The notes beneath the pieces are model-generated. The model made no database searches. It was not told the origin of the DNA and worked only from the letters and a program-made list of their open reading frames with translations. A program made the position numbers and the translations under genes. 64,000 nucleotides of DNA from Zingiber officinale (Eukaryota > Streptophyta > Magnoliopsida > Zingiberales > Zingiberaceae), in assembly GCF_018446385.1 (NCBI RefSeq), contig NC_055992.1:103682947-103746946 (forward strand). Reading direction: 5' to 3'. Positions 1-64,000 of the stretch are shown piece by piece (position 1 is the first letter of the stretch; every line of letters starts with the position of its first letter).

Positions 1-2665
1 GGATTATTTTCCTCTCCTGTGAGCTAACCTTTCCCCTCTCCTCCTCCCTTCTGCGCGCGACGGCGTCGGCTCCTGCTTGGGCGAAATCGCAGCCGAAGCT
101 AGGGCTTCGATCCGGCGGTCGGACAAGGTTCTCCGAGGGGTTCCTCCATCTCCTTAAGCTCTTCTCGACGAGGAGGAGTCGGGAGCACGAAGAAGAGTCA
201 GGATTTCGAGCTCGCCGAAAGCCCTAGAAGCCTCCTTCTCGGTTGTAAGTCCAAGAAACCCAAGGTAAGTTGCTACTCACCTGTGGTAAGAGTAGTTCCG
301 AATTCGATTTGAGTCTTTTCCCTGTTTTCCCTTGATTTTGAAGCATGCTGTGAAGTTGTTTGAAGCTTGTTGCTAGGGTTGCTGCCGTGAGTTTTTATAG
401 GAGGTTGAGATAGGGTTTGGTTTACAATCACAGATTTAGGGCTTTTGGTTGAGTTTTATGTGCCGTGTTTCTTCTCACTGGTTGAGTTTCGGGAAGTTCA
501 TATTGTGGAGTCTTAAGCTTTGATCGTTGACGTTTCAGTAGACCTGTTGCTTTCGAAACGCTGATCAGATTTAGACTTTGATCGATGATATTCTTCTTAA
601 ACTATTATTTCTGAAACGTTGAACTAATTAGAGACCTTGATCGAAGATGTTCTAGTAGACTTATTGCTTCGGTAAGATTAAACAGATTTGGAATGTGTAG
701 GTCCGATTTGATGATGTCCCATTTCCCTGATTGGTTGTGGGTTCTCTATGGATTTAATTAGAGGGTGTACTGCCTAATTGCATAACCTGGGATGATGAGG
801 GTATCAATGCAAGGTTGATTTGTTTCTGCAAATGGCTACGAATTTGGGTGAAATCAGGTTGTTGTACTCCCTTTCGGTTGATAGCATTATAGACTTGAAT
901 GGTTGTAGAATATGTAACATGTGAGTGGTTTGAACGCTATATTACATATGGCTAATAGTGAGGTTCAACAGATGATGAATAGCTACCCATTTATGCTGAA
1001 ATGCTATATAAACTGCTGATGATGATGAAGGTTCATTATACTGGATAGGTGGTTTCAAATACGAATAGAATTAATTGCTTCACCTGCATGTTACTTGGAA
1101 CACTAGGAAAATTATGCTAAGTTTTACTGCTGGAGATTTAATTCTATAAATTTTCCTGTACCAATTGCTATGAAAGATAGTTCAGATTTTATGAAGTTTA
1201 GAATGCAGATTTTATTAAGTTTACAAGTGCAGAATTTTATCAAGCTTACAAGTGCAAGAATTAGTTAGTGTAGTAAGCAGATTTTGTTAAGCTTAGTATG
1301 CAAATTTTAGATAAGCTTAGTATGCAGACTTTAGATAAGCTTAATATGCAGATTTTAGTTAAGCTTAATATGCAGATTTCTGTTTAAACTTGTATGCAGA
1401 TTTTGTTTAAGCATTTCAGTGTTAGAATTTGTTTAAACATTTCAGTTTTGTAAGAAGCATTCTTTTAAAGAAAAGTATAAGAAAGATAAAGAAAAGAAAG
1501 AAAAGGCTGAAGCCTTAAGTAGATCCCAAAGTCAAGACTTTAGGGATTTTGGCACACAAGGTGCCTATTAAAATGCCAAGGCATTTAAAGAAGAAGTAAT
1601 TAAGATTATAAGTATTTTACTTTTAAGAAGAGGCTAGTACCCGACTTCCGAGGTTGTCGTTAAATAAATCTAGGTGTCCAAATCCGAGGTTTTGGCCCTG
1701 GTAGACCGAGGTCTGCTCTTTTAGGATTGGTGGCTCGCTACCCCAACCTATTAGGGAACGCGCATAAGATGGTACTATGCCTGGGCCCAAGAAGAAGTTG
1801 ATTATTATTTTGAAGTATTATAAGTATAAGTTTTTGAACAAGTAAAACGAGTTTTACATAAACATAAAGTATTAAAGATTAAGTTTAGAACAAATGAAAT
1901 AAGTTTCATATAGTTCTAAAAATCAGTAAGTTTAGTTCTTTATTCTACCATGTTTATCTAGTAGATGAGTAGTTTTTCATGTTTACCTATTAGATGAGCA
2001 GCATGATTAGCTATTAGAATTATATGAGTAGATTCCTTAGCTTTTCTTTGCTATTAGTTTGACATGAGCAGTTATGTTTATGCTTTATTTCTTTTTAGAG
2101 CATATAGTTTCTAGTTCTTTTCGTATACATGCGCATCCGTAATTTTGTGAGTTAGATAGCGCTTACTAAGCAAATTTTGCTTATAGATTGCATTTCCTCT
2201 TACTGCAGATACAGGAAAGGAAAAGATATAGAAAGGAAGGCGACAAGGAGGTGTTCAAAGGATGTGTGATGTCTGGACTATGGAAGCCTTGGGACTAAGA
2301 AAGAAGTTTTCTTTTAGTTTCTATTGTCTTTTGCTATGTTAGAAGTATTTGAGATAGTACATGATATTTTGATGTGATTAGGACATAGTAGATGAATTGT
2401 GATATGGTGTGATGAGTTGTGGTATTGTTTTCTTTATTTTGGATTTATTATACTGCGTGGTTGATTGTTACGTGTTCCAGCCGCTTGTGGCTGAGTATAT
2501 ATTGCATATATTGCTGAATATGGTCACCGATACAGGGGAGACTCTGTCGAAATTTTTCATAAGGGTTTCCATGTGATTTTTAATCATACCGGTTAAGTAG
2601 AGTTAGTAGATAAGTAACGATCATCCTTAGAGTGTAGTAGTATAGTAAGAAGGGTGGTCGTTACA
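1..2665 (+). repeat. 5' LTR (truncated by window edge)
   Basis: Position 1 corresponds to position 4628 of the 3' LTR, so the first ~466 bp of this LTR are missing from the window. The LTR ends at the terminal GGTCGTTACA immediately before the primer-binding site. It holds a block of diverged ~20-bp tandem repeats (about 1200-1430) built on AAGCTTA-TATGCAGATTT, plus a purine-rich stretch at 1460-1512. No protein-coding capacity was seen. Confidence 0.92.
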
Positions 2666-2667
2666 GT

Positions 2668-2681
2668 TGGTATCAGAGCAG
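2668..2681 (+). other. Primer-binding site for initiator tRNA-Met
   Basis: TGGTATCAGAGCAG lies two bases after the 5' LTR end and is complementary to the 3' end of plant initiator tRNA-Met (as recalled). This is the standard minus-strand priming site of plant Ty1 and Ty3 elements. Confidence 0.93.
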
Positions 2682-2902
2682 TTCCCATTTTCCAGCATCA
2701 CACATCAGCACCATCCTTGCCGTCTTCAAGTAAGAAAGTATTTAATTTTCTTTTATGCTTTCTTTATTATTTGCAGTATAGAATATCTGTTTATATGCGC
2801 TTAAGTAAGAAGAAAATTCTTGTTTTATTTTTCTATGTTTGGATACATATGCTTAGGAAGAATAGAGACGATTTTAGTTTTGTTTCTCTCCTACATAATT
2901 AG

Positions 2903-4106
2903 ATGTCAAGAAGAGGACGCCCCCGTACCGTTCGTACTGAGGACCGAGCACAGGAGAACGAAGAGCCCAGAATAGCTGAACCAAATCTCTCTGAAGTTGT
3001 TGCTCAACTCCAGAGACAAGTGGCGGAGTAGCAATAAGTAATCGTCAATCTGATGGCGAATCAGCATCCAGTCCCTCCCACTCCTCCAACTATTAATGTG
3101 GAAACTCCAGTGGTAACTGAAGTTCCACCAGCCGCCTTGGAAGTCCCCACAGTACCTAGAAGACAAGAAGCCTACGTCGGTGGTTGGTGAAGCCGAAAGT
3201 TTTCAAGCACGATGAGCCACAGGATGCTCGGGCTTGGTTGACAACTGGAGAGCACCATGAGATTCTTGAGTGGCGAAGTCGAGAAGGTCAAGTGTGCTTC
3301 TTTCTGCTTATCGGAGATGCCCGTATGTGGTGGGAGAGAGTGAAGAGCAAGAGAATAGTCAATCGGATGAGCTGACTTCAAGACGGAGTTTTATGAAGAA
3401 TTCTTTCGTCAACGAATCACCAACAAGCATTATGAGGAGTTTATAGAATTCAGACAAGGTGCATTGATGGAAGACATCAAGAGGTTCAACAGGTGGCCAT
3501 CCAGAGCTAGTAAGTACGGAGAAGGAATGAGTCGACTGATTCTTAGGATGCTGAGACCGGTGATAGCACTTAATGTGAGTAGTGGAACACACCACCTCGG
3601 ATGGCGAAGATCGTCAGCAGAGCATTAGTGAGCATTATTTGAACAACATCAAGGCACAACGAGAGCAACACAAGCCAGACAAGATAAAAAACAAGACAGT
3701 GGAGAATCAGAGACCCCAGTCAAGTAATCAGAATTGGAAGGGCAAGGGTAACAAAAGGAAACAATGGAATTTTGGAGGTAGCCAAGAGGAAGGCCCAGCA
3801 AACAAGCAGACCAAGTTTCCTCCCTGTCCTAAGTGTGGAAGAGTACATCCAGGAACCTGTCTTTTAGGTATAACTAGATGTTATTCATGTGGTCAAGAAG
3901 GACATCTAGCTAGAGCATGTCCTAACAAGTTTATGGCACCTCAGCAACAGTCAGTGCAATATAGAGACGAGCCTGCACAGTTACACCACATGACAACATC
4001 GCTAGAAGGACCCTGTCTCAGTCAGGGACGGTTGGAAGCCCCACCCGATCCAATGAATGCCAGAGTATTTTCTCTTACTAGGGAAGAAGCTGCCGGTGCC
4101 CCATAA
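2903..4106 (+). pseudogene. Retrotransposon gag, interrupted by stops and frameshifts
   Basis: The reading frame starts at the ATG at 2903 (MSRRGRPRT...). It meets in-frame TAG-CAA-TAA at 3029-3037 and continues in frame to a TGA near 3188. It resumes in another frame at about 3184 with the capsid-like segment (DARAWL..., then MWWERV at about 3330). It shifts again into the 3582-4106 frame, which carries the nucleocapsid. That part has a C-x2-C-x3-H-x3-C finger (CPKCGRVHPGTC) followed by a classic CCHC knuckle (CYSCGQEGHLARAC, about 3881-3922). The frame ends in ARVFSLTREEA, the point where gag normally runs into protease, and then stops at 4104-4106. Gag coats and packages element RNA in virus-like particles. 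With at least two nonsense codons and two frame changes this copy cannot make a full gag, so it would depend on helper elements. Confidence 0.85.
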
Positions 4107-4161
4107 TAGTCACAAAATTATTCTAAGTTCGAGGACGAACTTTTTATAAGGTATGGGGGAT
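4107..4161 (+). other. Polypurine tract region before 3' LTR
   Basis: Between the gag stop and the LTR lie the TTCGAGGACGAAC signature and the purine-rich AAGGTATGGGGGA ending at 4160. This is the expected plus-strand priming site. In complete elements it would follow integrase, so its closeness to gag marks the deletion of pol. Confidence 0.7.
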
Positions 4162-7100
4162 TGTAACGACCCAATTTTCCTCATTAGGAGTTATAAAAGT
4201 TCTTAAAAATATTTAGAAATACTTTAGAAATATTTTAGAGATTTTTAGAAATTTTTAGAGTATTTTTATGCAATTTTTGGAGATCGTTTGGTATTTTTAC
4301 TAAACGAAAGAAGTTGCAAAAAAATAATGTTCAAGCCGAGATTCGAACCGTGGATCTCGGGTTAAGCCAAGCCTTAAATGAATCCGGTTAGCCAACTGTT
4401 CCACGGCTGTTTTGTTATAACATAAGGGAATTAAATATAGTTAAGTGGTCTAAAGAAATGAAATAAAATTTCCGTTTAAAAAGGAGCCGAGGGCAGCTCG
4501 AACCCGAGACCTTCGGGAATTCGCCTTTCCAGCGGACCAAGCGCGCACGCTGATGTTTCGTGAACAAATTAATAATGAATTGGTCTTAAGCCATAACTAA
4601 ATTAGAAAATACCTAAGTTATAAGAAGGGATTATTTTCCTCTCCCGTGAGCTAACCTTTCCCCTCTCCTCCTCCCTTCTGCGCGCGACGGCGTCAGCTCC
4701 TGCTTTGGCGAAATCGCAGCCAAAGCTAGGGCTTCGATCCAGCGGTCGGCCAAGGTTCTCCGAGGGGTTCCTCCATCTCCTTAAGCTCTTCTCGACGAGG
4801 AGGAGTCGGGAGCACGAAGAAGAGTTGGGATTTCAAGCTCGCCGAAAGCCCTAGAAGCCTCCTTCTCGGTTGTAAGTCCAAGAAACCCAAGGTAAGTTGC
4901 TACTCACCTGTGGTAAGAGTAGTTCCGAATTCGATTTTAGTCTTTTCCCTGTTTTCCCTTGATTTTGAAGCATGCTGTGAAGTTGTTTGAAGCTTGCTGC
5001 TAGGGTTGCTGCCGTGAGTTTTTATAGGAGGTTGAGATAGGGTTTGGTTTACAATCACAGATTTAGGGCTTTTGGTTGAGTTTTATGTGCCGTGTTTCTT
5101 CTCACTGGTTGAGTTTCGGGAAGTTCATATTGTGGAGTCTTAAGCTTTGATCGTTGACGTTTCAGTAGACCTGTTGCTTTCAAAACGCTGATCAGATTTA
5201 GACTTTGATCGATGATATTCTTCTTAAACTATTATTTCTGAAACGTTGAACTAATTAGAGACCTTGATCGAAGATGTTCTAGTGGACTTATTGCTTCGGT
5301 AAGATTAAACAGATTCGGAATGTGTAGGTCCGATTTGATGATGTCCCATTTCCCTGATTGGTTGTGGGTTCTCTATGGATTTAATTAGAGGGTGTACTGC
5401 CTAATTGCATAACCTGGGATGATGAGGGTATCAATGCAAGGTTGATTTGTTTCTGCAAATGGCTACGAATTTGGGTGAAATCAGGTTGCTGTACTTCCTT
5501 TCGGTTGATAGCATTATAGACTTGAATGGTTGTAGAAGATGTAACATGTGAGTGGTTTGAACGCTATATTACATATGGCTAATAGTGAGGTTCAACAGAT
5601 GATGAATAGCTACCCATTTATGCTGAAATGTTATATAAACTGCTGCTGATGATGAAGTTCATTATACTGGATAGGTGGTTTCAAATACGAATAGAATTAA
5701 TTGCTTCACCTACATGTTACTTGGAACACTAGGAAAATTATGCTAAGTTTTACTGCTGGAGATTTAATTCTATAAATTTTCCTGTACCAATTGCTATGAA
5801 AGATAGTTCAAATTTTATGAAGTTTAGAATGCAGATTTTATTAAGTTTACAAGTGCAGAATTTTATCAAGCTTACAAGTGCAGGAATTAGTTAGTGTAGT
5901 AAGCAGATTTTGTTAAGCTTAGTATGCAGATTTTAGATAAGCTTAGTATGCAGACTTTAGATAAGCTTAATATGCAGATTTTAGTTAAGCTTAATATGCA
6001 GATTTCTGTTTAAACTTGTATGCAGATTTTGTTTAAGCATTTCAGTGTTAGAATTTGTTTAAACATTTTAGTTTTGTAAGAAGCATTCTTTTAAAGAAAA
6101 GTATAAGAAAGATAAAGAAAAGAAAGAAAAGGCCGAGGCCTTAAGTAGATCCTAAAGTCAAGACTTTAGGGATTTTGGCACACAAGGTGCCTATTAAAAT
6201 GCCAAGGCATTTAAAGAAGAAGTAATTAAGATTATAAGTATTTTACTTTTAAGAAGAGGCTAGTACCCGACTTCCGAGGTTGTCGTTAAACAAATCCAGG
6301 TGTCCAATTCCGATGTTTTGGCCCTGGTAGACCGAGGTCTGCTCTTTTAGGATTGGTGGCTCGCTACCCCAACCTATTAGGGAACGCTCATAAGATGGTA
6401 CTACGCCTGGGCCCAAGAAGAAGTTGATTATTATTTTGAAGTATTATAAGTATAAGTTTTTGAACAAGTAAAACAAGTTTTACATAAACATAAAACATTA
6501 AAGATTAAGTTTAAAACAAATGAAATAAGTTTGATATAGTTCTAAAAATCAGTAAGTTTAGTTCTTTATTCTACCATGTTTATCTAGTAGATGAGTAGTT
6601 TTTCATGTTTGCCTATTAGATGAGCAGCATGATTAGCTATTAGAATTACATGAGTAGATTCTTTAGCTTTTCTTTGCTATTAGTTTGACATGACCAGTTA
6701 TGTTTATACTTTATTTCTTTTTAGAGCATATAGTTTCTAGTTCTTTTCGTATACATGCACATCCGTGATTTTGTGAGTTAGATAGCGTTTACTAAGCAAA
6801 TTTTGCTTATAGATTGCATTTCCTCTTACTGCAGATACAGGAAAGGAAAAGATATAGAAAGGAATGCGACAAGGAGGTGTTCGAAGGATGTGTGATGCCA
6901 GGACTATGGAAGCCTTGGGACTAAGAAAGAAGTTTTCTTTTAGTTTCTATTGTCTTTTGCTAGATTAGAAGTATTTGAGATAGTACATGATATTTTGATG
7001 TGATTAGGACATAGTAGATGAATTGTGATATGGTGTGATGAGTTGTGGTATTGTTTTCTTTATTTTGGATTTATTATACTGCGTGGTTGATTGATACGTG

Positions 7101-7291
7101 TTCCAGTCGCTTGTGGCTGAGTATATATTGCATGTATTGTTGAATATGGTCATCGGTACAGGGGAGACTCTGCCGAAATTTTTCGGTAGGGTTTCCATGT
7201 AATTTTTAATTATATCGGTTAAGTAGAGTTAGTAGATAAGTAACGGTCATCCTTAGAGTGTAGTAGTATAGTAAGAAGGGTGGTCGTTACA
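4162..7291 (+). repeat. 3' LTR, complete (3130 bp)
   Basis: The LTR runs from TGTAACGACC to GGTCGTTACA, with TG...CA ends. It matches 1-2665 along its last 2664 bp. The first ~466 bp are seen only in this copy and hold two tRNA-like antisense segments (about 4330-4420 and 4485-4560). The same ~20-bp tandem repeat block as in the 5' LTR appears at about 5820-6060. The following five bases are TAACT, the candidate right half of a target duplication. Confidence 0.92.
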
Positions 7292-7421
7292 TAACTAGTC
7301 CGTCACAGCGGTTAGTTTTCCTCTTCCTTTCCCCTACAGATCTTTCTACTCTATAACTGATTTTTTTTTCTCTCTTCGATTTTTTACCACCATAATAAGC
7401 GCATCAATTTAATCTGAACAG

Positions 7422-7914
7422 GTTGCTAGCTGGAGGAGACAAGTGGAAATCTTTGACGAAATAAGTAAGTAATCAATAGCAACACATGATTTGCTAATTC
7501 AATTGAACAACCTTTAACAAACTCTCCTTTGCAGGAGAAAGCTCCATACATAGCCAAGGTAGCAAAGCTCAAAGCTGATTACACCAAAACCATGGTTGCC
7601 TACAACAAAGGCCAGGTACTGATCATAAACTTACCGCTTTTTGTGGAACAACTCCAATATCGAATCACTTAATCATTCACCTTTATCTGGTTCATAGTCT
7701 GGTGGAGGAGGAGGAAGTCATGCTGCTGCCGCAGATGAAGAAGAAGAAGAAGAAGGCGAGGAATCCGACAAGTCAAAATCCGAGGTGAATGATGATGATG
7801 AAGAAGAAGAGGTCTGAAATCTAATAATAAAAAAAAAGAAGTTATTTTCTACATTATGTCTCTATAAATAAAACATTGTTGAACGATGAACAGGATGAAG
7901 AGGATGATGAATAA
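7422..7914 (+). pseudogene. HMGB-type high-mobility-group protein, 3' exons only (decayed)
   Basis: Four exons can be read: 7422-7464, 7535-7615, 7698-7811 and 7894-7914, all with GT-AG borders. They encode the end of an HMG box (GGDKWKSLT, then EKAPYIAKVAKLKADYTKTM and AYNKGQ), a Gly/Ala linker and a long acidic tail rich in Glu/Asp ending DEEDDE-stop. HMGB proteins bend DNA in chromatin, and the box followed by an acidic tail is the plant HMGB layout. Two lesions are visible. The first exon reads LLAGGDKW where the family has V-G-K-A-G-G-D-K-W, which fits a 2-base loss. The same exon then ends in an in-frame TAA (7462-7464) just at the donor. The 5' exons are not present between the retrotransposon end (7291) and 7422; they may lie left of the window. 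A pseudogene or a gene broken by the insertion is most likely. Confidence 0.8.
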
Positions 7915-10500
7915 GGGAATTGCATCTGCAGCTCAAGATTATCTCTTTTCCTTTCGGCTTTTTCTCTTGTTGTAGTTTCTATTTGGACCCGAAGAAATCG
8001 TAAAAATTATCAACTTTTCATTATCTTCTCTAATGGTAAAAGTCTGTACTATCATAATGTACTTAACTTTTGTCTAACCTGATCTAATCTAGTTCCAATT
8101 TATCTTGCTCTAAGTGCAGTGATCTTTGATTAAAACAGTGCTTTCAGTCCTTTATAGGAAAGGCAGTGCAGAGGTTTGTCATATTTCTGATTTACTTGAG
8201 TGGTTATTGATTGTCTCAAATAAGGCAGTTTGTTAGGTTTACTAACCTGATTGTGTCAATCGGTTGACTTTGTTCTAGCTCAACTCATCTTGTTCCTATT
8301 TAGTTACTATAATTGGTGGAATTCCATCATACATTATGAAAATAATAGATTTGGCTCTATTTTTGGGAATTAATAGATTTAGCATAGTTTCATGCCCAAA
8401 ATACTTGTTTATTCTCTTGAATATTACTACTCTGACTTCTTTTCCATGTGAAGATTGCAAGTATGTTCATTATGCAAATATATTCATATTTATTTGATTA
8501 CTCATGCAGATTCTCAAGCATGTTTATTATACAAGAATCCAATGTTTTTTACACAGGTGAAAAAATAGTACATTGCATGTCTCAAATCTTTTGATTAACA
8601 ATCAGAAAATTGTAAGCACCTATCAAAGAAATACTTGCAATGCTGAATGGAAAGGTTAGTTTGCATCTAGTTTAACTTTTTTCCTCTTAATGGAACATTC
8701 TTGAGATTGAAATGAGTGCAAAATAAGTCTATTAATATCTTAGTTGTCTTGGAAGAAGTCTATTGTGTCACTTGTGCTGGGCTACTGTATAATTTGAATA
8801 TCTAATTCTATATTTTTCCCTCTGCATGACATTATAATTGTTCCTCTTTGAAAGTGCCCTTAATCTTAGTCCTTCATCTCCTATTGACTTTATTCACAAA
8901 TTATTAGTCTTGATAAAGCTCATACCTCTTGGGTGCTTGACAGATGAGTAGATTAGAAATCTTTATTTTCTTAAACACACTAATGGTTTTATTTTATTTT
9001 CAGAAACTTGATGGTGAAACAAGACCTATTAGAGCTTAGTTTTTGCAATGCTACAACAGATTTATCCGAGAAGTCCTTGATCCCTCCTTTGAGATAATAA
9101 TTGTTGATCAAGTTGTATCTACTATTGTTTGAATAAGTTGATTAAGGTTGCAAGTTGAGCCTGTACTTTCAATAAGACTAGAAATGTTATCCTTTAATCA
9201 AGTAGTAGCTTCTTGATAGAGTTTATTTAGCATATGAAACTCATTTAAGATTTATAGTTTGTTGTTCAATTTTTTTTTGACCTCATACTTGTTATAATTT
9301 TTGGTTTATAATGCATTGAACCTTATTTAACATTGTTTAAATTTTAAAGTGTGTATTTAAATACATATATAACAAGTAGCCTTATTGAAGAAACTACAAT
9401 GCCAAAGAGGGGCATTATTGCAGTCATTCAAAGGTTTAATATCCAAGTTAGCAATTTGACTCAAGTAAATTTTACAATAGCTTCTTTATATAACTATACT
9501 TATATGTTAGATTTCCCCTTGAATTGTTGTCAATCAATAGCTTTTGAAATATTCTATGAACTTATTGAAAAAGTTGCTTTGTTGGATGATAGATAATATA
9601 GATGGTGAAGCTACCAAATATTTTATCTTGATTTTGTTTGCAAACTATATTGCATGTGTATTGTGGCATCTAGTAGAATTTGCATTTTGATACTCCACAC
9701 TCAATCAAGAATTGGTACAATAGCATGTTCCAATTTTCATATACTAGGAGAAATTACTTAGCATATTAGTTTCTTTGGTATATCCTATGAAATGCTCATT
9801 CCTTATTCAGTCAGGAGCTGCATTTTTCTGATATTTTTGATACATATACCTGCCTAGTTTTCCACGCAACATTAGATTTTGGTTTAATACATACACAGAG
9901 ATTGCTCATTTATCTAATCATTGTATATTTCTTTAACTCTAATAAGACATTGACGGTGCACGTATTGGCACAACTTTTCCTCACCTATTTCTGATGGCAT
10001 TCCCTTTAGCAAAATCATCAGCAAACTTAGTGTATTTCCCTGCATGCTATTTTAAGTTTTCTAATGTAATTGTGTTAAACTCTCTGAAATAGAGAGTGAA
10101 GAGTTACTCTGTGAAGTTGATGAGGACTACATATTAAGGACTAGATTTATTATGAAATTGATGATCAACAATGTTGGAAAAGGCTAACATGGAAGAATCA
10201 GCAAGTGAGAAAGAGGAGTCCAATGAAATCCTACAAGTTGAAGAATGTGATAGGACTTGGGTTGACAATAATTAAGTATAATCCTACTTGGCATGAACCA
10301 CCATCATAAGTGTCTAGTCTTTTACCTATTGTTCATTAGTTGTAAATGGAGTTTATAAATTTTATTTGAATATGAGACATGCTTCTTCTTTTGTGATTGT
10401 AATTCTTGTATAAGTAACATTTTGAATGACATTGATATGGAGAATATTCTTTCTTTTGTGATTATGATTCTTTAATATATTTATATTGACATATGATATA
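7915..10500. other. AT-rich spacer after HMGB remnant
   Basis: About 2.6 kb with short chance frames only. The first ~150 bp probably represent the old HMGB 3' untranslated region. I recognise no gene, RNA or well-bounded element in the rest. Confidence 0.5.
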
Positions 10501-10845
10501 TTGGTATTAAAAGACAATAGTTTAAAAGATAACGGTTTAAAACCGTTGTTGTTATCTATCGCTCTCAAAGACAACGGTTAAAAATCGTTGTCGTAGCCCC
10601 AAAAACTGTTGTAACTGGTAGTATTATTAAAAGTGCTCTAAACAATAACAGTTTTAAAACGTTGTCTTTTCATTCAAAGACAACGGTTTAAAACCGTTAC
10701 AAAACTGTTGTTGTTTTATTCGAAGACAACAGTTTAAAACCGTTGTCATAGCCCCCATTTTTAACAATACAGCCAGTTACAATGGTTTTAAAGGACCTAC
10801 GACAACAGATAAAATTCGTTGTCTTTTAACATTTTTGTTATAGTG
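10500..10845. mobile_element. CACTA-type transposon terminus with subterminal palindromic repeats
   Basis: About eight copies of a 20-odd-bp motif of the form ACAACGGTTTTAAAACCGTTG or its halves lie in both orientations between 10510 and 10820. The segment ends in ATTTTTGTTATAGTG at 10845, whose complement CACTATAACAAAAAT is a CACTA-type terminal inverted repeat. Dense short inverted repeats next to such an end are what CACTA transposases (TNPA type) bind. I could not find the opposite terminus upstream, so this is a fragment or a strongly diverged element. Confidence 0.55.
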
Positions 10846-10980
10846 GTGTCAGCCAACATACATCATCTTCAATGACTAGAGTTCTTTATAAGCTTTGTTT
10901 TAAATCTCCAATATATCACCTCAATACCACAAAAATATAAAACCTACCGCTCTCTCCAAATAAATAAATAAATATATCTT

Positions 10981-11520
10981 ACTATTTTATTAAAAATCTT
11001 CCCCCTTTACTAACTAACTTTGGTGAAGCCTAAAATGCATTTACGTTAATGTCCTTTTTTCTATTTACACTAAAAATAATTCCAAGGTTTATTAGTAATT
11101 TCACAAGCGAAACAATCAGTGATCTAGAGTTCGAGACTCAGCTACAGCGTATTATTATGAATTTTTCTCATCGTTAATTTTCTCTGGTTGTTTTATATAA
11201 AAAAATATAGTTATTTTTAGTCCCATATCTTAGAATTGACAACACTATGATCAAAAAAACTTCTATAAATATTTTAGGCCGACGATGTTAAAAAATATAC
11301 TTTTCTTAGTTTTTTTTTACTAAGACAAGTATAATATTAAATTAAAATAATTTTTTGCATAGGGAAACCTATTATAATAGTTTGACGAATCTTACCCAAA
11401 TAATTAATTCTTGGTTTATAAGGATGACACTAGAAAATCCAAATAATTCGGATTTTCAAAGACCCAAATAATTTATATATTAATATATTACACACGCAAC
11501 GCGTGTGCACGATCACACTA

Positions 11521-11525
<5 letters not shown>
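10981..11525 (-). repeat. Dispersed ~540-bp repeat, copy A
   Basis: This segment is the reverse complement of 53470-54010, recognisable along its whole length. Shared landmarks are ATTTACGTTAATGTCC, ACAAGCGAAACAATCAGTGA, GGCCGACGATGTTAAAAAAT and GATCACACTAGTGTA. A phrase GAGTTCGAGACTC resembles a pol III B box, so a SINE-like origin is possible but unproven. No coding capacity. Confidence 0.75.

Positions 11526-11580
<55 letters not shown>
11523..11580. repeat. (TA)n microsatellite, left
   Basis: About 58 bp of uninterrupted TA directly after the dispersed repeat and directly before the inverted-repeat element. Confidence 0.97.
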
Positions 11581-11584
<4 letters not shown>

Positions 11585-11585
<1 letters not shown>

Positions 11586-12045
11586 TTTGATATGCTGCGC
11601 GATGCTGCAGTGCACATGCGCGTCGCGCAGCATATCCATTTTCTTTTTTTTTAATTATTCTTTTTAACATTTCCTGATTTTGAATTTTCAAAATCTAAAA
11701 AAATAATAGATATTGTTTTTTTAATTTTGAATTAAAAGATTAATTAAAATATTTTTTTTAGATTTTATTTATAGGTTTAGGGTTCTTAATTGGATTATAA
11801 TTTTTAAGCTATTATTTTTTAAAGATTTTACCTCTATGGTTTAGACTTCCCAATTACATTATAGTATTTAATTAAAATAAATTTAAGTATTTATGGAGTT
11901 TTGTAATATGTTTAAGGGATATTTCTATGTGTTACTGATTTATATAAGGAAATGTTAAAATTTTTAAATTCAAAATGTTAAAAAGAATAATTAAAAAACA
12001 ATTAATTAAAAAAAAAAGAGAAAATGGATATGCCGCAGATTTTTC
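11585..12045. mobile_element. MITE-like inverted-repeat element lodged in a TA microsatellite
   Basis: The left part (about 11630-11685: ATCCATTTTC, T-run, AATTATTCTTTTTAACATTT) is the reverse complement of the right part (about 11970-12030, ending AAAATGGATATGCCGCAG). At the left end GATATGCTGCGCGA and TCGCGCAGCATATC form a further 14-bp inverted repeat around 11589-11635. The element is flanked on both sides by long TA runs (11523-11580 and 12080-12158). That is the arrangement described for rice Micron elements, which target (TA)n; membership in that family is an inference. No open frame. Confidence 0.6.
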
Positions 12046-12075
12046 AAGGTGCTCACAATTATATATACAATATAT

Positions 12076-12079
<4 letters not shown>

Positions 12080-12158
<79 letters not shown>
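12080..12158. repeat. (TA)n microsatellite, right
   Basis: About 79 bp of uninterrupted TA, the right-hand partner of the run at 11523-11580. Confidence 0.97.
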
Positions 12159-12159
<1 letters not shown>

Positions 12160-13547
12160 CTTGTTTATAGCCTCTACATTATCAATTTTTTTTTAATTTT
12201 TACATCATTTATTATTAATCTCATCTACATTATTAATTTTGTTATTTAACTATCGTTTTTAACTATAAATCTCAAACTTTATATATTTATAATGGTTAAA
12301 AAAAATTCTTCAATTTTTTTTATTTTACAAACCTTTTTAAAAATTTGTTTACGACCGACTTACGCCGACTGTAGCAATCATCTTCTCGCCTGTTGCTTGA
12401 CTATGGAAAGTGTGCAAGATTTGACTACGTAGAAGGCACAATTCCCTACTGTTTCTGCAGCATGGGCTCATTTTACCAGAGATGGGATCCATAGGAAAGG
12501 CTTCATTCATTGGTTTAGTAATGAATGTGAGGACCAGCAAGATTAATTACAAACTTGGATTCGATCATTATGTTGATGGTGGTCCAGAGATATAATTTAA
12601 ACTGATCAGTTTACAGACAAGATCAACTTGTTTATTGCAAGAATTTAGGATCTTACATACATGTCTATAAAGCCACATGCCGCGAGATCATTCAATTCAA
12701 TTCAATTATTGATTCTCTTTAATTTACATCCAAAATTATCCAACAAATAATTGGCAGTCAACCCAGCAAACACGGTTCATGTCTTGCTCTTTTGACTGTT
12801 TTTAGTGGTTAGCCAAAGGGAAGTTCTAATTATTAAGCTACCATTGGAAAAAGATCGATCAACAAGGTTCGATGTAAATGCACTCACTGCTGCTGGACCA
12901 TGATGGTTGCCGCTAGAAGCTGCTGTGCTTGAATGCAACTACTCATGTGCGAGTCGGGACCGCGGTGGCTCTGCGGTGAAGTTGATCGAACAGTGATGAG
13001 CTTTCGAATAATGGAGTGTGGTCCGAGTTCATGGCGACCTGGCTCATGTGGTACTTGAGCAGTGCTGCTAGCTATCAACTAATGTCCCCTGAAAGCTTAA
13101 ACAGATTACAATTTACTTTGAGCAGTATACATTAATGTGGCTGAGTGTGTAGGAATCGAATCAATTTAATAGATCAATTCAGTTGATTTCTAAATTTAAA
13201 TTAAATTTTTTAAATAAATTGGTCTATTATTTGGGTATAATTATGATTTAGTGAAATATTACATTATTATGTTTTTTTAAATAAAATAAAATAAAATACT
13301 CTGCCTTTCAATGTTTATGCAAATTTCATAGCATCTAAACAAAATACTGAAATAGGGATGAAAACAATGTCCCTTCTCGATCGGATGACCCCAAAATAAA
13401 ATTTGAAATTAAAAAAAAATTGAATAAAATTTTCGTTTCCCAAAAAATAAAAAGGGGAGGAAATTAAGTAATTTGGCGATAATAAAAGCAAGGCCGTGGC
13501 AACCCCGACGCTCCTCAGTCCTACTTCCCGTCGCTCGACCCAAAGCA
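12159..13547. other. Spacer and promoter region upstream of the receptor kinase
   Basis: AT-rich with short chance frames. The last few hundred bases are the expected promoter and 5' leader of the receptor kinase; I see no decisive TATA box. Nothing else is recognisable. Confidence 0.4.
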
Positions 13548-16500
13548 ATGGCGCCCCCGCCGCCTCGCCGCCGCCAAAGCCTCTTCTTCTTCCTCCTCGC
13601 CGCCGCTTTACTGGCCGCGGCGGCGCAGGAGGAAATGGAGGCTGACGTCTTGCTCGAAATTAAGGCGGCCGTGCTCGATCCCTCCTCCGTGCTCGACGCC
13701 TGGAACTCCTCCTCCGTCGACGGCCACTGCTCCTGGCCCGGCGTTTCCTGCGACTCTCTTCAGGGATTCGTCGAGTCACTCGACCTCGGCGGACTCAATC
13801 TCTCCGGCGTCCTCTCCCCGGCCGTCGGACGCCTCCGCCACCTGCTCAATCTCTCCGCTGCCGCCAATTCACTCTACGGCCCCGTCCCTTCCGAGCTCTC
13901 TCGCCTCGCGAACCTCCGCCACCTCAATCTCTCCAATAACGTCTTCAATGGAACCTTCCCCTCCTCCCTTTCCCGCCTCAAGAACCTCGTCGTACTCGAC
14001 CTCTACAACAATAACCTCACCGGCCCCCTCCCGACGGAGCTCTCCGAGATCCCCAACCTCCGCCACCTCCACCTTGGGGGAAACTTCTTCACCGGCATCA
14101 TCCCCTCAGAGTTTGGTCGTTGGGAGTTTCTCGAGTACCTAGCTGTCTCTGGCAACGAACTCGTCGGCTCCCTGCCCCCCGAACTCGGTAATCTCACCCG
14201 TCTACGACAGCTCTATGTTGGTTACTTCAACAGCTTCGAGGGCGGCATCCCGCCGGAGATCGGCGGCCTTTCGTCGCTCGTCCGTCTCGACATGGCCAAC
14301 TGCGGCCTGACAGGGGAGATCCCTCCCGAGCTCGACAAACTCCAGAACCTCGACACGCTGTTCCTCCAGGTGAACGGACTCTCCGGCAATCTTCCCATGG
14401 AGCTTGGCCGCCTGAGCCACCTCAAGTCGCTGGATCTCTCCAACAACGCCCTCTCCGGCGAGATCCCGTCTTCCTTCGCCGAGCTCCGCAACCTGACCCT
14501 GCTCAATCTGTTCCGCAACAAGCTCCACGGGTCGATCCCGGACTTCCTCGGCGACCTGCCGGCTCTGGAGGTGCTCCAAGTATGGGATAACAACTTCACC
14601 GGCAATATTCCCGAGCGACTAGGCCAGAGTGGGCGTCTGGAGATACTCGATATCTCATCGAACAAGCTCACCGGAACGCTTCCGGCGGACCTCTGTTCCC
14701 AGAACCGGCTGCATACCCTAATCACCCTCGGCAACTTCCTCTTCGGCCCCATTCCGGCGACTCTCGGCGCGTGCAAGTCACTAGCCAGGATCCGAATGGG
14801 GGAGAACTACCTCAACGGATCGATCCCCGATGCTCTCTTCAGCTTGCCGAAGCTCTCACAGATCGAGCTCCAGGACAATATCCTCACCGGCGGGTTCCCG
14901 GATACCGGCGCCGTAACCATGTCGCCGGACCTTGGTCAGATTAACCTGTCCAATAACCGGCTCTCAGGGCCTCTTCCGCCGACCATCGGCAACTACTCCG
15001 GCCTCCAGAAGCTTCTTTTGAACCAGAACCAGTTCTCTGGCCGCATTCCGCCGGAGATTGGGCGGTTGCAGGAACTCTCCAAGCTGGACTTCAGCGGGAA
15101 CCGCTTCTCCGGGCCAATGGCACCGGAGATAAGCCACTGCAAGCTGTTGACTTTCGTCGACCTCAGCCGCAACAGGCTCTCCGGGAAGATCCCACCAGAG
15201 ATTGCCGGAATGCGGATCTTGAACTATCTCAATCTATCTAGGAACCAGCTCGAGGGGAGTATTCCTGAATCGATCGGCACCATGCAGAGCCTCACGGCTG
15301 TCGATTTCTCTTACAACGACCTATCCGGACTCATCCCTGCTGCCGGGCAGTTCAGTTACTTCAATGCGAGTTCCTTTGTCGGCAATCCTGATCTCTGCGG
15401 TCCTTACCTCGGCTCCTGTGGCTCCGCCATCAACGACGGGAACTCCACTCATCCGAGGGGGCCGCTCTCGGCCTCTTTCAAGCTGCTTCTGGTTATCGCT
15501 CTCCTCGTTTGTTCCATCCTCTTCTCCATCGCCGCCATCATCAAGGCCTGGTCGCTAAAGAAGGCGAGCCAAGCCAGGATGTGGCGGCTCACGGCTTTCC
15601 AGCGCCTCGACTTCACCTGCGACGACGTCCTCGACTGCCTCAAGGAGGATAACATCATTGGCAAAGGCGGCGCCGGCATCGTGTTCAAGGGCGTAATGCC
15701 CAACGGTGAGCAGGTGGCGGTGAAGCGGCTCCTGGCGATGACCCGCGGGTCGCCGCACGACCACGGATTCTCGGCGGAGATTCAAACGCTCGGCCGCATC
15801 CGGCACCGGCATATCGTGAAGCTCCTCGGCTTCTGCTCCAATCACGAGACCAATCTGCTGGTCTACGAGTACATGCCCAACGGGAGCCTCGGCGAGGTTC
15901 TCCACGGGACGAAGGGCGGCCACCTCCTCTGGGACACGCGCTACAAGATCGCCGTCGATGCTGCCAAAGGGCTCTGCTATCTCCACCACGACTGCTCGCC
16001 GCTCATCCTCCACCGCGACGTCAAGTCCAACAACATCCTCCTCGACTCCAACTTCGAAGCCCACGTCGCTGATTTCGGCCTCGCCAAGTTCTTGCAAGAC
16101 TCCGGCACCTCGGAGTGCATGTCGGCCATCGCCGGCTCCTACGGCTACATCGCTCCGGGTAATCGCGATGCTTTTTTACTCCTTTAATTCATCATCTGAC
16201 CGCCGGAATCGAGCTCAAAAGCTTCGAACTCGCTTCGACAGAGTACGCATACACGCTGAAGGTGGACGAGAAGAGCGACGTGTACAGCTTCGGAGTGGTG
16301 CTCCTGGAGCTGGTGACCGGCCGGAAGCCGGTGGGGGAGTTCGGCGACGGCGTCGACCTCGTGCAGTGGGTCCGGAAGATGACGGGCTCCGACAAGGGGG
16401 GAGCGCTAAAGGTCATCGACCCCCGGCTCCACACGGTTCCTCTGCACGAGATCATGCACGTGTTCTACGTCGCCATGCTTTGCGTGGAAGAGCAGAGCGT

Positions 16501-16645
16501 GGAGCGGCCGACGATGAGGGACGTGGTTCAAATCCTTATGGACCTACCCCCACCACCGCCACCTCCGGCGATCATGGAGGCGAAGCAAGCGGCGCCAGAA
16601 GAAGCACGAAGCTTGCCGCCGCCGCCGGATCTCCTCAGCATCTGA
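13548..16645 (+). CDS. BAM1: LRR receptor-like kinase, BAM1/BAM2 type (CLAVATA1 family)
   Basis: Two exons, 13548-16158 and 16242-16645, with an 83-bp GT-AG intron that splits the Glu codon of the APE motif, give 1004 residues. I recall about 1003 for Arabidopsis BAM1. The start at 13548 (GCAATGGC) is preferred to the upstream in-frame ATG at 13473 because it begins directly with a signal peptide. Layout: signal peptide ~1-25, an N-terminal cap with the WPGVSC cysteine pair, about 20 leucine-rich repeats to ~600, a membrane segment ~645-668, then a kinase. The kinase has the glycine loop GKGGAG (~705-710), VAVK lysine 726, HRD 822-824 and DFG 842-844, so all catalytic residues are present. 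The tail ends PPPDLLSI, close to the BAM1/2 ending. BAM kinases sit in the plasma membrane, bind CLE peptides and control meristem and anther cell fate. The exon is strongly GC-biased at third positions, as in monocots. BAM versus CLV1 is judged from the tail and the SNHETN/HHDCSP region. Confidence 0.93.
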
Positions 16646-17580
16646 ATGTTGAGTGAATTTTTGCTGAACCGTAAAATGGAACTCGCATTTCCTAGAGATT
16701 GCTACAAATGAGGGAGCAGGAGAATTGTCATCGAGTGGATGTCTTTTTCCTTCCTGCGTCGCATCATGAATCTTGTTCTTGTTCCCTGCCAAGGACAAGT
16801 AGCACAAACATTCCATGTAATTTTTCTTTTCTTTAATTCTTTCTGCTGTTCATGATTTGTCCACAATCACTGTGCAAGAACGGAGAGAGAGACGATTGAG
16901 CCATTTGATTTGACGAGTTTGGAATTGATTGGCAAAATGACATCAAAAGGTAATACAGAGAACCTTGCCAGAGAGACATTCTCCCGTGTAAATTTCCCAA
17001 GCCTGCAAGTGGCCTCGTGGAGCAGTTCATTTAAACTCTCCTCTCCTCTCCTCTCCTCTCCTCTCTATGCGCCACTAGCTGAGATTCCATGAAAATCAAA
17101 CTTCTAGCTGTTTGTTTGTAAATGGGTTAGGTAATTGATTAAAAATTTTATTATGAAAATCAAATAAATAAAAAATAGATTAATTGAATTTCCTTTATCA
17201 ATCTGATCTTGGAAATCAAATGAGTAGTCAATTGCTCACGGCATATTTTATCGAATAAATTAAAATAATTAAGATTTAAAAATAAATAAATTTTAAATTA
17301 ATCGAATTAAAATTTCTAATTAGATCAGCTCGATTGGTTATTTAAATTTAAATGAAAATTTGTTCAGCCCTATTTGGTAATCATAAGTGAGATCCGCTTT
17401 ATGTGAAAGCGGATACTTCAGGAGATTATAAGAAAGGCTATTTAATGGATTAAAGCAAAAGCCCAATGAGTCCACTGGAAACGACGAAAGCAGATGGATC
17501 TCCATTGTCGTTTTTTTTTATAATTTTTTATTTAATTAACTCAAAGTATGGTAGCAAAAAATAATAGCCTTTGAAATAGT
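16646..17580. other. 3' region of the receptor kinase and spacer
   Basis: Roughly the first 200 bp are the likely 3' untranslated region. A (CTCTC)n tract lies at about 17038-17066. The remainder is AT-rich with no recognisable gene. Confidence 0.4.
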
Positions 17581-17582
17581 AT

Positions 17583-17692
17583 TAACACATAAGGAAGACA
17601 TTTACTTCGATTTTATCGAAATTCGAACTTCAAATTTTATGATGACAACACCTCATGTGCTAGCCACTAGACCGTCCCGATTCCTGTAGTAT
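17583..17692 (-). repeat. tRNA-derived SINE-like fragment
   Basis: On the minus strand the phrase GGTCTAGTGGCTAGCACATG resembles a pol III A box. It is followed about 35 bp later by GAAGTTCGAATTTC, resembling a B box. The spacing fits a tRNA-related SINE head, but there is no cloverleaf I can fold by eye and no clear tail. Confidence 0.35.
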
Positions 17693-17798
17693 GATCCAAC
17701 AATAAAATGTTGATGCAATCCATTTGATTTTCAATTGCGACGTATTACATAGCATTTTACTTCAGTGAGATGATAAACATAAAATGTTGGACGATTGA

Positions 17799-18378
17799 TA
17801 GGACTATAAATGAATCAAGTGTTCGTGAATAAGTTTGGTGTTTAGCTTGGGAAAAACTTATTTATATTCATTTAATATACACAAGATTAATTAAATAAAC
17901 AAGCTTAACAGTTCGTTAAACTAAATAAATAAATTTGAATATATATGTGTTCAGTTCGTTAATATTCATGAACAATGTTCGTAAACAATATTTATGAACA
18001 ACATTCTTAAACAATGTTCACGAACCATATTCATTAATAAAACTATTATCAATATGCTAAATAAATAATAAAATAAATAAATAAATTGAATTATCAAACT
18101 CAATAACCAATAAAACAATTAAAAGTTTCAAATAATCAAATAAGTTCAAGCCAAGTTTGAATTGAGAGCTTAATAATATCTAAATGAACCAAGCTCGAAC
18201 CAAGCTCAAGCCAACTTTCAAATAAGCTCAAGCTTATAAAAAATAAACAAAGTCAAGCTTGAATAATTATTTTAAAAGCTTGATTCATTTTAAGCTCGAC
18301 TCAGTTTAGTTCAGTTACATTATTAAACAAGCTTAAACACCCTGAGACTCAGTTCGACTTAGCTCACCTACAACCCTA
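17799..18378. mobile_element. hAT-like non-autonomous element rich in AAGCTCGA/TTCGTGAA motifs
   Basis: The left end TAGGACTATAAATGA and the complement of the right end TAGGGTTGTAGGTGA form an imperfect terminal inverted repeat. Flanking octamers ACGATTGA and GTGGTTGA agree at 5 of 8 positions, consistent with an aged hAT 8-bp duplication. The interior is full of GTTCGT(T/G)AA and AAGCTCGAACC-type phrases. It resembles the element at 36452-52109. No coding frame. Confidence 0.5.
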
Positions 18379-18379
18379 G

Positions 18380-19225
18380 TGGTTGAGTCTTACAATGAAA
18401 GTCTTCAATGGACTAAATCAATCATCCAAAAATTAATCAATAGAAAGAATTATATAATTATATTAGTGCTAGTTAAAAAATTAATATTTATTTATCAGAA
18501 TGAATCTGTTAATTAATCGTATATTATATATCAATATTTGTTAAGTCTACCGAGTGCAATGTAAATTTAATTATTAATTTCTTATATTGAAATGTCAAAA
18601 TCAAGAGGCAAGTTGAATGTATAAAAAATAGATTTCTATGGCCATTTTGTGAATTTTAATTACCTTTTTATTTTCATTTATACATTTAATTTATAAAAAT
18701 GACAATAATTATTTGGACATTTCAAAAATAGAATTAGATTATAATGACCTTTTAAAGCTGTATTTATCTATTTAAAACAAAAGGCCATGTTAATCTAAAT
18801 TGTTGTATGCTTATTTTTAAATCACAATAATTATTTATTTAAAATAATTGTACAATAATTTCACTATACTTATTTTAAGTTTTTTTTAATCATTTCAAAA
18901 CCCAAAGTGTTTTTTTGGGGGGTTTTATTATTTCAAAAGTGATGGATGGATAGATAAATAAACGATAAATTATCCTAAAATTTTCATATAAATTTTAAGT
19001 TTACCATCAGTCTACATGTCAAATAATATTTATTTCAACTTCTTAATCCATCTAACTTACTTAATTCACTACATGTGCACAATCTTATATAATTATATCC
19101 AATTAAATTATATATATATATATATTTTTTGATTTCAAATATTTTATACCTAATAATAAAGTGAATTATATACCTATATATATACAACATATTGAATACG
19201 TGACAACATATTGAATATGTGGCAA
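18380..19225. other. AT-rich spacer
   Basis: No gene or bounded repeat seen; several short TA runs near 19105-19125. Confidence 0.4.
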
Positions 19226-19229
19226 CATA

Positions 19230-19640
19230 TATATAAATGATGCTGATTGATTTATTATAGATAGTACTAGAATAAAAAATTTACTAAATTTTAATTTAAA
19301 TGATGTTAAATTTAAAAGAAATTATATTTCATTATGGGCTCTTTTAACCTATATTTTGTAATGTATCTAAAAAATGTGTACACAAAAATTATGTTAAATT
19401 TAGGAGGAATTATACATCATCATAAACTTCTTATACCTATATTTTACCATGATATAGGTAGTGTACTAGTTTGACTTTAAATAGTACTAAATTTAGGAGG
19501 AATTTTACCTTATTTTGGATGATTGATACCTCCTTTTAGAATATTTGTACTTATATTTTATAATAGTCTCTCAAAATTTATGCACAAGTAGTGAATTGGA
19601 AATAATTAGGAAGTTGAAATAAATATTCTCTGACATAGGG
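19230..19640. repeat. Diverged AT-rich tandem repeats (TAAATTTAGGAGGAATTATAC type)
   Basis: At least three loose copies of a ~110-bp unit contain TAAATTTA(G)GAGGAATT, a TACCTATATTTTA phrase and a CTAGTTTGACTTTAAAT-like link. The same phrases recur at 35690-36300, so this is a dispersed family. Non-coding. Confidence 0.45.
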
Positions 19641-19822
19641 ACTGACAAAAATTTGCATGAGAATTTTAGGGTAATTTGCCTATAAATAAAAACATCATTT
19701 TAATTTTAATAAATATAGACCTTAATTATGTCAATCATTAGGAAACGAGCCCTCTTTTCTATTGGAGCAATCGGTATAATTTTAGATTTTGATATTTGAA
19801 CAAAGATTTAAGTTAGATTATT

Positions 19823-20828
19823 TGTTATATTTTATATGCACTTGTAAGTATGCAGAATGTAAGTACAATAAAGAAAAATCCAAGTATGATCTTGGCAAAA
19901 AAAAAAAGTCCAAGTGTGATCTTGGCAATAGTAAAAGTCCAAGTGGAGTCTTGGCAGTGTAAGTGCAAGTATGTAGTCTTGACAACATAAATCCAAGTGT
20001 GACTTGGCAAGGTTGAAGTCCCGGAGAGAGAAGCTCTTAGCAATGGAAGACCTGACAACAAGGACAAAGCCGAAGAAAGTTCTCGAAGGCAGTGAAGGAT
20101 GAGAAAGCATCTGACAAACACAAGGCTGATGGAGGAGGCTAGAAGGCAAAGTCAAGATTGTTCGGATGAGGATAAGTGCTGAGAGAATGTATTCAGGATA
20201 AATGCTAGGTTTAGGGTTTATCAATCGACTAGGAAGAGAACAGAATATTTCTGTTCTCTCAACCGAAGTGGACGACTGGTCCTGACATTAGTTGACTGGT
20301 ATCGAGCCGTTAGGATGTAACGATCGAATTTCACAGAAGACCAGTCAACTGATAGTGTGATCAGCCGACTGGCAATGGTAGAAACAACTTGGCTATTTTT
20401 TCCCAAGCTCTATATAATGGAACTTGGGGTGCCTGGTTTGAGTGACAAAATTAGAGATGGTTAACCCCATAGAGTCTCCCAAGCTCAGAGATAATCCAAG
20501 AGATCTTGATCGAGTTGTGGTGAACTTTCTCCATGACAAAGAGAATTGAGATAATTGAAGTTTGTCGGAGAATCATCTACCGACGGATTAGGATCGTCCA
20601 CCTTACGAACAACCATAGAATATGAGCTCTAATTTCCGAGCCACATTAAATGTACATGTTAGGGTTTCCTTGTTTTTTTATTGTCTTTCATATTTATAGG
20701 TTAGTTTTCGTATATACTTGTTGTTTATATTTTCGCTGTGCAAACAAGTATCGAAAAATGACTGAAGTGGATGATCGATTATTCATCCCCTCTAACTAGG
20801 AATCAAAGTCCCAATACTTCCACCAACA
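19823..20828 (+). mobile_element. LTR-like fragment with AAGTCCAAGTGTGATCTTGG repeats
   Basis: Between 19870 and 20010 a ~28-bp unit (roughly AAGTCCAAGTGTGATCTTGG plus spacer) is repeated about five times with divergence. It is followed by several GACTGG/CCAGTC palindromic phrases (20220-20370) and a TATA-like CTCTATATAATGG at 20409. The end carries ATTCATCCCCTCTAACTAGG...CCAACA. The phrase ending in a CCCCTCTA-type run and CCAACA matches, in opposite orientation, the start of the LTR-like block at 61287. I infer a solo LTR or LTR fragment of a Ty1/copia-type element. No target duplication is seen. Confidence 0.45.
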
Positions 20829-21197
20829 ATCACATTACCTATCTAATCATAGAATCTTACAATTCAATTATTTGATTTATTAATCAAGTCTCGCAATTTC
20901 CTTTATTTTTTAATTTTTTTTAAATTTTTAAAATTTTTTAAGTTGAAATTAAATTTCCTCCATTTTCAAAATACAAGGAACTTACTTTAAAAAGGTTTTT
21001 TCAATTATAAGAGTCATATTTAATATCATCAATCAATTTTTTATTTTTAAATATTTATTATTATTATTTTGTTCTTGAGAGATGTTGGAGGGAAGACTTC
21101 ATATTTTCTATCCACTCATCTAACAAATCTGATCCAATTCAGTCTTCTATCTCCACTTTATAAATTTGTCATCTCTTCGTTTCTGTGGGGGATAACC
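20829..21197. other. AT-rich spacer
   Basis: Nothing recognisable. Its last eight bases (GGGATAAC) form the left flank of the following hAT-like element. Confidence 0.4.
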
Positions 21198-21784
21198 AGG
21201 GGCGTAGCTATATAAGGCTCAGGAGGTGCGGTCGCATCTCTTGGAATTCAAGGAAAATATTAATACGGTGGGAAAAAAATATATAGTTATAAATTTTGAA
21301 ACGTTCTCTACTTTTTTGTAAAAAATTTCAATTAAACCCCTTTCAACTTAACCTATTTTCCTTTTTTCCCAACTCAATTTTTTTCTTTATCCATTTTTCT
21401 TCTTCCCCCTCTAATCCCGAACTTTTATTTTCCTCTTTTCATTTTTTTTCTTCCTATAATTTTTTTCATATTCTTTTTTATAACTTTAATTTTGCCCGCA
21501 AAATCTTTCGCGACTTGTCGCTGTTGTTATATTCCAAGTCACTATCACCGGACACCGATTGCTACCATCGTCACTGTCATTTGTTGCATGGTTGTTGTCT
21601 TCACTTGGTTAACGTCGTCGCTTCGCCGATGCTCCATAAAAAAACATCTTTTAATTGAGGTGAAATTTACTTAATTGATTTCTTTCGCTTAGCCGACACC
21701 GTTGTTTGCTATTAGCATCATCATCATCGTTCGCTGACTTCGTCGCTTTGCTCCTCTTGAATGAAAATCCTAGCTACGCCACTG
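21198..21784. mobile_element. hAT-type MITE with CAGGGGCGTAGCTA termini
   Basis: The left end CAGGGGCGTAGCTA and right end TAGCTACGCCACTG are inverted repeats differing at one position. The CAGGGGCG...-type end is widespread in plant hAT MITEs. The flanking octamers GGGATAAC (21190-21197) and AGGATCAC (21785-21792) match at 6 of 8 positions, as expected for an old hAT duplication. The 587-bp interior encodes nothing convincing; the 120-residue frame starting at 21296 is low complexity. Confidence 0.75.
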
Positions 21785-21828
21785 AGGATCACCACATGGT
21801 GGGTGGCCTTGGGTTAGGTTGAAGGTAG

Positions 21829-22257
21829 TAAAGGTGTCAAAAATAAATCTAATCCAATGATATGATCCGAATCAATTCGAAAAAAATAAGCTCCAGTTAG
21901 AAATTTTCAAATTAGAGATTTTTGAATCAGATTCGCGTTGACCTAGGTTGATCCGAATTTATATTTTAGTAAATTTTTTAAGGTTAAATTAAATTTTATT
22001 TTAAAATTAAGATGTTTTTATATATATCAATGTTAGTAGGATAATGATGGAGTATTAAGATAAAAATAAAAAATTATAAAAAAATAGTCAAAAAATATAT
22101 ATTTTTAATTAGATTATTTAAGTTATTCGGGTATGATTCGAGTTGGTCGAATTCGGGTTCATATTTAAGAGTTTCGGATTGTATTCAGATTCGGGTCAGA
22201 TTCAAATTGTAATATTTTATATTTTTGTTTTCAATCTGACCCAAATTAACACCCCTA
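21829..22257. mobile_element. hAT-like MITE with TAGGGGTGT-type termini
   Basis: The left end TAAAGGTGTCAA and the complement of the right end TAGGGGTGTTAA form a terminal inverted repeat. The flanks GAAGGTAG (21821-21828) and GAAGGGAG (22258-22265) agree at 7 of 8 positions, a convincing target duplication. Near the right end the repeated phrases TCGGGTT and ATTCGGGT recur. The element is 429 bp and non-coding. Confidence 0.7.
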
Positions 22258-22265
22258 GAAGGGAG

Positions 22266-23830
22266 ACTAGAGAACACCTTTGATATGGGCCGTTATGAAC
22301 AGACCCAGGTATGACGTAGCAGTTAAAGTCAAGGGGGTGTGACGGTCAGAGTCAATGGGAGGTGGTAATCAAGGGGTCACTCACAACAAGACTTGGTTCC
22401 TTACCCAACACTAAGGCCCTCGGTACAAGGACGCCCGGCCAATAGGTCTGTCGGACCAAAGGGGTCTAGCGCTCGCTGCATGTAGTAAGACACCTAGTAT
22501 ATAATCGACCAGCCATCATCCGTCTGGGTTCAAGAGAGTCTTAGCTGACTACAAGACTAGTCGGGTGTAATATTCGAGCAAGCCCCAAGGGCCTAGCATC
22601 CCTCTCTAAGTGCCTAGTCAAACATATGAGCCTTCACTGTTCATTCTCCCGTCCTCCTGTGTATGAACGGTCGGATAAACAACTGACTTATCTTCGCCAA
22701 GTAAACATACAAGGCAAATCTCAGAAAACCTAACTGGATTTCCATAGCTCAAATATCACTTCAGGTACAAGCCTCCCAATACAATGACGATCAGCTAAAA
22801 ATACTAATTGAGCCTCTCGGGGGCTCGGTTCTCCATTCTTCATAAACAAGTTTCCTTGCATATGGTTGGTCGGTCTTAAAAACCGTCCGAATGTAGGGAA
22901 CTTCGTTTTCCATTACTTCATAATCAAATCTTCAGCATTACATAATATATATCCAAGCAGTCTTAAAGGTCGAACATTTTACCATACTCGGTAGTCTGCT
23001 CTTATATACATACCCAGTTGACTAAATATCCGACCAGGATATTTTCGGGGACCACATTGCCAAAGAATCGTAATAAATTGTCAAAAAAATAACAACCGTT
23101 TGTCAGAGAATATTCTTCTATTATTATATGAGCATTCAATAAAACCTTCCTCGAAAGTGACTTTACATTTTCCATTAGTCGACACTTTATGATAGTTTGT
23201 CAAAAAATAACAATCGATTGTCAGAAAATATTCTTTTATTATTACATGGACATTCAATAGAACCTTCCTCGAAGATGACTCTACATTTTCCATTAGTCGA
23301 TACTTTATAACAACATATTCCTTTAACTGCGTCATTAATGACGTCAGTTACAAAAAAAAGTATGCACACGAGTAACGGAAGATTTCTTGAACAATAACTA
23401 TATGCCTCTCAGAATATATATTTCCTTACTCGACAACTTCTGAGAACTGATATCCTCTACCACCTCATGATTTCGGAGGTTATGAGAGATGATATATAAA
23501 GGGGTCCTCTCCGATAGTAAAATACGCTTTTGAGACACGCCTTAATACGCCTGGACATGCTCTGCTACATTGCTACTATTCAATTTTCCACTCAGGTATC
23601 ACACTGACTTGAGCGTCGAAATGCCTTCGCCAAAGACCCCTTCCCTGGTTTTTGACGTTGATATTTGTTTATTCTCTCGAGTGTGTAAAGGAGAGATTTT
23701 CACCCCCATTCAAAACCCCTGCTCTAATTTAAAGTCTTCGTTATGTCAACCTCGCAACCACTGAGTCACCTGCCCAACGCACCATCTCTCCCACTTTCAA
23801 ATCGAATCAACCTCCATTTTGAATTTTAAA
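22266..23830 (+). mobile_element. LTR-like retroelement remnant with internal tandem duplication
   Basis: Moderately GC-rich sequence unlike the flanking AT-rich spacer. It has a TATA-like GATATATAAAGGGG at about 23488, LTR-style phrases such as CTCTCGGGGGCTCGG, and a 119-bp direct tandem duplication (23078-23315). No protein domain, PBS or PPT is visible, so a solo LTR is an inference and the ends are approximate. Confidence 0.4.
23078..23315. repeat. 119-bp tandem duplication, two copies
   Basis: Copies start at 23078 and 23197 with TTGTCAAAAAA-TAACAA. Both run through AGAATATTCTT and CATTTTCCATTAGTCGA to the next junction, differing at about ten positions. Confidence 0.9.
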
Positions 23831-25085
23831 CAAAGTTAGATTTTCAAATAATAGATATTCTAATCTATAAAATATTATGTGATAAGAAAAGAATAAATAA
23901 AGTTACAATTATAATTACACGATTAGTTGATTAATGAGAACTCATTTCCATCCGCTAACTAGCAGTGTATGGATTCAAGTTTTTAATCTGTTTAAATTTG
24001 ACAGTTTAGATTAATTGATTTTTTTTATCTTGAATTTTAAAATGCATTAAGATCGTACTCTTACCATAGCTCTGAAAATGGTGTTAAAAAATGAGAAGGT
24101 TTTGTTGTCATTTTATTGTACGATGAATGAAAATGACAAGCAAAACACAGCATTTTTGTTTTTATGAAAATGGTGAAAAATTCTTTCATATTTTTTAGCC
24201 CTTTAGATCAGAAAAAAACAGTGGAAATATCCTAAATCATACCTTAGCTTTCTGAAGAATCTGTCTTCTTTTTGTCCTGTCCCGGTAAACAGGCTGTAAT
24301 TCTTCATAAGCTCGATCTATGTATTTGTTCTTCTAATAGCACTGGAATAGAAGAAGAAGACGACAAAAAGGTAAAGATGTACTGTAGCTTTCACGATTGG
24401 ATGCAAGAATTGACATACGTTTCAGACCTTTTTTATTTTTTTGAAGATAAAGTGCGAATTACCTGACTGATTACCATCGATAAAATTGACCGAGGAGCAG
24501 TGAAAGAAAAGCAGCAACGCCTCCACCAGGTCCACCACCACCACCAACACCACCACCAGATTCTGAGTCTTTTTTGTTAGAAAAATCAACTGTTAATAAC
24601 CTAACTAATGTAAGTAAATCATCATTACTTACCAAACTTGTCGCCTGTAATCCTGTACTTTGATAAATATGCACAGGAGTTCACTCATCTTGCTTTAGCT
24701 TTGAGTGTGATTTCCTCAAGCACATTCCACGCCTGTTCTTTATTGTCTACTTCAGATTAAATCCAATGTGGCCTACGACAATGAGAGCAATGTTTTGGCT
24801 GTTCTAAGAGTTGGTCCGTGGGCTCACGTGCTGCGACCTAAGTCTTCAGTGATGCGAGCGGGATTTTGATAGTAGCCAAAGATCAAAGTGGCAGGCAGCT
24901 CCCTCTTGCCACCCTCAAACTGTGGCAATCCCATTTTAATGCCGAGTGTTCTTGGCACCAAGCATCCATTATTCCATAAGGAACATTGTGGCTGGTGTGG
25001 TGCATGCATCCAATTTGTTCAAAAATTGCTGGCAGAAGACACCAAATCATTTTTTCCTGGCATGCCCAAATGTAAGAATTCACCG
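23831..25085. other. Spacer upstream of GRF
   Basis: AT-rich to 24700 with a short CCA/CCACCA-rich tract at about 24515-24560. From 24720 the sequence is more mixed and may be distal promoter of the GRF gene. No recognisable gene. Confidence 0.35.
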
Positions 25086-25087
25086 TT

Positions 25088-25388
25088 ACAGGTATCTGTT
25101 TGGATGAGACGAGAGGAGCTTCATTAATGAAAAGGGAAGAAAAGAAAAGGGAGGCTAATTTTCTTACACTTTAATTTGGAGTGTAAGAAAATAAGGCATT
25201 GAAGGGTCGGAAGGGAGGATAGGAGAAGGGAGTTAATTTGGAATGTGAGGAAATAATCCATTGAAGGGTAGGAGAGGGTAAAAATTCCCCTTCCCTCCCC
25301 TCATCTTCTTCCCTCACCTTCTTCCCAAACAAGATAAAAGTTATCCTTCCATTACTTACCCTTCCTTCATCTCCTCCCAAACAGACCA
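25088..25388. mobile_element. Foldback MITE in the GRF promoter or leader
   Basis: The ends GGTATCTGTTTGGATGAGA (left) and CATCTCCTCCCAAACAGACC (right) are imperfect inverted repeats. The interior has two ~80-bp direct copies containing TAATTTGGA(G/A)TGT and CATTGAAGGGT-GGA, followed by a pyrimidine-rich complement (CCCTTCCCTCCCC). The element lies only ~140 bp upstream of the GRF start codon, so it may form part of the promoter or 5' leader. Confidence 0.55.
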
Positions 25389-25530
25389 CTGCTCCTCTGT
25401 CCCCTTCTTACCATGAGAATGAATGCTGCACTTGCCGGCCCCACTCCCTCCCTCCACCTTCCTCAACCTTCCATCCGATGACCACCACCCCTTTTTCTGC
25501 AGTCATTGCTACTTTGGTCATGCATTGGAC

Positions 25531-27895
25531 ATGGACCTCGGCGGTGTGGTGAGCATGGATGGATTAGTAGGAGGAGTAGGTGCTTCCTCTGAGGCTGGCA
25601 GCCTTCTGTCTTGTTCCCTGACCAACTCCAGTAAGAAAACCTGCAAGCCGAAAGGGCTCCTTGGGTGTGAAGGCTTTCAGAAGTTGGGGAGGGTTGCTGA
25701 GTCTCCCCATGAGCATTGTGATTGGAGAGCCTCCAAGATGGCCAGGACTGAGGCAATGGTGGCAGACGCCCATTTTCTTCTCCCCGATGGGGGGCAAATG
25801 CTCAGCTTCTCATCAACTTCCAAGCAAGATAGCTTTGTGCTCAAGTGTGATGGATCACTGCCTTCATACTACTCTCCTCCTCCGGCATCATCTACTCCAA
25901 AACCTTGTCTTTGGAGCGCAGGTAACTTAGACCATCTCTCAGATCTCTGAGCTGGTGCCTGTTTGATTCCAGAGTTGCTATTCTTCTGGCTTATTTAGTG
26001 AAAAAAGTGTCTTTGTTGTGATTTTTTTCCCTCCTTCCTTTTGAAACCTTGCCGCTATTCTCGTGAATGAACGGGAAATAGGGAATGTAAGCAGAATGAG
26101 AGAAAAAGGTGGCTGCTCGACGAAAGGGGAAGGGATAGAGAAGAATATACATGTTTGATTTGGTGTTCTTGCAGTTTGCTCGACGTTCTTCATCATGGCA
26201 TTTTTTTTCATGCTCATCTTCCATGCCTCTATGCCTTGCCTGTTTTCCTGTTAAATCCTTATGAAGATTCTGGCTTGCTTTAACCGTAAAACGTATTCCT
26301 TTTCTTTTTCCTGTTACAGGTTTGTATTCAGAAAGCCATGACGTGAATATGAATGGAGCTTTGACAAGAGCAAGATACCCCTTCACGCCATCTCAGTGGC
26401 TGGAACTAGAACACCAGGCCTTGATCTACAAATACATTGATGCAAGAGTACCAATACCTTCAAGTCTACTCGCCCCCATCAGGAGAAGCCTCAGCTCTTC
26501 TGTGTTCCCTCCCTTCTCAGCTGGATATTTTGGTTCAAGTGCATGTAAATATTTCGTCATCATTTTTTCCCCTCACTATTTGTTCTGCCTTAGCAGATTA
26601 TTACCTCGTGAACTTTTTAATCATCATGTCAAATATTTTTGTTCTTGAGCTTTTATAGTGGGATGGGGATCAGTGTACCTGGGCTATGCTGGAAATACTG
26701 ATCCAGAGCCTGGTAGATGTCGACGAACTGATGGGAAAAAATGGCGGTGCTCGAGGGATGCAGTTGTCGACCAGAAGTACTGTGAGCATCATATGGAGCG
26801 GGGCCGCCACCGTTCAAGAAAGCATGTGGAAGACCAATCTGGCCATGCCGCGGAAGTGAAGCCTTCTGTTACACCTCCACAATCAGCTATAGCAGTCACT
26901 GGCGGTGGAACGTCCAGGGATGCGCCACCACAGAGTGAACTCACCAAGTCCACCGTTGGTGATTCATGCCCTGCCCCATTCAACATGTATGGAAAACTAC
27001 TAGCTATTATTTACTCTGCTTACCAGTCGATTTCATAGGCTGATTATTTAGTTTATCAACAGCTGTCTCTTGCCGTTTACTTAATTGCTAATCAATTGTG
27101 TGCAGGATGATGCTCAGAAAAGAAAACTCAAATGACGAAGGACAAGATCCTGTAAGTCTATCCATGCTATCCTCTACTAAACCAAAGTCGGTGACGTCAA
27201 TGGCTATCACAGAACAACACACAGCAGATTTTCAACTTGTTTCTGCATGTCCTCGTTTCAATTCATCTACTTCTTTCTCTGATAACAGCAATCATTTCCC
27301 CACTCTGAAGATTGAATCCCTACAACCCCAACCCTATTCGCTTCATCACTTCATTGATGCTTGGCCCCAAAGCCAATCTGATCATTCAACTGTTACGTGG
27401 CCTGAGATTGAAGACATGCAATCTGAAAGAACTCAACTCTCCATGTCAATACCCATGGCTTCCTCAAAATTCTCATCCTCCACTTCTCCAAACAATGAAA
27501 ATGTGACAGTCTCACCCCTTAAGCTGTCACGGGAATATGAACTTGCAAGTGAGGGCTCACAGGGCATACTGAATGAAGTGAACCAAAGAAGAGCAAATTG
27601 GATACCAAACCACTGGGTGGTCTCAATGGGCGGACCTCTGGGAGAGGTCCTCACAAACACCACCAGCACACCCAAGGATCAAAACAAGAACTGCTCATCA
27701 TCATCACTAAACCTCATGCCTGATGGCTGGGATTCGAGCCCCCAGATGCATTCATCTCCATCGGATGTTCTGCAAAAAACCTCATTTGGTTCTCTTACCA
27801 GCAGCACAGGGAGTAGCCCAAGGGCAGATAACAAAAAAACTAATGAAAACTCTGGTGGGAGTTTGTGTGATGAATTCATGGCCAAGCCCTTGTAG
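25531..27895 (+). CDS. GRF: Growth-regulating factor (GRF) transcription factor, GRF1/GRF6-like
   Basis: Four exons, 25531-25921, 26320-26544, 26659-26986 and 27106-27895, with GT-AG borders and consistent phases give 577 residues. The start [11 protein letters not shown] is preferred over the in-frame ATG at 25423 because family members begin MDLG. Exon 2 holds the QLQ domain ([19 protein letters not shown], residue ~152 on), which binds GIF coactivators. Exon 3 holds the WRC domain ([17 protein letters not shown]..., ~220-262) with its C3H zinc-binding set and basic nuclear-localisation residues. The last exon has the conserved [18 protein letters not shown] and [12 protein letters not shown] motifs of the long GRF1-type tail. 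GRFs are nuclear activators of cell proliferation in leaves and meristems. A miR396 site sits in exon 3, so post-transcriptional control is expected. The gene converges on the kinesin gene, with 1.5 kb between stop codons. Confidence 0.93.
26811..26831 (+). promoter_or_regulatory. miR396 target site in GRF mRNA
   Basis: CGTTCAAGAAAGC followed by ATGTGGAA encodes the RSRKHVE part of the WRC domain. It matches the conserved miR396 complementary site of GRF genes, which normally reads CGTTCAAGAAAGCCTGTGGA. Here an A replaces C at the bulge position, changing Pro to His in the protein while leaving both paired blocks intact. Confidence 0.9.
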
Positions 27896-29389
27896 GTCCT
27901 TCCGATCATCACCTAACTGTATGATCTTTTCTGAAGCTGCAACTGGAAAAATATATGTAATGTTCACTTATATGCATCACTGAAGACAATGAGATTTGAA
28001 AACCTTGATTGGGGTATGTAGTACAATTTGTTTCCTTTTCCTTCCCTAGTTTTTCTATTTTAATCCTAACTTGTAACATTGTGTGGTTGCATGACTTGAC
28101 GAGTACTTCCGTGTGAAACCTAAACCTTTATTCAAGGGCTTGCACATATTTGTAGTTTATGCAAAGCAATGTGGATACCTTTCATTTGCAAGAACTTGAA
28201 GTAGGTTCAGGAAGTGGCGAATAGTTGATGATGATATGGTTAGTTGGCCATGAAAAATCAAAAGGTGTTGAATCTGAAGACATGGATTCTTTGCTTCAAG
28301 GGAATTCCTACTCCTGAAACAAAACCAGGGAATGCATCTTGAATCAAGAGTTGATAGAATCCATACCTACACTAGGAACACTTGGTCATGCAAAATTGAA
28401 TTCTATAGAACCCGAGTGATGGTTGAACACAGAAATTACTACCTGTGCCATAGTTGTTGGCCTGCACAATACCGAAAGGTTCATGCACATGGAGAGGATT
28501 GCTTCAAAAGATAGTATTCATTTTCAGTGGAGCACTACAAGAGCTGTATGCATTTAGTGACTACAAATAGATGTCTCTGCTGTTCAAACTTCAAAATTAA
28601 CCTCAGTTGTCGTTCGTGATACGTTGCTGTAAAGTGGCAGTCTCTGGCTCAAATTCGTGTTGGAGCAGTGGAGGACAGGGAGCCAAATCTGGCGGCAATT
28701 TATTGCCCAACTGTACAATTAAACAGTGGGGGTCACAATAAGTGTAGCTCCTCATACTACGCTTCAAATTAAGTGAGAGACCACCGAGTAGCCGAGTAGC
28801 TAAAACAAGGACCAAGTGGCTCGATATCCAGAGAAATAATTGTCTGTTTCTTTGAGCAAGAATTTAGAAAAAAATGGACCCAAGACATGTGATGCAGGAA
28901 TTGTATTCCCTGTAGGAGAAAGAGGTTGAAACAATACATGGTATTTAACACAAGAGGTGGATATTCGGGTAATTATCTAACTAGAAAGCATAGGGTGAAA
29001 ATTAAGAATTACCTGAATGCTTGTGCGTGGAGAAGTTTCCTGCTGTCTGTTGAGGAGAGCATTGGAATGAAGTGAGATGACCGTTGAAACACCAACAGAA
29101 TGAGGAGCTGATTATTTAAAAAGGCGATCAACTAAAAATGAAGTGATGAGCTGAACCTGAATGAGTGCAAGGATAAAGAAACAAGTTGGAAGAAAAAAAA
29201 ACAAAAAAAAAAATAGTAAACAAAATATTCATAAATAGTGAAGCTAAAAAAAATACACATCAATTTAGAATAGATGAAATCCAATATGATGGTCCCAAAC
29301 AAGGAGGACGTGCACCAATATTAACGTGGGGAATGCATGAAGAACACTTAACAAGAACAGGGGAACACTTCGTCCGCAAGCCACAAACT
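27896..29389. other. Convergent intergenic region between GRF and kinesin
   Basis: It should contain both 3' untranslated regions. Short frames only, with no gene or repeat I can identify. Confidence 0.5.
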
Positions 29390-32300
29390 TTAAACATCAC
29401 ATGGAACTTTAAGAGTTTTAATTTTCTCCGACATGGCCTTTAATTTGGTGAGAAGGGCTACTTGTAACTCTGTCTTCCCCACAAATGTCATGCCAAACCG
29501 CTGAATATCCTCTTTAAGTTCCTTGAACTTCTGCTTTTCTTCATTCAATTTGCTTACTAATTCTTCGTTTTCAGCTTTGATCAGCTTGTTCTCTTGTTTG
29601 GACAAGGAGAGAGCTTCTAATAGAGAAGATTTTTTGTCTTTTAATAGGGTGCATTCACTTTCCATGATGGTACACTTTTCCCTTAGTGCTTCTAGTTGTT
29701 GTTTATTGAAGTCACATTCAGTTGCCAAGGCATGACATATTTTAGTTGTTGCATCTTCATCCAATGCCGGTTCCTTCAAGAAAATTCAATATTTTCAAAT
29801 GTATATCCACAACAAGAATTGGAATTCCTATCATGTGCAGTGAAAAACAAATATTTTAAGAACTGTACTATTATATCATGAACATATCCATAATGATGAC
29901 AATAATAACCAAGCATTTATGATAATAAGTGGGATCAGTTTATAAGGATCCTCCTAAACTACTGGACTCTATCTCTTACGATATCCTCCTCTATATTTAA
30001 AAACATATCGACAATTGCTACTTTTTTAACAATGCAATAATTGTCTATATCAATAATTTGGAAAAAATAAATACCATCACAATAGTTCACTTTCGACACA
30101 AATATACAGGTGAAAATGATGAATAGTTCATGTAAACCAGCAAGGGCTACATGTGTAAGGGTAAAAAAGGAGAAACGTTTACTTACATGAGGCATACGAA
30201 ATGATGGCAATGGTCGGCATTTCATATCTGGTGTCACTTGAAGCATATCAAGATCAGTGATGCAACCTTTGTTTAACTGCATCCACAGATCCTCATCGTC
30301 TGTGTTACCGAAAGCTTCAAGGCTAGGGCTTGAATCAAGTTCCATGAAGCTACTTGATCGTTTCGCGACAAAATCATCTCCTACTGGTTTAAAATTGGGA
30401 GTTCTGAGTACCTCACCCTTTGATACACTCGTATCATCAAACATGGTTGCAAAGCCTTTTTTCTGCTAAAAAATTCAAATGTGAAGTTGATCAGTATCAG
30501 CCCAACAACTCGTGACTTCAGTAGGTTGTCAGCAATGTTTAGTAGGCTAATCAAATTACCTGAGTCGAAACTGAAGCGTAGTCTGAAGTAGAGAGACTGC
30601 CAAGATCTTCTAACTTCTTTTGCTGATCCTTTATGCAAAGTTCTAATGCTGCACGTTTTGTTCTTTCTTTCTCAAGTTCCATTGCAAGTCTTTCACGTTC
30701 TAATTCAGACTGGTTAGAAGTCAATAAAGAAATAAGATGGATTTAGCTAAAACGATGGATCTCAAACTTCGTGTATAAACTCAAACTTTTTCAACTCATC
30801 TTGTGGCTAAACAAAACATTCATACCTTGTGCATATCATTCCGTTGCTTCAAGATGACTTGTTCCAATACTTCTGAATGAGAACCCTGAATATAGAATGT
30901 ACGAACTATATGTTTGAAGTAATTTTAGTGATAATTAATATAAATGAAGTACAACCTGTAGCTTTTCACGTAATTCTTCGATCTCTTGTTTTTGTCGTTT
31001 CAGTAGAGCAGCATCTGTTAGAATCTATAAGACCAATAAGAAGGGCTTAACATCTAATAAGGGCTACAAACAGATACAACAAAATGCCTCTAATATACTT
31101 CATATTCTGATTGGCCTACAGGTTTAACTTGATTCCACAAACATGTAGCTAACAATAAGGTAAAAGATAAAGAAACATAAACTTTCTTAGTCATCCTACA
31201 AACTTTTCCATAGAATTAGCCCATTCAAACATATTTTCTGAATAGATATCACATAGGAAATGTTACTAGCATCTAGTTTTCAAGAATTTATTGTCCAACC
31301 AAAATTGAGAAACCAACCTCATTCACTTGGGCACAATTTGTGATTCGTTTGGCTCTGCTTGCAAATTGAAGGGTCCCTCTACTTTCTTCTACATGAACCT
31401 ACAATTTATCAATAATCAGCCCACAATATGGATGAAAATTAAGAATTTCAGAAAAGTTATATTAGGAACTACCTCTTCTGGTGCAACTGTACAAATTATA
31501 GAAGTTTTTGAGTTACCACCAAGTGCCGGTTGAAGAATGCGGGTGAGTTTACTATCACGATATGGAATGTGCCCCCTATACAATTAAATAGTTATCACCA
31601 ACAGCTTGGACTCTTGAAGTAGCATTTTTATATTTCATTAATTGTATTCACTGATACTTATAGTGTAATTTATTTTTGTAAGTAAAGTGACTTGCATAAA
31701 CCTTAGAGTTATGATGAGTTACTAAATGTAAATAATGAAACTAGAACTTTTCAACAAAAGAATGAGACATTAATCTATGTTGCTTAGCGATGCTTATTCT
31801 TTAAGATATAGGGAATACCAAATCGATTAAGTCCTTAAAGCTCATTGGCAGTGGGTTTGAAACCCCTCATTCATTAAAATGGAGTTTGCTATATAGAGAT
31901 TTATCTATATTGCTAGATAAATTTTGTAATGATACATAATATCTTTTTATTTTATGAGTATAGAGTCATGCATAAGATGTAGCATAGTAACAAATCAAAG
32001 ATAAGTCAAAATTCACACTCCAGTTTGCACCATTATAATGAAATAAGGAAACAATCAACTAGTTAGAAGTTAGAGTACCTCTGTTTTCCACTCTCGCTGA
32101 GTTTGTTGATCACATTTCCCAGAATCATTAAGCTCTTATTAATGTGTTTCCCCTCCCTAAGTCTAGCTCCTCCTGCGCCTGTTTTAGCAACCCTCTCTGA
32201 ACCAGCTAAATCTACTAAATTCTGTTAAAAGTAAAACAAAGCATAAGGTTTGCTTTTGAGATGATTGCATGATTTTGGATCTGAAATAAAAGAAGAAACA

Positions 32301-33489
32301 CACCAGAACAGATACACGAATAGCATCTGCATTCGATACATCTCCACATTTCATGGAATCTCTCGCACTGCTTTCAATAACCTAAGAGGAGTTCATTTTG
32401 AATGTTATGGAAATGGAACATAGCAATAACCAGAAAAAAAAAATAAACATGATGAAAGAACAAACTTAGGTTCCATACCATCCTAAATATAGTATGTGAT
32501 CTGCTGCTCCGAGCGTTCATGTTAGTTTCGCCGAAATGTCTATTTGCTGCAACCAAAATATGATATTCACCCACAAAACCATAAATTAATGATTTAGTTT
32601 GGACACAACTCATTTTCTAAACCTTCTCCGAGTTTGAGTAGTTCGATCACTTGTTCAGAACAGTTCACAATCTCCTCTCGTAGACCCGACACATAGATCC
32701 CTCGCTGAATCCAGAATGCAAAAGATTTTTGCAAATAAATAATCATTTATCTCCTGAATATATCTTATGCAGTAACTCTTACCTCCAAGCTCTCATGAAC
32801 AGGGAGTTTCTGGTTCCCAAAAGACAATAGATCATTGATCTCTTCATTGTAAATCTCCATATACGAGACCCTAATCAAGAACTCGCGATCCGTAGTCTGT
32901 TTACCCAGCCAAAAAAAAAAAAAAACAGTTTTTGATTGTTTTTTTCCTCCAAAAGAAGAAACTAAACCTAGCTAGGAAGCAAGTGGGATCACACACCATT
33001 TCGATTCTACGGAATACATCCTTGACGCCGAGAGTGATGATTCCAGGATCCTCTTCCGAACCATTCATGGTGAATGTTTTCCCGCTGCTCGTCTGCCCAT
33101 AAGCGAAAGCAGTACCTAGAAGGAGCTAAATCCATGAATCCCCCCAGTACTGATGGCAGAAAGGAGACAACTGAACTCACCGTTGAAACCATCGATGGCG
33201 GCTTGGATGATGGATTTGATGAGGAGATCGTAAACCATGGCGTTGCTATAGCTCGGATCGAAGACATAGTCTGATAAAAATTAAAACAATAATAAGCACA
33301 AACAAAGATCAGGAGACACTGTCGAGGCGCCGACATAGATTCACCGAAAGCAAAGTTGACGCCGGAGATCGGGGTTCCAAGGGGACGGTGAAGGGAGATG
33401 CGATTATCGTCGACCTTCCAAATCCGATCTGGGGACGGATCGACGGCTGCGGGGGGACGGAAGCGGACGGCGACGGAGATTTTCTCCAT
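29390..33489 (-). CDS. KIN7N: Kinesin-7 motor protein, KIN7N-like
   Basis: Fifteen minus-strand exons, all GT-AG: 33489-33345, 33270-33181, 33115-32997, 32896-32783, 32704-32623, 32546-32479, 32381-32304, 32221-32079, 31575-31473, 31398-31318, 31024-30956, 30885-30826, 30709-30560, 30462-30187, 29773-29390. They join in frame to 653 residues. The start [13 protein letters not shown] is the family start; an in-frame ATG 57 bases upstream is less likely. The motor domain has P-loop GQTSSGKT (~85-92), switch I SSRSH (~197-201), switch II DLAGSE (~236-241) and the kinesin-7 neck [17 protein letters not shown] (to ~341). Coiled coil follows (~350-440 and ~530-640). The LWMQLNKG...DLDMLQVTP segment in exon 14 is what I recall from Arabidopsis KIN7N (At1g59540). 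Kinesin-7 proteins walk toward microtubule plus ends and include CENP-E-like mitotic motors. The tail is shorter than the ~820 residues I recall for Arabidopsis; a missed 3' exon is possible. Confidence 0.92.
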
Positions 33490-33999
33490 GGGCTGGGCAA
33501 GACTCGAGAGAGATCCAGATTCTGATGGAAAGCTGCCAAGGGGCATTCGAATGGTCGCTGTGCGTTGAGCGGGGAAAACGTTTGAATTAGTTTGCTCTGC
33601 ATCAGGTTCGGTCGACGCTCGTCGGGCCCGTTGTTGGACTTACATGGGCTTACAGACCAAATCAAATGGAGAGTAGCCTTTAACATGCCTTCAAAATTTA
33701 AGAGCCTTTGAAATTTGATTTACTCGGCGAGTCCAATCGGAGTGTTAAGAATAATTTAAAATAAAATTTAGTTGGTACGAGGTGTTTTATTTATACTGAT
33801 TAAGTTTAAAGATGAATAATTTAATTTTATAGAAATTTTCTATTAATCATCAGTTAAATCAATGAGACCAACCCAATCGTAGAGGTAGAGCCGAGGATTT
33901 AAGAAGCCAAATAAATCAAATGTCAGTGAACAAGTTGGTACTCAACGGAGAAGAACTGAATCAAATTAAATAAATAAATTTATTATTAATAATTATGAA
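33490..33999. other. Kinesin 5' leader and promoter
   Basis: GC-rich leader to about 33620, then AT-rich. No TATA box stands out. Nothing else is recognisable. Confidence 0.4.
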
Positions 34000-34880
34000 T
34001 AATATTTGATCCTGTCCGAGAGTGAATCGACGGATACTGGAGAGATAGCGCTCACACGGACTGGGCATCGATCGAAGATGACGTGGGCCTCCGACGAACT
34101 AGGCCTGCAACCACAAGTCGTTAGTGCCGAGCCAGGGAGTGGTTTCCCGGTGATGGCCCTTCGACGTTCAAATCAACTACCGGCAGCAAGCAAATGAAGT
34201 GGAAAAGAAAGGAGCAGCGTAACTGTAACAACAGTAGTAAAAACATACCTCCGATGAAGTTTTGGGACTTCTTATATAGAGCTCCCGGGAGGCACACACA
34301 CGTTTCTTGAAGCATGCACATTTCCCAAAGCATATCTGAAAAGGTCGTGTCAGAAAAGCGTGACTGACGTCATACCTTAACAGCCCGAGCATATCCCTGA
34401 CGTGACAGTGGAAACTTCCACCGTACGATCCTCTGTCTGGCCATGCCGTCGATCATGCCGCCTGTCGATGACACTGGTCCCTAGGAAGACATTGTCAACT
34501 GCTCTCTTTGTCTGTTATTAGGCCGAGCGGGAGAGCTCGACCAGTCTGTCGTCCGGGTGATGCAACGGCAGGGCCGAGCATCCGCTCGGCCAATGAGTTG
34601 CTGTCCAACTCCACCCTGTCAAGCGAGGGAGCCCTGCCTGTCAAGTCGAGGCTGCGTCCATTGCTTAGCCGAGCGGGACGACCGCTCAGCTTTCGTCTCT
34701 TCCTGCTTTGAGCTTCATGAGCATTGGAAGCTCGGTATCTGATCGAGCTATCGAAATGTCGAACCGGCTACTCTTCCTGTCGATCAGGAAGGTAATTCGC
34801 CCGATCGGATGCTTTTCTAGGACGTTGACCACTTTGACCTCCTGTCGAACGGGCCCCCCACCTAACCACCAGATCAATAT
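34000..34880 (-). mobile_element. Solo LTR-like block with CCGAGCGG motifs
   Basis: GC-rich island in AT-rich surroundings. On the minus strand a TATA-like CTATATAAGAAGTCCC lies at about 34275. Repeated GCCGAGCGG(G)/CCGCTCGGCC phrases occur at 34525, 34573, 34587 and 34672. The block resembles the one at 59290-60200 in layout (TATA reading leftward, ACATTTCCCAAAGCAT-type phrase). I infer fragments of related LTRs; no TSD, PBS or PPT is visible. Confidence 0.45.
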
Positions 34881-35680
34881 TCATAAATAAAATTTATAAT
34901 TAATAGATAAATTGACAAACTAAATAAATTTTAAAATATAAAAATTTTAAATAATGTTTGAATTAAAAATTTTAATAATATATAAATAAATAAATAAAAC
35001 TCAAATTAAACTAAATTGTAAAAAAGAAATCAAGCTAAATTTAATAATTATTTCATTGAATTGATTGAAGCTTGGTTTAATTTAGTTGGATAAACAATAC
35101 ACAAACTTAACTCTGTTTGAGTCGGGTCCTGAGAGGATTAGAAATTACAAGAATAAACTACGAAATATTCATTCCCTAAACACGTTATAATACAATATGA
35201 ATCCAACGTGTGCAAAAGTTTATTCTTAAAAATGATCGATTATATTTATAAAGAGACAAGCGTAAACCTTATATACAGTCAAAAGGGCTTTTCAAATTTT
35301 ACAAATCATCCAAGGACGTTCCTTTTTCTAAAATAAATTAAATGGTCATCTCTTCCATGATTTTATTTCAAAAATATCCAATAATTTAGCACTGATAACT
35401 GTCACAATGTATTTAATATGAATTTAGAATTATTAAAATGATATTTATCAATTTGATCCATTTAAACTTTAACAAAATCATTTTAAATAATTGTAAAAAC
35501 TATTAATATTAGAAAAAAATTTATACAGTTCCTAATCATAAATAAAACTTTATATGTAGCCCTGTTAATAAAAATCTTTATTTTTACTCCCAAGTTAAAT
35601 ATAATGGACTCTAACCTACCTAATTACCCCTAATATTTTTAGATATAAAAAGTCCTAAACAGAGCATAATTTCTCTTAAA
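34881..35680. other. AT-rich spacer
   Basis: No gene or bounded element recognised. Confidence 0.4.
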
Positions 35681-35689
35681 TTCAGCACA

Positions 35690-36300
35690 TTAAATTAGAA
35701 TTTAGTATATTTTCATTCTTTTTTCATCTCAATTAGATGAAAAATATACTAGATTTTATTTAAATAGTGCTCAATTGGATGAAAAATATTCTAGATTTTC
35801 TTTAAACGGTGCTAAATTTAGGAGAAATTATATTAAGTAAGAAAAAAGTCATGCTCAATTTAATAAAAAAATATACTCGATTCTAGTTTAAAGTGCTAAA
35901 TTTAACAAAAATTATACCCATTTTAAACTTTCTGTACAGGGACAATTTTGATAGAAAATATACTTAATTCTAGTCTGAAGTACTGAATTTAAGAGAAATT
36001 GTACTTATTTTTGGACTTTTTGTATCTAAAAAAACTGAGAAAAGGCATGCTCAATTTGATAAAAAATATACTCGATTCTAGTTTAATTTGCTAAATTTAA
36101 CAAAAATTATACTCATTTTTAAACTTTTTGTACCTAAAAAATATGACGGACAATTTTCATAGAAAAAAATTCTCGATTCTAGTTTAAATTATTGAATTTA
36201 AGAGAAATTATACCTATTTTTGAAAAAAAAATTTACCTAAAAATTTTGAGAGACAATTAGGTAACAATATTTGTATGAGGGAGTTGAAGCAAATAAAACT
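35690..36300. repeat. Diverged tandem repeats (ATACTCGATTCTAGTTTAAA type)
   Basis: About six loose copies of a 90-120-bp unit contain AAAAAATATACTCGATTCTAGTTTAAA, TGCTAAATTTAACAAAAATTATAC or GAATTTAAGAGAAATTATACC, and a TTTTTGTACCTAAAAA link. They are related in phrase to 19230-19640. Non-coding. Confidence 0.6.
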
Positions 36301-36798
36301 TTACAGGGAATGGAAATAAAGTTTTTTGGACATGTACATGCAAAGTTAAAGTTGTGATTAGAAATTTTTCTCTAATTTACCGTTAATATTATGTAGTTGC
36401 TACAACCTTAAAACCAAAATACATCTATATGTTATTACAGTAACTCGGTAGTAGGGGTGCAAATGAGCCAACCTGCTCATGAGTCCCTCATGAGCGACTC
36501 AGTCAAAGCTTGACTTGAGCTCGAATTTGACCTAACTCGAGCCAGCTTGAGCTGAGCTCGAGCCGGCTCGTTTAACATTCGAGCTCATTTAACACTGACT
36601 CAAGGGCTCGTCGAGTCTTGTAAAGCTAGATTAATTTAATATTTTAATAATTAAAATTATTATTACTTTTAAAATAAAGAATAAGTTAAGGAGAAGTTGG
36701 TGGTTAGAGCATGTCATTTATTGTATTTGAGGTCTACGGTTTGAATCTCTACTTGAACAGACTTTTAATTTATTTTTCCAAATCAGGCTCGAGCCTGA

Positions 36799-37350
36799 CA
36801 CTACAAAAAAATAAGGCTTTCTGGGACGAATTTTGGGATAAATTTTTTTAAAAAAATTCATTGCAAAATTTTTTGGGACGAATTCAGGGACGAAAATTTT
36901 TTCGCCCCAAAATGTTTGATGCCAACTTTTGGAACGAATTATGGTTTGTTGCAAATTTGGGGACGAAATTGGCGGCGAATAAAATTTTCGTCCCCAAATT
37001 TGCAACGAATATTTTTTTTGTTGCAAACTTAGCAACGAATTTAGGGACGAATTCACATAATTTTTTTTGCCAAATTTGTCTCTATTTTTGCAACAAATTT
37101 GGGGACGAAATCGGTGACAATTTTTTTTTTGCTGCCAATTTTATCCCTAATTTTGCAACGAATAATAAATTTGTTGCAAAATTGGCAACGAATTTGGCAA
37201 CAAAATTTGCCAACGATTTAAATTTTCGTTGCCAAATTCATTGATAATTTTCATAAGCATTTGCGACGAATTTGGCAACGAAAATACTAATAATTACGAT
37301 AGAATTGGGACAAATCATTTTCGTCGCCAAATTCATCCCTATATTAAAAA
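36799..37350. repeat. CACTA subterminal repeats, left side
   Basis: About twenty copies of GGGACGAAT, TTGCAACGAAT or GGCAACGAATTTGG and their complements occupy ~520 bp next to the left terminus. Such arrays are the TNPA binding zone in En/Spm; binding here is inferred. Confidence 0.85.
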
Positions 37351-39571
37351 TTTTTTCCAGATTCAATTTATTTCTACAATTCAATCCATAGATACATAAA
37401 CACCAAATTCAAATAACAGATAATATACATTCAACACATCCTAATTTCACATACAGTATTAATAATTGAACTCAACTCATAATTCAACAAATATAAAGAT
37501 CTCAACAAATTTTACAAGATCTATCTTGTTCAAGCTTCTAGAAAATATTATACAAGTTCAACAACCCAATGTTATATAAGTCCATCATCCATCCAAGAAG
37601 GTAAATAAACTAAGAATACATCAAGTCATCTTCGTCTGCCACAAAAACTTTGCTCCCTCTCAAATCTCCTTTGCCTACATAACAACAAACAAATAAACCA
37701 GATCATGTGTAACAAGAAAGATTGTAAATATGATACGATATGCCCATGTAACAAGAAAGATTGGAAACAAGACATAACTGTGAAATTCCTTAAACATTCA
37801 AATAAATGCCCTATTTACCAATGATATAAACCATCCATGTCATAGTAACGGTAAATAAAATTATAAGAAGTATCTTGAAACTAAGTACAAGTATCGTAAA
37901 TATGATACAACCTAATATAATTGGTACATCATAGAGAGAGAGAGAGAGATCTTGTGTAGTATGGTATTAGGGTTCAAATTTCCTCACTTTGTTAACTTAA
38001 TTTTTCATTTTAATTTGCTAAATTTATAGTTTTGTCCTTGGTTTGGTTGTGTGTTTGGTGGTTAATGTAAACTAAAGAATGTTTAAAAAAATTGTTCCTT
38101 TCATTGTGTTAACTAGTTGACAATTTCATATGATTAACTTTAGCACATCTTTAACAACTCTTTGCAAAATATTAAGGTAGGAGGATGCATCGTTATCTAG
38201 TAAAGAATTTTAGAATAGTGTGATGTAATTCTAGATGAAATATAGAACTTTTATGTATCTATATAGTTTTGAGACTGTACATAGATCAAATTCAGAACTT
38301 TTATTTATCTGTATATCCCATAAAAATAATAATTAAAAAATATATAGTTTTCTATCCATTTTTCCTCTATGCAAAAGTTATTTAATTTATGGTGGCGTTC
38401 TTTATTCTATAAACTGTAATTGCACCATTAGATAATAAAGTGGGTTGGATTAGTTCAATAATATTTTCACTATGAATGTCAACATCTTTGGTACCAACTT
38501 TGATAATGTCTTGTGGTATTTTTCTAGATTTATAATATATTTACCTTGCACGCTTTTGCTTATTTTCTGTTCTTGATGATTCTTGAAAACTCACTGATGC
38601 ATGAAATAATAGTCATGCTTCTGTGGTTTAAACATACATGTAACAATCTTAAAAGCATAGTTAACATGTGGATTTTTGTTTCAAGTGTATGGATTTTATA
38701 AATCTTAGTTGATATATATGTCTTTTTTTGAGGGGACAAGAGAGATGCAAGAAGGACTTGGCTTTGTTTCAATTAGATTGTCTTTTAATACGGAAAAGAT
38801 GCATATCATGAAAAAAAGTTGATTTATGGTTTGATAGTACTAAATTCATATGTGTACAATTAATTTTGAAAATCTTAGTTGGTATATTTTTTGGTTTCTT
38901 TTACATAGCTATATTATCTTACAATTCAGATGTGTATAATTAATTTTGAGATTTTGAACATAATATAGCGATGGATTGAATATAGTAAATATTTTATTTT
39001 CAATTGATTTTTTTTACGTTTAATTGTTATCTTAAATATTGTAAATAGACAACAATTTTCTAACAATGATAATGAGTTTTAACTATTGAAATTGTTATGA
39101 TAATACCTATTTCACCATATCAATCAATAGCTACAAATATTCTATGTCCATGTGACATGGAGAGCATGAAAGGTAATCTTAAAATTTCCTAACATATGAA
39201 AATAGCTCAAATGAAGAAAACTCAAACTAGTTAAGCTTAATTTGGTGATACTAGTCTTTTAGTACTCATGGTTACTTGGTTGCTAGGTAAACTGTAATCA
39301 TAATTTGGAATTTGAACTAATAATGCAGTAGTAACAAATTTCAATAAATTAAAAGCAATTAGAAAATAAATAAATAAATAAATAAAATTAAAAGTTTAAC
39401 ATGTTACTTAATACTTACTTTTTTCTCCGACCTTTAGTTCGCCTCACCAACCCTATTAAAAACAAATTGACAATATTAATTAAAATAAAAATTAGAAGAG
39501 TTAACAAGTCATTGATTAATGTGTAAAACAGTAAACATGAGACAAATAAGCATCATACATAATTAAAATCA
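37351..39571. other. CACTA interior downstream of the TNPA-like gene
   Basis: AT-rich; a (GA)n run lies at 37934-37950. It may include 3' exons or the transcript end of the element genes, but no domain is readable. Confidence 0.4.
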
Positions 39572-41188
39572 TCAAAAACCATCACCACCATCATCGTTAT
39601 CATCGTAGGCATCATCATCATCGTCATTGGGAGGATTCTGACTTTGAGTGGAGCTCAACTGAAGGTGTTGCATGATTAATTATTGTTATCGGTGCATATC
39701 TCTAATATCTTTCTCTAAATTAGCTCGTTCTAGGTCTCTTTGCGATATTATTTCCTTCAGATTGCTAACCTCATCAGTCAAGGTATTTATTTGGGTCGTA
39801 AGTACTGATGTGGAGGAAGATGTTCCAACTAATCTTTGGGTTCTGCTCAAGGAACTCATCCCCAATATCCTTCCCCCTTTTGGTCATCCACTGGCCTCTA
39901 ACCATAAACTCAAATTATTACCAACAGACTCCTCAGACCCCCTGACTATTGATACCATCTTGTGAGCATGTTTGGGCTAGCTCGAGTAGATCATATTTTT
40001 CCTGTTTTGTAAAACACATACGATATTGATTAGATATAATAGAAACACATATAATATTAAGACAGTGATGGTACGTAACTAATTAAATTTAAACAATATA
40101 TTACGATAAAATAAATATTAATTCCAACCTTGACTGCTTTTGCTCTCGCCCCACTCCATGTGTTATCTTTTTTTTTTTTTTAAAGTGCGGGTGAAAGTAT
40201 CAATGAAAGAAGGCTCTTTCCCTATCTCCTTGGTATAAAAAAACATTATTTCAAATAATGAAATAATTTGATATATATTAAAAATTTGTGAAAGAGTGAA
40301 AAAATTACCATTCTCCGTCTATGCTCATCTATGTTAATGGAGTCTCCCGCATATATAGCACTTGAGTCACCAGAATTGTGAGATTGATTCATTCTATTCA
40401 GGTCACTCCTTTGCTTACTCTCCTCCGTTGCCCAAAATATAGTGATCCTCTCCCAATTTTCTTCGGTGATGAAGTTTGGCTTTTTTCCCCCGATTCTTTG
40501 CGTGACTTAATACATGTCTAATGTGATCACCACATTTCTTTTTAAATATTCTTCGTATCTCCATTTCAGCATTCGGGTCCCAAGTATTTAAGCGCTGAAA
40601 TGGAAATTTGTTTTATTATATATTAACTGTAAAATTGAAGTAAACTCAAGAAAATATACTTTGAACTCGCTCCACCAAAGTTGTTTTGTGGCCGGTGGAG
40701 TGCTTGAATATGCCATAGAATCCCCTCCCCAATGGTTGTTTACGATTCTATTTATTTCTCGAACAACTTGTACCGAATTTTCAAATCTGCATTAAATTAC
40801 AAAATAATGATGTTAAATAATTAAGATAGGACTAAAAAATAAAATATTTTATAGTACTTACGAATCACCGATGGGGACTAAAGGAGCTCTATCATTCCTA
40901 AACTTAGCAAATGAGTTTCTTGCTGAGTCAGGAGGATTTGAGTGGATAGGTAACTGCTTTGGGTATGGTACTTGCGGCGGTGAATATGAAACCGGTGCAG
41001 AAGGTACATGAGATGGGCCCGACTGATGAAGAGGTGGCATAAGTACACTGGCAGGGGAATATGATGCCGGTGGAGAAGACACATGGGATGGTCCCGCCTG
41101 ATTAGGGGGTGGCATAGGTTCACTGGCAGGTGATGGATTTGTCTGGTCCTGTGGCCGCCGTCTACGTCCACCACGTCGAAATATATGC
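39572..41188 (-). pseudogene. CACTA TNPA-like second gene (Transposase_24-type), decayed
   Basis: The minus strand shows a Pro/Ser-rich first segment (two copies of a GPSHV-SAP-SYSP phrase, 41115-40863) ending at a GTAAGT donor. Next comes an exon with WGGDSMAYSSTPPATKQLWW (about 40786-40660). A third exon begins LNTWDPNAEMEIRRIFKKK (~40600) and, after a frame change in a GGGGGAAAAAAG run near 40485, reads NFITEENWERITIFW and EHRRRM. The final part (39965-39572) is coiled-coil-like with an Asp-rich end (NDDDDDAYDDNDDGGDGF). These features match the plant Ptta/En/Spm family (PF03004, Transposase_24). That family is thought to be the TNPA-like partner that binds subterminal repeats. The frameshift and in-frame stops near 39680 suggest it is non-functional. 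Confidence 0.75.
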
Positions 41189-41439
41189 TGGAAATTTTGA
41201 TAATTTGATAAAGTTAATTACAGATCTGATACATAACAAAGGATAATTAAAAACTTACCATTTTTATGTAAAGATTCTGGAAAAGGGGGAAGGGGAAATT
41301 TATGAAATGTCACTTCTAATGACCTGTAGGAACAAATACAATGTGTTAACAGATAAAGTAAATCAAATTATAAAAGAGACACTATATACAATAAATTATG
41401 GGAAATTTCTTTAAATAAGCTAACAAAATTTACCCATCA

Positions 41440-44400
41440 TCAAACATCAAAGTCATCATTGTCATTATCCTCCTCCTCCTCCTCCTCCTCCTCCTTATCA
41501 TCATCATCAATTTCACTTCTATCCACGTTATTACTACACCGTTGGGATCTCGTAAAGTTGGAATAATATATTCCTCAGTCTGAAAGGTGTTTGCAACTTC
41601 CTCTTGTTGATATGCAATGTTTTCCTAACGTGCCTCAATTTTTTTTCGTGCTTTGGTTTTACAAACAACCCACCAATCAATCTTATCGTGTTTTAAACTC
41701 GGATATGAAGAATAGAATACTTGAATCGCTTGTTGTGCCAACACAAATGGTTCATCTCTTATAAAATCTCTTATGATTTATTTCAACTAAATTATAATGT
41801 GGATACACTTTCATACCTCTAACAGGGTCAAACCAGTGACACATAAATAATATAATTTGCATTTGTGGCCCTGGGTATTCTACTTCTATAATTTCATCCA
41901 ACAAACCATAAAAATCATTACTTGCACCTTCTTCATTGGATGACGATACACATACCCCACTATTCATGGTATTCTTTCCCATTCCATAGTCTTGAGTATG
42001 AAAATTATATCCATTTATGAAATATGTTGGCCAAGTGTGTACGCATGAATTTTGACCCCATGACAGATGGATTAGCCATTCTTGCTCAAGGTGAGCTTAA
42101 TTAGCTTGAACCTAAGGTCAAAACACCAATTGTTAAAAGTATGCATATGTATCAACAAAATATAGATTGTTTACTTACATATGATTTGAACCATGCAGCA
42201 AATTCTTCTTCACAAAATCGATCGAACTCTTGTGTTGATAATTCAGAATATAAGTTTTTAAATATCCTACTCAAAAAAACATATTGTTACACAAACAATT
42301 GACAAAATAAAAAAATTAAAATTAAAATATATACTTACTCGTAATATGACGATACTTCTGGACAATTTAGTAAAATATATGTTTGGGATGCCTGCCATTC
42401 TTTACTAGTTAAGTATCTTTGTTTACATGGTCCACTTGGTCGTCTAAGGCAGTTAAAAATTGAAAATGAGGTAACATTTGGATCAATAGGACCCTCATCA
42501 TTTCTGCCCGCTCTTCACCTTTTGCATTGAACATGAGGTTCAAAATAATATGATGCAAAAGTGGTGACTTCCTCCACAATGTATGCATTAATAATAGAGG
42601 CTTCAACTCGTGCTTTATTTTTCACTTTTTTCTTCAAATGATAAAAGAATCTGTTGGAGATATATAAAATTATATTAAATATAAATATATGATCCAGGAG
42701 TAGAAGTAATTTTATTTTTTTTTGCATTCAAACAATCGAATTATACAAAAAAGACACTCTACCTTTCAAATGGATACATCCATCGAAAATGGACGAGTCC
42801 TCCAACTTTGGCCTCATATGGCAAGTGAACCAAAAGATGCTCCATGGAGTCAAAAAAAGATGGTGGAAATATCCTTTCCAAATTGCACAAAATGATTGGA
42901 ATATCTCTCTCTAACTTCTCCATGTGTGAACGTCTCAAAACTGTTGAGCAAATATCATGTAGGAAAATACTTAACTCTGTAATCGCTCCCCATACAAATT
43001 GTGGTAAGAGTTCCTTAAAAGCAATAGGGATCAGTCTTTGCATTATGATATGACAATCATGACTTTTTATACCAATTAACTTCCATTCTTTCATATTGAC
43101 ACATCTTCCAAGATTAGAGATATACCCATCTGAAAATTTCAAAGATTTCAACCATTCACATAGGGCACGTCGTTGATCCTTATTTAATATATAAACTGCC
43201 TTTGGCTTTGGTTCCCTACTATTTTCATCGACATCAAGAGTGAGTCTTTTACATATGAGTCACATATCTTTTCTTGCATTGAGATTGTCTTTTGTTTTTC
43301 CGGTGATATCCATCACAGTATTTATCAGATTATCAAAAATATTCTTCTCAATATGCATTACATCGAGATTATGATGTATCAAATGACTAAATCAATACGA
43401 CAAATCTCAAAATATACTTCGTTTAGTCCATTTATGTGTACTCCCATATTCATATGTTGTACCATATGGTTGTTCAATAACAGATGGAAAGTGAAGCACT
43501 CTGTACCAAATATCTAGACCTGTCAATCTCAATGGCGGAAGTGTTCTTTCGATCCTATTTTTAGTGAATTCATCTTTATTCTTTCTGAAATTATGATTTG
43601 TTGGTAAGAATTGTCTATGACAATCAAAATAACTTGGTTTCTTTCCGTGTTTCAATCTGAATGACTTTGATCTCTCCATACATATGGGGCATCCCAAGAT
43701 CTCAGCAGTACTCCAACCTGATAGCATACTGTAAGCTGGAAAGTCATTTATGGTCCAAAGAAGAGTAGCCTTCAGTATAAACATCTAATTAGAATGAACA
43801 TCGTATGTAGGAACACCTTCATCCTATAGTTGTTTAAGTTCTGCTATCAGGAGTTGCATATAAATATCTATTAACTTCTTTGGATTTTGCGGACCTGGTA
43901 CAACCAATGTTAAAAACATATAAGGTGTTTTCATGCACATCCCAGGTGGAAGATTATACAGCGTTAAGATAACTGGCCAACAAGAATAATTTCTTCCCGA
44001 TTTACCAAACGGAGCAAATCCATCAGCACAAAGACATAATCTAATGTTTCTAGTCTCCTTTGCAAAATTTGGATATGTTCTATCAAAATTTTTCCATGCA
44101 TCTGCATCTGATGGATGACACATTAAACCCTCTTCTGTTTGATGAGTTGCATGTCAAGTCATGTGTTCCACAGTTGCCTTTGATGCATACAATCTTTGTA
44201 ACCTAGGAATTAAAGGTAAATAAAACAACTAGTTGTGTGATTTACGTCGTTGTTGACTCCTTCTGGTTGTCTTATACCTATCTTGATTACAGAATTTACA
44301 AACCTCTACATCTGCATCATCTCCCCAATATAACATACAACCATCTCTGCAAATATCAATTCTTTCAACCGGAAGACCTAAATCTTTCACCAGTTTTTTC

Positions 44401-44981
44401 ATACTGTAAAAATCAAGAGGCAAATTGTGATCACGTGGCAATGTATCGTCAAACGCTTGAACAATATCATTAAAACAATCTTCCGACATATTATGATCTG
44501 CCTTTATATTTAATAGTCTGGAGGTGAGAGATAATTTAGTTTGACTGTCACAACCGGAATATAATGGTTCATTTGCGGCACTCAATACTTCTTGAAATTT
44601 GTAATATATTTCATCCAGACCTGGTACATCAGGCTCCTCCAACGACAATGTATTAGTGGCAAACATTTGTTCACTTGTTGGAGGAAAACTAGAACTTGCA
44701 CCAAGCGTCTCGGGAATATAATTCTGACAACTTGCATCAATTACCATCCTCTAATATGGATTGAATTGTTTATAATAACTCTGCTCCCCATTAACAGAGG
44801 CTTGGAAATTCCGTCCATAATCCTCATCAGACATGAACGGTTCGCCATGACTTGTCCAATTATAATATTTCGGGGTAAAACTAAATCTACAAAGATGTTC
44901 TTCAATTTTATCGGTGGGTAAAAATTTGTCATTGCGACACTTTCTATACGCACACCTTATCTTCTTGTCATCCATATACAT
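41440..44981 (-). pseudogene. TNP2-like CACTA transposase, multiple nonsense codons
   Basis: The minus strand reads in order through the TNP2 architecture. An N-terminal transposase-associated segment (KKIRCAYRKCRND, from 44981) comes first. The Transposase_21 core follows: DLGLPVERIDICRDGCMLYW, KFC, then MCHPSDADAWKNFD, LCLCADGFAPFG, VVPGPQNPKK, PAYSMLSGWST, GCPICM, DCHRQFLP. DUF4218 comes next (HLLVHLPYEAKVGGLVHFRW, MYPFER, to ~42760), then DUF4216 (EIIEVEYPG, FMCHWFDP, 41982-41752). The C-terminus is acidic, encoded by a (TCC)n-rich run at 41470-41495, with a stop at 41440. TNP2 is the catalytic transposase that cuts CACTA ends. At least three codons are TAG in the otherwise continuous frame (near 44751, 43824 and 43785), the second replacing an expected Trp, and more breaks lie at 44229 and 43407. 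It is therefore a recently inactivated copy; intron structure was not fully resolved. Confidence 0.88.
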
Positions 44982-45789
44982 ACTTGACTAGATGCAAAAT
45001 TCAAAAATTGCCTCAGACCAGTGATAAACTCAGGAGTTAACCCCTGACGATTAGGCAAATTCTTGTTATACATCTAACTTCGCTCATTCTGCATTTTACC
45101 TGAATTCAGCTATTTAGTTAAACATTATTAAAAGTAACTACAGATAAATCTTATCATTGAAGACAAAACAACAAAGAGCAGCTTATCAAAAAGAAGGAAC
45201 ACAATTAATCAACTATAACATAATTATTTAAAACTAAATTACAATTTCATAATGTAGTGACTTTTAGGTCATCAAGATTTAACAATTTGAGTTTGAACTT
45301 ACAATTTTAACAATTCCATTTACCCACTGTAAAGTGTAAAAATAAAGTGTTCCCAATTCTTAGTTAATTCATATGTTATTTTTCTTACCTAGACTTATAC
45401 ATGAATGTTTCTTGCTATGGAAGTCTATTAACAGCAATAATCATTTAGTCTTCTTTTATTGGCTACTAGTGTACGCCTTAGTAGGTTACTCCATGGTAGT
45501 CATTTTTATTTACATATCTAGACTTGGAGAGATAACTACCATTGCAAGAAACACAAGTATGAGCGAGCATCAGCAAGTTAAGAAAGCAAGTGTTTGGGGA
45601 ATATATTGCGATTATATATATATATATATATATATCACTAACTAATCAAAACTCAGCAAGAAACACAAACTCATGTAACCATCATAGTAAGTCAACAGCG
45701 CAACTTCTTTTGTGAAGGTTCAAGTTGTATTTAGCAAATATAACTCAATTTGAAGTATCTATTGTGAATCTTGGTTGAACTTCAGCACA
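44982..45789. other. CACTA interior between leader and TNP2
   Basis: AT-rich, probably an intron of the element transcript. A short TA microsatellite lies at 45614-45635. No domain. Confidence 0.4.
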
Positions 45790-46190
45790 ACCATGATGCG
45801 GGCTAGATTTGGCCAGCCATGACTAGGTCGGCGCCGTTGGCCAGACGCCGGCCAGCCAGCGCCTGGCAGCGGCCAGCCCGTGGTGGCGGCGGCCATCCTG
45901 TGGCCAGCCCGCGGCGGCAGCCAGCACGCGGACAGCTCGCGAGGCGGCCAGCCCACGACCACCCCGGAGATCACGTCGTCGAGAGAGAGGGAGATCCAAG
46001 AGCAGCATAGAGATATGAGCTTACCAATCGAAAAGCTTCCACCTCCGGAGATCACACGGTCGTCGCAGATCACGCCGTCGTCGGTCGGAGATGTGGCCGA
46101 AACACTCCTGGAAATCGTAGGTTGGAAGGGGGAACGGGGGAGAGAGGAAAGAAATGGGGAAGAAAATAAGAAGCATGATGAGGTATAGAT
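45790..46190 (-). promoter_or_regulatory. GC-rich leader/first-exon-like region of the CACTA element
   Basis: A sharply bounded GC- and CpG-rich block in AT-rich sequence, rich in GGCCAGC(C/G) phrases on the plus strand. It lies upstream of TNP2 in transcription direction and downstream of the palindromic array. En/Spm has a GC-rich untranslated first exon (the downstream control region) that is a target of DNA methylation; a matching role here is inferred from position and composition. Confidence 0.5.
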
Positions 46191-48237
46191 CTAGGGTTTT
46201 TACCCTCAAATCTTTTTTGTTCCCAATTTCGTCCCTAAATTTGGGACGAATCCCAAAATCTGGGACGAATTCAGGGATTTGTCCCAGAATTTATTTATTT
46301 TTAAATAAAAGAGGAGATAATTCAGAAGGAATAAATACGAACCTAAAGACATCGGAATTTGATGAAACAAGTTTCTATGTGTTCGTATCATTGTCCTGAT
46401 CACAAATATATCCATAAAAATATTTTTAACCAAATATAATGATTTTTGGAATTTTTAATCCCAATTTGACCTATTTTTTGTGTTAAAAAATTAAATCACT
46501 CAAAATAATAATTCAAAATTAAGGATGATGGTATATTTACGATCAGGATAACGATACGAACGCATAGAAACTTATTTCATGAAATTCTGATATCTCTAGG
46601 TCAAGATATAAGCCTTCGATATTTGATTAATTTTTTTAAAATTATTATCTGTTTTGGGACGAATCCAGAGATTCGTCCCAAAAATTAAATTATTTTAAAA
46701 AAAATGGAAAAAAATGGGATGACTTAAATATGGACATAGAGACATCGAAATTTCATGAAACAAGTTTCTATGCGTTCGTATCGTTGTCCTGATTGTAAAT
46801 ATACCATCATCATATTTTTGATCAAATTATTTTTTGTTTTGGGATGAATCCTGGATTCGTCCAAAAATTAAATTATTTTTAAAAAAATGAAAAAATGGGA
46901 CGACTTAAATATGGAACTAGAGACATCAGAATTTCATGAAACAAGTTTCTATGTGTTCGTATCATTGACCTGATTGTAAATATATCCATAAAAATATTTT
47001 TGACCAAATATATTGATTTTTTGAATTTTTTTAATTCTAATTTGACCTATTTTTGGTGTTAAAAATTTGAATCACTCAAAATAATAATTTAAAATTATGG
47101 ATGATGGTATATTTACGATCAGGACAACGATACGAACACATATACTTATTTTATGAAATTTCGATGTCTCTAGGTCAAGATATAAGCCTTCAGTATTTGA
47201 TTAATTTTTTTTTAAATTATTATCTGTTTTAGGACGAATCTAGGGATTCGTCTCAAAAATTAAATTATTTTAAAAAATGGGAAAAATGGGACAACTTAAA
47301 TATGGACCTAAAGATATCAGAATGTTATGAAACAAATTTCTATGCATTCGTATCGTTGTCCTGATTGTAAATATACCATCATCATATTTTTGACCAAATA
47401 AATTGATTTTTGGAATTTTTTAATCCTAATTTGACTTATTTTTGGTGTTAAATATTTGAATCACTCAAAATAATAATTCAAAATTATGGATGATCGTATA
47501 TTTACAATCAGGACAATGATACGAACGCATAGAAACTTGTTTCATAAAATTTCGATGTCTCTAGGTTAATATTTAAGGTTTCGATCATTTATTTACAATC
47601 ATTCGCTGTACAACACCTTTTTAGTTAGTAGCAACCTATATATGTTTTAAAAAATATCTACCTAGAGACATCAGAATTCCGTGAAACAAGTCTCTGTGCG
47701 TTCGTATCATTGTCCTGATCGTAAATATATCCAGAATTTTTTTTTAACCAAATATATTGATTGACGAAATTTTTTAATTCTAATTTAACATAATTGATGT
47801 TAAAAATTTGAATCACTCAAAATAATAATTCAAAATTAAGGATGATGATATATTTACGATCAGGACAATGATATGAATGCATAGAAACTTGTTCATGAAA
47901 TTCCGATGTCTCTAAGTCAAGATATAAGCCTTCGGTGTTTGATTAATTTTTTTTAAAATTATTTTCTATTTTGGGACGAATCCTGGATTCGTCCCCAAAT
48001 TTGGGACGAATCCATGGATTCGTCCCAAAATTTGGGTCTAATCCAGATATTCATCCCAAAAATTAAATTATTTTAAAAAAAATTAAAAAATGGGATGACT
48101 TAAATATGGACCTAGAGACATCAGAATTTCATGAAATAAGTTTTTATGCGTTCGTATCATTGTCATAATCAATAATATATCCATAAAAATATTTTTGACC
48201 AAATATATTGATTTTTGGAATTTTTTAATCCCATTTT

Positions 48238-49075
48238 TAGGCCTGTTCAACCGGTCGGTTAACCGGTTTACCGGTTTATCGATTTCGCTTAATTCTGGTT
48301 TACCATGATTTATTTAAAACCGGTTAACCGACTGGTATCTTATCGGTTCTACCGATTCCGGTTGAACCGGTTCCGGTCGGTTAATCGGTTCCAACCGAGA
48401 ACCGGTAAAACTAAAGTTAAGAGTCCCAGACCTTTGATGAAATAACAAAACAAACAAAAAGACCATTAATTAAAAGGATTAATATAGAAATTTTCTCATG
48501 TTCTCGACTAAATGTTGTAGATTGATATCCAGTTCATCCTGTTACATTACTCTTACCTACTTTGCAGATCAGGTGGTGGCGGCGGTTGGATAGATTGGAG
48601 ACGTAGACATGTCCAAAAATTTATTTATATAAAAGCTTTCAAGATGGGACCAAGTTTGTTTATACTTTTAGAGAGGTATGTGCTTTAACAAAATTTATCC
48701 AGAAGATGGTGAAAGATTGTGAAGAGTTCAGAGTTCTGCAGGTTGAGCTCGAGTCCATTGAAAGGTATATGAAAGAATTTGAAGCACCATTTGGTCAGAT
48801 ACTCAGATTTCATTTTATAGACTAGATTCATTTACCATGTAATTTGTAATCCATGGCTCGTATTAAAACCAAGTCAACCGGTTGGTCATTGGTGCCTCGT
48901 TTTACCGGTTTACCGGTTAAACCGGTAAAAAAAATCCAAAACCAGGAATCAACCGGTAAATCGGTAAAAACCGGTTAACCGGAACCGATTAAAACCGATT
49001 AACCGGTTAACCGGTAAACCAAAATCGGTAAGCTACCGGTTCCGGTTCGATTTTCGGTTTTTTTTCACAGCCCTA
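48238..49075. mobile_element. hAT-like element with CCGGTTAACCGG repeats, perfect 8-bp TSD
   Basis: CCCATTTT is duplicated exactly at 48230-48237 and 49076-49083. The ends TAGGCCTGTTCAA and (complement of right end) TAGGGCTGTGAAA are inverted repeats. Both arms are full of ACCGGTTAACCGG phrases (48255-48410 and 48890-49055). The middle (about 48540-48830) has a more gene-like composition with an open stretch ending at 48825 (below). Confidence 0.9.
48566..48825 (+). other. Possible captured exon fragment inside the hAT-like element
   Basis: After a splice-acceptor-like TTTGCAG at 48566 the composition changes. One frame from about 48650 reads GTKFVYTFREVCALTKFIQ, then KMVKDCEEFRVLQVELES and a further stretch to a stop near 48825. 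It looks like amphipathic helix, but I do not recognise the protein. It may be hAT transposase debris or a captured host exon. Confidence 0.3.
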
Positions 49076-51730
49076 CCCATTTTGACCTAATTTGTATTAA
49101 AATTTTGAATCACTCAAACTATTAATTCAAAATTATGGATGATGATATATTTATGATTAGGACAATGATACGAATGCATAGAAACTTATTTCATAAAATT
49201 CCGATGTCTCTAGGACAAGATATAAGCCTTCGGTGTTTGATTAATTTTTTTAAAAATTATTATCTATTTTGGGACGAATTTTGGATTCATCCCAAAACTT
49301 GGGACGAATCCAGGGATTCGTCCCAAAATTTGGGACAAATCCAAGGATTAGTCCCAAAATTCGGGATGAATCCAAAATTCGTCCCAAAAATTAAATTATT
49401 TAAAAAAAATAGAAACAAATGGGACAACTTAAATATGGACCTAAAGACATCGGAAATTCATGAAACAAGTTTCTATGCGTTCGTATCATTGTCCTGATTG
49501 TAAATATACCATCATCATATTTTTGACCAAATAAATTGATTTTTGGAATTTTTAATCCCAATTTGACCTATTTTTGGTGTTAAAAATTTGAATCACTCAA
49601 AATAATAATTCAAAATTATGGATGATGGTATATTTACGATCAGGACAATGATACGAATGCATAGAAACTTGTTTCATAAAATTTTGATGTATCTAGGTCA
49701 ATATTTAAGGTTTCGGTCACTTATTTACAACCATTCGCTGTACAACACCTTTTTAGTTAGTAGCAACCTATATATGTTTTAAAAAATATCTACCTAGAGA
49801 CATCAGAATTTCATGAAATAAGTCTCTATGTGTTCGTATCGTTGTCCTGATCGTAAATATATCCAGATTTTTTTTTTAACCAAATATATTGATTGACAAA
49901 ATTTTTTAATTCTAATTTGACGTAATTGCTATTAAAAATTTGAATCACTCAAAATAATAATTCAAATTAAGGATGATGGTATATTTACGATCAGGACAAC
50001 GATAAGAACGCATAGAAACTTGTTTCATGAAATTTTGATGTCTCTAGGTCAAGATATAAGCCTTCGGTGTTTGATTAATTTTTTTTTTAATTATTTTTTG
50101 TTTTGGGACGAATCTTGGATTCGTCCCAAAAATTAAATTATTTAAAAAAATGGGGCGACTTAAATATGGACCTAGAGACATCAGAATTTCATGAAACAAA
50201 TTTCTATGTGTTTGTATCGTTGTCCTGATCGTAAATATATCCATAAAAATATTTTTTGACTAAATATATTGATTTTTGGAATTTTTTAATCCAATTTTGA
50301 CCTAATTTGTGTTAAAATTTTGAATCACTCAAACTATTAATTCAAAATTATGGATGATGGTATATTTACGATTAGAACAACAATACGAACGCATAGAAAT
50401 TTATTTCATGAAATTCTGATGTCTCTAGGTTAAGATATAAGCCTTCGGTGTTTGATTAATTTTTTTAAAATTATTTTCTGTTTTGGGACGAATCCTGGAT
50501 TCGTCCCAAAACTTGGGATGAATCCAGGGATTTGTCCCAATAGAGATTCATCCCAAATTTTAGGGTGAATCCAAAGATTCGTCCTAAAAATTAAATTATT
50601 TAAAAAAAAATAGAAAAATTGAGATGACTTAAATATGGACCTAGAGACATCGAAATTTCATGAAACAAGTTTCTATACATTCGTATCATTGTCCTAATCA
50701 TAAATATACCCATAAAAATATTTTTGACCAAATAAATTGATTTCTGGAATTTTTTAATCCCAATTTGACCTATTTTTGGTGTTAAAAATTTGAATCACTC
50801 AAAATAATAATTCAAAATTATGGATGATGGTATATTTACGATCAGGACAATGATACGAATACATAGAAACTTGTTTCATGAAATTTCGATGTCTCTAGGT
50901 TAAGATATAAGCGTTCGGTGTTTGATTTTCTTTTTTTTTTTAAAATTATTTTCAGTTTTGGGACGAATCCAGAGATTCGTCCCAAAAATTAAATTATTTA
51001 AAAAATTAGGAAAAAAATAGGACGCCTTAAATATGAACCTAGAGACATCGGAATTTCATGAAATAAGTTTCTATGCGTTCGTGTCGTTGTCTTGATCATA
51101 AATATATCCATAAAAATATTTTTTACCAAATATATTGATTTTTAGTATTTTTAATCCTAATTTTACCTAATTTTGGTGTTAAAAATTTGAATAACTCAAA
51201 ATAATAATTCAAAATTATGAATGATGGTATATTTATGATCAGGATAATAATACGAATGTATAGAAACTTGTTTCATTAAATTCTGATGTCTCTAGGTCAA
51301 GATATAAGCCTTCAGTTAATTTTTTTTAAAAAAATTATTTTCAGTTTTGGGACGAATCCTGGATTCGTCCCAAAACTTAAAATATTTTAAAAGTATAGGA
51401 AAATAATGGGACACCTTAAATATGAATCTAGAGACATCGGAATTTCATGAAATTAGTTTTTATACGTTCGTATCGTTGTCCTGATCATAAATATATCCAT
51501 AAAAATATTTTTGACCAAATATATTGATTTTTGGAATTTTTTAATCCCATTTTGACCTAATTTGTGTTAAAATTTTGAATCACTCAAAATATTAATTCAA
51601 AATTATGGATGATGATATATTTTCGATTAGGACAATAATACGAACACATAGAAACTTGTTTCATGAAATTCCGATGTCTTTAGGTCAAGATATAAGTCTT
51701 CCATGTTTTTTTATTTTTTTAAAAAATAAT

Positions 51731-52005
51731 TTCAATTCTGGGATGAATCCTGGATTCATCCCAGATTTTGGACGAATCCTCGATTTGTCCCTAAATTTGG
51801 GACGAATTCTGTATTTGTTCCAGATTTGAGGTCGAATTTAGCAACAAAATTTTTTCCTGTTGCAAACTTGAAACGAAATTTTTTGTTGCAAATTTCATTG
51901 GTCATTTGGGTTGAAATTTATTTTCGTTGGTAAATTTGTCCCAATTTTAGGACGAATTATTTTCGTTCTAGACTTTTGTCCCCAAATTTGTGTTTTTTTG
52001 TAGTG
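51731..52005. repeat. CACTA subterminal repeats, right side
   Basis: GGGATGAATCC/GGATTCATCCC, TTTGGGACGAATTC and GTTGCAAACTTG-type motifs crowd the last ~270 bp before the right terminus. They mirror those at the left end. Confidence 0.85.
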
Positions 52006-52109
52006 TGACTTGAGCTCGGCTCGGACTCGAGCTCAAGTCAAGCCTATGTAGTTTTCTCGAGCTCGAGTTGGCATGAGCTCGAGCTCGGCTCGGCTCGATT
52101 ACAGCCCTA

Positions 52110-52680
52110 CTCGATGTAAACCGTAAATCTTAAATTCATTTAAAATATATTATAGCAATTACCAAATAACTTTTACAACAACATTAAATCCAATAATATT
52201 TTTTGAAAAAAATTATGAGAGAGCTGATTTAAACTTTTTAGAAAAAGAAATGTCCATATGTTATTTCTTTTAATTTAGGACGGTTTTTGATTTTTACCAA
52301 ATATATTTTTCTCTCTACTTCCTGTTTCCAACATGGAAATTAATCTTGCTCTGTGGTTCGTATTATTTAATTTTCCCTGCCTCTGGCGCTGCCGCTGCCG
52401 CTGCTGCTGCCGCTGCCGCTGCCGCTGCTGTACAGGTGCCCTCGTGACAAAAATAGGAGCAGACCTTTGTCCCATATCTATCAACAACGCCTATTGAACT
52501 CGTCAATCAAAGAGAAAATAGCTGAAGAACAAATCTTCAAAGCTGCAAAAGGCTTTGCCTTTGCCTCCCTAATAATTCAAGCAGCAGATGGTCGCTTTCC
52601 TCGAACAAACCGCATCCAATGCAACCACGATTCCTGCAAGATGCTCTGCGGCGATCTGATCTGATCTGATCCTTTACGGC
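52110..52680. other. Spacer with CTG/CCG trinucleotide repeat
   Basis: A (CTGCCG)n/(CTG)n microsatellite occupies about 52385-52432. On the minus strand it would encode a Gln/Arg run in a 70-residue frame, which I regard as chance. A GATCT repeat (four GATCT units) lies at about 52652-52672. Confidence 0.5.
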
Positions 52681-53160
52681 CACTAGATTGGCCGCTGGCC
52701 CGCCGGAGACGTTGATAATTTGCCGTCAGAGAGAGTATAGACAGCGGCTGTCGCTGTCGTCCTCGCCTGAGCACCGATCGGGTCCATAGAATTTCTTCCG
52801 ACGACGAGCTCGTCGTTAAGAAGAAGACGAAATAAACAAAAACAGTACAGGGAGCAGAAAGCTACGTGACTGCGACAGAGTGCATGCGCTGTTCGTGGCA
52901 GCTGGCTTCGTGCTTCCCTCCCTTCTCCTGTTCCATCGCCGGAGAGTTTGTGGATTGGAGTTCCAGCAGAGGACCAGAGAAAAGAGGGGACGGAACGGGG
53001 GGAAGACGACAAGCGGCGGCGGACCCGCGCGCGGGCTGTCCTAATGGCGCCGGAGCAGGACAGCTGCGACACCGGCGGAGTGGGACACCGAAGGCACGTG
53101 CTCGGGAGGCCGGGGCTGTCGGCGGTGGATCTATAATTTGTAATTTCTTTCAATAAAAGC
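52680..53160 (-). other. GC-rich island of unknown nature
   Basis: About 480 bp of GC-rich sequence stands out from AT-rich surroundings. The minus strand has an open frame of 156 codons (53153-52683) with no recognisable domain; the plus strand has shorter ones. It could be a 5' leader with a first exon of an unrecognised minus-strand gene, or a captured fragment. I cannot support a gene call. Confidence 0.25.
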
Positions 53161-53425
53161 TAAAAATATACAGGACCCACATTTATCAAATTGTTAGATA
53201 TGAACACTCTTTTGTTTTTTTTTAAAAAAAAAGTGAAAAGGGATGTCTCACTTTCTAAAAAATACCACAATGTAAAAAAAATTATTTTATTTTAATCAAA
53301 ATTATAATACATAAAATATTATTATATTAAAATATTTTTTATTAACTTATTAAATTATTTAAATTTTATCAAAAATTATTTTAAAATAATTGTACAAATG
53401 ACTAAGAACATTCACACCAATTTAT

Positions 53426-53493
53426 CTATCTAAAATACATAAACTAGTGTGATCATGAGCTATCTAAAATACATAAACTAGTGTGATCATGAG
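53426..53493. repeat. 34-bp tandem duplication at the edge of dispersed repeat copy B
   Basis: CTATCTAAAATACATAAACT plus AGTGTGATCATGAG occurs twice in direct succession just where copy B begins. Confidence 0.9.
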
Positions 53494-54010
53494 CGTTGTG
53501 TGTGTAATATTAATATAATAATATATAAATTATTTAGGTCTTTAAAAATCTGAATTGTTTAGATTTTCTAATGTCACCATTATAAACTAAGAATTAATTA
53601 TTTGTTAGTGACGCTAGAGAATCCCAGGATTACCTATGCAAAAATTATTTTAATTTAATATTATACTTGTCTTAGTAAAAATAACTAAGAAAAGTATATT
53701 TTTTAACATCGTCGGCCTAAAATATTTATAGAAGATTCTTTGATCATAGCGTTATCAATTCTAAGATATGGGACTAAAGAGAACTATATTTTTTTTATAT
53801 ATAAAACCACCAAAGAAAATTAATGATGAAAAAAATTCATAATAATACGCTATACCTGAGTCTCAAACTCTAGAGTACTGATTGTTTCGCTTGTGGAATT
53901 ACTAATAACCCTTGAAATTATTTTTAATGTAAATAAAAAAAAGGACATTAACGTAAATACATTTTAGGCTTCATCAAAGTTAGTTAGTAAAGGAGGGAGA
54001 TTTTTAATAA
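53470..54010 (+). repeat. Dispersed ~540-bp repeat, copy B
   Basis: It is the reverse complement of 10981-11525 along its whole length. Landmarks are ACTAGTGTGATC, TTAACATCGTCGGCC, TCTAGAGTACTGATTGTTTC and ACATTAACGTAAATACATTT. Non-coding. Divergence is moderate, so both are old copies of one family. Confidence 0.75.
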
Positions 54011-55200
54011 AATAATAAGATTTAAAAAAGTGCTTAAATTTAGGAAATGAATATAGTAATTAATATAAATATTTTTTAATTATTCTATTTAAAATTTAAG
54101 ATAAAATTTTTAGATAGGATAATTGAGTCTATAGTTGTAAAATATATCAAGTAGTTATTATATGAGTTATAGTTAGATCTTAAAATAATTTGAGCTCTCT
54201 TTTATTACAATTCTTAAAATAAAAACATAATTGGAGCACTTTTTTATTTCACATTTCTCGAAAACTTTGTATTAGAGATGACCTGAGAGCAGGGAAGCAG
54301 GGCAGTGAATAAGGACGACGTTAGGACTTGGGCAACACTTAAACTTAAAGGCACAGAAGTACACGAGAATGAGATTTACTTCAAAGGAGAATAAAGGGCA
54401 TAAAAAGACGTGAATATTCCAATTGCTTTGCTGCTCAACTCATGCAAATTAAACAAGTAATTTTTTTTTATAAAAAAAAAACAGTACTTCTCTGGCAACC
54501 TTTCTGACGTGGATGTTTTAGCAGCATCTGCTAATTCCTTGCAAATTTCAACAACAAAATAATAATATAATAATTATATTAATAAAATAAATCTGCTTCA
54601 GTGGAAATGTCCCATTCAATACAATACCAGCCAGGCCTTTTTCTACCAATGATTAGTGAAATAAATTGCTAGATTTTTTTTATAAAAAAATTAAACATCT
54701 GTGCCAAATTCACAAAACGCCACGTCCTATTCATGAGGCTTTGCGAAAGGTTGAGCGCGGGGGTCCCACAGTAGGCTCAAATGGAGACCCATCGGAGGCC
54801 CAATAGCTTGAAGGCCTAATACCATGCTGAGGTTAATCTGACGTCACGCTGAAAAGCGCTCGCGATTCGATCCAAGGGCCAAGGCTCTTCTCAATTAACA
54901 GACCCTTAATCAACGGTGTTGGTTTCTGCCTCCTCATCACAACCCAACCCGTATCTTATACTTTAATAAAACTGGGGCCCACCGATGCAATGACGATAAT
55001 GACCCTTCAGACCGTCGCCGTTGGTGGCTTCGTCCGTTTACTATGGCGAAACGACAAGTCAACCAGAAAAAGAAAAACAAAACAAGAGGATTTTTATATT
55101 TATCTGGAGGAAAAAAGGAAGGAAGAAATATTAGGCCTGCAAATTTTTACACAAAGTGGACTCGTAGTCAAGTTGACCTAAGTTTTTAGTCTGAACTGCA
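54011..55200. other. Spacer and promoter region of the BELL gene
   Basis: AT-rich to about 54700, then more balanced (54730-55200) as expected of a promoter. No other gene recognised. Confidence 0.4.
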
Positions 55201-55202
55201 AA

Positions 55203-55793
55203 GTGTTTAATGCTAAAGAGAAAGCTGTGAGAACAGAGAGAGGAAGAGGAATAGCTGCGCCCTGTTCTGTTTTTCTGTCTTCTTCTATCGCCCCTTCTTC
55301 TTTTAATAATTTCTCTTTTTTTTTTCCTTTTAATTTTATATTACTTCTCGCTCGCGGATCTCCCCTCTCGGAAGGCGATTGCAGCCCAAGAATGAAGAAA
55401 GGCGACAGGGCAGACAGAGATGGAGGCCATGGCTAGCTGCTGATGCTGATCGGGAAGATCCACGAGACAACAATCGATCGATGTGCTCAACATCCAAATT
55501 AATCCACCAAAATCTCTCTCCACTGCTTTCATCTATATCCGGAAATAGAACTCGACGACAGTAAGCACCTTATCGTCTTCCGAGTTACACTCTTTTCTTA
55601 ATTGAGGAATTATATAATTGAGGAAGCTTGGTTCTTTGCTTCTTGAATTCTAATTGATTTGTGGATTTGTTCGTTGATGGAATTTTATTTCTTGGTCTGA
55701 TCGAGATATGCTTTGGTTTTGATGTGGTGTTTGCAGATCATAAAAGTTAGCTTGCTCGCGGTCGATGATGGTGATGAAGGAGGGAGCAGAAAT
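55203..55793 (+). promoter_or_regulatory. BELL gene 5' leader: non-coding exon, leader intron and overlapping uORF
   Basis: A GTAAGC donor at 55561 and a TTTGCAG acceptor ending at 55736 define a probable leader intron of 176 bp. The first exon starts somewhere after ~55200 (start not determined). In the second exon an upstream ATG at 55765 opens a 12-codon frame that ends at TAG 55801-55803. It therefore overlaps the main ATG at 55794 in a different frame and may reduce translation. Confidence 0.55.
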
Positions 55794-57321
55794 ATGGGAG
55801 TAGCCACGCAGCTGATCAGGAGCTCGATCAAGGATCCGCTCGGACATCCGCCTACATCGCCGGCGTCGCACATGTCTAGCCAGGGCTTCCACCGAGGCTT
55901 CTTAGGCTTCGCCGACGGGTTGGGCAGCGGCAACCGGGACCACCTAGAGCAGCAAAGCAGGCAGGACAAGCTCCGGGTGCAGCAGCAGCAGCAGGGCTTC
56001 GATGGCGGCGCAGGAGGACACTTGGTCCCCATGGAAGACGAGACTGGAATCTACGAGTCCGCTTCCGTCGGAGCCGCTGCCGCCGCGGGCCACATACTGT
56101 CCGACATATTCAATTTTCAACCGCCGCTGGGGTTGGCAGCGCAGATGGAACACCCGATTATTCCAGCGGGGGGCTACGGGCATATTATCCCTTCGAGATC
56201 TGTGGCCGTGGGCGGCGGCGCTGCCGACTGGTACGGCGCGAACCGACATCCTCACGACCAGCATCAGCATAATTCAGTACATGCCGGTTTGACCGCAGAC
56301 GACTCCGCGGCCGCCGCGATGCAGCTCTTCCTCATGAACCCGCCGGCGATGCAACCGCCACCGCAACAAATCGGATCCCCATCTTCGCCGCCACACGTCA
56401 CCGACTTTCATCATCAGCCCTTCACTGAGTCGTCTCCCTTCGGCCAAGGACTCTCGCTCTCTCTCTCCTCCTCTCTGCAACACCTGGAGATGGCCAAGGC
56501 CGCCGACGAACTCCGGATGAGACAAGGGGCCATATATTTCAATAACAATCAACCCCAGCTGCAAGACCAACAGTTGCACGCCGCCGCCTTTGGAGGCTGC
56601 GGTGGTGGCGTCGTCAACGTGTTGCTGAGAAGCTCCAATTACTCCAAGGCGGCGCAAGAGCTACTGGAGGAATTCTGCAGCATGTGTAACGGACAATTCA
56701 AGGGAAATACACTCACAAAGCGCGGCCGCAGCAGCGCCTCAACTCCGGCTGCATCCTCATCGAAGCACGACCTTCCTGCTTTGTCTAGCGCCGAAAGATT
56801 TGAGCACCAGAGGAAGAAGACCAAGCTCATCTCCATGCTCGACGAGGCATGTATAATTTATTATTAATCATCTCAAATTGCGATAATTAATTTATAATTC
56901 ATAGCATATAGAATTTCATTCAATCGGCCGGCGGAGGCCCGGCCGCCAGCATATAGAAAGTGGCCGAGATGATTCTCAGGTCATTTTTAATAAGATTTCT
57001 TGATAGTGGTGGCTGTACTTTACATATTTCTATTCACAAATCACAATTAGGTGGGTTTGATTTCCATTAAGGGTATTTTCAATAATATATAAAACCATGC
57101 TGACATGAACCTTTTCTCTGTTTCGTGAAACAATGACCGTTTTTCTTCAATGGAAGGGGATATGCTTCCTAATTATCTTAGTAATACTGGTTTCTTTGCT
57201 TCCACAGAGATAGAAACCCACAGAGGAAGAAGAAATGCATGCATGCTGATGTGTATAACATTTGTCTTTCTTTCTCTCCTCGATTAATTACATCATGATT
57301 CTGGCAACAAAAGCATGATCG

Positions 57322-57380
<59 letters not shown>

Positions 57381-58803
57381 AAGAGGGGTATTGATTATTG
57401 TAAGAAACTACTGCGACTCATTCATGGCGATTGATTGTGATCGCAGGTGGACAGGAGATACGGCCGCTACTGCGATCAGATGCAGCTGGTGGTGAACTCG
57501 TTCGACTCGGTGATGGGGTTCGGGGCGGCGAAGCCGTACACGGTGCTGGCGCAGAGGGCCATGTCGCGGCACTTCCGGTGCCTCAAGGACGCGATCGCAG
57601 CGCAGCTGAAGCAGACGTCCGATGCCCTCGGGGACAAGGATGGCGCCGGCGCCGGCGCCGGGAGCGCCAGCGCCATCACCAAGGGATCAACGCCGCGGCT
57701 CCGCCTGCTCGACCATAACCTCCGGCAGCATCGCGCCTTCAACCAGCTGGCCGTGACGGAGCCGGAATCGTGGCGGCCGCAGCGCGGCCTCCCGGAGCGC
57801 TCCGTCAGCATCCTCCGCGGCTGGCTCTTCGAGCACTTCCTCCACCCGTACGCCTTCTTTTTTATGTCTACTTCAATCTCATTATAAGAAGGCTGTTACT
57901 TCTTGTATTCTGTGCTAACTGAGATTTCTGCAACATACTGATTAGGGTTCCACTGTACATGAAAGATCTGACAGCGAGCATTTATTACAATATTATTCCA
58001 GTTAGCTTTGGATCGCCCTTCATTCATTTAATATACGTAACCGTAAATGAGGGAGAGAGAGAAAGAGAGACGAACAGAGCATGCAGACCCTGTGACCTAT
58101 GAACCGAGTTTACTTTTATCATGATTTTAGATCTCGTTGTCCATGTGCTCACTCGTCCTTGCATCAGAAAAGCTCGAAAAGGAACTTCCCTATTACTCTT
58201 GGTGAATGAATTGAATTCATATGTATAATTGATAGGATTTTGATGTCAATTTTCCACTGGTGTTTCGTTGTGTTGTTTCTTAGGTATCCGAGTGATGCGG
58301 ATAAGCAGTTGCTGGCGAGGCAGACAGGTTTGTCCAGGAACCAGGTTTGATCTCTAACTGTTCTTCAGTAATCTTAATTATTGAGTTTAGTAGGTTAATG
58401 GGAGATTAATTATCGATTAACGTAGGTGGCCAATTGGTTTATCAACGCAAGGGTGAGACTGTGGAAACCGATGGTGGAGGAGATGTACCTCCAAGAATCC
58501 AATGCAGAGGAGGAGGAGGAGGAGGAGCTGCCGTTGCCGGAGGACGGCATGGATGGGAAAGACCAACGAACGCACTCGCCGCCACTCGGGAGCGGCGACG
58601 GCGCCTCCGCCGGGACGTCTTGGCGTCATGATCGTCACGGCGGCTACCTTCGACCTTCTTCTTCAGAAATAGCCGGCGAAGAGAGGTCAGGAGGCGGTGG
58701 CGGCGGCAGCGGAGATGTGTCGCTCACGCTCGGACTACGGCACGCCGGCGGCGGGGGCAGAGGGTCGTCGGAGAAGAGCAGCAAGCTCACGGTTAGTACG
58801 TAG
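55794..58803 (+). CDS. BLH: BELL1-like TALE homeodomain transcription factor
   Basis: Four coding exons, 55794-56846, 57447-57847, 58284-58344 and 58426-58803, give 630 residues. The start MGVATQLI is the first ATG in frame after the leader-intron acceptor. Domains: a His/Gln/Ala-rich N-terminus; SKY region ([18 protein letters not shown], ~281-298); BELL domain split at the first coding intron (KLISMLDE | [13 protein letters not shown]..., ~341-415); homeodomain (~456-520) with the three-residue loop PYP after HFLH and recognition helix VANWFINAR (506-514); a Glu run; and the VSLTLGL motif (603-609). BELL proteins pair with KNOX homeodomain proteins in the nucleus to control meristems, organ boundaries and fruit or ovule patterning. 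The homeodomain is cut by two introns, as usual. The first coding intron has GC instead of GT at its donor (56847-56848). I do not assign a subfamily. A TA microsatellite lies in that intron. Confidence 0.93.
57324..57374. repeat. (TA)n microsatellite in BELL intron
   Basis: About 50 bp of TA, some 70 bp upstream of the acceptor of the first coding intron. Confidence 0.95.
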
Positions 58804-58975
58804 TTCTTCCACCATGAGGGTCGTGAACGATCACCATGAACGATCACCACCAGTTAAGTTGAGCGTGAACGATCACCATGAACGATCACCACCAGACTAC
58901 GTACTACGAACTACGTACTTCAACTTAACTAATAGTACGTAGTTCTTCCACCATGAACGATCACCACCAGTGTAA
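58794..58975. repeat. Short direct and inverted repeats around the BELL stop codon
   Basis: TAGTACGTAGTTCTTCCACC occurs at about 58794 and again at about 58932. GAACGATCACCATGAACGAT followed by CACCACCAG occurs twice between, with a third partial copy. TTAAGTTGA and TCAACTTAA are inverted. The stop codon lies inside the first copy. Confidence 0.85.
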
Positions 58976-59289
58976 CCTTCTCTCGACGCAACGAACTGAT
59001 CGATCGATTAAGACAGATAGAGAAAGAACATAGAAATCAGTCGATCAAATTGCCTTTTGCAGCTTTCCTTTTTCATTAAATTTTGCCGCCGGTGAACACT
59101 AATTGGATTGTTATTTGGAAGAAAACATTACAAGAATTGAATTCCCAACAACGGTGCTTGATTACACCACTAAAACAAATTATATGCACCACAACAGATC
59201 TTTAATAATTTCTATCTATATTGCTGTAGGATTTATATATTGACACAAGCGTGATTGAAGATTAAGGGTGTTGATTCTATCTGAAAATT
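58976..59289. other. BELL 3' region
   Basis: Likely 3' untranslated sequence and spacer; nothing recognised. Confidence 0.4.
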
Positions 59290-60540
59290 GAGAAGATGGA
59301 GGCTGTGGATGCGACTTTAGTGTTAACTAGAAGAAGACTCCTTATTGTCTTGTAAAATCGGAAGTGTTAGTACCGGGTCAGAAAGAGGTTCCTGGTATTG
59401 GCCCTCTGATGCTTAGGTCAGTCCTTGGCTTAGTGGAGAAGAATAGTAGAAATCAACAGTGGCTAAGAGCGTGTAGATAACAAAGTAACGCATACCTCCA
59501 CCTGTAGATGGCGACCCCCTTATATAGTGTCATTGTAGCATATGTGCATGTGTCCCAAAGCGCGTACACATTTTCCAAAGCATCTTAGGAAAAGATAAGT
59601 CAAAAAGTGTCCTTGACACTTTTTCTTAAACGGGTATGCAAATTTTTTATGTGACAGGGTAGAAGCTTCTAAAGTACGATTTGTATGCTAGACATGCTCT
59701 ATTGTCAATGACACAAACTTCCAAAAGAGTACGATGAGATATGTAGATGTGTCCCACTGTAGGTCGACCAGAAGTCGCTCGGAAGGGACGTCCTAGCTCA
59801 GTTGTACTTAACAAAGTTATCGGCTTTTCCTTCACTCAACTTTCTTATTGTCGGAAGACTACCTTTTGTCCAGCCGAACATGTCGTCCGATCAGCAGGGA
59901 CAGTGAGCCGGGAGAATTACTGTTTGTCTCTTAACCCTAGTTGCAAGTTTTCAGGGGAGGACCATTCAGACAGTCACGTCCGACCAACATTAGAGGCTCG
60001 TTCAGCCAACTTTGCCTAATTTGAAGGTTTGTTCAACCAACTTCGCTTGATTTGAAGGCCTGTTCAACTAACTTCGTCTGATCTGTTGTCCGGGACCTTT
60101 GACTATTTTGACTTTGGCCTCTACATCAACTGCTCTTCCCAACTTTGACCCATATTTGGTGGGGCTCCTCTTCATCACTGTATCACAAACACTCCCCTCA
60201 AGTCTAGTCGAAGGAGGCTGCGCGCTCGACTGACTGGACAATTAGTATCTTTTTGCGACTTTTCTTCCCGATCGGGCATTCTAGGGTTTAGAGCCGTCGC
60301 TCAACTATCATAATCGCCACTCTTACGACACTTCAGGAAGCTGATCTCACCCCGATCAAGAGATTCCAATATTGATGTCGCTCGGACTTGTTGTCGCTCA
60401 AACCTGATACGCTCGAACCCAATGTGGACGATACTTAGCCGTTTCTTAGACTTATTAGCATTTCTCTGAATTACTTCCCGAGTTGCCACTCATCTCAGTG
60501 TCTTTTAATTGTTGCTGACGTCGCCATAATTTCTTAGAAA
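59290..60540 (-). mobile_element. LTR-like retroelement fragment
   Basis: A leftward-reading TATA-like CTATATAAGGGGG lies at about 59520. The phrase CATTTTCCAAAGCATCTTAG parallels ACATTTCCCAAAGCATATCT of the block at 34000-34880, and AACTTCGCTTGATTTGAAGG-type repeats occur at 60000-60075. Composition differs from flanks. Ends are undefined. Confidence 0.4.
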
Positions 60541-61286
60541 TCCCTCAAATCTTTTGTCATTAATATAAAGCACGGCGACCATGCCTTTTAATCATACACT
60601 TTCATTCCTCATTAATGTCACCTGTAGTTGAATGTCACGTGTTGCAATCTTTTTTATCGTCGCATGTGTAACGTGGCAGGCGACTGTTGGGATCTAATGT
60701 GACTGTTATATTTTTGAATTCAATGGCCAAGATTAAGCCTTGTTTTCCCAAGCCCTTGATCTGACAGCTCGGGGAAATCGTCAACAGGGTTTTTAAACCC
60801 TTAATTTCTTCCTTCATCTTATCGCAACCTTCGTTTTTATTTTCGTTTTTGTTTTCATTTTCATCTTCGTTACTTCTTGCTCTCTGCTCCTCACAATGAT
60901 CTTTCTCCAATAATCACTTTTGCCTTTCTTCCTTCTATCTCTTATTTTTATTCTCTTTCCATGGCACTCTCTTTTTCCACCCCCGGTTGTCCAAGGGTTG
61001 TGGTATACTTCCACCAAGTCAGACTTTAACGTCGATAAGGTAGACCAGATGAAAATGACCTATCACATTCTCGATGATCATAAAATCACCATCCCTTCTA
61101 CCTATGACCGTCCCCACACACCTCCGGACAGCTTCCTTCCTTTCTTCAAAAATCAATTATATGTTAGTCTGCGATCTCCTATTCATCATTTTTTTTAAAA
61201 GTGTGTAGGTATTTTTCACATCCCATTATCACAGTTAGTACATAATTCCTTTAGGTTACTATGTGGGGTTGTAATACTGTTCTTGT
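60541..61286 (+). mobile_element. Retroelement remnant with gag-associated domain fragment
   Basis: The frame 60920-61198 contains a stretch ending ITIPSTYDRPHTPPDSFLPF and then LRSPIHHFF. This resembles the conserved block of the plant 'putative gypsy type transposon' domain (PF04195), where a Pro-rich phrase precedes GLRFPLHPF. Only this fragment is visible and no reverse transcriptase follows. Recognition is from memory of the motif. Confidence 0.4.
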
Positions 61287-62059
61287 TGGACCCTTGGCGA
61301 CCGACTAGAGGGGGTGAATGACTCTGCACAGAAAAATGAACCTTCCTCGAACTTTACAACTTAATAATAATCAACACTCGCATAAAAGAAATAAGAGACT
61401 TAAATAAAGAAAGGAAGAGACACAAACGATTTACTTGGTTACAACCAGGGATGTTGTTAATCTAAGGAAGTTGAACACTCACTAAACTCTCCTTCAGTCA
61501 GAGAAACCCCTTTACAGCAATTAAAGCACTAGATTACAGAACAAAACTGAATAGAAATCAATCACAAGTATTGTTCTATCCTTCCAGGACTAAGGCTATA
61601 AAATATAGCCCTAGTCGGGCCCTTGGAAGGGTTCCAGGCGCCTCTAGAGAGATAAGCTTTATCCCCATCACAACGCAACGTACCACGTCGTGTTTGGCTA
61701 ATTTTTCCAGTCCGGGCGCCCGGAAGGGTTCCGGGCTCTCGGAATCTGGGCTCCTGGACCAAGTCCGGGCACTGCGGACAGGTCGGGGCGTCCCAGACTT
61801 GGTCAAGGCACCCCCGACCCAAAAATCAACTTTTTGTTGATTTTTCGTCCCAATCTTCTGCTCCGCTTCCGCTCTCATTGGTCTGAGTCTTCCACTCCGG
61901 CTCCGTTCACTTAGATGATCTCGGCCATCCGGAATAGGGCTCACTCGACCTAACTTCCGGCCTTCGAGCAGTCTTTTGCTCCGGTTTCTCGTCCCTCGGA
62001 AACGTTACACGCCTCCTTCTCGTTTGCCCACGTACTCTTCCGCAGCACCTCGTACCTCG
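61287..62059 (-). mobile_element. Truncated minus-oriented LTR fragment (CCCCTCTA-type)
   Basis: It begins TGTTGGACCC...CTAGAGGGGGTGAATGA, the complement of the usual 3' edge of plant Ty1/copia SIRE-like LTRs as I know them. It contains GC-rich GGGCGCCCGGAAGGG phrases (61624-61810). It ends where a second LTR begins at 62060, suggesting nesting or a rearranged junction. Confidence 0.45.
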
Positions 62060-63741
62060 TGATAGATCGTTTGAAGCGATAGAGGGGGGGGGGGTGAATA
62101 TCACTCTTTTTTTAAAACTATTCTTTTCTTTCAAATCAAAGTCATGCACAGCGGAAAGTAAATAGAGACAGTTTGTTTACTTCGTTCGGAGCCTAGCTCG
62201 ACTCCTACTCGAAGGATCGCGGTCCTTGACCGCACCGGTGAGCAAACCACTATAACTCTTCTTTCCGAAATTCTTCGGAAAGAAGCAAATCGTACAATGG
62301 AGCAAGATAGTAATACCCTACTATCTTGCTTAAATGAATTACAAATGCAAGCTTAAAATAAATTTTACCGACAACTTAAAATGAAGATATAGCTTAGGTC
62401 GGCACTTTCGGATGGTGTAGCTTGCTGCACGGATGAGGACGAGTTGCTTGCAAAGCAGGAATTTTTTATCAGAAAGTTGTTCCTCTGCCTCTGACTTCGA
62501 GCCACAATTTATAATAGTACTGGAGGTTCGGTCGACCGATCCCTCTGTTCGGTCGACCGAACCAGCTTCGACCCCCTGCAGCTGGAGTATTATGCTGGCT
62601 CGAATCTCTGGCATTAATTGGTCTTTAAGGGTTCGGTCGACCGATCCCCTTGTTCGGTCGACCGAACAGGCTCGTTCCCTGTTCGTCGAGATTTGCTGTG
62701 TTCTGCATTTACTGCGTCATTAATTGATCGTTCGGTCGACCGATCCATGAGTTCGGTCGACTGATCAGCTTAACTTCCTTTTGCTTCTGATCGTTGCTGA
62801 CATAACTGATCTGTGCTGAGTCAACTTGGTTCGGTCGACTGATCCCTCTGTTCGATCGACCGATCTGGCTATACCTGCAACACAGAGTTAAGCAAAGTAT
62901 CTCTGCAACACAAAGGTTAGAACAGTAATATATAATGCATGAGTAATATAAAGACAGTAGGACTGTCTTGATCTCAACTTGGAAACCTTCCCGGTTTCTT
63001 CAGTTGGATCAACGATCTTAGATTGTTCCCTTTGGGAACCCGACCTCACTGTTGCTCCTCCAGTTGTTTACCTCAACTTACTTGCCAAACATGCTCCTCC
63101 AGACATGTTTGGACTTTTGCCTGCTCAGTGTCTGATCGCCTGATCCACTAAGACTTTTCCTGCAATACTACATTAGATAACAACAATAATAGTAATACAG
63201 AAAATAATGGTAAACCTAAACCTAGATTTACCGAGATCCGCTGGTCTGGTCGACCGCGTGCAGTCGACCGGAAACCATGCGATCAACCTTGCTTGGAGTT
63301 CACTCCTCCAAGACTTCTCGTTACCTAAGGTTACCACCCCCTAGGATTTTCTCAACCTGGCTTCACTCACCATGACCTAAGGTTACCACCACTAGGATTT
63401 TCTCCACTTGGTTTCACTTACCAAGATTCAGTATTCGACTACCAAGGGATCAAGTCCTCCAGACCTATCCACCTGGCTTCCACGACATACCGAGATTTCC
63501 CTTACCTAGCCTACAACTAGGACTCAGTATTCGGCTACCCAGGGATCAAGTCCTCCAGACCTATCCACCTGGCTTCCACGATATATCGAGATTTCTCACC
63601 TTGCCTATCCTCCAACTAGGACTTCCCTTGTCTAGCCTACAACTAGGACTTCCCTAGATCAAACTCCATACTTAAACATACTTAAGCATACTTAAACATA
63701 TTTGTCTAACATTAAAACCTTGGAGGTCAATTGCACAAACA
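62060..63741 (-). repeat. Probable 3' LTR of a minus-oriented Ty1/copia (SIRE-like) element
   Basis: On the minus strand the block starts TGTTTGTGCAATTG and ends CGATCTATCA, with TG...CA ends over 1682 bp. A polypurine tract (AAAAAGGGGGAGAT on the minus strand) adjoins it at 63742-63755, in the correct position and direction. GAGGGGGGGGGGTGAAT near 62080 matches the edge motif at 61303. The block holds the palindrome couplets (62526-62863) and two ~110-bp direct repeats containing GGGATCAAGTCCTCCAGACC (63447 and 63542). Confidence 0.55.
62526..62863. repeat. Four couplets of the palindrome TCGGTCGACCGA
   Basis: Couplets begin at about 62528, 62630, 62731 and 62830, roughly every 100 bp. In each couplet two copies lie 20-22 bp apart, often as TTCGGTCGACCGATCC then TTCGGTCGACCGAACC. 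Later copies carry single changes (GTCGACTGA, GATCGACCGA). Confidence 0.9.
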
Positions 63742-64000
63742 ATCTCCCCCTTTTTGATATTTGACAAATATGTTTAAGTTAGGTCAATTTAAAAAGATTT
63801 AGATTTCTAACTTAAACCCTTCTTCTCCCCCTTTTGTCATACAACAAAAAGAACACTCCATAAATGGCTTTAATTGCTAAGGATCCCTAAGTTTTACACC
63901 AACAATGATGGAATACTTGTAAATATTTTCAAGATATGCCTAAGGTATTCCCTCACCCATGTATAATAGAGTTTTCAAAAACGAGTCATAGAGATTTTGA
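63742..64000 (-). mobile_element. Internal end of the minus-oriented copia-like element
   Basis: The polypurine tract is followed (leftward reading) by low-complexity sequence including AAAAGGGGGAGAAGAAGG at about 63818-63835. No coding domain falls inside the window; the body of the element would lie to the right. Confidence 0.45.

Follow-up and report, generated by a model that had tools for sequence, protein, structure and literature searches.

What is an array of large palindromes, several kilobases long, doing inside a plant transposon, and why is it built around that transposon's own subterminal motif? The question is raised by a 64,000-nt stretch of the Zingiber officinale genome (GCF_018446385.1, NC_055992.1, 103,682,947–103,746,946 of the forward strand), which we refer to as the window and to which all positions below refer. 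CACTA subterminal repeats govern which copies are mobilized as well as the element's self-control, and they usually span a few hundred bases. The reading that we favour, with about even confidence, regards the ginger array as an expanded 5′ control region, in which palindromic, putative TNPA-type binding sites are carried on a tandemly amplified palindrome.

The array lies within a complete CACTA element

The transposon named in the original prediction was delimited as a complete, minus-strand CACTA element of 15,207 bp (36799–52005), with the inverted end CACTACAAAAAAA at both termini and a 3-bp target duplication, TGA, at 36796–36798 and 52006–52008. Transposase_21 (tnpD) was found on the minus strand (E-values 1.1e-40 and 4.3e-25), among tnpD pieces at 41752–44153 that also include DUF4218 and a DUF4216 match just under the Pfam cut-off. 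A weak Transposase_24 piece on the same strand (40246–40503; E-value 0.0076, below the Pfam cut-off) is a possible candidate for a second gene in the TNPA role. Named relatives of the transposase come mostly from Sesamum, with identities of about 60–70 %, a pattern that probably reflects which genomes have been annotated. As is characteristic of the CACTA (En/Spm) superfamily, subterminal repeats are present in both direct and inverted orientation. The 3′ subterminal zone (36799–37350) contains three copies of GGGACGAAT, seven of GGACGAA and six of CAACGAA, with arms absent, and the 5′ subterminal zone and terminus (51698–52005) carry motif repeats of ~30 bp at 51739–51837. Adjoining the array is a G+C-rich minus-strand leader (45946–46190) with AAACCCTAGATC and a donor-like GTAAGC, a putative promoter and first exon of the transposase gene. 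The array is thereby placed between the element's 5′ end and this promoter-like leader, and tnpD is transcribed away from it.

Anatomy of the array

Using a 100-bp arm probe we detected 23 strong copies, every one within 46332–51697, of which 12 are plus and 11 minus, and their orientation alternates at 21 of the 22 steps. The array contains 25 inverted pairs of 61–197 nt, 70–90 % complementary and spaced by 0–364 nt, as expected of the palindromic units with complementary arms that had been predicted. When the element was compared with its own minus strand, all 103 matches with an E-value ≤ 1e-10 fell inside the array zone, which rules out chance inverted matches as well as an array of direct repeats only. 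Head-to-tail monomers of one orientation, as in a captured satellite, were not observed, direct repetition being confined to the level of the two-arm unit. A motif cluster (46227–46290) separates the leader from the first arm, and ordering of the arms gave palindromic units 1 (46332–46612), 2 (46895–47186), 3 (47286–47577), 4 (47652–47928), 5 (48090–49226), 6 (49419–49709), 7 (49784–50060), 8 (50150–50441), 9 (50627–50911), 10 (51017–51308) and 11 (51406–51697). The sole break in alternation, two successive plus arms at 46714 and 46895, looks like the loss of one minus arm, leaving an orphan plus arm (46714–46813, plus strand) whose partner was apparently deleted. The loop of unit 5 is split by an 838-bp hAT-like insertion (48238–49075) with CCCATTTT at either side, which is foreign to the array and interrupts it.

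The units had been described as centred on the motif, and the GGGACGAATCC axis is indeed real; it is, however, one of two, the other being a loop of ~80 bp across which the long arms lie opposite one another at least as much as they do across the motif centre. Moreover, two junctions of 74 bp (47578–47651 and 49710–49783) are free of the motif, and another (47187–47285) holds mismatched copies only. Of the other junctions, one contains several motif palindromes of ~31 bp (47929–48089) and one contains four of them (49227–49418).

The motif is abundant and strongly conserved

We counted 24 copies of GGGACGAAT in the window, where shuffled sequence would give 0.48: 20 in the array, three in the 3′ subterminal zone, one in the outermost 5′ zone and none in the 8.8 kb between. 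The centre motif is therefore the subterminal motif, as had been claimed, but the further claim that it crowds both subterminal zones goes too far for the exact 9-mer, which has three copies (3′) and one (5′) there. Genome-wide, exact motif dimers number 3,074, whilst the reversed control yielded 0. Within the junctions the motif is strongly conserved (alignment columns 0.91–1.00); the two bases that follow it score 0.79 and 0.76, and those that precede it are mixed (0.97, 0.71 and 0.91), with no clean edge. Its CpG is kept in 225 of 272 half-sites, compared with 34–62 % at four CpGs of the arms. This conservation lends indirect support to the motif's putative role as a binding site, although a faster renewal of short repeats could be an alternative cause of the uniformity. 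Among the matches listed for the motif strings in published papers, none was on CACTA elements by title.

Arrays are a family trait and vary in length

Arms were present at 10 of the 11 places retrieved by the motif on contig C1, and at least one arm was present at each of the nine places retrieved by the element's 5′ end. At the exception, at 4.26 Mb, tnpD runs off the retrieved stretch, such that the missing arms there are uninformative. With arms at 19 of 20 other retrieved places, an assembly artefact or private satellite is ruled out, and the array is a trait of the family rather than a separate satellite that other copies lack. The 5′ end adjoins the arms in nine of the ten array-bearing C1 places; in the remaining one, at 24.47 Mb, the 5′ end was not found and the array abuts foreign sequence. 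Of 11 loci, 8 have a leader with (A)ACCCTA next to the array and three lack one in that position. Identical 3-bp flanks surround eight of the nine elements for which both ends were located, indicating that array-bearing elements moved as wholes; the flanks of the 5.63 Mb element are AAA/AAA. Furthermore, arrays are retained in the seven of ten array-bearing C1 places that have no tnpD match.

The survey of related copies that the original prediction had proposed also revealed that unit number varies widely among the family copies sampled. Close copies, whose aligned tnpD parts are 94–95 % identical to that of the window, carry 10 and 14 arms as opposed to its 23. Others carry few (one arm in L037, of which only 3 kb were read, three in L032, an interrupted copy, four in L031 and six in L035), and many units are thus not indispensable. 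Plus arms are 0.911 identical within loci and 0.797 between them, making this a well-resolved case of long palindromes multiplied and homogenized within, and not between, transposon copies. Kilobase-scale versions with differing unit number in one genome also constitute a natural dose series for the number of putative binding sites.

Alternative explanations

It is possible, if rather unlikely in our judgement, that the array is a by-product. An inverted duplication would have arisen once beside the subterminal zone, and the ready recombination of palindromes and tandem repeats would since have lengthened and shortened the array in each element, without giving it any function that a handful of ordinary subterminal sites lacks. 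The differing arm numbers of close copies, the greater identity of arms within loci and the existence of small, few-unit elements all favour such an origin. Against it stand the motif and its CpG, which are better preserved than the arms within the same arrays, and the occurrence of an arm in every copy sampled via the 5′ end. Another, quite improbable view holds that the palindrome of ~300 bp began as an independent MITE or satellite, which was captured a single time next to the subterminal zone and has multiplied with it since. Many MITEs are nearly perfect palindromes, and a consensus built from 83 units at 11 loci, with all elements turned to one orientation, is itself a nearly perfect palindrome of about 350 bases. 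CACTA elements have also been described as capturing satellites (PMC8978399). In disagreement with this, however, the symmetry of the consensus continues through A/T-rich flanks toward the motif clusters, with neither clear ends nor a target duplication.

The original prediction had seen in the array a possible source of hairpin transcripts, from which small RNAs could silence the family; in a variant of this idea they would act on a host gene, in the manner of miR820. Predicted folding is strong, with two single units at −142.5 kcal/mol (z −19.5) and −95.2 kcal/mol (z −10.9) and some units at other loci at −198 to −209 kcal/mol. Nevertheless, arms that share a unit match each other at 0.8161, no better than the 0.8201 obtained when arms are permuted among units within each array, and 1973 of 2000 permutations equalled or exceeded the observed value; selection for hairpin RNA is therefore not indicated. 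The matched changes by which a functional RNA hairpin would keep its arms paired were not seen in this comparison, and as similarity within units was not raised we rejected both continuing arm-to-arm correction and RNA covariation. Known RNA families were likewise rejected, as 60 of the 60 Rfam matches listed fall below the gathering score. With tnpD reading away from an array that lies upstream of the promoter-like leader, we consider it very doubtful that hairpin transcripts are the array's purpose. Rice CACTA elements likewise contain a hairpin-forming sequence, miR820, but there the product is a miRNA whose target is a host gene (PMC3459959).

A proposed expanded 5′ control region

In the control region that we propose, the putative TNPA-type sites would be copies of GGGACGAAT, most of them paired as head-to-head dimers. 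One to several motif palindromes of ~31 bp form clusters that alternate with an old palindrome of ~300 bp, in a tandem series flanked by the 5′ terminus and the putative transposase promoter. The element's DNA-binding protein would occupy the motif, and this occupancy may serve end pairing and promoter self-regulation by analogy with TNPA in maize En/Spm; the array would have grown two arms at a time, through unequal exchange or slippage.

In maize En/Spm, TNPA acts in end pairing and promoter self-regulation, and the 5′ control region with its TNPA sites is about 0.2 kb. The ginger element shares with it the CACTA ends and a short motif that recurs in the interval from the 5′ end to the promoter, followed by a G+C-rich stretch, but differs in an array of about 6 kb with long palindromes between the clusters of putative sites. 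TNPA binds subterminal repeats (PMC2613891), and in soybean Tgmt* the right border of 732 bp has 24 repeats that form 12 palindromes (PMC2613891). Pairing of subterminal repeats as palindromes is thus common to both, whereas in Tgmt*, as far as that account goes, the stems are all short, long palindromes have not been amplified and the motif is another one. A Jozin-type CACTA element of Chenopodium quinoa resembles ours in its kilobase-scale internal array (5.55 kb of satellite in a 16.5-kb element; PMC8978399), although this consists of 171-bp monomers reported as satDNA, lies near the 3′ end and is considered captured, palindromes going unmentioned. The Panax ginseng family PgCACTA1, with Pg167TR, is similar in having an array of highly variable copy number (PMC6181221). 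Internal satellites and palindromic subterminal repeats of CACTA elements are each already known separately; the combination of an internal array with palindromic subterminal-type repeats was not found in the literature searched.

A more far-reaching and unlikely version of the control-region reading sees the array as an adjustable operator: a palindromic platform upstream of the element's promoter that can expand and that receives the element's own DNA-binding protein. The length of this platform, which ranges among copies from 2 to at least 14 units, would set the strength with which each copy binds, titrates or responds to that protein. If so, the choice of the copies that move or are silenced, those lacking transposase among them, would rest with array length and not with coding sequence.

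A complete CACTA element hosts the palindrome array

The window, which corresponds to C7:103682947-103746946 of the 3.09-Gb assembly, contains a CACTA element that is complete and spans 15,207 bp (36799-52005), with CACTACAAAAAAA ends and TGA on both flanks. Pieces of its Transposase_21 and DUF4218 domains, as well as a DUF4216 piece scoring just under the cut-off, lie within 44,153-41,752 on the minus strand, and the 5' end of the element is therefore placed at 52005. The element's second gene may be marked by a weak match to Transposase_24 at 40246-40503, which falls under the cut-off (E 0.0076).

Using a 100-bp arm probe, we detected 23 strong copies in the window (12 plus, 11 minus), every one within 46332-51697, with orientation switching at 21 of 22 steps. 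The loops, which run from a plus arm to the next minus arm, measure 78-85 bp with the exception of one that is interrupted. Two types of junction connect a minus arm to the plus arm that follows: one varies and contains a single ~31-bp palindrome (GGGACGAATCC-n-GGATTCGTCCC) or several in tandem, and the other is ~74 bp long and lacks the motif. As a result of this layout of loops and junctions, the array repeat has two symmetry axes. The stretches 47490-47730 and 49620-49860, both around a motif-less 74-bp junction, resemble each other, suggesting that several arms together form a higher-order repeat. Within an array loop lies a hAT-like non-autonomous element of 838 bp (48238-49075; ends TAGGCCTGT and TAGGGCTGT), rich in ACCGGTT repeats and with CCCATTTT at both sides.

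When 83 units from 11 loci are oriented alike, their consensus is predicted to fold into a near-perfect hairpin of 350 bases (-180 kcal/mol); the ten window units in this set are predicted to fold at -106 to -145 kcal/mol. The original prediction had expected long hairpins, and two window units refolded singly agreed with this (z-scores -19.5 and -10.9). Some units at 39.57 Mb (L025, L026) and 2.89 Mb (L011, L012) on contig C1 reached -198 to -209 kcal/mol, their neighbours only about -85 to -140; at 39.57 Mb the strongly folding units recur in a three-unit rhythm.

The array is a trait of related elements

Genome-wide, the 13-mer TTGGGACGAATCC occurs 11,332 times, against 8 for its reversed control; exact copies of the palindromic dimer are found at 3,074 places, against 0. 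Eleven C1 places were taken from among the 13-mer matches listed, a choice that favours motif-rich places and omits several listed clusters (e.g. near 7.77, 15.14, 15.54 and 24.9 Mb). Ten of these hold arms, in complete alternation (150 arms, 140 steps), and nine of the ten arrays adjoin the 5' end; that at 24.47 Mb abuts foreign sequence in its place. There (L023, raw position about 8480-8900), the array's outer side is, judged by eye, cut by retrotransposon gag-like sequence. The eleventh place, at 4.26 Mb, has no arms in the fetched stretch and is uninformative because the transposase gene, tnpD, runs past the stretch edge. In seven of the ten array-bearing places no tnpD match of at least 80 bp was found.

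As a query chosen against motif bias, we used the 176 bp at the very tip of the 5' end, and scored 40 of 658 candidates, the window among them. All nine places fetched from these bear arms directly inward of the terminus (22, 23, 4, 3, 14, 19, 6, 13 and 1), the larger counts possibly being lower bounds at a reading length of 3-5 kb; drawn from the best matches, the nine are skewed towards close relatives of the window. Only L034 breaks the alternation, at 1 of 18 steps, and L032 passes into unrelated sequence within an arm pair. The array had been attributed to the CACTA element itself, and arms in 10 of 11 C1 places and 9 of 9 5'-end places bear this out; the survey of unit number in related copies gave 9-28 arms in the former and 1-23 in the latter.

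Identical 3-bp flanks surround eight of the nine elements with both ends located (eight on C1 plus the window), the exception being 3.40 Mb (GCT/GTT). One place found via the 5' end (L031 1-1693, C4:4060289-4061981) is a 1,693-bp miniature with both ends, only two palindrome units and unmatched flanks (CCA/TAC). Two 5' ends on different contigs, L040 (C13:95669330) and L041 (C14:79365720), share the flank CATTATCTCTCATTCGTG, pointing either to landing sites in another repeat or to duplication of the region. From a mean 13-mer count of 9.6 over 11 array loci, we estimate roughly a thousand such elements genome-wide, on a biased sample.

Conservation of the motif and the adjoining leader

A 14-base template yielded 272 motif half-sites at ≤4 mismatches and 273 at ≤5, so that detection is near saturation; shuffled junctions gave 3 and 19, respectively. 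Identity among half-sites is 0.91-1.00 in the GGGACGAAT columns, 0.79 and 0.76 at the two bases after, and 0.97, 0.71 and 0.91 at the three before, and the edge is thus clean only on the inner side. The motif CpG is kept in 225 of 272 half-sites, compared with 34-62% at four arm CpGs; with exact flanks, retention is 213/255 versus 56/124 and 34/75. This is the pattern that a constrained protein-binding site would show, and we treat the motif as a putative one. Faster renewal of short repeats could also contribute to its uniformity. In the plus arm, GAATTTCATGAAACAAGTTT has 0.96 identity between locus consensuses versus 0.73-0.88 for the remaining arm and loop (minus-arm mirror, 0.87-0.88), and might serve as a second binding site. 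Its match, for example in arm 47286-47385, is the best-conserved arm part between loci and contains the small palindrome TTTCATGAAA.

On the transposase side, the array adjoins a G+C-rich leader that contains AAACCCTAGATC and a donor-like GTAAGC. The window and the loci at 24.47, 19.95 and 15.34 Mb have closely similar versions of it. A looser leader with (A)ACCCTA is found at 10.45, 2.57, 2.89 and 39.57 Mb, and none at the corresponding place at 5.63, 9.87 and 3.40 Mb (11 loci compared). If the leader is a promoter, the array lies upstream, outside the transposase transcript. In maize En/Spm, sites for the TNPA protein lie upstream of the start, followed by a G+C-rich stretch; the ginger array and leader mirror this layout, except that the region is stretched to about 6 kb.

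Growth and possible role of the array

Were pairing important, or did arms correct each other, arms of the same unit should outmatch those of different units in the same array. No such excess was found within units (0.8161 observed versus 0.8201 permuted, sd 0.0018; 1973 of 2000 permutations reached at least the observed match). The proposal that the array is a source of RNA hairpins gains no support from this. Continuing arm-to-arm correction is rejected on the same comparison. Identity is higher between plus arms than between plus and minus arms in all 11 loci; between minus arms it is higher in 9 of the 11, and slightly lower at 2.89 and 39.57 Mb. Taken together with the unremarkable match within units, this indicates that the palindromic form is old and has been propagated by direct copying, two arms per step. 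Plus arms are more alike within a locus (0.911, 313 pairs) than between loci (0.797, 880 sampled pairs); thus, arrays were made uniform or re-amplified element by element. There are 10 arms at 19.95 Mb, 14 in the 5'-end place L033 and 23 in the window, and the aligned tnpD parts (about 850 bp) of the first two are 94-95% identical to the window's.

Older work describes CACTA elements of Triticeae and Ipomoea with tandem repeats. Internal satellite arrays (PMC8978399, PMC6181221) and palindromic subterminal repeats (PMC2613891) have likewise been described in such elements. In the accessible portions of the openly licensed literature, including the printed work compared (PMC8978399, PMC2613891, PMC8195511, PMC6181221 and PMC3459959), we found no description of a multi-kb long-palindrome array bearing the subterminal motif. 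The palindrome array is real, present in the sampled family copies and unusual. The main rival explanation, that instability of palindromes and repeats yields the array as a by-product without added function, appears less likely to us. The best-supported reading, with about an even chance of being correct, is that the array would act as an expanded 5' control region of putative TNPA-type binding sites.
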